NCBI GenBank assembly: GCA_029244935.1
Contig: JAQWQF010000031.1
Location: forward strand, 1 to 39,934
DNA: 39,934 nt
Reading direction: 5' to 3'
Source of the DNA: Methylophilaceae bacterium
Lineage (GTDB): Bacteria; Pseudomonadota; Gammaproteobacteria; Burkholderiales; Methylophilaceae
The notes beneath the pieces were generated by a model. That model saw only the letters and a list, made by a program, of their open reading frames with translations. It was not told the origin of the DNA and did not search any database. How positions within the stretch are numbered: the first letter of the stretch is position 1; the number at the start of each line of letters is the position of its first letter. Position numbers and translations under genes: made by a program. Shown here in pieces: positions 1-39,934 of this stretch.

Positions 1-2796
1 ATGCTCAGCAATACTAGAGTCTTTTGTTAATGGAATAAATCGCTTAACATCTTCGCCTCCTTCACCTGTATTTGACTTTCCGCCTATACGGTTCATTGCG
101 ACGGCCAAGGTAGAATGCGCTTCTGTTGATATTGAACCTAACGACATTGCACCTGTTGTAAATCTTTTTACTATTTCTTTTGTTGACTCAACCTCATCAA
201 TTGATATTGATGTCATAGATTTAAAATCAAATAAGCCTCTTAATGTTTTGTGGCGCTTGGTTTGATTATTTATTAATTCTGCATACTCCTTATAAGTATC
301 AAATTTATTGGTCCGAGTCGCATGTTGAAGCTTTGCTATAGATTCTGGATTCCACATATGTTCCTCTCCTCGGATTCTATATGCATATTCACCTCCAGCA
401 TCAAGAGCATTTGTTAGAACTGGATCATCGCCAAATGCAGATTTGTGAATTCGATCGACTTCTTCTGCTACCTCCTTAATACCTATACCTTCAATATTTG
501 TTGCCGTACCTGTAAAATATTGATTAATAAAATCAGTATTCAATCCTACTGCTTCAAATATTTGAGCTCCACAATACGATTGATATGTAGATATCCCCAT
601 TTTAGACATAACTTTATAAAGGCCTTTACCTATTGCTTTAACAAATTTTTCTTGAGCTATTTGAAAATCACTGGATAACGTTTTAATTGTTTCATATACA
701 AGCCAAGGACAAATTGCTTCTGCCCCATATCCAGCTAATAAGGCAAAATGATGGGTTTCTTTTGCAGAACCAGAATCTACTACTAAACCAACATTAGTTC
801 TATTACCTACTTTAACTAAAAACTGATGAGTCGCTGAACATGCCAATAGATCTGGAATCGCTTGACGATCTCTCGATATATTTCTATCTGAAAGAATAAT
901 AATATTAAATCCATCATGAACTGCTTGATTCGCAGCCTGGCATAATTTTTCTAATGCATCTTCTAATGAGGTCTTTTTATTCTTAGTATCTGCAACTAGA
1001 AAAGTAGTATCTAAAATAATTGATTTAAATTCATTTTTAGTTAGCTTATTAATTTGAACAAGCTGTTCCAATTCTTGACCACTTAAAATAGGCTGACTTG
1101 CCTCTAATCGCATCATAGGTGTTTCTTCATCAACACCTAATAGGTTTGGTTTTGGGCCAATAAATGTAACGAGTGACATCACAATTTCTTCACGTATAGG
1201 GTCTATAGGTGGATTAGTTACCTGAGCAAATAATTGTTTGAAATAGTTATAAAGTACTTTTGGGCGATTAGATAAAACTGGAAGGGCAGCATCATTCCCC
1301 ATAGAACCTGAGTTTTCTTGGCCCGCTTCGATCATAGGCTGGATAATAAAACTGATATCTTCTTGGGTATAACCAAAACTTTGTTGAAGGTCGAGTAGCG
1401 ATTCTGATAAATTAATCTTGGCTGGGATCGCTTTTAAATCTCCTAAAAAATAACGTGATTGATCAATCCATTTTCTATAGGGTTTAGCGGTAGATAATAA
1501 ATTTTTTACCTCATCATCATCAATTACACGTCCAGCTTGTAAATCAATTAATAACATTTTTCCTGGTTCAAGTCGCCATTTCTTAACAATTTTTTCTTCT
1601 GGAAATTTTAAGACTCCCATTTCGGAGGCCATCATAACTACACCATCGTCTGTAATTAGATAGCGGGCTGGTCTTAGGCCGTTTCGATCTAAGGTTGCTC
1701 CAATCATATGGCCATCTGTAAATGCAACTGCAGCAGGGCCATCCCAGGGCTCCATCATTGCTGCATGATATTCATAAAAAGCTTTACGATCTTCATTCAT
1801 CAATGGGTTACCTGCCCAGGCTTCAGGAATTAACATCATCATGGCATGAGGAAGGCTATACCCTCCTGCAACTAATAATTCTAAGCAATTATCAAAGCAT
1901 GCAGAATCAGATTGACTGTCATCTATGAGCGGCCATAACTTCTCAAGATCTTCGCCTAGTAATAGGGATTTCATTTTCTCATGGCGCGCATTCATCCAAT
2001 TTACGTTTCCCTGAACCGTATTAATTTCTCCATTGTGAGCAATCATGCGATATGGATGGGCCAAGTCCCACGAAGGAAAAGTATTTGTCGAAAATCTTTG
2101 ATGAACAAGGGCTAATGCAGATTCAACTGCTGGACTATTGAGATCTGGGAAATATGTGCCAACTTCACAGGCTAATAACATTCCCTTATAAACAATAGTT
2201 TTAGATGATAGTGAGCTAATATAAAACTTTGCTGAATCCTTTAGATTTAATTGATTAATTGCAATCTCGGCGCGCTTGCGAATAACAAATAATTTTCTCT
2301 CAAAAGCTATTTGCGAATTTATATCCCCTTGACTAATAATTATCTGTTTAACAACGGGCTCAACATCTTTAGCAGCTTGCGCAATATTTTTATTATTTAC
2401 AGGAACATCACGCCAGCCAAGTTCAATTTGCTCTTCTTCAGCAATAATAGTTGAAAGGATTTTTTCGCACTGCTCTCTAGCTTTATTGGCTTGCGGAAGA
2501 AATACCATACCAACAGCATATTGCCCTAATTCTGGAAGTTTAATTTTTAGATTTTTTGCTTCATTACGAAATAATTGATCTGGCATTTGAATTAAAATAC
2601 CCGCACCATCACCAAGCTTGGGGTCGTATCCCGTAGCTCCACGATGAGTAAGATTAGTTAAAATTTCTAAGCCTTGCTTAACAATAGTATGACTTTTTTT
2701 ACCATGGATATTTGCAACAAAACCCACGCCACAGGAGTCGTGCTCATTTCTTGGATTATATAACCCTTGTTTCTTGGGATTTCTATGTTCAGTCAT
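1..2796 (-). CDS. gltB: Glutamate synthase large subunit, 5' part (C-terminus outside window)
   Basis: Large subunit of NADPH-dependent glutamate synthase, which transfers the amide nitrogen of glutamine to 2-oxoglutarate; GltD is the usual partner. The reading frame is open from an ATG at 2796 to the window edge, 932 codons against about 1500 in the family. The N-terminus reads HDSCGVGF, putting the catalytic amidotransferase cysteine at residue 22 behind a 21-residue propeptide, as in other GltB proteins. The last residues in the window (NRIGGKSNTGEGGEDVKRF) belong to the start of the FMN/glutamate-synthase domain, so the amidotransferase and central domains are complete and the FMN and beta-helix domains are cut. 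It lies 90 bases downstream of hemL with its own predicted promoter. Identification is firm. Confidence 0.96.
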   Translation of the reverse strand, partial: MTEHRNPKKQGLYNPRNEHDSCGVGFVANIHGKKSHTIVKQGLEILTNLTHRGATGYDPKLGDGAGILIQMPDQLFRNEAKNLKIKLPELGQYAVGMVFLPQANKAREQCEKILSTIIAEEEQIELGWRDVPVNNKNIAQAAKDVEPVVKQIIISQGDINSQIAFERKLFVIRKRAEIAINQLNLKDSAKFYISSLSSKTIVYKGMLLACEVGTYFPDLNSPAVESALALVHQRFSTNTFPSWDLAHPYRMIAHNGEINTVQGNVNWMNARHEKMKSLLLGEDLEKLWPLIDDSQSDSACFDNCLELLVAGGYSLPHAMMMLIPEAWAGNPLMNEDRKAFYEYHAAMMEPWDGPAAVAFTDGHMIGATLDRNGLRPARYLITDDGVVMMASEMGVLKFPEEKIVKKWRLEPGKMLLIDLQAGRVIDDDEVKNLLSTAKPYRKWIDQSRYFLGDLKAIPAKINLSESLLDLQQSFGYTQEDISFIIQPMIEAGQENSGSMGNDAALPVLSNRPKVLYNYFKQLFAQVTNPPIDPIREEIVMSLVTFIGPKPNLLGVDEETPMMRLEASQPILSGQELEQLVQINKLTKNEFKSIILDTTFLVADTKNKKTSLEDALEKLCQAANQAVHDGFNIIILSDRNISRDRQAIPDLLACSATHQFLVKVGNRTNVGLVVDSGSAKETHHFALLAGYGAEAICPWLVYETIKTLSSDFQIAQEKFVKAIGKGLYKVMSKMGISTYQSYCGAQIFEAVGLNTDFINQYFTGTATNIEGIGIKEVAEEVDRIHKSAFGDDPVLTNALDAGGEYAYRIRGEEHMWNPESIAKLQHATRTNKFDTYKEYAELINNQTKRHKTLRGLFDFKSMTSISIDEVESTKEIVKRFTTGAMSLGSISTEAHSTLAVAMNRIGGKSNTGEGGEDVKRFIPLTKDSSIAEH

Positions 2797-2830
2797 TGTG
2801 CAATTTCAAATAATTTAAACGGAGCCAGTA

Positions 2831-2859
2831 ATATTAATGGTTTTTAGGGGTTTATTCAA
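2831..2859 (-). promoter_or_regulatory. Predicted sigma70 promoter of gltB
   Basis: On the minus strand a -35 element TTGAAT (2854-2859) and a -10 element TAATAT (2831-2836) are separated by 17 bases, about 35 bases upstream of the gltB ATG. Each hexamer matches four of six consensus positions and the spacing is ideal. It follows an A/T-rich hairpin after hemL, which supports separate gltB transcription. This is a prediction from sequence only. Confidence 0.45.
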
Positions 2860-2870
2860 CGATATGTACT

Positions 2871-2888
2871 AAAAAACTGCTGTTTTTT
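2871..2888 (-). terminator. Weak hairpin at hemL stop, possible terminator
   Basis: A6-C-TGCT-G-T6 forms a seven-base-pair stem with a four-base loop directly at the hemL stop codon. The stem is almost only A-T, so it would be weak, but the T6 arm can serve as the U-tract. It is symmetrical and could act on either strand. Confidence 0.3.
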
Positions 2889-4164
2889 ACAGCTCTTTGA
2901 AGGCATAGTTAGCAGCTAAAATTGTTTCGTCAATATCTTTTGAATCATGTGATGCTGAAACGAAGCCTGCCTCAAATGCAGACGGGCCAAAATAAACTCC
3001 CTGAGCTAACATTAAATGAAAGAATTTTTTAAAATTTTCTCTATCAGATGCCATTATTTCATCAAAGGTATTTGGTGGTGTATCCGAAAAATATAAACCA
3101 AACATTCCTCCAACATTTCGTGCACAAAAATTAATACCCTCATGTTTTGCAGCATCAGTTAATCGTTCCACTAAAGAGCTTGTGATGGTGGAGAGTTTTT
3201 CAAAAAATTGTGGAGCCTGAATCAATTGTAAAGTTTTAAGGCCAGCTGCGACTGCAACTGGATTCCCAGATAAAGTACCTGCCTGATAAACTGGACCCAT
3301 AGGAGCTAACTGTTGCATAATTTCTTTTTTTCCGCCAAAGGCCCCAACAGGCAGACCCCCTCCAATAACTTTTCCAAGTGTTGTCATGTCGGGTATTACG
3401 CTAAATAGCTCTTGAGCCCCACCAAGCGCAACTCGAAATCCAGTCATGACTTCATCAAAAATTAACACTGCACCAAATTCTGTACATAACTTTCTTAGTA
3501 ATTTCAGAAAATCGTCCTGTGGCACAATAAGGTTCATATTTCCAACCACAGGCTCGATAATGACACATGCAATTCTATCACCTACCTTCCTAAACATTTC
3601 CTCTAATGCTTCATTATCATTGTAAGGAAGAGTCATTGTGTGCTTAGCTACATCTTCTGGAACTCCAGCTGAACTTGGCTTACCAAATGTTAATGCCCCA
3701 GAGCCAGCCTTAACTAAAAGTGCATCGGCATGACCATGATAGCAACCTTCAAATTTTACAATTTTATCTCGCCCAGTAAATCCTCTCGCCACCCTAATTG
3801 CACTCATAGTAGCCTCTGTTCCACTACTAACTAAACGAACTTGCTCAATACTAGGTACTAATTTAACAAGCAATTCTGCCATTTGGAGTTCACCTGCTGT
3901 TGGAGCACCAAAAGATAAACTATTTTCGGAGACTTCTTGCACCGCACGAATAACGTCGGGGTGCGCATGCCCTAAAATCATCGGCCCCCATGAATTTATA
4001 TAATCGATATATTCTTTACCATTTTCATCCCATAAACGGCTCCCCTTCCCCTTCTTAAAAAAGATAGGTTTTCCTCCCACTGAGTTAAATGCTCGTACTG
4101 GAGAATTTACACCTCCCGGAATAAATTCAAGTGATCGTTCAAATAGGTCGTGATTCTTATTCAT
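2887..4164 (-). CDS. hemL: Glutamate-1-semialdehyde 2,1-aminomutase
   Basis: PLP-dependent aminomutase that converts glutamate-1-semialdehyde to 5-aminolevulinate in the C5 route to tetrapyrroles (cytoplasm). The protein is 425 residues, the normal length. It shows the N-terminal [11 protein letters not shown] motif, the [18 protein letters not shown]-phosphate region near residue 115, FDEVMTGFR around 236-244 and the Schiff-base lysine K265 in [16 protein letters not shown]. The ATG overlaps the thiE stop by four bases (ATGA), so it is translationally coupled in a thiD-thiE-hemL operon, a common betaproteobacterial arrangement. Nothing in the sequence looks damaged. Confidence 0.97.
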
Positions 4165-4802
4165 GATTTTTCGTCAATGTTCAAAAGATTAATAAACTTT
4201 CTAGTTGTAGCCTCAATGTTATCAGACATAAAAAGACTATTAATAACTGCAATTGTTCTCACACCTTCAATTATTAATGAAGGAGCATTTTCAAGTGTAA
4301 TTCCACCGATAGCAACAATAGGTAATTGTGTCTGTGCTCGGGCTTGTTTAAAAATATTAAGGCTTACTTTTGGCGCTTTTGGCTTAGTAGGAGTATAGAA
4401 GAATGCCCCTAATGCTAAATAATCAGCCCCACTATCCTGTGCCAACGCCACCCTGTCAAGAGAGTTGTAGCAAGACACCCCAATTAATTTCTCTGGTCCT
4501 ATAATTTTTCTTGCTGATTCGATCATGGTGTCATCTTCTCCTAAATGTACCCCAAAAGCATCTAAATGTAAGCATAATTGAATATTATCATTAATAATTA
4601 GATAAGCATTATAACGATCACATAGCTGTTTTATGGCTTCAGCTTGAAAAAATTGGTGTGCTTCATTTAGAGTTTTTGCTCTGTATTGTATCAGGCGAGC
4701 CCCGCCTTTTAATGCTGCCAATACCTTAGCTGATAATTTATCAGTATCTGGCTCATCTGGGGTAATGGCATACAAACCATTAATTATGGTTGTATTTACC
4801 AT
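4161..4802 (-). CDS. thiE: Thiamine-phosphate synthase
   Basis: Joins HMP pyrophosphate and the thiazole phosphate to give thiamine monophosphate. A 213-residue TIM barrel: GLYAITPD at the N-terminus, IQYRAK near residue 40 (pyrophosphate binding), IINDN and GVHLGEDD in the middle (the DD at the Mg site), and IGVSCYN then AIGGI towards the C-terminus. The frame is open further upstream (to 4874), but the ATG at 4802 is preferred: AGAGG lies six bases before it and the family starts here; an adjacent ATG at 4805 is the alternative. The start overlaps the end of thiD by 23 bases and the stop overlaps hemL by four, so the three genes are translationally coupled. Confidence 0.94.
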
Positions 4803-5619
4803 CATCTTCCTCTTTATCCGCGACCCAAAAAAAACGATCAGGAATAAATTGTCCCATACCGGGTTTAAATGCATTCTTTAATGTCTGCCACGTAAATTTT
4901 TGGGCTTTCTCAACAGCCATTTCCAAACTTAGCCCTTGTGCATAATATCCTGCTATGGCTGATGTTAATGTGCAACCAGAACCATGATAATCACCAGGCA
5001 GCCGATCCCAATAAAAAGGGGTAGATTTGCATAAATGATCATGCAAAATATTAATGACAGAATCAGTTTTCTCATGTGTCCCAGTAATCAATGAATTTTT
5101 ACAGCCCATTACTCTTAATCGATTCGCACATTCTTCAATATCAATGTCAGAGAATTCTTCATCATCTTGAATAACTATGCGTCGAGCCTCAAAACTGTTA
5201 GGTGTAATTAATAAGGACTGAGGAAATAATAGCTCTGTCATGGCCAATAACATATCTGCATTAGATAGGTCATCCCCCCTACCTGAGGACAAGATAGGAT
5301 CAATAATAAGTGGAATATCAGGATAATCGGCTACAATCTCTGCAACAACAGTAATATTTTCAACACTACCAAGTACACCGCATTTAAAAACAGCAACATC
5401 CATATCTTCAAGAATTGAACGAGCTTGATCATTTATCCATTCACTTCCTAGTGCCATGAGGCTATCCACTCCCCTAGTATCCTGAACAGTAATACCCGTC
5501 GTTACTGATAAAGGGTGGCACCCTAAGCTTGCTAGTGTCAGCACATCGGCCTGAAGTCCAGCACCGCCACTTGGATCAGTTGCTGAAAATGACATTACTT
5601 TTGGTGGTATTTTTAACAT
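4780..5619 (-). CDS. thiD: Hydroxymethylpyrimidine (phosphate) kinase
   Basis: Bifunctional kinase making HMP pyrophosphate for ThiE. At 279 residues it is a normal ribokinase-fold ThiD: SFSATDPSGGAGLQADV near the N-terminus binds the pyrimidine, PLIIDPILSSGRGD lies mid-protein, and LPGDYHGSGCTLTSAIAGY carries the C-terminal GSGCTLT anion hole and catalytic region. The first gene of the thiD-thiE-hemL run, 123 bases downstream of priA. No TPP riboswitch core (CUGAGA or the pyrophosphate arm) is visible upstream; the gap instead holds a 12-base direct repeat. Confidence 0.95.
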   Translation of the reverse strand: MLKIPPKVMSFSATDPSGGAGLQADVLTLASLGCHPLSVTTGITVQDTRGVDSLMALGSEWINDQARSILEDMDVAVFKCGVLGSVENITVVAEIVADYPDIPLIIDPILSSGRGDDLSNADMLLAMTELLFPQSLLITPNSFEARRIVIQDDEEFSDIDIEECANRLRVMGCKNSLITGTHEKTDSVINILHDHLCKSTPFYWDRLPGDYHGSGCTLTSAIAGYYAQGLSLEMAVEKAQKFTWQTLKNAFKPGMGQFIPDRFFWVADKEEDDGKYNHN

Positions 5620-5640
5620 TTTTATTGAGTAGACATCGAA

Positions 5641-5698
5641 AATTTCGCCAACATATTATGATTAAAAAGCTTACTTTCTGCCATTTAATTTCGCCAAC
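5641..5698. repeat. Pair of 12-base direct repeats upstream of thiD
   Basis: AATTTCGCCAAC occurs at 5641-5652 and again at 5687-5698, 46 bases apart, in the 123-base priA-thiD gap. The period is between four and five helical turns. It may be an operator for thiD or chance; nothing else in the gap, which is otherwise A/T-rich, stands out. Confidence 0.4.
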
Positions 5699-5742
5699 TA
5701 TAATTATTATTTATAATATTGTATATGAATGGTCTCATAGAA

Positions 5743-7929
5743 CTAGAACTCAATTGGATCAACGTCAATTGACCATTTTACTCTATTGGACATAGGATGT
5801 GACCTTAATTCTTTAATCCAGGGTTTCAGTAAATTCTGTAATTCCGAGCGAGATTTAGCTTGTAGAAATATTTGATGTCGTTCAAACCCTTTTAATCTTT
5901 CCATAATTGGACGCACTGGCCCAAACAGAGTCACTGAAGATTTGAATTTATTAGCTTTTTCTAATGCCATATGACTAAACGCTAGAGAGTTATCTAATGA
6001 TTTAGCTTCAACGTTTAATAAAGCATTAAAACTAAAGGGGGACAATTGCATTTGCTTCCTTTCTTCTAATAAGCTTTTGGCAAATTCAGAGAAATTATTA
6101 GCTTTTAATGCCTCATATACGGGATGATTAGGAAAAGCAGTTTGAATTAAGACTTCTCCTTTAATTTCTGCTCGCCCAGCTCTTCCTGCAACCTGCATAA
6201 GCTGAGAAAATAATCGCTCAGGAGCCCTAAAATCGGAACTGTATAAAGCATTGTCTGCATCAATTACTACCACTAATGACAAATTAGGAAAATCATGCCC
6301 CTTTGCCAACATTTGTGTTCCAACTAATATATCGATTTCTCGTTTGTTCATGCGTTGGTATAACTGATCTAATGCATCTTTTGTACGAGTTGTGTCTCGG
6401 TCAACTCTCAAAATATTAGCTTTAGGAAATAACTGGTTTAAACTTTGCTCAATTTTCTGAGTACCTAGGCCCAGCGGATGCAAGTCAGTATTTCCACAAT
6501 CCATGCATTGCATAGGAATTGTTGTATCATAACCGCAATGATGACATCTTAATCGCTTTGTTTTTAAATGAACTACTAACCGAGTACTACATCTTTCACA
6601 ATTCGCTGACCATGAACAATTTGAACAGACTAATACTGGCGCATAACCTCGTCGATTAATAAAAATTAATACTTGTTCGTGCCGCTCAATCCGAGATTTT
6701 ATTGCTTTAATAATAATATCTGAGATGATAGGGCCATATTTATCTCCCACAGGTATGGTATGAATAATTGGTAATTTTGCGTTTTTAACTGCCCGATTCG
6801 TTAATTCTAAATAACTATACTTTGCAAACTCCCCTTTAGCATTAAACCAAGTTTCGAGAGCAGGGGTCGCAGTTCCCAAAACAATTGGAATATTTTCATA
6901 TTTGGCACGCATCATAGCTACATCTCTGGCATGATACCTAAGGCCTTCATATTGTTTAAAAGATCCATCATGTTCTTCATCAATAATAATAAGTTTTAGG
7001 TTTAAAAAAGGGGTAAAAACTGCTAATCGAGTCCCAATAATAATCTTAGCCTCTCCGGATTTTGCCTTCCTCCAATTATCTAGTCGCTCAATATCTGATA
7101 AATGACTATGCAAAGTAACTAAAGTTTTATCTGGGAACCTAAGTTTAAATCGTGCTTCAAGCTGGGGAGTTAAATTTATTTCTGGAACTAAAATTAATAC
7201 CTGTGATTGATCCTTATTTACAAACTTATTTAACAACTGAAGATAAATTTCCGTTTTTCCACTGCCCGTAATACCATGAATCAGCCAGGCAACATTGTCA
7301 TGTTTTTTTATCAAAGCTGATAAAACTTTTTTTTGCTCGTTATTTAATTCAGGTGGAGTCTCAGCTTGATTAATCTTTGGAGTCCATTTACTTGCAATAA
7401 CTACCTCTAGAGAAACTAGTTCTTGTATACATTCTCGACCGTTTGATACAAAATTATTTAATTCAGAATCTCTAATCGAATTCAAAATTAATGCCTGCGC
7501 TAACTTCCTTAGCCTAACTTTTCGTTTAGGTAATTCTTCAATCCATTCAAGATTAAGCTTATTTGTCGCCTCATAGATTTTCTCAGCTTTTTTTATTTGT
7601 CCCTTTGCTTGTTTAATTCTTGACGGCACAACAGACATAATAGTCTGACCGATAGGGTGATGATAATAATTAGAGACAAAATGCAACAATTTGAATAAAT
7701 TTTTATCAAAAATAATCTCTTCTTCAGCGGAAAGAATTTTTTTAAGCTTTTCTCTTGGAACGTCGGTGGCTGAAGAAATACTGCAGATAATGCCAATTAT
7801 CTGTCGCCTTCCAAAGGGAACTTTGACATACTGTCCAATTTTTAATATCTGATCATTAGGTAAATAATCAAATAATTGATCCATAGGGACGTCAATTGCG
7901 ACCTGTATAAATTTTTCTTTAGCTGCCAT
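5743..7929 (-). CDS. priA: Primosomal protein N' (replication restart helicase PriA)
   Basis: 3'-to-5' superfamily 2 helicase that reloads the replisome at collapsed forks. The protein is 728 residues, full length. The order is: an N-terminal 3'BD domain (VAIDVPMDQLFDYL), a winged-helix region, Walker A GITGSGKTE at about 219-227, Walker B DEEHD near residue 335, then a zinc-binding insertion with eight cysteines (CSNCSWSANCERC followed by CHHCGYD and CMDCGN), and the C-terminal helicase lobe with GRAGRAEIKGEV. It is divergent from argS across an 80-base gap. No unusual feature. Confidence 0.96.
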   Translation of the reverse strand: MAAKEKFIQVAIDVPMDQLFDYLPNDQILKIGQYVKVPFGRRQIIGIICSISSATDVPREKLKKILSAEEEIIFDKNLFKLLHFVSNYYHHPIGQTIMSVVPSRIKQAKGQIKKAEKIYEATNKLNLEWIEELPKRKVRLRKLAQALILNSIRDSELNNFVSNGRECIQELVSLEVVIASKWTPKINQAETPPELNNEQKKVLSALIKKHDNVAWLIHGITGSGKTEIYLQLLNKFVNKDQSQVLILVPEINLTPQLEARFKLRFPDKTLVTLHSHLSDIERLDNWRKAKSGEAKIIIGTRLAVFTPFLNLKLIIIDEEHDGSFKQYEGLRYHARDVAMMRAKYENIPIVLGTATPALETWFNAKGEFAKYSYLELTNRAVKNAKLPIIHTIPVGDKYGPIISDIIIKAIKSRIERHEQVLIFINRRGYAPVLVCSNCSWSANCERCSTRLVVHLKTKRLRCHHCGYDTTIPMQCMDCGNTDLHPLGLGTQKIEQSLNQLFPKANILRVDRDTTRTKDALDQLYQRMNKREIDILVGTQMLAKGHDFPNLSLVVVIDADNALYSSDFRAPERLFSQLMQVAGRAGRAEIKGEVLIQTAFPNHPVYEALKANNFSEFAKSLLEERKQMQLSPFSFNALLNVEAKSLDNSLAFSHMALEKANKFKSSVTLFGPVRPIMERLKGFERHQIFLQAKSRSELQNLLKPWIKELRSHPMSNRVKWSIDVDPIEF

Positions 7930-8009
7930 ATTGAATTTACAGTTATTTCCTTAAATAGAAATCAGAGGATAGGGTAAAATAACTTTTTTACTTATTATAT
8001 TGTAACCTT

Positions 8010-9668
8010 GTGAAAGATCACCTGACTGATTTACTTTTTAATGCTGTCAAACAACTGACAGACGAGCTCGATCAAAACCAAATTGTTATTGAGAGGCCCA
8101 AACTTATAGAGCATGGGGACTTTTCAACCAATATTGCATTAGTACTTTCAAAAATCTTAAAAAAAACACCTCGAGATATTGCACAATTAATTTTAGATAA
8201 GCTACCTGAAACCACTCATTTTGATAAAATTGAAATTGCTGGTGCGGGTTTTTTAAATTTCTTTCTCAGCCCTTTCTCCCATCAAGCAATTATCAACCAG
8301 GTTATTGAAGAAAAGGATAATTACGGTGGCAACAAAAAAGGAAAATCGCGTAAAGTTCAAATCGAATTTGTTTCCGCTAATCCAACTGGCCCTTTACATG
8401 TCGGACACGGTAGAGGGGCGGCAATTGGCGATTCTATTGCACGGTTATTTGAATTTTCAGGATGGTCAGTAACTCGAGAATTTTATTATAACGATGCTGG
8501 GGCACAAATTGATAATTTAATGCATTCAGTCAAAGCTCACTGTCTAAATATTAAGCCTGATCATAAGGATTTTCCAGAAAATGGTTATCGAGGGAGCTAT
8601 ATTGCAGACATTGCCAAGGATTATTTAGCCAAAACATCTATACAATGCGCAGGTCATAAGATTCAGGCATCTGGCGATATTAATGATGAAGATTCTATAC
8701 GAATTTTTAGTATTGCCTATCTAAGAAACGAGCAAGATAAGGACCTTGAGGCTTTTCAAACTACTTTTAATGTTTACACTTTGGAGTCAGATTTATACAA
8801 AAATCATCAAGTAGACTTTGTTGTTAATACCTTAATCAAAGAAGGTCATACCTACGAAAAAGATGGAGCTTTATGGCTAAGAACGACTGATTTTGGCGAT
8901 GATAAAGATCGCGTCATGAAAAAATCTGATGGTGACTTTACCTATTTTGTTCCAGATGTAGCCTACCATTTAGATAAATGGACACGCGGATTTATTAAAG
9001 TTATTAATGAGCAGGGTGCTGATCATCATAGCACTATTAGCCGAGTCCGAGCAGGACTTCAAGGTCTCAATAAAAATATTCCTAAGGATTGGCCTGAATA
9101 TGTTTTACATCAAATGATTACTGTAATGAAAAATGGGGCTGAGGTTAAAATCTCAAAAAGAGCAGGTAGTTATGTCACGCTTAAAGATTTAATAGATGAA
9201 GTTGGCTGTGACGCTACTCGCTATTTTTTAGCTGCGCGGCGTGCCGACTCCCAACTTATTTTTGATATTGATCTAGCAAAAAGCCAAAGCAATGATAATC
9301 CAGTTTACTATATTCAGTATGCACATGCTCGAATTGAAGGCGTATTAAATCAGTGGAAGGGAGATAGAAATAAACTGTGGATTGATACTATGCCGTCTTT
9401 TGAAACTCAGGCAGAAAAAAAACTTATAAAAAGAATCAGTGAATTTCCCGAAGTGGTAATACTGGCTACTGACGAATTAGCTCCTCACCAAATCACAAAT
9501 TTCTTAAAAGACTGTGCAGCCGACCTTCATAGCTATTATAATGACAGTAAATTCTTAGTAGATGATGAATTAACTAAGATAACAAGACTTGCTCTTATTT
9601 ATGCCACACAATGCGTTATAAAAAATGGTCTAGCATTATTAGGTATTACTGCGCCAAAAAAAATGTAG
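8010..9668 (+). CDS. argS: Arginine-tRNA ligase
   Basis: Class I aminoacyl-tRNA synthetase charging tRNA-Arg. Its 552 residues have an N-terminal Arg-tRNA recognition domain, the HIGH-type motif HVGH at 130-133 inside SANPTGPLHVGHGRGAAIGD, a KMSKS-type loop KISKR (in GAEVKISKRAGSYVTL), and a C-terminal DALR anticodon domain. The start is a GTG at 8010; an in-frame stop at 7980-7982 rules out a longer protein and there is no other early start. No Shine-Dalgarno sequence precedes the GTG, while a -10-like TATTAT at 7993-7998 would start transcription within about ten bases of it, so the mRNA may be leaderless. Confidence 0.96.
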   Translation: MKDHLTDLLFNAVKQLTDELDQNQIVIERPKLIEHGDFSTNIALVLSKILKKTPRDIAQLILDKLPETTHFDKIEIAGAGFLNFFLSPFSHQAIINQVIEEKDNYGGNKKGKSRKVQIEFVSANPTGPLHVGHGRGAAIGDSIARLFEFSGWSVTREFYYNDAGAQIDNLMHSVKAHCLNIKPDHKDFPENGYRGSYIADIAKDYLAKTSIQCAGHKIQASGDINDEDSIRIFSIAYLRNEQDKDLEAFQTTFNVYTLESDLYKNHQVDFVVNTLIKEGHTYEKDGALWLRTTDFGDDKDRVMKKSDGDFTYFVPDVAYHLDKWTRGFIKVINEQGADHHSTISRVRAGLQGLNKNIPKDWPEYVLHQMITVMKNGAEVKISKRAGSYVTLKDLIDEVGCDATRYFLAARRADSQLIFDIDLAKSQSNDNPVYYIQYAHARIEGVLNQWKGDRNKLWIDTMPSFETQAEKKLIKRISEFPEVVILATDELAPHQITNFLKDCAADLHSYYNDSKFLVDDELTKITRLALIYATQCVIKNGLALLGITAPKKM

Positions 9669-9681
9669 AGGAAATAATATA

Positions 9682-10245
9682 ATGACAGATGATTACCGAA
9701 CAAATAAAGCAATAAATGCTGAAAAGACTCCTTTTACCAACGGCTTATTCTTTGGTTTATTACTTGGGATTTTAGTCTCAATTGCGGTTACTTTATTTAT
9801 TACTAATGGAAAAAGTCCTTTTGTATTAAAAGAAACTGAAGGAGCATGTATTGAAGTTAACTCATCCATAGGACAAGAAGAAGTAATTAATATTGATGAA
9901 GATGCAACTTTTGACTTTTATGACACTCTTCCTAAGGAATCATCTGTTTATAGAGATGAGAAGGTTAACTCTAACCCTGATAAAGATCGCAATGTTGATT
10001 ACTTTATTCAAGTTGGTGCTTTTTCTGAGGAAAGCCCAGCAGATAATCTTAAGGCAAAACTTGCGCTAATGGGATTTGAGTCCGTTATTATGTCTGCCAA
10101 AATTGGAAACAATGTATTTCATCGAGTTAGTGTAGGGCCTTATCAGAAGTATGAGAAAGCCAAGGATGTAAGCGAACAATTAATGAAAGAAGGTTTTAAA
10201 GCGAACTTAACTAAACTAACAAGGCCTAAGCCTAAAGCATATTAA
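9682..10245 (+). CDS. SPOR-domain inner membrane protein, FtsN-like
   Basis: Probable cell-division or peptidoglycan-binding protein. The 187 residues have a short cytoplasmic N-terminus, one transmembrane helix at about 20-42 (GLFFGLLLGILVSIAVTLFI), an acidic periplasmic linker, and a C-terminal SPOR domain from about 105 (YFIQVGAFSEESPADNLKAK, then VFHRVSVGPY). SPOR domains bind denuded septal peptidoglycan. The argS-SPOR-dsbA order is typical in betaproteobacteria, where this gene is often called ftsN. It lies 13 bases after argS with GAGGAAA as ribosome site. The family assignment is solid; the exact FtsN role is inferred. Confidence 0.85.
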   Translation: MTDDYRTNKAINAEKTPFTNGLFFGLLLGILVSIAVTLFITNGKSPFVLKETEGACIEVNSSIGQEEVINIDEDATFDFYDTLPKESSVYRDEKVNSNPDKDRNVDYFIQVGAFSEESPADNLKAKLALMGFESVIMSAKIGNNVFHRVSVGPYQKYEKAKDVSEQLMKEGFKANLTKLTRPKPKAY

Positions 10246-10262
10246 AGATAACAGGAGACAAA

Positions 10263-10898
10263 ATGAAAAAATTATTATTAGCACTTTTTGTGATTATCGC
10301 AAATACTGGAGTTGGTATTGCGGTCGAGCCTAAGCCAGGAGTAAATTTTAAAGCCACCAATGAAGTTATCTCTACTGACTCTGGAAATAAAATTGAAGTT
10401 GTTGAATTATTTTGGTATGGCTGCATTCATTGTTACACGTTAGATCCCTATATAGACAAATGGGCTGATACATTACCGAAGGATGTTGTATTTAAAAGAA
10501 TTCCTGCTATTCCAAGGAAAAACTGGTCTCCAGGAGCCAAAGCTTACTATGCTTTAGAAACTCTGGATCTTGACCATAAATTACATGAGAAGTTGTTCGA
10601 GGCGATACATAAAGAAAAAACTCTAAATCCTGTGGATGAAAAAAATCTAATAAAATGGATTGCAACCAACGGTAAACTAGATACAGCAGAAGTCAATTCA
10701 GCTTTTAATTCTTTTTCCATGAATGCTAAATTATCACGCTCATTTAAAATGTTTAAATCTGCTGGGGCCACAGGGGTGCCAAGTATTATTATTGATGGAC
10801 GCTATTTAACTTCAAGCACCATGGCTGGTGGCGAACAAAATACCATTGATCTAATGAATTACATCATTGATAATATTCGAAAAGAAAAAACAAAATAA
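10263..10898 (+). CDS. dsbA: Periplasmic thiol:disulfide interchange protein DsbA
   Basis: Exported thioredoxin-fold oxidant that introduces disulfides into periplasmic proteins. 211 residues with a signal peptide (MKKLLLALFVIIANTGVGIA, cleavage near 20-21). The active site is C54-I-H-C57 within FWYGCIHCYTL, and the cis-proline loop is GATGVPS with P173. The dipeptide between the cysteines is Ile-His rather than the Pro-His of most DsbA proteins, which would be expected to alter redox potential. The strong site ACAGGAGACAAAATG precedes the start. No dsbB is in the window. Confidence 0.93.
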   Translation: MKKLLLALFVIIANTGVGIAVEPKPGVNFKATNEVISTDSGNKIEVVELFWYGCIHCYTLDPYIDKWADTLPKDVVFKRIPAIPRKNWSPGAKAYYALETLDLDHKLHEKLFEAIHKEKTLNPVDEKNLIKWIATNGKLDTAEVNSAFNSFSMNAKLSRSFKMFKSAGATGVPSIIIDGRYLTSSTMAGGEQNTIDLMNYIIDNIRKEKTK

Positions 10899-10907
10899 TA
10901 GGCCATT

Positions 10908-11672
10908 ATGGCACTCAAAATTATAATCACTGGTGCCACTTCTGGTATAGGGCTTGCCCTTGTAAAACAATATGACAAACAAGGTGCCATAATTGGAATT
11001 CTTGCGAGACGTCGGGACAAACTTATTGAATTACAAAAAACTCTTTCATGTAAATCATTAATTTTCTCTGTTAACGTGACAGACCTTGAGCAATGTAGAT
11101 GGGCTGCAGAAGAATTTATGGCACTTTATGGGGCGCCTGATATTGTTATTGCCAATGCAGGCGTCAGTTCAGGAACACTTACCGAAAATTTTTCCGATCT
11201 AGAAACTATCAAAAAAATTATCGACACTAATCTAATTGGAGTTATGCATACATTTTACCCATTTATTCAACCATTTAAAAAAAGAGGATCTGGGCACTTT
11301 GTTGGAATATCCAGTGTGGCTGGTATCCGGGGTCTACCTGGTGCAGGTGCATATAGCTCATCAAAAGCAGCTCTTACAAACTATCTCGAAAGTCTACGTA
11401 TTGAACTTTCAAATGCCAATATTGATGTAACAACAATTGCTCCTGGTTATATTGTAACCCCTATGACTGATGCAAACAATTTTTCAATGCCGTTTCTAAT
11501 GCCTGCTGAAAATGCAGCTCGTTCAATAATTAAAGCTATTAAAAATAAAAGAAAATATGTCATTGTGCCGTGGCAAATGAATTTTATTGGGAGAATTATG
11601 CACCTCCTTCCAATCTCAATTTGGGATTGGATAGCTAAAAAAGCTCCACGAAAAAAAAATATTACTTTATAA
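10908..11672 (+). CDS. Short-chain dehydrogenase/reductase
   Basis: Classical SDR oxidoreductase of 254 residues, NAD(P)H-dependent, substrate unknown. Cofactor motif TGATSGIG at 8-15, NAG at about 84-86 (IANAGVSS), catalytic Ser in ISSVAG and the YxxxK pair in YSSSKAA. Arg residues after the glycine motif (ARRRDKL) favour NADPH. The C-terminus (VPWQMNFIGRIMHLLPISIWDWI) is hydrophobic and may associate with the membrane. It starts nine bases after dsbA and closes the argS-SPOR-dsbA run; the same neighbour is found beside dsbA in many betaproteobacteria. Confidence 0.9.
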   Translation: MALKIIITGATSGIGLALVKQYDKQGAIIGILARRRDKLIELQKTLSCKSLIFSVNVTDLEQCRWAAEEFMALYGAPDIVIANAGVSSGTLTENFSDLETIKKIIDTNLIGVMHTFYPFIQPFKKRGSGHFVGISSVAGIRGLPGAGAYSSSKAALTNYLESLRIELSNANIDVTTIAPGYIVTPMTDANNFSMPFLMPAENAARSIIKAIKNKRKYVIVPWQMNFIGRIMHLLPISIWDWIAKKAPRKKNITL

Positions 11673-11776
11673 AAATAAATTCATCTCATTAATGAAAACA
11701 TATATCGAATAATAACTATAAATAATTTAGAATGTCATCTTGATAAAGTATTTCCATATCCTAAAGAAAGGTATAC

Positions 11777-13531
11777 ATGTTAGAACACCGTAAGCCCGAA
11801 AATAGCAGCGACTACATCGCGATTCTAATTACTAAATTTCTACGTTTTTTTGCAGACACGTTTTTCTCAAAGCGTTATGGTCACCGTGCTGTAGTTCTCG
11901 AAACCGTGGCTGCAGTCCCTGGTATGGTAGCTGGAATGTGGATTCATTTAAAATGTCTACGAAAGATGGAACACGATAGGGGGTGGATTAAAATTTTACT
12001 AGATGAGGCAGAAAATGAACGTATGCATTTAATGACGTTCATCGAGATTGCTAAGCCCAACTGGTTTGAGCGTGCTCTAATTTTAATTGCGCAAGCGGTT
12101 TTTTGGCACTTCTATTTCATCATTTATATATTTTTTCCTCGTACCGCTCATCGTATAGTTGGCTATTTTGAAGAAGAAGCTGTACTCAGCTATACATCAT
12201 ACCTGGAACAAGTTGAAAACAATCCTGATCTAAATGTTGATGCACCTCAAATTGCTATTGATTATTGGAAGCTTAAAAGTGATGCCAAGCTGATTGATGT
12301 CATTAAAGTTGTTCGCGAAGACGAAAAGGGACATGCTCTTGTTAATCACAACCTTGCCGATACCCTCGACGAAGATTCTAGCAAAAGCCATATCAAACAA
12401 ATTGAATTAAAAAAAGAAGAGCCCAAATTTGAGTCAAAATCTGAAAAACAAGATACTTCAAGGTATCAACAATTTCATTTAGATGATCTCATATTTTTTA
12501 ATCGGGTTGTCATGGCGCCATTAACTAGAAATCGTGCAACAACTAAAGGAGTCCCCACACCAATGATGGCTGCATATTATGAACAGCGAGCAAGTGCTGG
12601 ATTAATTATTGCAGAAGCAACACAAATTAGTCAGCAAGGTCAAGGTTATTATTGCACGCCTGGGATTTATTCTGAGGCACAAACAGAAGGATGGAAAAAG
12701 GTTGTAGATGCAGTCCATGCCCGTGGTGGGAAGATTAGCTTACAACTTTGGCACGTGGGACGTATTTCGCATAATGAATTTCAGCCAAATCAAGGACAAC
12801 CAGTCGCCCCCTCAGCCATTAAAGCAAATTCACAGGTCTTTATATCGTCTGGACTAACCGATGTATCAGAACCTCGCTCCTTAATGGGATATGAAATTCC
12901 TTTAATTGTTGAAGAATATAGGCAAGCTGCTGTTAATGCTAAAAAAGCAGGTTTTGACATGGTAGAGATTCATGGGGCTAACGGCTATTTGATAGATCAA
13001 TTTTTGCGGGATAGCACTAATGTTCGGGCCGATGACTATGGAGGTTCAATTAAAAATCGTACTCGATTTTTATTAGAAATCGTAGATGCTATCTCAACTA
13101 TTTATCCACCTAACCGTATTGGCTGCCGTATTGGGCCATCATCAGAATTTAATGATATACGAGATTCAGACCCACAAACCTTATTTAACTTTATAGCAGA
13201 ACAATTAGGTCAGAAAGGCTTAGGTTATATACATGTGATTGAAGGGCAAACTGGGGGAGACAGAAATAATTCAGTATTTGACTACAATACAATTTATCAA
13301 AATTTTAAAATGCATGGGGGTATTGCTAGTATGGCGAACAACGGTTACGACAAACATTTATCAGAAAAAACGACTGTAGACTTAGTAGCTTTTGGCGTTC
13401 CTTTTATTGCCAATCCAGATCTAGTATATCGCCTAGAACATGATTTACCATTAACAGATGCAGATAAGGATACCTTCTATGGGGGAGCTGAAAAAGGCTA
13501 TACTGATTATCCATTTTATTCAAAAGATTAA
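11777..13531 (+). CDS. Alternative oxidase fused to Old Yellow Enzyme flavoprotein
   Basis: One uninterrupted 584-residue frame encodes two enzymes. Residues 1-196 are a cyanide-insensitive alternative oxidase, a monotopic di-iron quinol oxidase: LETVAAVPGMVAG with E42, ENERMH with E81 and H84, GYFEEEAV with E133, and EDEKGH with E183 and H186, so all six iron ligands are present; the hydrophobic stretch 101-120 is the membrane surface. A charged linker (about 197-230) leads to an Old Yellow Enzyme/NADH:flavin oxidoreductase TIM barrel (233-584) with MAPLTRNR, LWHVGR, and H399/N402/Y404 in HGANGYLIDQF matching OYE1 H191/N194/Y196. The expected FMN-phosphate Arg after AFG is Val541. Ribosome site AAAGAAAGG. 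The fusion could pass reducing power from NAD(P)H through flavin to the oxidase, or simply tether the two; function is inferred. Confidence 0.9.
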   Translation: MLEHRKPENSSDYIAILITKFLRFFADTFFSKRYGHRAVVLETVAAVPGMVAGMWIHLKCLRKMEHDRGWIKILLDEAENERMHLMTFIEIAKPNWFERALILIAQAVFWHFYFIIYIFFPRTAHRIVGYFEEEAVLSYTSYLEQVENNPDLNVDAPQIAIDYWKLKSDAKLIDVIKVVREDEKGHALVNHNLADTLDEDSSKSHIKQIELKKEEPKFESKSEKQDTSRYQQFHLDDLIFFNRVVMAPLTRNRATTKGVPTPMMAAYYEQRASAGLIIAEATQISQQGQGYYCTPGIYSEAQTEGWKKVVDAVHARGGKISLQLWHVGRISHNEFQPNQGQPVAPSAIKANSQVFISSGLTDVSEPRSLMGYEIPLIVEEYRQAAVNAKKAGFDMVEIHGANGYLIDQFLRDSTNVRADDYGGSIKNRTRFLLEIVDAISTIYPPNRIGCRIGPSSEFNDIRDSDPQTLFNFIAEQLGQKGLGYIHVIEGQTGGDRNNSVFDYNTIYQNFKMHGGIASMANNGYDKHLSEKTTVDLVAFGVPFIANPDLVYRLEHDLPLTDADKDTFYGGAEKGYTDYPFYSKD

Positions 13532-13545
13532 GATACAATATTACT

Positions 13546-14376
13546 ATGCTGAATATTAGAAACATATCAATAACGTGTCTTTTAAGTTTGGGGTTTGTTA
13601 CCTCTATACTAGCTAATCAGATCGGTGATATAGCACCTAATTTTACTGCTATGACCACTAAAGGAAAAATTGATTTCCATAACTGGAGCGATAAAAAATG
13701 GGTGGTATTATTTTCTCATCCTAGTGATTTTACTCCAGTATGTACTACTGAATTGGCAGAAGTAGCTAAACTTCAGCCTGAATTTAAAAAAAGAAACGTC
13801 AAGGTAATTGCCTTAAGTGTTGATTCTCTAGAAGATCACAATGAATGGATTCCAGATATCAATCGATATAAAGATAAAATCAAAGAGAAAAGTGCTTTAG
13901 ATAAAATTATCACTAATTTTGGAAAAAATACTGACGTTGATTTCCCATTGATATCTGATGAAAAATTCGAAGTTGCAACTCTTTACGGGATGTACCATCC
14001 AAAGGCCAAACCCAATCAGGGATCCTTTGGTGATTTAAATAAGGCAACAATTCGATCAGTATTCATTATTGATCCAAGTAAAACAATCCAAACTATTTTA
14101 ATTTACCCGAAGAATATTGGTAGAAACTTTAATGAAATTATTAGAATTGTTGATGCACTTCAACTATCTGCAAAACATAATATTTCAACTCCCGCTAATT
14201 GGCAGATGGGAGACCCTGTAATTGTTTCAAACGACATCCCCCCAGAGGATATCCATGAAGAGTTTGATACTGAAGAAGTTAAAATCTTTGAAGATTATTT
14301 AAAAATGGTTGATCAACCAGGTTTTTTTGGTAGCTCAAAAGAAGGCAAATCACGATCCAAAGGAAACTTTAAATAA
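13546..14376 (+). CDS. Exported 1-Cys (Prx6-type) peroxiredoxin
   Basis: Thiol peroxidase reducing H2O2 or organic peroxides. Residues 1-23 look like a signal peptide (ISITCLLSLGFVTSILA before NQ), so it is probably periplasmic, whereas most 1-Cys peroxiredoxins are cytosolic. The mature part starts IGDIAPNFTA and has the peroxidatic cysteine C66 in PSDFTPVCTTE; the conserved Arg lies in KATIRSVFIIDP, and a long C-terminal Prx6 domain (NWQMGDPVIV) follows. No resolving cysteine is seen. The tail 245-276 is Lys/Ser-rich. It begins 14 bases after the oxidase-OYE fusion, so both probably share one transcript, coupling oxygen reduction to peroxide removal. Confidence 0.88.
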   Translation: MLNIRNISITCLLSLGFVTSILANQIGDIAPNFTAMTTKGKIDFHNWSDKKWVVLFSHPSDFTPVCTTELAEVAKLQPEFKKRNVKVIALSVDSLEDHNEWIPDINRYKDKIKEKSALDKIITNFGKNTDVDFPLISDEKFEVATLYGMYHPKAKPNQGSFGDLNKATIRSVFIIDPSKTIQTILIYPKNIGRNFNEIIRIVDALQLSAKHNISTPANWQMGDPVIVSNDIPPEDIHEEFDTEEVKIFEDYLKMVDQPGFFGSSKEGKSRSKGNFK

Positions 14377-14398
14377 CGCCTCTATTAGTTGTAACCTC

Positions 14399-14833
14399 TT
14401 ATCTGACTAACAATAATTGTGGCCTTGCATCTTCACCACACCAAATAATTGCATTTTGATTATAATTCATTCCTAAATAAATAGCCTGATCTTGAGTAAT
14501 ATCAAAAATTAAATAGCTTTCTTCACCTGCTTTGTCATTTTCACTACATCGGCCATCACCTTTAATATAAGAAAGGTTAAATAACTGAATCTCTTCCTCA
14601 AGTTGCTGATTTCTAATTTGATTTTCTTTTAGAGTTAATTTTTTGCTTTGTGGATTAAATGCCGTTATAAAAGCTGCTGTATTTTTATTAAAAAAACGCA
14701 TTAGACTTTTTAGATCGGGGCTATATTCATCAACTTTAAAAAAAAATGGTGGCTCAGAATAAATATGGTATCTTGCAGCCGTATATTCATTTAACAAGCT
14801 TTGATCAATTTTGGTTTTTTCTTCTCTTATCAT
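14399..14833 (-). CDS. DUF3293 domain protein
   Basis: A 144-residue soluble protein with the DUF3293 pattern: an N-terminal Y-T-AARYHIY segment, then AAFITAFNPQSKKLTLKEN at about 53-71, and a C-terminal region ending in the short hydrophobic PQLLLVR. Function is unknown for the family; it has no signal peptide or membrane helix. It runs convergent to the peroxiredoxin gene with a 22-base gap that contains no clear terminator, and follows the DedA-like gene by nine bases, so it is likely cotranscribed with that gene. Confidence 0.7.
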   Translation of the reverse strand: MIREEKTKIDQSLLNEYTAARYHIYSEPPFFFKVDEYSPDLKSLMRFFNKNTAAFITAFNPQSKKLTLKENQIRNQQLEEEIQLFNLSYIKGDGRCSENDKAGEESYLIFDITQDQAIYLGMNYNQNAIIWCGEDARPQLLLVR

Positions 14834-14842
14834 CTAATAGAT

Positions 14843-15427
14843 TTAAATTGGGAGTATACGAGCAAGATAGGCAATGATAACTAGAAAAATAATCCCCCAG
14901 CCAATTCTATCCATGTATTTTTTGAGTACGTAGTCAATTTTATTGCCAAATATTTTCACTAAAAAAGCCACTAAATAAAATCTAGCCCCGCGCCCAATGA
15001 CCGAACCAATTACAAATGGTAAAAATGCCATATTAAGAACACCAGCAGCAATAGTAAAAACTTTATAAGGGATTGGAGAAAATCCTGCAATCAAAATTGC
15101 CCAAAATCCCCACTCATCAAACCATAATAAAGCGTTATCAAAAGCTATTATATAGCCCAAACTTTCTATCAATGGCTTGATGCTATCAAACACAAATTTG
15201 CCTATTACATAACCCAGTATTCCACCTAATACAGAACCCACTGTTGTTATCAAAGCAAAAGTCCATGCTTTTGAAGGTCTAGTTAGACACATTGGGGCTA
15301 ACATCACATCGGGGGGAACAGGGAAAAATGAAGATTCACTGAAGCTTAATATAAATAAATAATAACTAGCTTTAGCATGAGAAGCTAAACGTAAAATATA
15401 ATCATAAAGTTGGTGTAATTTTTTCAT
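14843..15427 (-). CDS. DedA/YqaA-family (SNARE-associated) membrane protein
   Basis: Inner-membrane protein of 194 residues in the DedA/VTT superfamily, whose members are lipid scramblases or undecaprenyl-phosphate flippases, or support membrane homeostasis. FSESSFFPVPPDVMLAP near residue 29-45 is the re-entrant loop with the Glu/Pro signature, followed by GSVLGGILGYVIGK and GFSPIPYKVFTIAAG near 115-129. About four hydrophobic helices are seen. The short N-terminus fits YqaA better than DedA proper. The upstream region contains hairpins discussed separately. Ribosome site is weak (GATAAGCCGCT). Confidence 0.85.
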   Translation of the reverse strand: MKKLHQLYDYILRLASHAKASYYLFILSFSESSFFPVPPDVMLAPMCLTRPSKAWTFALITTVGSVLGGILGYVIGKFVFDSIKPLIESLGYIIAFDNALLWFDEWGFWAILIAGFSPIPYKVFTIAAGVLNMAFLPFVIGSVIGRGARFYLVAFLVKIFGNKIDYVLKKYMDRIGWGIIFLVIIAYLARILPI

Positions 15428-15503
15428 AGCGGCTTATCACATTTTAACAAATAATCTGTCATCACATATTTTAATAGAATTTAAATTAGCCCTTTAAATT
15501 TTT

Positions 15504-15527
15504 AATAAAAATACCCCTTAAGGAGGT
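15504..15527 (-). terminator. Hairpin with U-tract, candidate terminator upstream of the YqaA gene
   Basis: On the minus strand ACCUC-CUUAA-GGGGU forms a five-base-pair stem (15513-15527), followed at once by AUUUUUAUU (15504-15512). It would end transcripts arriving from the Sel1/lipoprotein genes, or act as an attenuator for the YqaA gene. The CCUCCUU in its 5' arm and loop resembles the anti-Shine-Dalgarno end of 16S rRNA. Confidence 0.45.
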
Positions 15528-15641
15528 TAATCGGACAATGCGTGAAAGAGGAGTAATGCTTTAGGGTTATTTTCACTCAATGACTGGCATGGTTAAAGGG
15601 TTGTATTCCCCCGACAACCTACTCATGCCTTTGGGTGCCGT
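15505..15641 (-). ncRNA. Candidate structured small RNA or leader RNA
   Basis: This stretch of the gap between the small lipoprotein ORF and the YqaA gene (no protein gene in 15428-15660) has three hairpins on the minus strand. A two-tier hairpin pairs GGCATG (15624-15629 side) with CATGCC (15586-15591 side), and inside it GGUUGU with ACAACC around a GGGGG-containing loop. A second pairs GUGAAA with UUUCAC (15571-15576 and 15542-15547) with CUCCUC in the loop. The third is the terminator-like stem at 15513-15527. A promoter-like TTGCGA-N18-TATAGT lies at 15648-15677. It could be a free small RNA of about 135 bases, a processed 3' end of the Sel1 transcript, or a leader of the YqaA gene. I matched it to no known family. 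Confidence 0.4.
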
Positions 15642-15647
15642 ATTATG

Positions 15648-15677
15648 ACTATAAAAAATTTTAATCTTTAGTCGCAA
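15648..15677 (-). promoter_or_regulatory. Promoter-like element before the structured RNA region
   Basis: Minus-strand TTGCGA (15672-15677) and TATAGT (15648-15653), spaced 18 bases; the -10 matches five of six consensus bases and the -35 four of six. It overlaps the 3' end of the 42-residue lipoprotein ORF and would start RNA at about 15641, just before the hairpin series. Sequence prediction only. Confidence 0.35.
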
Positions 15678-15789
15678 CAACATAGTTTTCATCAACCACT
15701 ATCGAAATTTCTCCGACATCTACCTTTGGAGTTGAACAGCCCATTACAAAAACTATCATTAAGGAAGATACTTTAATTATGCAATTCAT
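15661..15789 (-). CDS. Small predicted lipoprotein (42 residues)
   Basis: A short ORF with a hydrophobic N-terminal segment and a lipobox-like VMGC followed by STPKVDVGE, so Cys18 would be lipidated after signal peptidase II cleavage, leaving a mature peptide of 25 residues. The start ATG lies inside the end of the preceding 39-residue ORF (17-base overlap), which suggests translational coupling; the ribosome site GAGAGAAATT is weak. It is the last gene after the secreted Sel1 protein and may belong to the ECF regulon. No homologue is recognised; small size makes it uncertain, but the lipobox, correct strand and operon position support it. Confidence 0.5.
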   Translation of the reverse strand: MNCIIKVSSLMIVFVMGCSTPKVDVGEISIVVDENYVVATKD

Positions 15790-15892
15790 AATTTCTCTCA
15801 AAATTCTTATTCGTTGTTATTTCGATAACATGCACTAAAGCAATTAAAGATATGAGTAATATTACGCCCTTTATTAAATTTTTAATTAGCAT
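15773..15892 (-). CDS. Small predicted membrane peptide (39 residues)
   Basis: A 39-residue ORF with one hydrophobic helix (LIKGVILLISLIALVHVI, about 6-23) preceded by two lysines and followed by a polar tail TTNKNFERNYELHN; topology would be N-in. Its ATG lies nine bases after the Sel1-gene stop, and the stop codon itself is part of the ribosome site TAGGAGAAATTA, a well-formed coupled start. It overlaps the next tiny ORF by 17 bases. No family is recognised. Support comes from the strong ribosome site and its place in the gene run rather than from homology. Confidence 0.5.
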   Translation of the reverse strand: MLIKNLIKGVILLISLIALVHVIEITTNKNFERNYELHN

Positions 15893-15901
15893 TAATTTCT
15901 C

Positions 15902-17149
15902 CTAATTCGCAATATATAAATTAACATCTTCTGGTTCACGCATTGCTAAGGCTTGAATCATTAACTCTGCTTCCTGAATCCCTTGTTTTGAAGCCTTATC
16001 AAGCCAATATGCCGACTGTATTTTATCCTGTGACACCCATTTACCATCTTGATATAGAAGACCTAGATGATATTGTGCTTGAGGAAGATCATGACGGGCT
16101 GCCACAGTAAAATACTCAAAAGCTTTTTCATCGTCAATGGGAGTGCCTAAACCGTAGTGGTATAAAAACCCAAGATTTAAGTAGGCTTCTGGAATGTTAG
16201 CGTCTTTCGCTTTAATGTAATGATCAAGCGCTGCTAAATAATTTTGATTAATCCCCCTGCCATAGTGATTCATGAGCCCAAGATTGAATTCTGCTTCGGA
16301 TAATCCCCCTTTAGCAGCTTTTTCATACCAGTAATAGGCAACGGAATGATCCTGAAAATAACTTGGTCCATAGTGAAGCATCTGAGCCAAATTAAGTTGT
16401 GCTTCAGCCAAGTCCTGTTCGGCGGCCAATCGATAGTTCTCCATAGCTCGATTAAAATCATAAGTAGTCCCCTCTCCTGAAAGTAATAATTTAGCTAGAT
16501 TGAACTGAGCCTCTTTCATGTTGTGAGCTGCGGCTTTTTCATACCAATATGCAGCTTGTGTCATATCTTTTGTTGTGCCTAATCCATAATGGTGCATTTG
16601 AGCTAAGTTAAACTGGGACTCTTTCACTCCAGCTAAATTTATTTCACATTGATGAATATTTATTGAAGTTTTTTCATTTGCAGACTTACTAAACCATTCA
16701 TAAGCGACGGACATATTCTTTGGTCGACCTAAGCCATATCGATTCATAAGTCCTAAATTAAATTCAGCCTCTGGGCTATTTTTTTCTGCAGCTTTTTCAT
16801 AATGAATATAAGCCTCCGATAAATCCTTAGCCTTACCTTGTCCGTAATGATTAAGAAGCCCTAGCTTAAAATGAGCTTGAGTTAGCCCGTTGTCTGCAGC
16901 TCTTTGAAAAAGATCTAAGGCTCGAGAATAATCTTTAGTGAGGATATTTCCTCGATAATAATTTTGCGCGAATTCATATTGCGCTTTAGCTACTTTATCC
17001 AAAGATGGAGCTTGTCCAAAACCAACGAATTCTCCCTTAGGGAACCAACTGTGCCAAAAAGTTTCTTCTTTACATGAATTATCAGCATGGCTAAGTGAAG
17101 AAATTAAGAGTAATTGCGATAAAGCTAAAGTAATTTTATTAAATTTCAT
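15902..17149 (-). CDS. Secreted Sel1-repeat protein
   Basis: A 415-residue exported protein: signal peptide 1-22 (ending SLSHA), a short region with FWHSWFPKGEFVGFGQAP, then about nine Sel1-like (TPR-related) repeats of 36 residues from about 53 to 395, each of the form AxxxLGxxYxxGxG...DxxxAxxWYxKAAxxG. A roughly 15-residue insertion with a Cys (SINIHQCEINLAG) interrupts the spacing between the third and fourth repeats. Sel1 repeats act as protein-protein scaffolds, often in envelope signalling. A promoter copy shared with the sigma gene lies 29 bases upstream, and GGAG precedes the ATG. It is probably a major target of the neighbouring sigma factor; its ligand is unknown. Confidence 0.85.
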   Translation of the reverse strand: MKFNKITLALSQLLLISSLSHADNSCKEETFWHSWFPKGEFVGFGQAPSLDKVAKAQYEFAQNYYRGNILTKDYSRALDLFQRAADNGLTQAHFKLGLLNHYGQGKAKDLSEAYIHYEKAAEKNSPEAEFNLGLMNRYGLGRPKNMSVAYEWFSKSANEKTSINIHQCEINLAGVKESQFNLAQMHHYGLGTTKDMTQAAYWYEKAAAHNMKEAQFNLAKLLLSGEGTTYDFNRAMENYRLAAEQDLAEAQLNLAQMLHYGPSYFQDHSVAYYWYEKAAKGGLSEAEFNLGLMNHYGRGINQNYLAALDHYIKAKDANIPEAYLNLGFLYHYGLGTPIDDEKAFEYFTVAARHDLPQAQYHLGLLYQDGKWVSQDKIQSAYWLDKASKQGIQEAELMIQALAMREPEDVNLYIAN

Positions 17150-17177
17150 AAACTAATCTCCAATTATTATTATCCTT

Positions 17178-17208
17178 AGGTTGACGACAAAAATAGTTAA
17201 AGGTCAGG
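17178..17208 (-). promoter_or_regulatory. ECF-type promoter copy A, upstream of the secreted Sel1 gene
   Basis: Minus strand: CCTGAC (17203-17208), 15 bases, TCGTC (17183-17187), then AACCT. It has the same elements and spacing as copies B and C. The -10-like CGTC lies about 34 bases before the ATG at 17149, fitting a short leader. The CGTC -10 is typical of ECF sigma promoters (family knowledge). Confidence 0.75.
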
Positions 17209-17220
17209 TTTAAGAATTAA

Positions 17221-17937
17221 TTATTTAACTAGCTTTTCAACAATAAGATAATTCATATTAAATTTTGCTTGAGTGTTACCCAATGCAGCTGATTTTTTAT
17301 ACCAACCTAATGCTTGATCATAATCTTGAGTAACGTTAATACCTTGCTCATACATCAATCCCATATTAAATTGTGCAGCAGAATCAAATTGTAGCGCTAG
17401 CTTTAGACATCCTTCAATAGTTAATTGATTTGGGCCACATTGATTTTCTGTAATATTTCTTGGGACTGGGACAATGGCAACATAATTATTAAGTCTTGAC
17501 CAAAATCCTGTGAATGCTCCTGAACGATCGAAGAAATTTTTCCTAAAGGATCGTTGTGCAGTTTCTACTTGCTTTTCTTCATTTGCAAAATTACCTGACA
17601 CCATAGGTTTTGTAAAGTGGGGCTCTATTTTTGTTGCCCAGACCAAACTTGTACTAATAAGCAATAGAGCCAGTGCATTAACTTTATTTTCCATAAACTT
17701 TTTAATGTATGTAGATTGTGGCGCAAGCAAACCTTCCTCAACTAACTGCAGTCGCAGTCTCTCATTAATATCTGCAGCATTACTTGGAGCCTGGCTCTCT
17801 ATTCTGAGCTTACGTTTAATTAAAGCAGCTCTAATTAACCTTGCTTGAAGGCGTAACCTAACATCCATCTTGATAACCGTATTACCTGCAATAACATTTA
17901 ACCAGTCTTGGTCTAATTTTGATTCATCTATGGCCAT
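17221..17937 (-). CDS. Membrane-anchored Sel1 protein, candidate anti-sigma factor
   Basis: A 238-residue protein that starts at the base following the sigma-gene TGA (zero gap, with CGGAG in the sigma coding end as ribosome site). About 85 cytoplasmic residues rich in Arg/Leu (DQDWLNVIAG, then RLRLQARLIRAALIKRKLR) precede one transmembrane helix at about 87-101 (VNALALLLISTSLVWA). The outer part ends in one and a half Sel1 repeats at about 175-235 (AAQFNMGLMYEQG, DYDQALGWYKKSAALGN). No zinc-binding HxxxCxxC anti-sigma motif is present. Coupling to the sigma gene, the single helix and an outer repeat domain suggest it holds the sigma factor until an envelope signal releases it; this role is inferred, not shown by homology. 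Confidence 0.7.
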   Translation of the reverse strand: MAIDESKLDQDWLNVIAGNTVIKMDVRLRLQARLIRAALIKRKLRIESQAPSNAADINERLRLQLVEEGLLAPQSTYIKKFMENKVNALALLLISTSLVWATKIEPHFTKPMVSGNFANEEKQVETAQRSFRKNFFDRSGAFTGFWSRLNNYVAIVPVPRNITENQCGPNQLTIEGCLKLALQFDSAAQFNMGLMYEQGINVTQDYDQALGWYKKSAALGNTQAKFNMNYLIVEKLVK

Positions 17938-18585
17938 TCATTTCTCTCCGATCTGTAAACATTCTTCCATCGTTGGTGTTATTTTTTTTCGCGCCTGCGA
18001 TAAGAATTCTTTGGTAGCAATAGCGCTTCTACCAATAACATCAGCAATAGATTTTATATCCATACCATCCATTTGATAATCTAACGCTGCTGCATGTTCA
18101 GGATAGGCATGATAGAATTTATCAAGTTTATCCTGCACGCAATCACTTTGATTTTGATATTCATCCTTAAGTTTATACTCATGTTCTTTGATAGCAGTCG
18201 AAGGACTATCACAAGAAATTTCTATCTCATCTAATGAATAATCTATGTGTTTTTTATCAGTTTTTTGTTTCTTCTTATAATCTAACAAAGTATTTCTGAG
18301 TATTTGGTACATCCACGTTCTTGAATATTTTAGTTCTTCAAGGGTCCCTGCCTTTTTAAAAATTTTAATAGTCGTTAATTGATAAACTTCACTTGCTTCG
18401 TCATAACTCAAACCTTGTGTCATTCCAAACTTTGTAAACTCCCCAGGATTAAAGTCCGATTCTTTTATACCAAATTTTGGCCCATAGTAATGGCCATACA
18501 TAACAAAACCCTGATTTCTATCTTTTTCGTTTCCTTGGATTAAAGCCATCACTTCAGATGCAATTTCTCGCGTTCTTATGCTCAT
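17938..18585 (-). CDS. ECF-type (sigma70 family) RNA polymerase sigma factor
   Basis: A 215-residue sigma factor with only regions 2 and 4. Region 2 is at about 60-108 (SYDEASEVYQLTTIKIFKKA, then SRTWMYQILRNTLLDYKKK, matching the RTWLYRIARN signature). Region 4 is at about 150-203 (AAALDYQMDGMDIKSIADVIG, then ATKEFLSQARKKI, a helix-turn-helix). The 45-residue linker is charged. The unusual N-terminal 60 residues (YGHYYGPKFGIKESDF) precede region 2. The ATG has AGGGGGAATCA before it. A promoter copy identical in layout to two others in the island lies about 100 bases upstream, so it probably drives its own transcription. It is translationally linked to the membrane Sel1 protein. Confidence 0.85.
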   Translation of the reverse strand: MSIRTREIASEVMALIQGNEKDRNQGFVMYGHYYGPKFGIKESDFNPGEFTKFGMTQGLSYDEASEVYQLTTIKIFKKAGTLEELKYSRTWMYQILRNTLLDYKKKQKTDKKHIDYSLDEIEISCDSPSTAIKEHEYKLKDEYQNQSDCVQDKLDKFYHAYPEHAAALDYQMDGMDIKSIADVIGRSAIATKEFLSQARKKITPTMEECLQIGEK

Positions 18586-18683
18586 TGATTCCCCCTATCA
18601 ACACTCTATTCCTATTCCTTGTTTTTATACACCAACAATCTTTATTATAATTACTTTATTCTTTTAAGCTTTTAATTGTCTTC

Positions 18684-18714
18684 AGGTAGACGATTAATGT
18701 ACTTAAGTGTCAGG
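18684..18714 (-). promoter_or_regulatory. ECF-type promoter copy B, upstream of the sigma gene
   Basis: Minus strand: CCTGAC (18709-18714), 15 bases, TCGTC (18689-18693), TACCT. It would give a leader of about 100 bases before the sigma ATG and implies autoregulation. It lies just downstream of the hairpin that may end the 83-residue gene. Confidence 0.75.
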
Positions 18715-18738
18715 ATATATTTATAATTGGTATTGATT

Positions 18739-18770
18739 AAAAAATCAGGTGGCCAGTTTTCGCACTAGCC
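18739..18770 (-). terminator. Candidate rho-independent terminator of the 83-residue gene
   Basis: Minus strand: GGCUAGU-GCGAAA-ACUGGCC (18751-18770) pairs over seven base pairs, one of them G-U, with an extra U-A at the base; six bases later comes a run of six U (18739-18744). The G-U wobble pairs only in the minus-strand RNA, which favours this orientation. The U-tract is slightly distant from the stem. Confidence 0.5.
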
Positions 18771-18775
18771 AAGCG

Positions 18776-18815
18776 GCAGAAAATATTTAAACAGGAGGGT
18801 AATAAAATTTTCTGC
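18776..18815 (-). repeat. Nine-base perfect inverted repeat in 3' UTR of the 83-residue gene
   Basis: GCAGAAAAT (18776-18784) and ATTTTCTGC (18807-18815) flank a 22-base loop. On the minus strand the loop contains ACCCUCCUG, complementary to ribosome-binding sites. It lies between the stop of the 83-residue ORF and the terminator-like hairpin, so the whole 3' UTR could be a two-hairpin small RNA. Confidence 0.6.
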
Positions 18816-18830
18816 GACTAAACTAACGAT

Positions 18831-19082
18831 TCAAATATATATCCCCATAGTTATTATGACCGTTCCGTCATTTGAATGAATAATATAGGAGTTTCCGTGA
18901 TCCTTAATTTTACTAACTATATTAAAGCCATACTTATCAGATACTTTCTTTAAAACGTTTTCACTAAAACTACGTATAAATTCTTCGCTACCAATTGACG
19001 TTTTTTCTCCGTATTTCATTAAAATATCTTGTATAAATGGTGGAACATCTTGCACTTGATATGAAAGATTCTTATTTTGCAT
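18831..19082 (-). CDS. Orphan 83-residue protein, likely ECF regulon member
   Basis: No family is recognised. The 83 residues are soluble with no signal peptide: an N-terminal half (YQVQDVPPFIQDILMKYGEK) that looks helical and a C-terminal half ending in a beta-like segment (NSYIIHSNDGTVIITMGIYI). The start has ACAAGGAGAAGAAT, a strong ribosome site. The third copy of the shared promoter lies 26 bases upstream, at nearly the same distance as for the secreted Sel1 gene. The 3' UTR contains an inverted repeat and a terminator-like hairpin. The gene is probably real and coregulated with the sigma factor; a role as effector or regulator cannot be told. Confidence 0.7.
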   Translation of the reverse strand: MQNKNLSYQVQDVPPFIQDILMKYGEKTSIGSEEFIRSFSENVLKKVSDKYGFNIVSKIKDHGNSYIIHSNDGTVIITMGIYI

Positions 19083-19107
19083 ATTCTTCTCCTTGTAATT
19101 TTCTACT

Positions 19108-19138
19108 AGGTAGACGATATGTTGCTAAAACGGTCAGG
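19108..19138 (-). promoter_or_regulatory. ECF-type promoter copy C, upstream of the 83-residue orphan
   Basis: Minus strand: CCTGAC (19133-19138), 15 bases, TCGTC (19113-19117), TACCT. The last ten bases are identical to copy B. The -10-like element lies 31 bases before the ATG at 19082. Confidence 0.75.
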
Positions 19139-19221
19139 TCTTCTTGTTATTAAAATTTATGATTTTTCACTGAGGGAGTTAATTTAGTCTTGAATTTACT
19201 TAATTGTGTTTGAGATAATGA

Positions 19222-19512
19222 CTATCGCTTTAGGTTTTCTTTTAGTTCTAAATCTAGTCCTTCAACACGCTTCAAAAATTCTTTAGTGTATTTAACCTTC
19301 TTACTTTTTGTTTTTTTGGTTCGCACATTAATTGTTGATTTTTTTTTCTGACTTTCTCTCTTAGATTGATTTTTTGGATGCTGTGGAGCTTGAAGTAGAA
19401 CATACAATATGGAAATAAACACAATCGTTATAGATAAAACCAATATAACAACCACAAGATTATTAGGGCTTGAAGTTAGTATATTTATCATGTCATCGTA
19501 AAAATCTAGCAT
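19222..19512 (-). CDS. Small membrane protein with basic tail
   Basis: A 96-residue protein not assigned to a family. Residues 1-17 are polar, one transmembrane helix spans about 18-41 (LVVVILVLSITIVFISILYVLL), and the rest is very lysine-rich (SKRESQKKK, TKKTKSKKVKYTKE), so the tail is likely cytoplasmic. No copy of the shared ECF promoter is found upstream and the ribosome site is poor. It lies between the pnt genes and the ECF island; cotranscription with pntB (59-base gap) is possible. Confidence 0.6.
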   Translation of the reverse strand: MLDFYDDMINILTSSPNNLVVVILVLSITIVFISILYVLLQAPQHPKNQSKRESQKKKSTINVRTKKTKSKKVKYTKEFLKRVEGLDLELKENLKR

Positions 19513-19571
19513 TGTTTTTTATCTGTCTTCTTAAGACTTTATGATATTACAACTTTGTGAATAGTATTTCT

Positions 19572-20936
19572 TCAAATTGCTTTAACTAATTCTTCAACAA
19601 CTTTTTTTGCATCCCCAAAAAGCATTGTTGTTTTATCTGAATAAAAGAGCTCGTTATCTAACCCCGCATACCCTGGAGCCATTGATCGCTTATTTACAAT
19701 AATCATTTTTGCTTTTTGCGCCTCTAGAATAGGCATTCCATATATTGCACTCCCGGGAGTTTTTGCCGCCGGATTTACAACATCGTTTGCTCCAATTACT
19801 AACACTACATCAGTCTGACTAAACTCCCCATTTATGTCTTCCATTTCTGCGACCTGTTCATAAGGGACGTCAGCTTCGGCTAACAAAACATTCATATGCC
19901 CTGGCATACGCCCAGCGACTGGATGAATCGCATATTTGACACTGACTCCTTTTTCGATAAGCTTGGTAGTTAGTTCCTGCAATGCATGTTGTGCTCGCGC
20001 TACTGCCAATCCATATCCTGGAACAATAATAACTGAGTCAGCATTAGACATGAGATAAGCAACGTCATCTGCAGAGCCTGATTTTACCGGTCTTTCAGCT
20101 TGGCCAGCTATATCTGCTGTTGTATCCGCACCAAATCCTCCCAGCATGACTGAAATAATGGATCGATTCATAGCTTTACACATTATGTATGACAAGATTG
20201 CTCCAGATGAACCGACGCATGCGCCAGCAATAATCAATACAGAGTTATTAAGAGTAAAACCAATACCCGCCGCCGCCCATCCAGAATAACTATTTAACAT
20301 CGAAACAACAACTGGCATATCAGCTCCGCCAATTGGAACAATTAAAGTTATGCCTAAGACTAGGGCTAAAGTCACCATCATTATGAATGCTGGAATAGAC
20401 TCTGATTGAAAATAAATAACACCACAAAATACCATAGCTATTGCTAGGACTAGGTTTATCAAATGCTGTCCTTGAAATATAAGTGGCTTCGCTCCAAACT
20501 TTCCAGATAATTTACCGAAGGCAACTACTGAGGCAGTGAAGGTAATAGCTCCAATAAATGCTCCAATAAATAATTCAAAACGTTGTACTATTGAATGTGT
20601 CTCAAATATATTGAATACTGCAGCAAGACCAATCAGAACTGCAGCAAGACCAACAAAAGAGTGCATCAAGGCAACAAGCTCTGGCATTTTTGTCATTTGA
20701 ACTGTCTTTGCAGCATAAATCCCAATACTCCCCCCCAACAAAAGAGGGACTAAAATCAATAATAAATTTAGGCTCTCGCCTATCCAAAAGGTTGCTGCTA
20801 TTGCAATCGCCATACCAATCATGCCAAATAAATTACCCGACCTAGCAGATGTAGGCGATGACAATCCTCGGAGAGCCAATATAAATAAAACTGCAGCTAT
20901 TAAATATGCAAAATTTGATAAGGCAAGATTACTCAT
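19572..20936 (-). CDS. pntB: NAD(P) transhydrogenase subunit beta
   Basis: Membrane subunit of proton-translocating transhydrogenase, which uses the proton gradient to drive NADPH formation from NADH. The 454 residues have about eight to nine hydrophobic helices in the first 260 residues and a C-terminal NADP(H)-binding domain III ([18 protein letters not shown], with the GYGxAxxQ variant of the dinucleotide fold, then [18 protein letters not shown] and [15 protein letters not shown]). The ATG overlaps the stop of pntA2 by eight bases. Full length and intact. Confidence 0.96.
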
Positions 20937-21249
20937 TTGGCTGCTCTTCTTTCGTTTTTTTTCGTTTAAACATTTCTAGCATGCGCTGCGTCACAAAAAA
21001 TCCCCCAAAGATGTTAATTGAAGCGAAAAATATAGCAATCGCACCTAAAATGTTGCTAAATGTTACTAACTCCCCGTTATGGTCTCCTACTTGAAGGATT
21101 GCACCTACAATGACAATACCTGATATTGCGTTAGTTACCGACATTAATGGGGTATGAAGTGCAGGTGTTACCTTCCAAACCACGTGATAACCTACAAAAA
21201 TAGCTAATACGAATATAGAAATATTTTGAATAGTAAGTAATTCCGCCAT
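20929..21249 (-). CDS. pntA2: NAD(P) transhydrogenase subunit alpha part 2
   Basis: The membrane-domain half of the alpha subunit, encoded separately as in many alpha- and betaproteobacteria. 106 residues with three hydrophobic helices ([53 protein letters not shown]) and a charged C-terminal tail. The frame extends upstream to 21291, but the ATG at 21249 is preferred because TTAGGAGGAATT directly precedes it and family members begin here. It starts eight bases after pntA1 and overlaps pntB. Confidence 0.93.
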
Positions 21250-21257
21250 AATTCCTC

Positions 21258-22379
21258 CTAAATGAGTTTGTCCCCGCTGGTTAATAAACATCCTTTTACA
21301 AGTTCATCCTCAAGATTCACCGTCAGTTTTCCAGTCTCATCAAATAGTAACTTAATGAATTCTAAAATATTTCGAGCATAAAGGGCTGAGGCATCTGTGC
21401 TTAAAAGGCTAGGTAAATTAGTCATCCCAATAACTTTAACACCGTTGATATCAATAATTTCGTTAGCTTTTGTTAGAGGACAATTACCTGAACCATCCTT
21501 TGCAAGACCGGCAGCCATATCTAAAATAACAGCGCCTGGTTTCATTTTCTTAACGGTATCCCCTGATAATAATATAGGGGGCTCTCGCCCAGGTATTAAA
21601 GCCGATGTAATAATAATATCTGCTAGTATAGCTTTTTCAGCAATTAGCTTACTTTGTCTATCTAACCAGGATTTGGGCATAGGTTTAGCATATCCACCAG
21701 CTCCGGCTGCGTTTTCTTTTTCTTCCTCTGTCTCAAAAGGAACCTCAATAAACTTTGCTCCTAATGATTGAATTTGTTCTTTTACTGCTGGGCGTACATC
21801 TGATGCCTCAACTACCGCTCCCAATCTTTTTGCTGTAGCAATAGCCTGTAATCCAGCCACACCCGCTCCTAAAACCATTACCTTTGCAGCTTTAACAGTC
21901 CCAGCCGCAGTCATTAGCATAGGCATAAATTTTTTATAATGCTCTGCTGCTAATATGACAGCTTTATAGCCGGCGATATTTGCTTGTGAAGACAACACAT
22001 CCATCGACTGCGCCCGCGTATTTCTTGGCAGAGCCTCCAGAGCAAAGGCCGTAACCTTTTGCTCAGAAAACTGATTTTTAATGTTTGTATTGAAAGGTTC
22101 TAGTAAGCCTACAACATATTGGTTTGGTTTTAGGAGCTTTATGTCTTCACTATTCATTGCACGAACCTGTAATATTAAATCAGATTTAAGTATATTTGAA
22201 CGATCAACAATTTTTGCTCCTTCATTCTGAAACATTTCATCTGAAATAGACGCACTGATTCCGGCGCCTCTTTCTATCTGGACTTCTTGCTTAAGTAAAA
22301 TCATCTTCTTAACTGTTTCAGGTGTAGCAGCAACTCTTGCTTCCCCACTAAAAGTCTCTTTTAAAATACCTATTTTCAT
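21258..22379 (-). CDS. pntA1: NAD(P) transhydrogenase subunit alpha part 1
   Basis: Soluble NAD(H)-binding domain I of the split transhydrogenase, 373 residues. It shows [15 protein letters not shown] at the N-terminus, the [20 protein letters not shown] segment around 120-139, the dinucleotide fold [22 protein letters not shown] with the acidic residue in [13 protein letters not shown], and VILDMAA. It is related to alanine dehydrogenase, but the neighbouring pntA2 and pntB decide the assignment. It follows oxyR by 44 bases, GGAG lying ten bases before the ATG. Confidence 0.95.
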
Positions 22380-22423
22380 TCAGACATTACTCCACATATA
22401 AAAATTCTTGTAAAATTAGAAAT

Positions 22424-23320
22424 TTAATTCAAAATCGAATTTAGATTAATTTCTTGAATTGATTTAACAATATAATCAATAGCATCCTTCTTAACTGTAC
22501 TCTTTCGATAAGCTAATGCAACACGACGATAAGGTTTCGGATCACTAAAAGGAATAGTCCTTACTAATGGGTTTTCGTACCCTGAAACTGTAGCTGATTT
22601 TGGAAGGACAGATATACCCAAATTAGACGCAACCATATTTCTTATAGTTTCTAGAGAATTTCCTAGTTGAACATCTCGGTTTTTTTCAAGTCCTGGGCAG
22701 GCTTCTAAAATTTGATTGGTATAACAATGATCATTATCAAGTAACATTACCTTTTCTCTACCTAATTCTTTAGCGCTTAATGATGGACTTTTTGCCAAAG
22801 TATGATTAATTGGGACAATTACCTCAAAAGGTTCATCATAAAGATGAATACATTCAATGCCTGATTTTTCAAAGGGTAATGCAATAATTGCAGCATCAAG
22901 CGCACCTCTTTTGAGATGTTCTTCAAGGTTTTTAGTAATATTTTCTTCAACTTCTAATGGCATACTTGGCAAATCTCTTCGTAATATTGGAATTATTAAT
23001 GGGAGTAGATAAGGGGCAATAGAATATATAAGCCCTAAACTAAAAGGATTGGCTAATTGACGATCGCCTTGTCGCGATAGTTCTTTTATTTTTTCAGCTT
23101 CATCCAGCACCACATTAGCTTGATTTATTATAAGCTTTCCTATGGAGGTCGCTGTTACCTTTGATCGACTTCTTTCAAATAAAGATAACCCTAGCTCTTC
23201 TTCAAGCTTTTTAATTGCTAAACTTAAAGCTGGTTGACTTACAAAACATTTTTCTGCTGCTCTTCTAAAATTTTTTTCTCTTGCAAGGGCAACTACGAAT
23301 CTTAGTTCGCTAAGTGTCAA
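22424..23320 (-). CDS. oxyR: Hydrogen peroxide-sensing LysR-type regulator
   Basis: A 298-residue LysR regulator with an N-terminal helix-turn-helix (FRRAAEKCFVSQPALSLAIKKLEEELG) and a type 2 periplasmic-binding-like sensor domain. Cysteines fall exactly at positions 199 and 208 (DNDHCYTNQILEAC), the redox disulfide pair of E. coli OxyR, so peroxide sensing is well supported. The start is a TTG two bases beyond the gyrB stop, giving the family-typical MTLSELRF. Likely targets include peroxidases; the window offers the exported peroxiredoxin but no clear OxyR site was identified there. Its place before the pnt genes may link NADPH supply to oxidative stress. Confidence 0.92.
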   Translation of the reverse strand: MTLSELRFVVALAREKNFRRAAEKCFVSQPALSLAIKKLEEELGLSLFERSRSKVTATSIGKLIINQANVVLDEAEKIKELSRQGDRQLANPFSLGLIYSIAPYLLPLIIPILRRDLPSMPLEVEENITKNLEEHLKRGALDAAIIALPFEKSGIECIHLYDEPFEVIVPINHTLAKSPSLSAKELGREKVMLLDNDHCYTNQILEACPGLEKNRDVQLGNSLETIRNMVASNLGISVLPKSATVSGYENPLVRTIPFSDPKPYRRVALAYRKSTVKKDAIDYIVKSIQEINLNSILN

Positions 23321-23322
23321 TG

Positions 23323-26855
<3,533 letters not shown>

Positions 26856-27069
26856 AGTTTTTTCTTTATATAAATAATAATAATAATAATAGAAAGCTTT
26901 TTAATAGTTTACGTCTTTAATGCTATTTAAAACAGTTATTTACTCTATTTTTTATGTTCTGGTTTTATCATCACTTAACTGTGGATGAGTTGTGTATAAT
27001 TTTTTTTTTATCATTTATTTTTCTTAAATTAACATTTTATCCACAAGAAACTCATAACATAACTATATA
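26856..27069. other. oriC: Candidate replication origin (oriC) in the dnaN-dnaA gap
   Basis: The 214-base gap has a perfect DnaA box TTATCCACA at 27037-27045 (plus strand), a perfect box on the other strand at 26991-26999 (TGTGTATAA, reads TTATACACA) and a one-mismatch box at 26980-26988. A (TAA)n run at 26873-26890 and a T-rich tract at about 27000-27035 could serve as unwinding elements. A further perfect box lies upstream of dnaA at 28470-28478. Genes left of dnaA run leftwards and genes right of it run rightwards, as expected around an origin. The origin may instead be, or extend to, the dnaA-rpmH gap. Confidence 0.6.
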
Positions 27070-28407
27070 TTAACCTCTTAATACCTGGGTAAGAAATCCA
27101 AGATCTTGTCCAATATTATGATCTTTTAATCTAAGTTGTTCGATTTCATCACACGCATGGATAATAGTTGTATGGTGTCTTCCCCCAAACGCTTCTCCAA
27201 TTTCAGGAAAGCTTAAATTTGTTAGTTCACGAGTTAAGCTCATTGCAACTTGTCTTGGTCGAGAATAGTTTCTCGACCTTTTTTTGCTGTGGATATCAGA
27301 AATTTTTATTTTATAATATTCTGCTACTGTTTTTTGTATGTTTTCGACAGTTACTTGTCGACCACGAACCGCAATTAAGTCTTTAAGGGACTCTTTTGCT
27401 AACCCAATATCAATCTCGCGCCCAGTAAAATTAGACATTGCTAGCACCCTATTTAGCGCCCCCTCTAATTCTCGTACATTAGACCGTATTTGTTTGGCAA
27501 TAAAAAATGCAACGTCATCAGGGAGTGTTATTTTATTTTCTTCTGCTTTTTTGAGTAAGATTGCCACCCTCATTTCTAGTTCGGGCGGGTCAATTGCTAC
27601 GGTTAATCCCCAACTAAATCTTGTCCTTAAGCGCTCGTCAACACCTGCTATTTCTTTAGGATAACTGTCACAGGTAATAATAATTTGTTTTTTGTTTTCT
27701 ATAAGACTATTGAACGCATAAAAAAATTCTTCTTGAGTTCGATTTTTCTTTGCTATAAATTGAATGTCATCAATCAACAATAGATCAAGTGAGTGGTATG
27801 TTTTTTTAAAACTATCGAATGCTTTGTTTTCATATGCTTTTACCACGTCGTGCACGTAACGCTCAGCATGCAAATATTTAATTTTAGCGTCAGGCCGTAA
27901 ATCCTTTAAATGATTTCCAATTGCATGTATTAAATGAGTTTTACCTAACCCAACTCCCCCATAAATAAATAATGGGTTATAAGCTAATCCAGGATTTTCT
28001 GCAATTTGAACAGCAGCAGCAGTAGCCAGCTGATTAGCTTTCCCTGTAACAAAGTTATTAAAAGTAAAAGCTTTATTAAGTCCATTGCTTTTGGTTGATT
28101 TTAATTTTTCTGTTTTTGGGAGAACAATTTTTTCTAAGGTGTTGGTTGATGGCCGCGGTTTTTGTTTATTTACTTTGTAGTCTAGTTGAGTAGATTTTAG
28201 ATGTTTTTTTGTAAGAGCAATTAAACTTTCATTAAATCGTTCTTTTACCCATTGTAAGACAAACAAATTTGGCGCAACTATATATAAGGTGTTATTTTCT
28301 TTATTATAGTCTGGTGTTAGAGGCTTTAACCAGGTGTTATATTGTTGAGCTGTTAGTTCTTTGTTGCAATGCTCTAAACATAATAGCCAGAATTTTTCGA
28401 TATCCAT
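27070..28407 (-). CDS. dnaA: Chromosomal replication initiator protein DnaA
   Basis: AAA+ initiator that binds DnaA boxes and unwinds oriC. 445 residues: an N-terminal DnaB/HolA-interaction domain (residues 1-75), a short lysine-rich linker (about 80-112), the AAA+ domain with Walker [10 protein letters not shown] at 150-158 and Walker [10 protein letters not shown], and the C-terminal box-binding helix-turn-helix with the signature [16 protein letters not shown] perfect DnaA box 62 bases upstream of the ATG suggests autoregulation. Full length. Confidence 0.98.
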
Positions 28408-28469
28408 TTAACTATTTTTCTTATATATAATTTTTTTTCGGAAATCCATGTTAGCTTAAAAATCAAAAG

Positions 28470-28478
28470 TTATCCACA
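28470..28478 (+). promoter_or_regulatory. DnaA box upstream of dnaA
   Basis: TTATCCACA, a perfect consensus box, lies in the divergent dnaA-rpmH gap, 62 bases before the dnaA start. Placement suggests autorepression of dnaA or membership in oriC. Only this one box is seen in the 168-base gap. Confidence 0.7.
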
Positions 28479-28509
28479 GGCTTTTATACTATTATTTATT
28501 TTTATGTTA

Positions 28510-28538
28510 TTGACATTAAGGCCCTACTGGAGTATTGT
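28510..28538 (+). promoter_or_regulatory. rpmH promoter
   Basis: A perfect -35 TTGACA (28510-28515) and -10 TATTGT (28533-28538) spaced 17 bases, giving a start near 28545 and a leader of about 30 bases before rpmH. This arrangement also shows that an upstream ATG at 28504 cannot be the rpmH start, because it precedes the promoter. Confidence 0.7.
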
Positions 28539-28575
28539 TCGCGGTCAAAGATTAAAGTTCCAGGAGCATATTATA

Positions 28576-28710
28576 ATGAAACGGACCTACCAACCCTCAA
28601 AAGTTAAACGTGCTAGAACACACGGATTTTTAGTAAGAATGAAGACCCGTGGCGGCCGGGCAGTTATTGCATCGCGACGAGCAAAAGGAAGAGCGCGTCT
28701 AGGTATATAA
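28576..28710 (+). CDS. rpmH: 50S ribosomal protein L34
   Basis: Forty-four residues, [20 protein letters not shown] onwards to [10 protein letters not shown], the invariant L34 pattern and length; the [18 protein letters not shown] form is common in betaproteobacteria. The frame is open upstream to 28504, but the ATG at 28576 matches the family, is preceded by AGGAG and lies downstream of the promoter. First gene of the rightward run from the origin. Confidence 0.98.
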
Positions 28711-28719
28711 AATTCTCTA

Positions 28720-29052
28720 TTGCATAAATCTAAAGAATATAAGTTACTAAATGCGGATGATTTTTCGTCCGTTTTTAGTTTTAGAAAACGACTAAACTCC
28801 CCTCATCTTTTTTTCCATCTTGCTCCTAATTTATTAGGCCACCATCGTCTAGGATTTGTAATTGGAAAAAAAATAGAAAAAAGAGCTATTAGAAGGAATT
28901 ATATGCGACGTTCAATTCGAGAAATGTTAAAAGATTTATTACCTCAAAATTTTTCTTTTGATATTGTTGTTCGTGTTCAAAAGTCTTTTTATCGTAATGA
29001 GTTTAGTCAAATTAAATCAGAGCTTCAGTTATTAATAGGGCGTACTAAATAG
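28720..29052 (+). CDS. rnpA: Ribonuclease P protein component
   Basis: Protein cofactor of RNase P for tRNA 5' maturation. 110 residues, basic, with the RNR signature region RLGFVIGKKIEKRAIRRNYMRRSIRE at about 46-71. The start is a TTG nine bases after rpmH; an in-frame stop (the rpmH TAA) lies just before it and no ATG is available until much later. The ribosome site is poor, so expression may depend on coupling to rpmH. Same rpmH-rnpA-yidD-yidC order as in most bacteria. Confidence 0.94.
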   Translation: MHKSKEYKLLNADDFSSVFSFRKRLNSPHLFFHLAPNLLGHHRLGFVIGKKIEKRAIRRNYMRRSIREMLKDLLPQNFSFDIVVRVQKSFYRNEFSQIKSELQLLIGRTK

Positions 29053-29053
29053 A

Positions 29054-29266
29054 ATGACACGCCTTATTATTTTTTTGGTTAAGATTTACCAATTTGCTTT
29101 TAGACCTTTTTTTGGAAACAGATGTAGGTTTACTCCAACCTGTTCAGTGTATACAATTGAGGCATTACAAGAATACGGCTTTTCTAAAGGCCTTTGGCTT
29201 TCATTAAAAAGGCTATTAAGGTGTCGCCCAGGCTCTAAAGCTGGTTTTGACCCTGTTCCTAAATAA
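29054..29266 (+). CDS. yidD: Membrane protein insertion efficiency factor YidD
   Basis: Seventy-residue membrane-associated protein that assists YidC. It has the family pattern: an N-terminal amphipathic helix (RLIIFLVKIYQFAFRP), then NRCRFTPTCSVYTIEALQEYG with the conserved cysteines, and CRPGSKAGFDPVP at the end. It begins one base after the rnpA stop and ends 13 bases before yidC. Confidence 0.96.
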   Translation: MTRLIIFLVKIYQFAFRPFFGNRCRFTPTCSVYTIEALQEYGFSKGLWLSLKRLLRCRPGSKAGFDPVPK

Positions 29267-29279
29267 ACTAAAGGATTTT

Positions 29280-30911
29280 ATGGATACCAAGCGACTTATT
29301 CTTTTCGTAGTGTTTTCTTTTTCACTCTTATTGCTATGGGATTCTTGGCAAAGACAAAATATAAGCCCGTCTACTGATGCTTCAGATATTTCACAAGATG
29401 GTATTCCTAAGCCATCAAATGAATTTGTTGGAAAAGCTGACCTACCAAATATTTCCTCAGGCTATCAATTACTTAATGGTAAAACTATTGAGGTAAAAAC
29501 TGATAAATATAATCTTAATATTAGTGAAATAGGTGGAGATATTCGCAAGCTAACTTTGTCTGATCACTTGGCAGATAATTATGTTGATGATTATGTATTG
29601 TTCTCTGATGCTTCAGACCCCGTTTTAGACAGCTTGTTATATGTTGCTCAATCCGGATTATTGGGTAAAAATTTACCTTCACATAAATCCAAATTTATAT
29701 TTGAAAAAAATTCTTATACATTAAATGGAAAAACATTAAGTGTTCCAATGATTTTTAATTCTCCTGAAGTCAGTGTTAAAAAGACCTATCAGTTTTCAGA
29801 AGATTCATACTTGATTAATGTTCGTTATGATATTCAAAACAAAACTCAATCTACGATAGCTCCAAGAGCCTATTTCCAATTAATACACGACGGAGATTCT
29901 AATCAGGGAACAAAATTAACACCTTCATTCACTGGACCTGCCTACTATACTGAGGAAAAGGATTTTACTAAATTTGCATTTTCTAAGACCGAAAAAAAAT
30001 CTTTCACTCACACCAGTAATGATGGTTGGATGGGTATCATTCAGAGATATTTTGCCAGTGCCTGGATCTTATCGGAGCCTATTAGCCGCGAGCTTTACGC
30101 TAAAAAAGTTGCAGATAATATCTATGCAGCCGGTATGCTAACATCGTTACCTAGTATTGAGCCAAATAAAAACATATCTTTCGAGGTCAAATTGTATGCA
30201 GGACCTCAGAGCAAGGACGACCTTGTATCAGCGGCAAAAGGCATGAAATATAGCGTTGATTATGGGTGGTTAACTATTATTGCATCTCCATTATTTTCAG
30301 TATTGTCAGGCATTTATAAAATGGTTGGTAATTGGGGTATTTCTATTATTTTATTGACTGTCTTGATCAAGCTTTTATTCTATCCTTTATCAGCGGCTAG
30401 TTATCGTTCGATGGCTCAAATGAGAGAGCTTGCACCGAGATTGGCAAGCATGAAAGAACGTTTTGGGGATGATAAACAGAAAATGCAACAAGCAATGATG
30501 GAGCTTTATCGAACTGAAAAAATTAATCCTTTAGGTGGATGTTTGCCGATTCTGATACAGATTCCTGTTTTTATTGCACTTTATTGGGTGTTATTAGGTT
30601 CTGTTGAATTAAGGCATGCACCATTTTTTGGTTGGATTAGTGACCTATCTGTCAAGGATCCGTATTATATTTTACCGGTCTTAATGGCCGCTTCTATGTT
30701 TTTACAAACGAAGCTTAATCCAAAGCCTACAGATCCATTGCAGGCTAAATTGATGTTGTGGATGCCTATTGTCTTTAGTATTTTCTTTTTCTTTTTTCCA
30801 GCTGGCCTTGTTTTATATTGGCTGATAAACAATATTCTATCGATTGCTCAGCAAGCTTATGTAAATAAGAAAATACATGCTGAGACTCTTAAAAAGAAAG
30901 GCAATGCTTAA
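29280..30911 (+). CDS. yidC: Membrane protein insertase YidC
   Basis: Inserts inner-membrane proteins, including the F0 subunit c encoded downstream, alone or with SecYEG. 543 residues: N-terminal helix (RLILFVVFSFSLLLLW), a large periplasmic domain (about 40-320), then the conserved five-helix core from about 335 (YGWLTIIASPLFSVLSGIYK, GNWGISIILLTVLIKLLFYP, GGCLPILIQIPVFIALYWVL) with the conserved Arg in LAASYRSMAQM-type context. An open frame runs up to 29247, but the ATG at 29280 has AAAGGATTTT before it and starts at the expected MDTKRL. Confidence 0.96.
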   Translation: MDTKRLILFVVFSFSLLLLWDSWQRQNISPSTDASDISQDGIPKPSNEFVGKADLPNISSGYQLLNGKTIEVKTDKYNLNISEIGGDIRKLTLSDHLADNYVDDYVLFSDASDPVLDSLLYVAQSGLLGKNLPSHKSKFIFEKNSYTLNGKTLSVPMIFNSPEVSVKKTYQFSEDSYLINVRYDIQNKTQSTIAPRAYFQLIHDGDSNQGTKLTPSFTGPAYYTEEKDFTKFAFSKTEKKSFTHTSNDGWMGIIQRYFASAWILSEPISRELYAKKVADNIYAAGMLTSLPSIEPNKNISFEVKLYAGPQSKDDLVSAAKGMKYSVDYGWLTIIASPLFSVLSGIYKMVGNWGISIILLTVLIKLLFYPLSAASYRSMAQMRELAPRLASMKERFGDDKQKMQQAMMELYRTEKINPLGGCLPILIQIPVFIALYWVLLGSVELRHAPFFGWISDLSVKDPYYILPVLMAASMFLQTKLNPKPTDPLQAKLMLWMPIVFSIFFFFFPAGLVLYWLINNILSIAQQAYVNKKIHAETLKKKGNA

Positions 30912-32256
30912 CGAATCTTCAACAATTGTTGCCGTATCAACTGCAGCAGGTATTGGGGGTATTGGGGTGGTTCGTCTTTCAGGGACAAAAGCACTAGAGA
31001 TTGCTCAAGAAATATGTGACAACAAAATTGTCTCAAGGTACGCAGGTTTTCATAGTTTTGCTTATCCAGACAATAATTTAATCGATCAAGGTATTGTTAT
31101 CTATTTCCCCAGCCCCAATTCTTTTACAGGCGAAGATGTAATTGAGTTTCAGGCTCATGGCAGTCCTGTTGTGCTTCAACAAATAGTTAATGCTTGTGTA
31201 GAGACAGGGGCAGTCGTTGCAGAGCCAGGGGAATTTACTAAGCGAGCATATCTCAATAATAAAATTGATTTAATGCAGGCAGAGGCTGTTATAGATTTAA
31301 TTAATGCTTCTACAGAAACAGCAGCAAGGAGCGCAGTTAATTCGTTATCAGGCAAATTTTCTATTATAATCAATGACTTACTTAAAGATTTAATTGAACT
31401 TAGAATGTATGTTGAAGCATGTTTAGATTTTCCAGAAGAAGAGATTGATTTCATAACTCAAGGGAATGTCGCTGAAAAAATCAACAAACTTCATATTACT
31501 ATGCAAGATATACTTAAATCTGCTCAACAAGGTAAGTTATTAAGAGATGGTTTAAATATTGTCTTAGTTGGACAACCTAATGTTGGTAAGTCTAGTTTGC
31601 TTAACCAATTATTAGGAGAAGAACGTGCAATTGTTACTGAAATTGCAGGAACGACGAGAGACTCAATTTCTACACATATTTCATTGCATGGTATCCCGGT
31701 TCATATTGTTGATACAGCAGGACTAAGAGAAACGGACAATTTAGTTGAAAAAATGGGCATTGAAAAAACATGGCAGTCTCTACAAAAGGCGCATATTGCA
31801 TTATTTTTAGTTGAAGCTAGTAATGGTATTACCGAGTATGAAAAGACTGTTCTAAAGGAATTATCTCCTAATACTATCAAAATATGGATTTTTAATAAGA
31901 TCGATTTATTAAAGATTGCACCTAAAGTTATTGAAGAAAAAGAAGGGGTGCATGTTTATTTGTCTGCAAAAACTGGCGATGGAATTAACTTATTAATTGA
32001 TCAAATTGCAGGTAATAAAAGCATGCCATTGATTATTGATGACAATCAAAATATTTTTATGGCAAGAGATAGGCATCTCAAGGCGCTTAGTATTGTTCAA
32101 TCAGCATTAACGAATGCCTCTATAAATATTGATGCAGCTGAAATTGTTGCCGAGGAATTGACTCAGGCACAACATGCTTTATCCACGATTACAGGAGAAT
32201 TTAATCCTGATGATTTGTTGGGAAAGATATTTAGTGAGTTTTGTATTGGTAAATAA
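30904..32256 (+). CDS. mnmE: tRNA modification GTPase MnmE
   Basis: Works with MnmG to place the (carboxymethyl)aminomethyl group on U34 of tRNAs. 450 residues: an N-terminal folate-binding domain (STIVAVSTAAGIGGIGVVR), helical domain, G domain at about 218-375 with GQPNVGKS at 223-230, DTAG and NKID, and the C-terminal Cys447 in FCIGK. An ATG at 30877 is in frame, but the ATG at 30904 matches the family start; it overlaps the end of yidC by eight bases. Confidence 0.96.
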   Translation: MLNESSTIVAVSTAAGIGGIGVVRLSGTKALEIAQEICDNKIVSRYAGFHSFAYPDNNLIDQGIVIYFPSPNSFTGEDVIEFQAHGSPVVLQQIVNACVETGAVVAEPGEFTKRAYLNNKIDLMQAEAVIDLINASTETAARSAVNSLSGKFSIIINDLLKDLIELRMYVEACLDFPEEEIDFITQGNVAEKINKLHITMQDILKSAQQGKLLRDGLNIVLVGQPNVGKSSLLNQLLGEERAIVTEIAGTTRDSISTHISLHGIPVHIVDTAGLRETDNLVEKMGIEKTWQSLQKAHIALFLVEASNGITEYEKTVLKELSPNTIKIWIFNKIDLLKIAPKVIEEKEGVHVYLSAKTGDGINLLIDQIAGNKSMPLIIDDNQNIFMARDRHLKALSIVQSALTNASINIDAAEIVAEELTQAQHALSTITGEFNPDDLLGKIFSEFCIGK

Positions 32257-32259
32257 GAC

Positions 32260-32273
32260 GTTTCACGTGAAAC
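32260..32273 (+). promoter_or_regulatory. parS: parS centromere site 1
   Basis: GTTTCACGTGAAAC is a perfect 14-base palindrome and the core of the bacterial parS site bound by ParB. It begins three bases after the mnmE stop. ParA and ParB are encoded 2.6 kb downstream. It forms part of a 21-base direct repeat with site 2. Confidence 0.92.
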
Positions 32274-32287
32274 TTTTTAGATAAGAC

Positions 32288-32301
32288 GTTTCACGTGAAA
32301 C
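32288..32301 (+). promoter_or_regulatory. parS: parS centromere site 2
   Basis: A second identical palindrome GTTTCACGTGAAAC, 28 bases downstream of the first. The flanking ATAAGAC is repeated too (32253-32273 and 32281-32301), indicating a local duplication. It lies 62 bases upstream of mnmG. Confidence 0.92.
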
Positions 32302-32363
32302 CTAGGTCATTTATAAGAAATAAAGTAAAATTTAGATCTTTAATCAATTTTAATTTTTAACTT

Positions 32364-34268
32364 ATGGATTTTCCAAGTAAATTTGATGTAATTGTTATCG
32401 GTGGTGGCCATGCAGGGACTGAAGCTGCTTTGGCTTCATCGCGTATGGGTCAAAAAACTTTATTGTTAACTCATAATATTGAAACCTTAGGACAAATGTC
32501 ATGTAATCCCTCCATTGGCGGCATTGGCAAGGGTCATTTAGTTAAAGAAATTGATGCAATGGGTGGAATTATGGCAAGAGCTGCAGATATTGCTGGCATA
32601 CAATTTAGAATTCTCAATAGAAGTAAGGGCCCAGCTGTAAGAGCTACACGCGCACAAGCTGATAGAGTCCTATACAAAGCTGCGGTAAGGCATGCAATAG
32701 AGAATCAGGAAAATTTGTGGTTATTCCAGCAGTCAGTGGACGATGTAATTGTAAAAAATTACAAAGTAAAAGGCGTAGTTACTCAAATTGGCCTAACTTT
32801 CTATGCTGATAATGTTATTTTAACTACAGGAACATTCTTAGGTGGGTTAGTTCATATTGGCTTACAAAATTATGAAGCAGGTCGTGCAGGAGACCCTTCA
32901 GCTTCGACTTTAGCAAAAAAATTAAAAGAATTAGATTTGCCTGTAGGGCGCCTAAAAACTGGCACACCACCAAGAATTGATGGAAGATCTATTGATTATA
33001 CAAAAATGGAAGAGCAGCCCGGAGATAATCCTGCCCCAAACTTTTCATTCATTAATCCAAAAATTGAGCATCCAGAGCAAATATCTTGTTGGATTACACA
33101 CACCAATAAGCAAACTCATGAAATTATTCGCCAAGGCTTAGATAGATCGCCGATATATACCGGGGCTATCGAAGGGGTGGGGCCTAGGTATTGTCCTTCT
33201 GTAGAAGACAAAATTCATCGATTTGCTGATAAAGATTCACATCAAATTTTTATTGAGCCGGAAGGCCTTACTACCCATGAAGTTTATCCAAATGGAATAT
33301 CAACTAGTTTACCCTTTGATGTTCAATATAGCTTAGTGCGTTCAATAAAGGGGATGGAAAATGCCCATATATTACGTCCTGGTTATGCTATCGAATACGA
33401 TTATTTTGATCCTAGAGCATTAAAAACTAGCTTAGAAACAAAATCTATTGAGGGACTATTTTTTGCAGGGCAAATTAATGGTACTACTGGATATGAAGAG
33501 GCAGCAGCTCAGGGTTTAATCGCAGGTATGAACGCTTCACTTAAGTCCCAAGGCAAAGAAACCTGGACACCAACTCGTCAGGAGTCTTATATAGGAGTAA
33601 TGATTGATGACTTAATTACCCGAGGAGTTACCGAGCCATATAGAATGTTCACAAGTCGCGCAGAGTATCGTTTATTACTTCGAGAAGACAATGCTGATTT
33701 AAGATTAACGGCTCACGCACGTTCAGTTGGGCTGATTTGTAAAGAGCATTGGAAAAATTTTAATACAAAACAAGAAAGTATTAATAAAGAAGAAAGTAGA
33801 CTTAAAAAAACACTTATCCGGCCATCAAAAAAAGAAAAAATGATGCAAGAAACTATTTTAGGTAAGGCTCTAGATCATGAATATTCAGCTTTCGACTTGC
33901 TAAGGAGGCCTGAAGTCAACTATAAAGACCTTATGGCCATGATGGGTGAAAAATCTTCAAAGCATGAAGCGGTGTGGGAGCAAGTAGAGATTATGGCAAA
34001 GTATTCGGGCTATATAGTCAGACAACAGGAACAAATTGACAGAAATAAAGCTCAATATGATCTTAAAATACCTAGTGATATCAATTATGATATTGTTCAT
34101 GGGTTAAGCACAGAAGCAAAACAAAGGTTATCAGCGCATCGTCCTGAAACTATTGACCAAGCAACTAGAATTTCTGCGATTACAGATGCAACTATTTCGA
34201 TTTTAGTTATTTATATTAAGAAAAAATATCAAAAATCTTCTCAGGAGTTTAAAGAAAAAGTTGCATAA
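32364..34268 (+). CDS. mnmG: tRNA uridine 5-carboxymethylaminomethyl modification enzyme MnmG
   Basis: FAD- and NADH-dependent partner of MnmE in wobble-uridine modification. 634 residues with the FAD motif [18 protein letters not shown] at about 12-29, [21 protein letters not shown], the [12 protein letters not shown] signature, [18 protein letters not shown], and [18 protein letters not shown]. Normal length. The stop codon overlaps the predicted rsmG start. Confidence 0.97.
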
Positions 34269-34893
34269 TAAGGAGTTATTGGTTTCTGGGCTAGAAACAT
34301 TAGGCATTCAAAATCAAAATAGTTTAGTAGATAAGTTATTGTTTTATATGGATTTATTGAGAAAATGGAATAAAACATATAATCTAACAGCCATTACAAA
34401 AGAGCAAGATATTATTACGCATCATTTGCTAGATTGTCTGTCGGTTACAAAGTTGGTTAACGCAAAGACTATAATGGATGTAGGGAGTGGTGCGGGATTA
34501 CCTGGAGTAATTTTCGCGCTTTGTTTTCCTGATAGAAAAATAACAATGGTAGATAAAGTGGGGAAAAAAACAGCATTTATTCAACAGGTTATTGGTGAGT
34601 TTAATCTCAATAATGCAAGGGTATTAAATGGGCGAGTGGAAGACATAGAAAATTACAAACATTATGATGGGATCATTTCTCGGGCTTTTTCTGATATGGA
34701 GACAATGATTAAATTAACATCACACTTGCTTTTAGATGGCGGAAATTGGTATGGCATGAAGAGTAAGAACAGTAAAGATGTTGAAATGACTACAATTAAA
34801 TATTCTTATAATGTGGATAAAATTGATGTTCCACATCTTAAGGCCGAGCGTTACTTAATTACGGTAGTGAATACCGCAACTAATAAACTTTAA
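34261..34893 (+). CDS. rsmG: 16S rRNA (guanine-527-N7)-methyltransferase
   Basis: Methylates G527 of 16S rRNA using SAM. Up to 210 residues: [14 protein letters not shown] near residue 32-45, the SAM motif [16 protein letters not shown], and RAFSDM. The start is unclear: TTG at 34261 overlaps the mnmG end and gives the longest form, while TTG at 34279 follows AAGGAG but at only three bases. Either gives a family-like N-terminus. It is 17 bases before parA, in the usual mnmG-rsmG-parA-parB order. Confidence 0.93.
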
Positions 34894-34910
34894 GGTACGA
34901 GACATAAAAA

Positions 34911-35681
34911 ATGCGAATTTTTGCTATATCAAATCAAAAAGGTGGTGTTGGAAAAACAACAACAACAGTCAATCTGGCCGCTAGCTTAAGTAATAAGAAG
35001 AAAAAAGTCTTATTAATTGACCTAGACCCCCAAGGTAATGCTACATCTGGATCCGGAATTAAAAAATCAATGACAGCTGGGAGCATTTACGAGGTATTAA
35101 TTGGACAAAATACCTTAAAAAATATTATTGTAACGTCCAAAGAAAGTTTTTTTGATGTGGCAACTGCTAATCAATCTTTAGCAGGAGCTGAGATTGAGTT
35201 AGTTGATATTCCTGATAGAGAATATATCTTAAAAAAACAAATTGAATCACTTAATAAGCAATACGATTTTATTCTTATCGATTGTCCCCCAGCGCTCAAT
35301 TTGCTGACAGTAAATGCATTGGTTGCTGCTAATTCAGTTTTGATACCAATGCAATGTGAATACTTTGCTCTAGAAGGCCTTTCTGACCTGGTGAATACAA
35401 TAAAAAAAGTAAAAAATCATTTAAATACTGAGATTGAGATTGAAGGTTTACTTAGAACTTTATTTGATAAGCGGAATACACTGGCTCAACAAGTATCAGA
35501 ACAATTGTCTGCCCATTTTGGTTCTAAGGTGTATGAAACTATTATCCCAAGAAACGTTAGGCTTGCAGAAGCCCCAAGTTATGGTAAGCCAGTACTTTTT
35601 TATGATAAAAGTTCAAAAGGAGCTATCGCATATCTTGCTCTTGCTGACGAAATTTTAGGAAAATATAACAATGAAAAATAG
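34911..35681 (+). CDS. parA: Chromosome partitioning ATPase ParA (Soj)
   Basis: Deviant Walker-A ATPase that moves ParB-parS complexes away from the origin. 256 residues: KGGVGKTTTTVNLAASL with the signature lysine at about 10-26, DLDPQGNATSG, and DFILIDCPPALNLL as Walker B. No N-terminal helix-turn-helix extension, so it is the chromosomal type. It overlaps parB by 11 bases; its parS sites are in the mnmE-mnmG gap. Confidence 0.97.
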   Translation: MRIFAISNQKGGVGKTTTTVNLAASLSNKKKKVLLIDLDPQGNATSGSGIKKSMTAGSIYEVLIGQNTLKNIIVTSKESFFDVATANQSLAGAEIELVDIPDREYILKKQIESLNKQYDFILIDCPPALNLLTVNALVAANSVLIPMQCEYFALEGLSDLVNTIKKVKNHLNTEIEIEGLLRTLFDKRNTLAQQVSEQLSAHFGSKVYETIIPRNVRLAEAPSYGKPVLFYDKSSKGAIAYLALADEILGKYNNEK

Positions 35682-36513
35682 AGGATTAGGTAGAGGATTA
35701 GAAGCTTTATTAGGAGATGATAATAACAGTGAGCAAAGTAACGATCAATTAAAAATGATATCTATTGAAAAATTGAGTGCCGGAAAATATCAACCTCGTT
35801 CAATTATGGATCCAAAGCCCTTAGAGGAGCTTGCAGAATCAATAAAAGCTCAGGGTATTATGCAACCAATATTAGTGAGAATGCTAACGCAAAATGACTA
35901 TGAAATAGTTGCAGGTGAGCGTAGATGGCGAGCTGCAAAGTTAGCTAATCTAACTGAGGTCCCTGTTTTAATAAAAAAAATATCGGATTCCTCTGCTCTT
36001 GCGATGGCATTAATTGAAAATATACAAAGAGAGGATCTTAATGTTATTGAAGAGGCGAAGGGGATAAAACAGTTGATTGATGAATTTGACATGACGCACG
36101 ATGCAGCAGCCGAGTCATTAGGAAAATCTAGAACAGCCGTTTCTAATATATTGCGTTTACTAAACCTTAGTGATTATGTTCAAGATGCATTACTTAATAA
36201 GAAAATAGAAATGGGTCACGCTAGAGCACTATTAAGTCTAGGAACAAGCGAACAAGCAATGTTTTGTCAAAAGGTTATCAGTCAAAAACTATCAGTAAGA
36301 GAAGTTGAGGTATTAGTTGGCAATCAACGTCAAACCCAAAAAAAAATAAAGGTATCTGAAAGTGGCGATATTCAAGTTTTAGAGAATGATTTATCAGAAA
36401 TATTGGGTATGAGCATTAAAATTTTGCATAATAAAAGTGGTAAGGGGACTTTAAAAATTAATTATTCAAATTTAGATCAATTTGACATGTTATTAAAAAA
36501 ACTAAAAAAATAG
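35671..36513 (+). CDS. parB: Chromosome partitioning protein ParB (Spo0J)
   Basis: CTP-dependent DNA clamp loaded at parS. 280 residues: the N-terminal GLGRGLEAL ParA-contact peptide, the ParB/Srx CTPase domain with GERRWRAAKLA and the ENIQREDLNVIEEA signature, the central helix-turn-helix (DAAAESLGKSRTAVSNILRLL), and a C-terminal dimerisation segment. Expected to bind the two parS sites 3.4 kb upstream. Confidence 0.97.
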   Translation: MKNRGLGRGLEALLGDDNNSEQSNDQLKMISIEKLSAGKYQPRSIMDPKPLEELAESIKAQGIMQPILVRMLTQNDYEIVAGERRWRAAKLANLTEVPVLIKKISDSSALAMALIENIQREDLNVIEEAKGIKQLIDEFDMTHDAAAESLGKSRTAVSNILRLLNLSDYVQDALLNKKIEMGHARALLSLGTSEQAMFCQKVISQKLSVREVEVLVGNQRQTQKKIKVSESGDIQVLENDLSEILGMSIKILHNKSGKGTLKINYSNLDQFDMLLKKLKK

Positions 36514-36609
36514 TTTTAGACCTTGACGAATTTAACAAATCAAGCCAAAATTGCGTGCTTTGCAATATTAAGAAATTGCTAGATAAAAATTATTTTTGGC
36601 AGCTAAAAA

Positions 36610-37849
<1,240 letters not shown>

Positions 37850-37881
37850 TTTTTTAAATTTTTTAAACTAAAAGGAAGTAA

Positions 37882-38163
<282 letters not shown>

Positions 38164-38179
38164 TTAAAATATTTTTTTG

Positions 38180-38197
38180 ATCCCAATATTTGGGGAT
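38180..38197 (+). other. Intercistronic hairpin between atpE and atpF
   Basis: ATCCC (38180-38184) pairs with GGGAT (38193-38197) around an eight-base loop in the 48-base atpE-atpF gap, with a T7 run just before it. There is no U-tract after the stem, so it is not a terminator. It may protect or uncouple the heavily translated atpE message. Confidence 0.4.
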
Positions 38198-38211
38198 AAG
38201 ACGGAGTAAAG

Positions 38212-38682
38212 ATGAATCTTAATTTTACAATGATTGCTCAAGCAATAGCTTTTGCAATATTAATTTGGTTTACGGTTAAATTTGTTTGGCCTCCTTTGCT
38301 AAATGCAATTGAGAAAAGACAGAAGGAAATTGCTGATGGCTTAGCCGCTGCTCAAGAAGGTAAGTTATCGCTTGAAGTGGCAGCAAAAAAAAATGCTGAA
38401 ACCCTTAATGAAGTTAAGCAAAAAGGTGCAGAAATTGTAAGTCAGGCAGAAAAAAGAGCATCTGAAATTGTTGAACAAGCTAAAAATGTTGCTAATGAAG
38501 AAGGTGACAGAATAATAGCAAGTGCAAAATCTGAGATTGATCAAGAAGTGAATAGAGCAAAAGAGGAACTTCGTGGTCAAATATCTTCACTTGCGATTCA
38601 GGGTGCTGAAAAGATTCTAGATAAAGAAATTGATAAGAAAGTTCATGCAGATATGCTAACTAAATTAGCAAAGGATTTATAA
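38212..38682 (+). CDS. atpF: ATP synthase subunit b
   Basis: Peripheral stalk subunit, 156 residues: one N-terminal helix ([20 protein letters not shown]) followed by a long charged coiled coil ([17 protein letters not shown] onwards) to the C-terminus. Length is standard. Ribosome site ACGGAGTAAAG. It ends six bases before atpH. Confidence 0.96.
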
Positions 38683-38688
38683 GAGCAT

Positions 38689-39225
38689 ATGGCTGAAATT
38701 TCAACAATTGCAAGACCCTATGCGGTTGCTATATTTAATTTAGCAAAAGAAGAGAAAGCCCTTTCTAAGTGGTCAGATATGTTATCTCTTATGAGTGGAA
38801 TTGTTGAGAATGAAGATATTAATTCTTTTATTAATGATTCCAAAATATTAGATGAAGATAGAGAAAAGCTTATATTAAATATTTGCGGAGATAAAATAAA
38901 TTCATCTGGTAAAAATTTAATAAAGCTTTTAGTTGAATATAAGAGATTATTGATTTTGTCTTCAATAACATTACTTTTTGAAGAGCTTAAAGATAAAGAC
39001 GAAGGGGTTATAGAAGCTGAAATTATTATGGCTGAGCAACCGGATAAAAAATTGGTTGCAAAATTATTACAAAGCCTAGAAAAAAGATTCAATAAAAAAA
39101 TTGAAGGAAAAGTAGTTATTGATAAAAGTATTGTTGGTGGAACCAAGATAGTTGTTGGGGATACCGTTATAGATGCTTCAGTTCGAGGACAACTAGATAA
39201 TTTAGCTTATACATTAAAAGCATAA
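38689..39225 (+). CDS. atpH: ATP synthase subunit delta
   Basis: Connects F1 to the peripheral stalk. 178 residues: N-terminal helical domain (STIARPYAVAIFNLAKEEKAL) with the family's ARPYA signature, and the C-terminal segment KIEGKVVIDKSIVGGTKIVVGDTVIDASVRGQLDNL typical for delta. Ends 15 bases before atpA, which has its own AGGAG. Confidence 0.96.
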   Translation: MAEISTIARPYAVAIFNLAKEEKALSKWSDMLSLMSGIVENEDINSFINDSKILDEDREKLILNICGDKINSSGKNLIKLLVEYKRLLILSSITLLFEELKDKDEGVIEAEIIMAEQPDKKLVAKLLQSLEKRFNKKIEGKVVIDKSIVGGTKIVVGDTVIDASVRGQLDNLAYTLKA

Positions 39226-39240
39226 AACCAGGAGATATTA

Positions 39241-39934
39241 ATGCAGTTATCAACATCAGAAATAAGTGAATTAATTAAAACTAGGATTAAAGATTTTTCT
39301 ACTAGTTCAGAAGCCAGAACACAAGGAACAGTAGTTTCAGTAACAGACGGTATTGTTCGTATTCATGGGTTGTCTAATGTAATGTCTGGAGAAATGATTG
39401 AATTCCCAGGGAACACTTTCGGTTTGGCGCTTAATTTAGAAAGAGATTCAGTAGGAGCAGTTGTTCTTGGCGATTATGAACATATTACTGAAGGTGATGT
39501 GTGTAAATGTACAGGAAAAATTTTAGAAGTACCTGTAGGGCCTGAACTTTTAGGCCGTGTTGTAGATACATTAGGTGTTCCGATTGATGGAAAAGGACCA
39601 ATCAAAACAAAATTAACAGATAAGTTAGAGAAAGTTGCTCCTGGTGTAATTGATAGACAATCAGTTTCTCAACCAGTGCAGACTGGACTTAAATCGGTTG
39701 ACTCTATGGTACCAATTGGTAGGGGACAAAGAGAGTTAATTATTGGTGATCGTCAAACTGGTAAAACAGCAGTTGCTGTTGATGCAATAATTAATCAAAA
39801 AGGCCAAGACATGAAATGTGTTTATGTTGCAATTGGTCAAAAAGCGTCAACAATTATGAATGTAGTTAAAAAGCTTGAAGAGCATGGAGCAATGGAATAT
39901 ACAACTGTTGTGAGCGCTTCCGCATCAGATTCTG
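39241..39934 (+). CDS. atpA: ATP synthase subunit alpha, 5' part
   Basis: Non-catalytic nucleotide-binding subunit of F1. The first 231 codons are in the window; the rest is cut (family about 510 residues). [20 protein letters not shown] at the start, the beta-barrel domain with [16 protein letters not shown], and Walker [14 protein letters not shown] near residue 170-182. The ATG is preceded by CCAGGAGATATTA. Likely followed by atpG, atpD and atpC outside the window. Confidence 0.97.

Follow-up and report, generated by a model that had tools for sequence, protein, structure and literature searches.

This locus raises the question of whether one polypeptide can genuinely combine an alternative oxidase (AOX) with an Old Yellow Enzyme (OYE) and, if so, what such a chain would do. 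The gene lies at 11777..13531 on the plus strand of the window, that is, the whole 39,934-nucleotide stretch of DNA that we analyzed, and its source genome (1.25 Mb, 95% complete) is of the marine OM43 (Methylophilales) type, with close matches that include isolate HTCC2181. Passages of PMC6794327 place Methylophilales bacterium HTCC2181 in the marine OM43 lineage.

An AOX and an OYE Are Encoded in a Single Open Frame

The gene encodes 584 aa in one open frame that runs from AOX into OYE with no internal stop, in agreement with the original prediction, whose coordinates and strand were right. The AOX half (residues 2-195; 11780..12361, plus strand) matches PF01786 over residues 2-195 with 263.3 bits versus a cut-off of 22.7, which places it in the alternative oxidase family, while the OYE half (residues 230-584; 12464..13528, plus strand) matches the barrel family PF00724 (Oxidored_FMN) over residues 240-559 with 243.1 bits versus a cut-off of 27. 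Scores so far above the cut-offs exclude chance for both domains, and the fusion is genuine. Between the halves lies a charged linker with a KKEEP motif (residues 196-229; 12362..12463, plus strand). The gene is preceded by a short-chain dehydrogenase (SDR) that serves as a syntenic anchor (10908..11672, plus strand; PF00106) and is directly followed by a 1-Cys-type peroxiredoxin (13546..14376, plus strand; AhpC-TSA and 1-cysPrx_C). Beyond the latter is a freestanding DUF3293 gene on the minus strand (14399..14833; PF11697, 71.5 bits), which by alignment is homologous to the C-terminal domain that certain other genomes of the genus carry fused to AOX. A scan of the fusion gene for internal promoters and terminators gave counts no higher than in shuffled sequence, and a search for RNA features gave no Rfam match at the gathering score. 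Elsewhere in the window, a LysR-type regulator gene (22424-23320, minus strand), which we presume to resemble OxyR, lies near genes at 19572-22379 that we take to be of the Pnt-transhydrogenase type.

Both Halves Retain Their Catalytic Residues

Mapping of the AOX half onto the Trypanosoma enzyme (TAO; 3vv9) shows that all six iron ligands are kept. E42, E81, H84, E132, E183, and H186 align with TAO positions 123, 162, 165, 213, 266, and 269, the numbers that we take as the reference for this half. Five of these ligands had been predicted at the same positions; the fourth had been placed at E133, but in the EEE run at 132-134 the residue that faces TAO E213 in the 3vv9 alignment is E132. Among the positions that we take to form the quinol site of the trypanosome AOX, R23, D27, R37, L41, E134, and Y139 are identical to the T. 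brucei enzyme, whereas four differ (A26 for F, A38 for C, F131 for L, and S138 for T). The fusion AOX also departs from known AOX in continuing for about 390 further residues at its C terminus; tails measure 4-31 aa in the non-fused AOX compared, with a maximum of about 45 aa among those of marine gammaproteobacteria.

The OYE half is likewise a complete barrel, as had been predicted, and its sequence, aligned with unfused OYEs, confirms the presence of H399, N402, and Y404, to which we assign what we take to be the H/N/Y catalytic pattern of OYE. It resembles glycerol trinitrate and N-ethylmaleimide (NEM) reductases, and shares with the glycerol trinitrate reductases NerA and XdpB (4jiq and 5epd) the H/N/Y triad, 51-52% identity, and a TMt of 0.94-0.95 (52% and 0.94 for NerA 4jiq), while differing from unfused OYEs, the NerA/XdpB type included, in being joined behind an AOX. 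Against the N-ethylmaleimide reductase subfamily NF007899 it scores 357.7 bits, under the curated cut-off of 403, and we therefore do not file it as NemA. All six fused OYEs aligned are four residues shorter before strand 8 than 12 freestanding OYEs. A degenerate OYE half was also considered, given an FGV in place of FGR and hence the loss of the arginine that we assume to be the FMN-phosphate arginine, and was rejected, since an R is likewise absent there from 11 of the 12 unfused relatives in the alignment.

The Fusion Recurs Within a Marine Genus

The in-frame AOX-OYE join recurs in relatives that are 68-90% identical, HTCC2181 included, and the junction is uninterrupted in other assemblies. 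In a sample of 31 genomes of the marine genus, the source genome (G000) counted, AOX is present in 18 and an OYE-family protein in 7; OYE is joined to AOX in all 7 of the latter, and the genes lie apart in none. The frame is open across the join in 6/7, namely G000, G217, G220, G201 (taken as HTCC2181), G203 (5′ end cut by the contig), and G226. The seventh, G205, is known as two pieces at contig ends (L013, L025), one of which runs from AOX into OYE while the other is a C-terminal piece of OYE. A scan of genome contigs matched both halves in five loci among the best 80 of 214 related stretches (79 loci): HTCC2181, whose fusion sequence lies in public record AAUX01000001.1, AH-578-I23, AH-541-D17, UBA4017 (5′ end cut), and bin.678 (contig ends inside OYE). 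Single chains with both domains, sought in other genomes, were thus found in five records. The original prediction had named homologues always encoded as separate genes in close relatives as a finding that would count against it; this does not hold inside the genus, while in the related genus g4 the genes do lie apart.

In G226 (L163), the AOX-OYE gene, read by eye, has a K at ligand position 183 and QLS in place of the QLW motif; argS and priA are broken in the same stretch, a TGA lies inside the AOX match, and the usual AOX start is missing. These oddities call for caution, as they may reflect poor assembly or decay.

Selection Acts on Both Halves Across a Variable Linker

We computed dN/dS for pairs drawn from five fusions, those of G226 and G205 being left out. 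Where computable, the values were 0.014-0.072 for the AOX half and 0.061-0.097 for the OYE half, far below 1 wherever dS was computable, and by this measure both halves are under purifying selection; pairs of HTCC2181-type with window-type fusions were mostly saturated, with several computed dS > 1. The linker gave 0.095-0.311 where computable, higher than the halves in most computable pairs and near them in 2/6 (G217/G220 and HTCC2181/G203). Its sequence and length vary, and it is poorly conserved between distant fusions. An AlphaFold model of the fusion (53 sequences; mean pLDDT 86.8, pTM 0.62) contains two well-predicted domains, with a pLDDT below 50 at residues 202-226. The linker is predicted to be disordered, and the model fits a pair of domains connected by a loose tether.

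We also scanned the fusion genes for start codons from which OYE might be translated on its own. In the window, ATG, GTG, and TTG are absent from residue 196 to M246, which already lies inside the barrel, and G217 likewise has none of them near the OYE boundary before the barrel. A TTG, ATG, or GTG is found near the boundary in 5 of the 7 genes scanned (G205, G220, HTCC2181, G203, and G226), making separate OYE translation possible there.

AOX Also Occurs Alone or Joined to DUF3293

Ten genomes of the genus (50-96% complete) carry AOX without OYE, four of them with AOX alone (G215, G216, G218, and G227) and six with a DUF3293-like tail (G209, G210, G211, G221, G225, and G229; L018-L023), that of G229 being cut at a contig end. 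The tail was tested with Pfam in G221, four others align with G221, and G229 shows the start of the domain. Because several of these ten genomes are incomplete, we can be more certain that OYE is missing from the AOX gene itself than that it is missing from the rest of the genome. In G219 (L024), we observed an AOX remnant, a frame of about 62 aa beside an SDR and a DsbA-like gene.

The AOX-DUF3293 fusions share with the AOX-OYE fusions the corresponding locus, a related AOX, and a similar short KK/KQ-E-P linker, and differ in having DUF3293 in place of OYE. The linker motif reads KKEEP in six OYE-fused proteins and KREEP in G205, and KKEP (four) or KQEP (two) in the DUF3293-tailed AOX; it is absent from the four AOX-alone tails and from the other AOX tails compared. 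A motif of so few residues is suggestive rather than conclusive. In G226, a DUF3293 frame directly follows the OYE stop on the same strand, with a TTG start and an ATG three codons on, and in the AOX tree the G226 AOX groups with the six DUF3293-tailed genes (100/98). Forcing all seven OYE-fused AOX into one clade was rejected (p-AU 0.001), for a group that was chosen after the tree had been seen and that includes G226 as a long branch. For the other six, a single clade was not rejected (p-AU 0.47), without being present in that best tree, and in a larger AOX tree these six (without G226) form one clade at 92/40. The simplest reading is a single fusion followed by at least two losses of OYE, one of which attached the AOX linker to the gene that follows; an independent second fusion in G226 is possible.

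The OYE Appears To Be the Resident Gene and the AOX the Newcomer

The window, G201, and G220 have the gene order PriA-ArgS-SPOR-DsbA-SDR-AOX:OYE-peroxiredoxin, in which DsbA, SDR, and peroxiredoxin were identified by Pfam, whereas PriA, ArgS, and SPOR are names that we presume from the sequences. The SDR stands in the same order in G201 and G220 and in the g4 genomes G155 and G287, and is missing between DsbA and AOX in G209, G211, G216, G218, and G226. The peroxiredoxin also lies downstream of the fusion in G201, G205, and G220, and had no match in the G226 stretch. In G155 and G287, i.e., in 2/3 of the g4 OYE stretches compared, PriA-ArgS-SPOR-DsbA-SDR is followed by short ORFs and then by a freestanding OYE; the stretch of G290 matched none of PriA, ArgS, SPOR, DsbA, and SDR, so that not every g4 OYE occupies the corresponding locus. 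The AOX of G155 lies about 0.4 Mb from its OYE, and g4 has two rhodopsin-like genes beside AOX. Together with the small genomes, these two genes suggest that g4 corresponds to ‘Ca. Methylopumilus’, described in passages of PMC6794327 as a freshwater group to which two rhodopsins are attributed.

In the OYE tree, six fused OYEs form one clade (100/99) adjoining the g4 OYEs and L051 (98/97). In the AOX tree, where G293 and some others stand on long branches, the AOX of the marine genus falls with G293, Limnobacter, and marine gammaproteobacteria, apart from the AOX of g4 (92/90, 98/89). Taken with the locus comparison, the two trees make OYE look like an old resident and AOX like a newcomer. We infer that the AOX gene came directly upstream of the resident OYE in an ancestor of the marine genus and that the frames fused; later, OYE would have been lost in some lineages while AOX was retained. 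The locus would then document, step by step within a small genome, how a gene arrived and was fused and how a domain was subsequently lost or exchanged.

A Membrane-Tethered Two-Enzyme Protein Is the Favored Reading

We favor, with a probability of roughly 0.6, the reading that this is a selectively maintained fusion that yields a membrane-tethered two-enzyme redox protein, its activities and placement being predicted. The AOX half would be bound to the inner membrane at its cytoplasmic side, oxidizing ubiquinol with O2, and a flexible tether of about 30-40 residues would hold the OYE half at the membrane, where, with NAD(P)H and FMN, it would reduce electrophilic enals, quinones, or similar compounds. 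Electron exchange between the two activities would not be required, and the gain would lie in making two stress-relief enzymes in equal numbers and placing both at the membrane. A role in stress relief would accord with the peroxiredoxin gene downstream and with the protective effect ascribed to an OYE in Staphylococcus (PMC9152700). Given that AOX occurs unaccompanied by OYE in ten genomes of the genus, this gain is probably conditional or small.

One rival, which we consider unlikely, is a fusion without function, in which a stop was lost between neighbors in a compact genome, the product was tolerated, and the join persists because OYE lost its own start. The absence of start codons near the OYE boundary in the window and G217 fits such a history, as do the poorly conserved linker between distant fusions and the lineages that keep AOX without OYE. 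The AOX moreover bears a C-terminal addition in two ways (OYE and DUF3293), and the AOX-DUF3293 join implies that it tolerates such additions, which would fit a fusion without benefit too. However, fusion genes that are for the most part saturated in their synonymous differences still share the join, and none of the seven OYE-bearing genomes of the genus has AOX and OYE apart.

About as unlikely is a coupled NAD(P)H:quinone:O2 oxidase, in which OYE would reduce ubiquinone or a soluble quinone and AOX would reoxidize the quinol with O2, so that the chain would act as a one-protein, non-pumping, water-forming NAD(P)H oxidase. The original prediction had likewise offered a local cycle in which the OYE half reduces a quinone-like substrate and the AOX half reoxidizes it, which is possible. 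Both active sites are intact, OYE without AOX occurs in none of the seven OYE-bearing genomes of the genus, and the source genome has a single COX1-family gene and no match for cytochrome bd; yet a rigid interface is not seen, the linker being variable and disordered in the model, ten genomes of the genus have AOX but no OYE, in G155 the two genes are far apart, and OYE is not known to reach ubiquinone in the membrane. OYEs act on quinones and electrophiles, and passages of PMC9152700 link a Staphylococcus OYE to protection against quinones, aldehydes, and oxidants.

Also unlikely is a single-chain NAD(P)H:quinone:O2 oxidoreductase whose flavin domain feeds quinol directly to the di-iron oxidase; if true, it would provide OM43-type marine methylotrophs with a non-pumping overflow valve for NAD(P)H, by which the remainder of the respiratory chain is bypassed. 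The direct NAD(P)H-flavin-diiron route, also put forward originally, found no support, because the linker is variable and predicted to be disordered, the AOX half retains all its iron ligands along with the majority of the quinol-site residues that were compared, and AOX occurs unaccompanied by OYE in ten further genomes of the genus. The two-enzyme tether is preferred to such an obligate relay since catalytic residues are kept in each half and AOX persists without OYE. As the fusion is present in isolate HTCC2181, the idea of a flavin-fed AOX is directly testable. Finally, the possibility that faulty assembly or sequencing erased a stop or frameshift separating two genes, for which the draft assemblies involved and the broken argS and priA of G226 might speak, can be rejected with near certainty, as the same join is found in the five named independent records, HTCC2181 among them, and dN/dS is well below 1 on either side of it.

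Distribution Outside the Genus

AOX matches were obtained in 52/187 family, 5/200 order, 10/369 class, and 19/398 phylum genomes, in samples that overlap and that include the source genome. Among the matches listed, the longest AOX frame outside the genus is 343 aa (G763), which is too short for AOX plus OYE, and in the genome samples searched no AOX frame listed outside the genus is long enough to hold OYE too. Both AOX and OYE-type matches occur in 16 of the 134 loci with any match; besides the fusion copies, they occur together only in L090 and L095, where the FMN oxidoreductases are 33-34% identical and lie kilobases away. A literature search, judged by titles and abstract openings, found no description of an AOX-OYE protein, and a term search of the main text of selected OM43/Methylophilaceae papers found alternative oxidase unmentioned. 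The architecture, of which the original prediction knew no characterized example, is thus undescribed as far as the literature search reaches; it is a new architecture of two well-known families rather than a new kind of enzyme.

Dissemination by phages or plasmids was considered and rejected, as 0 of the 44 phage and 2441 plasmid records with a match cover 80% of the query at one place, and in each of 78 viral loci in IMG/VR (L178-L255) the listed match is confined to the AOX half. The AOX-like proteins of these 78 loci share 60-77% identity with the AOX half, and their genes are possibly phage auxiliary genes.
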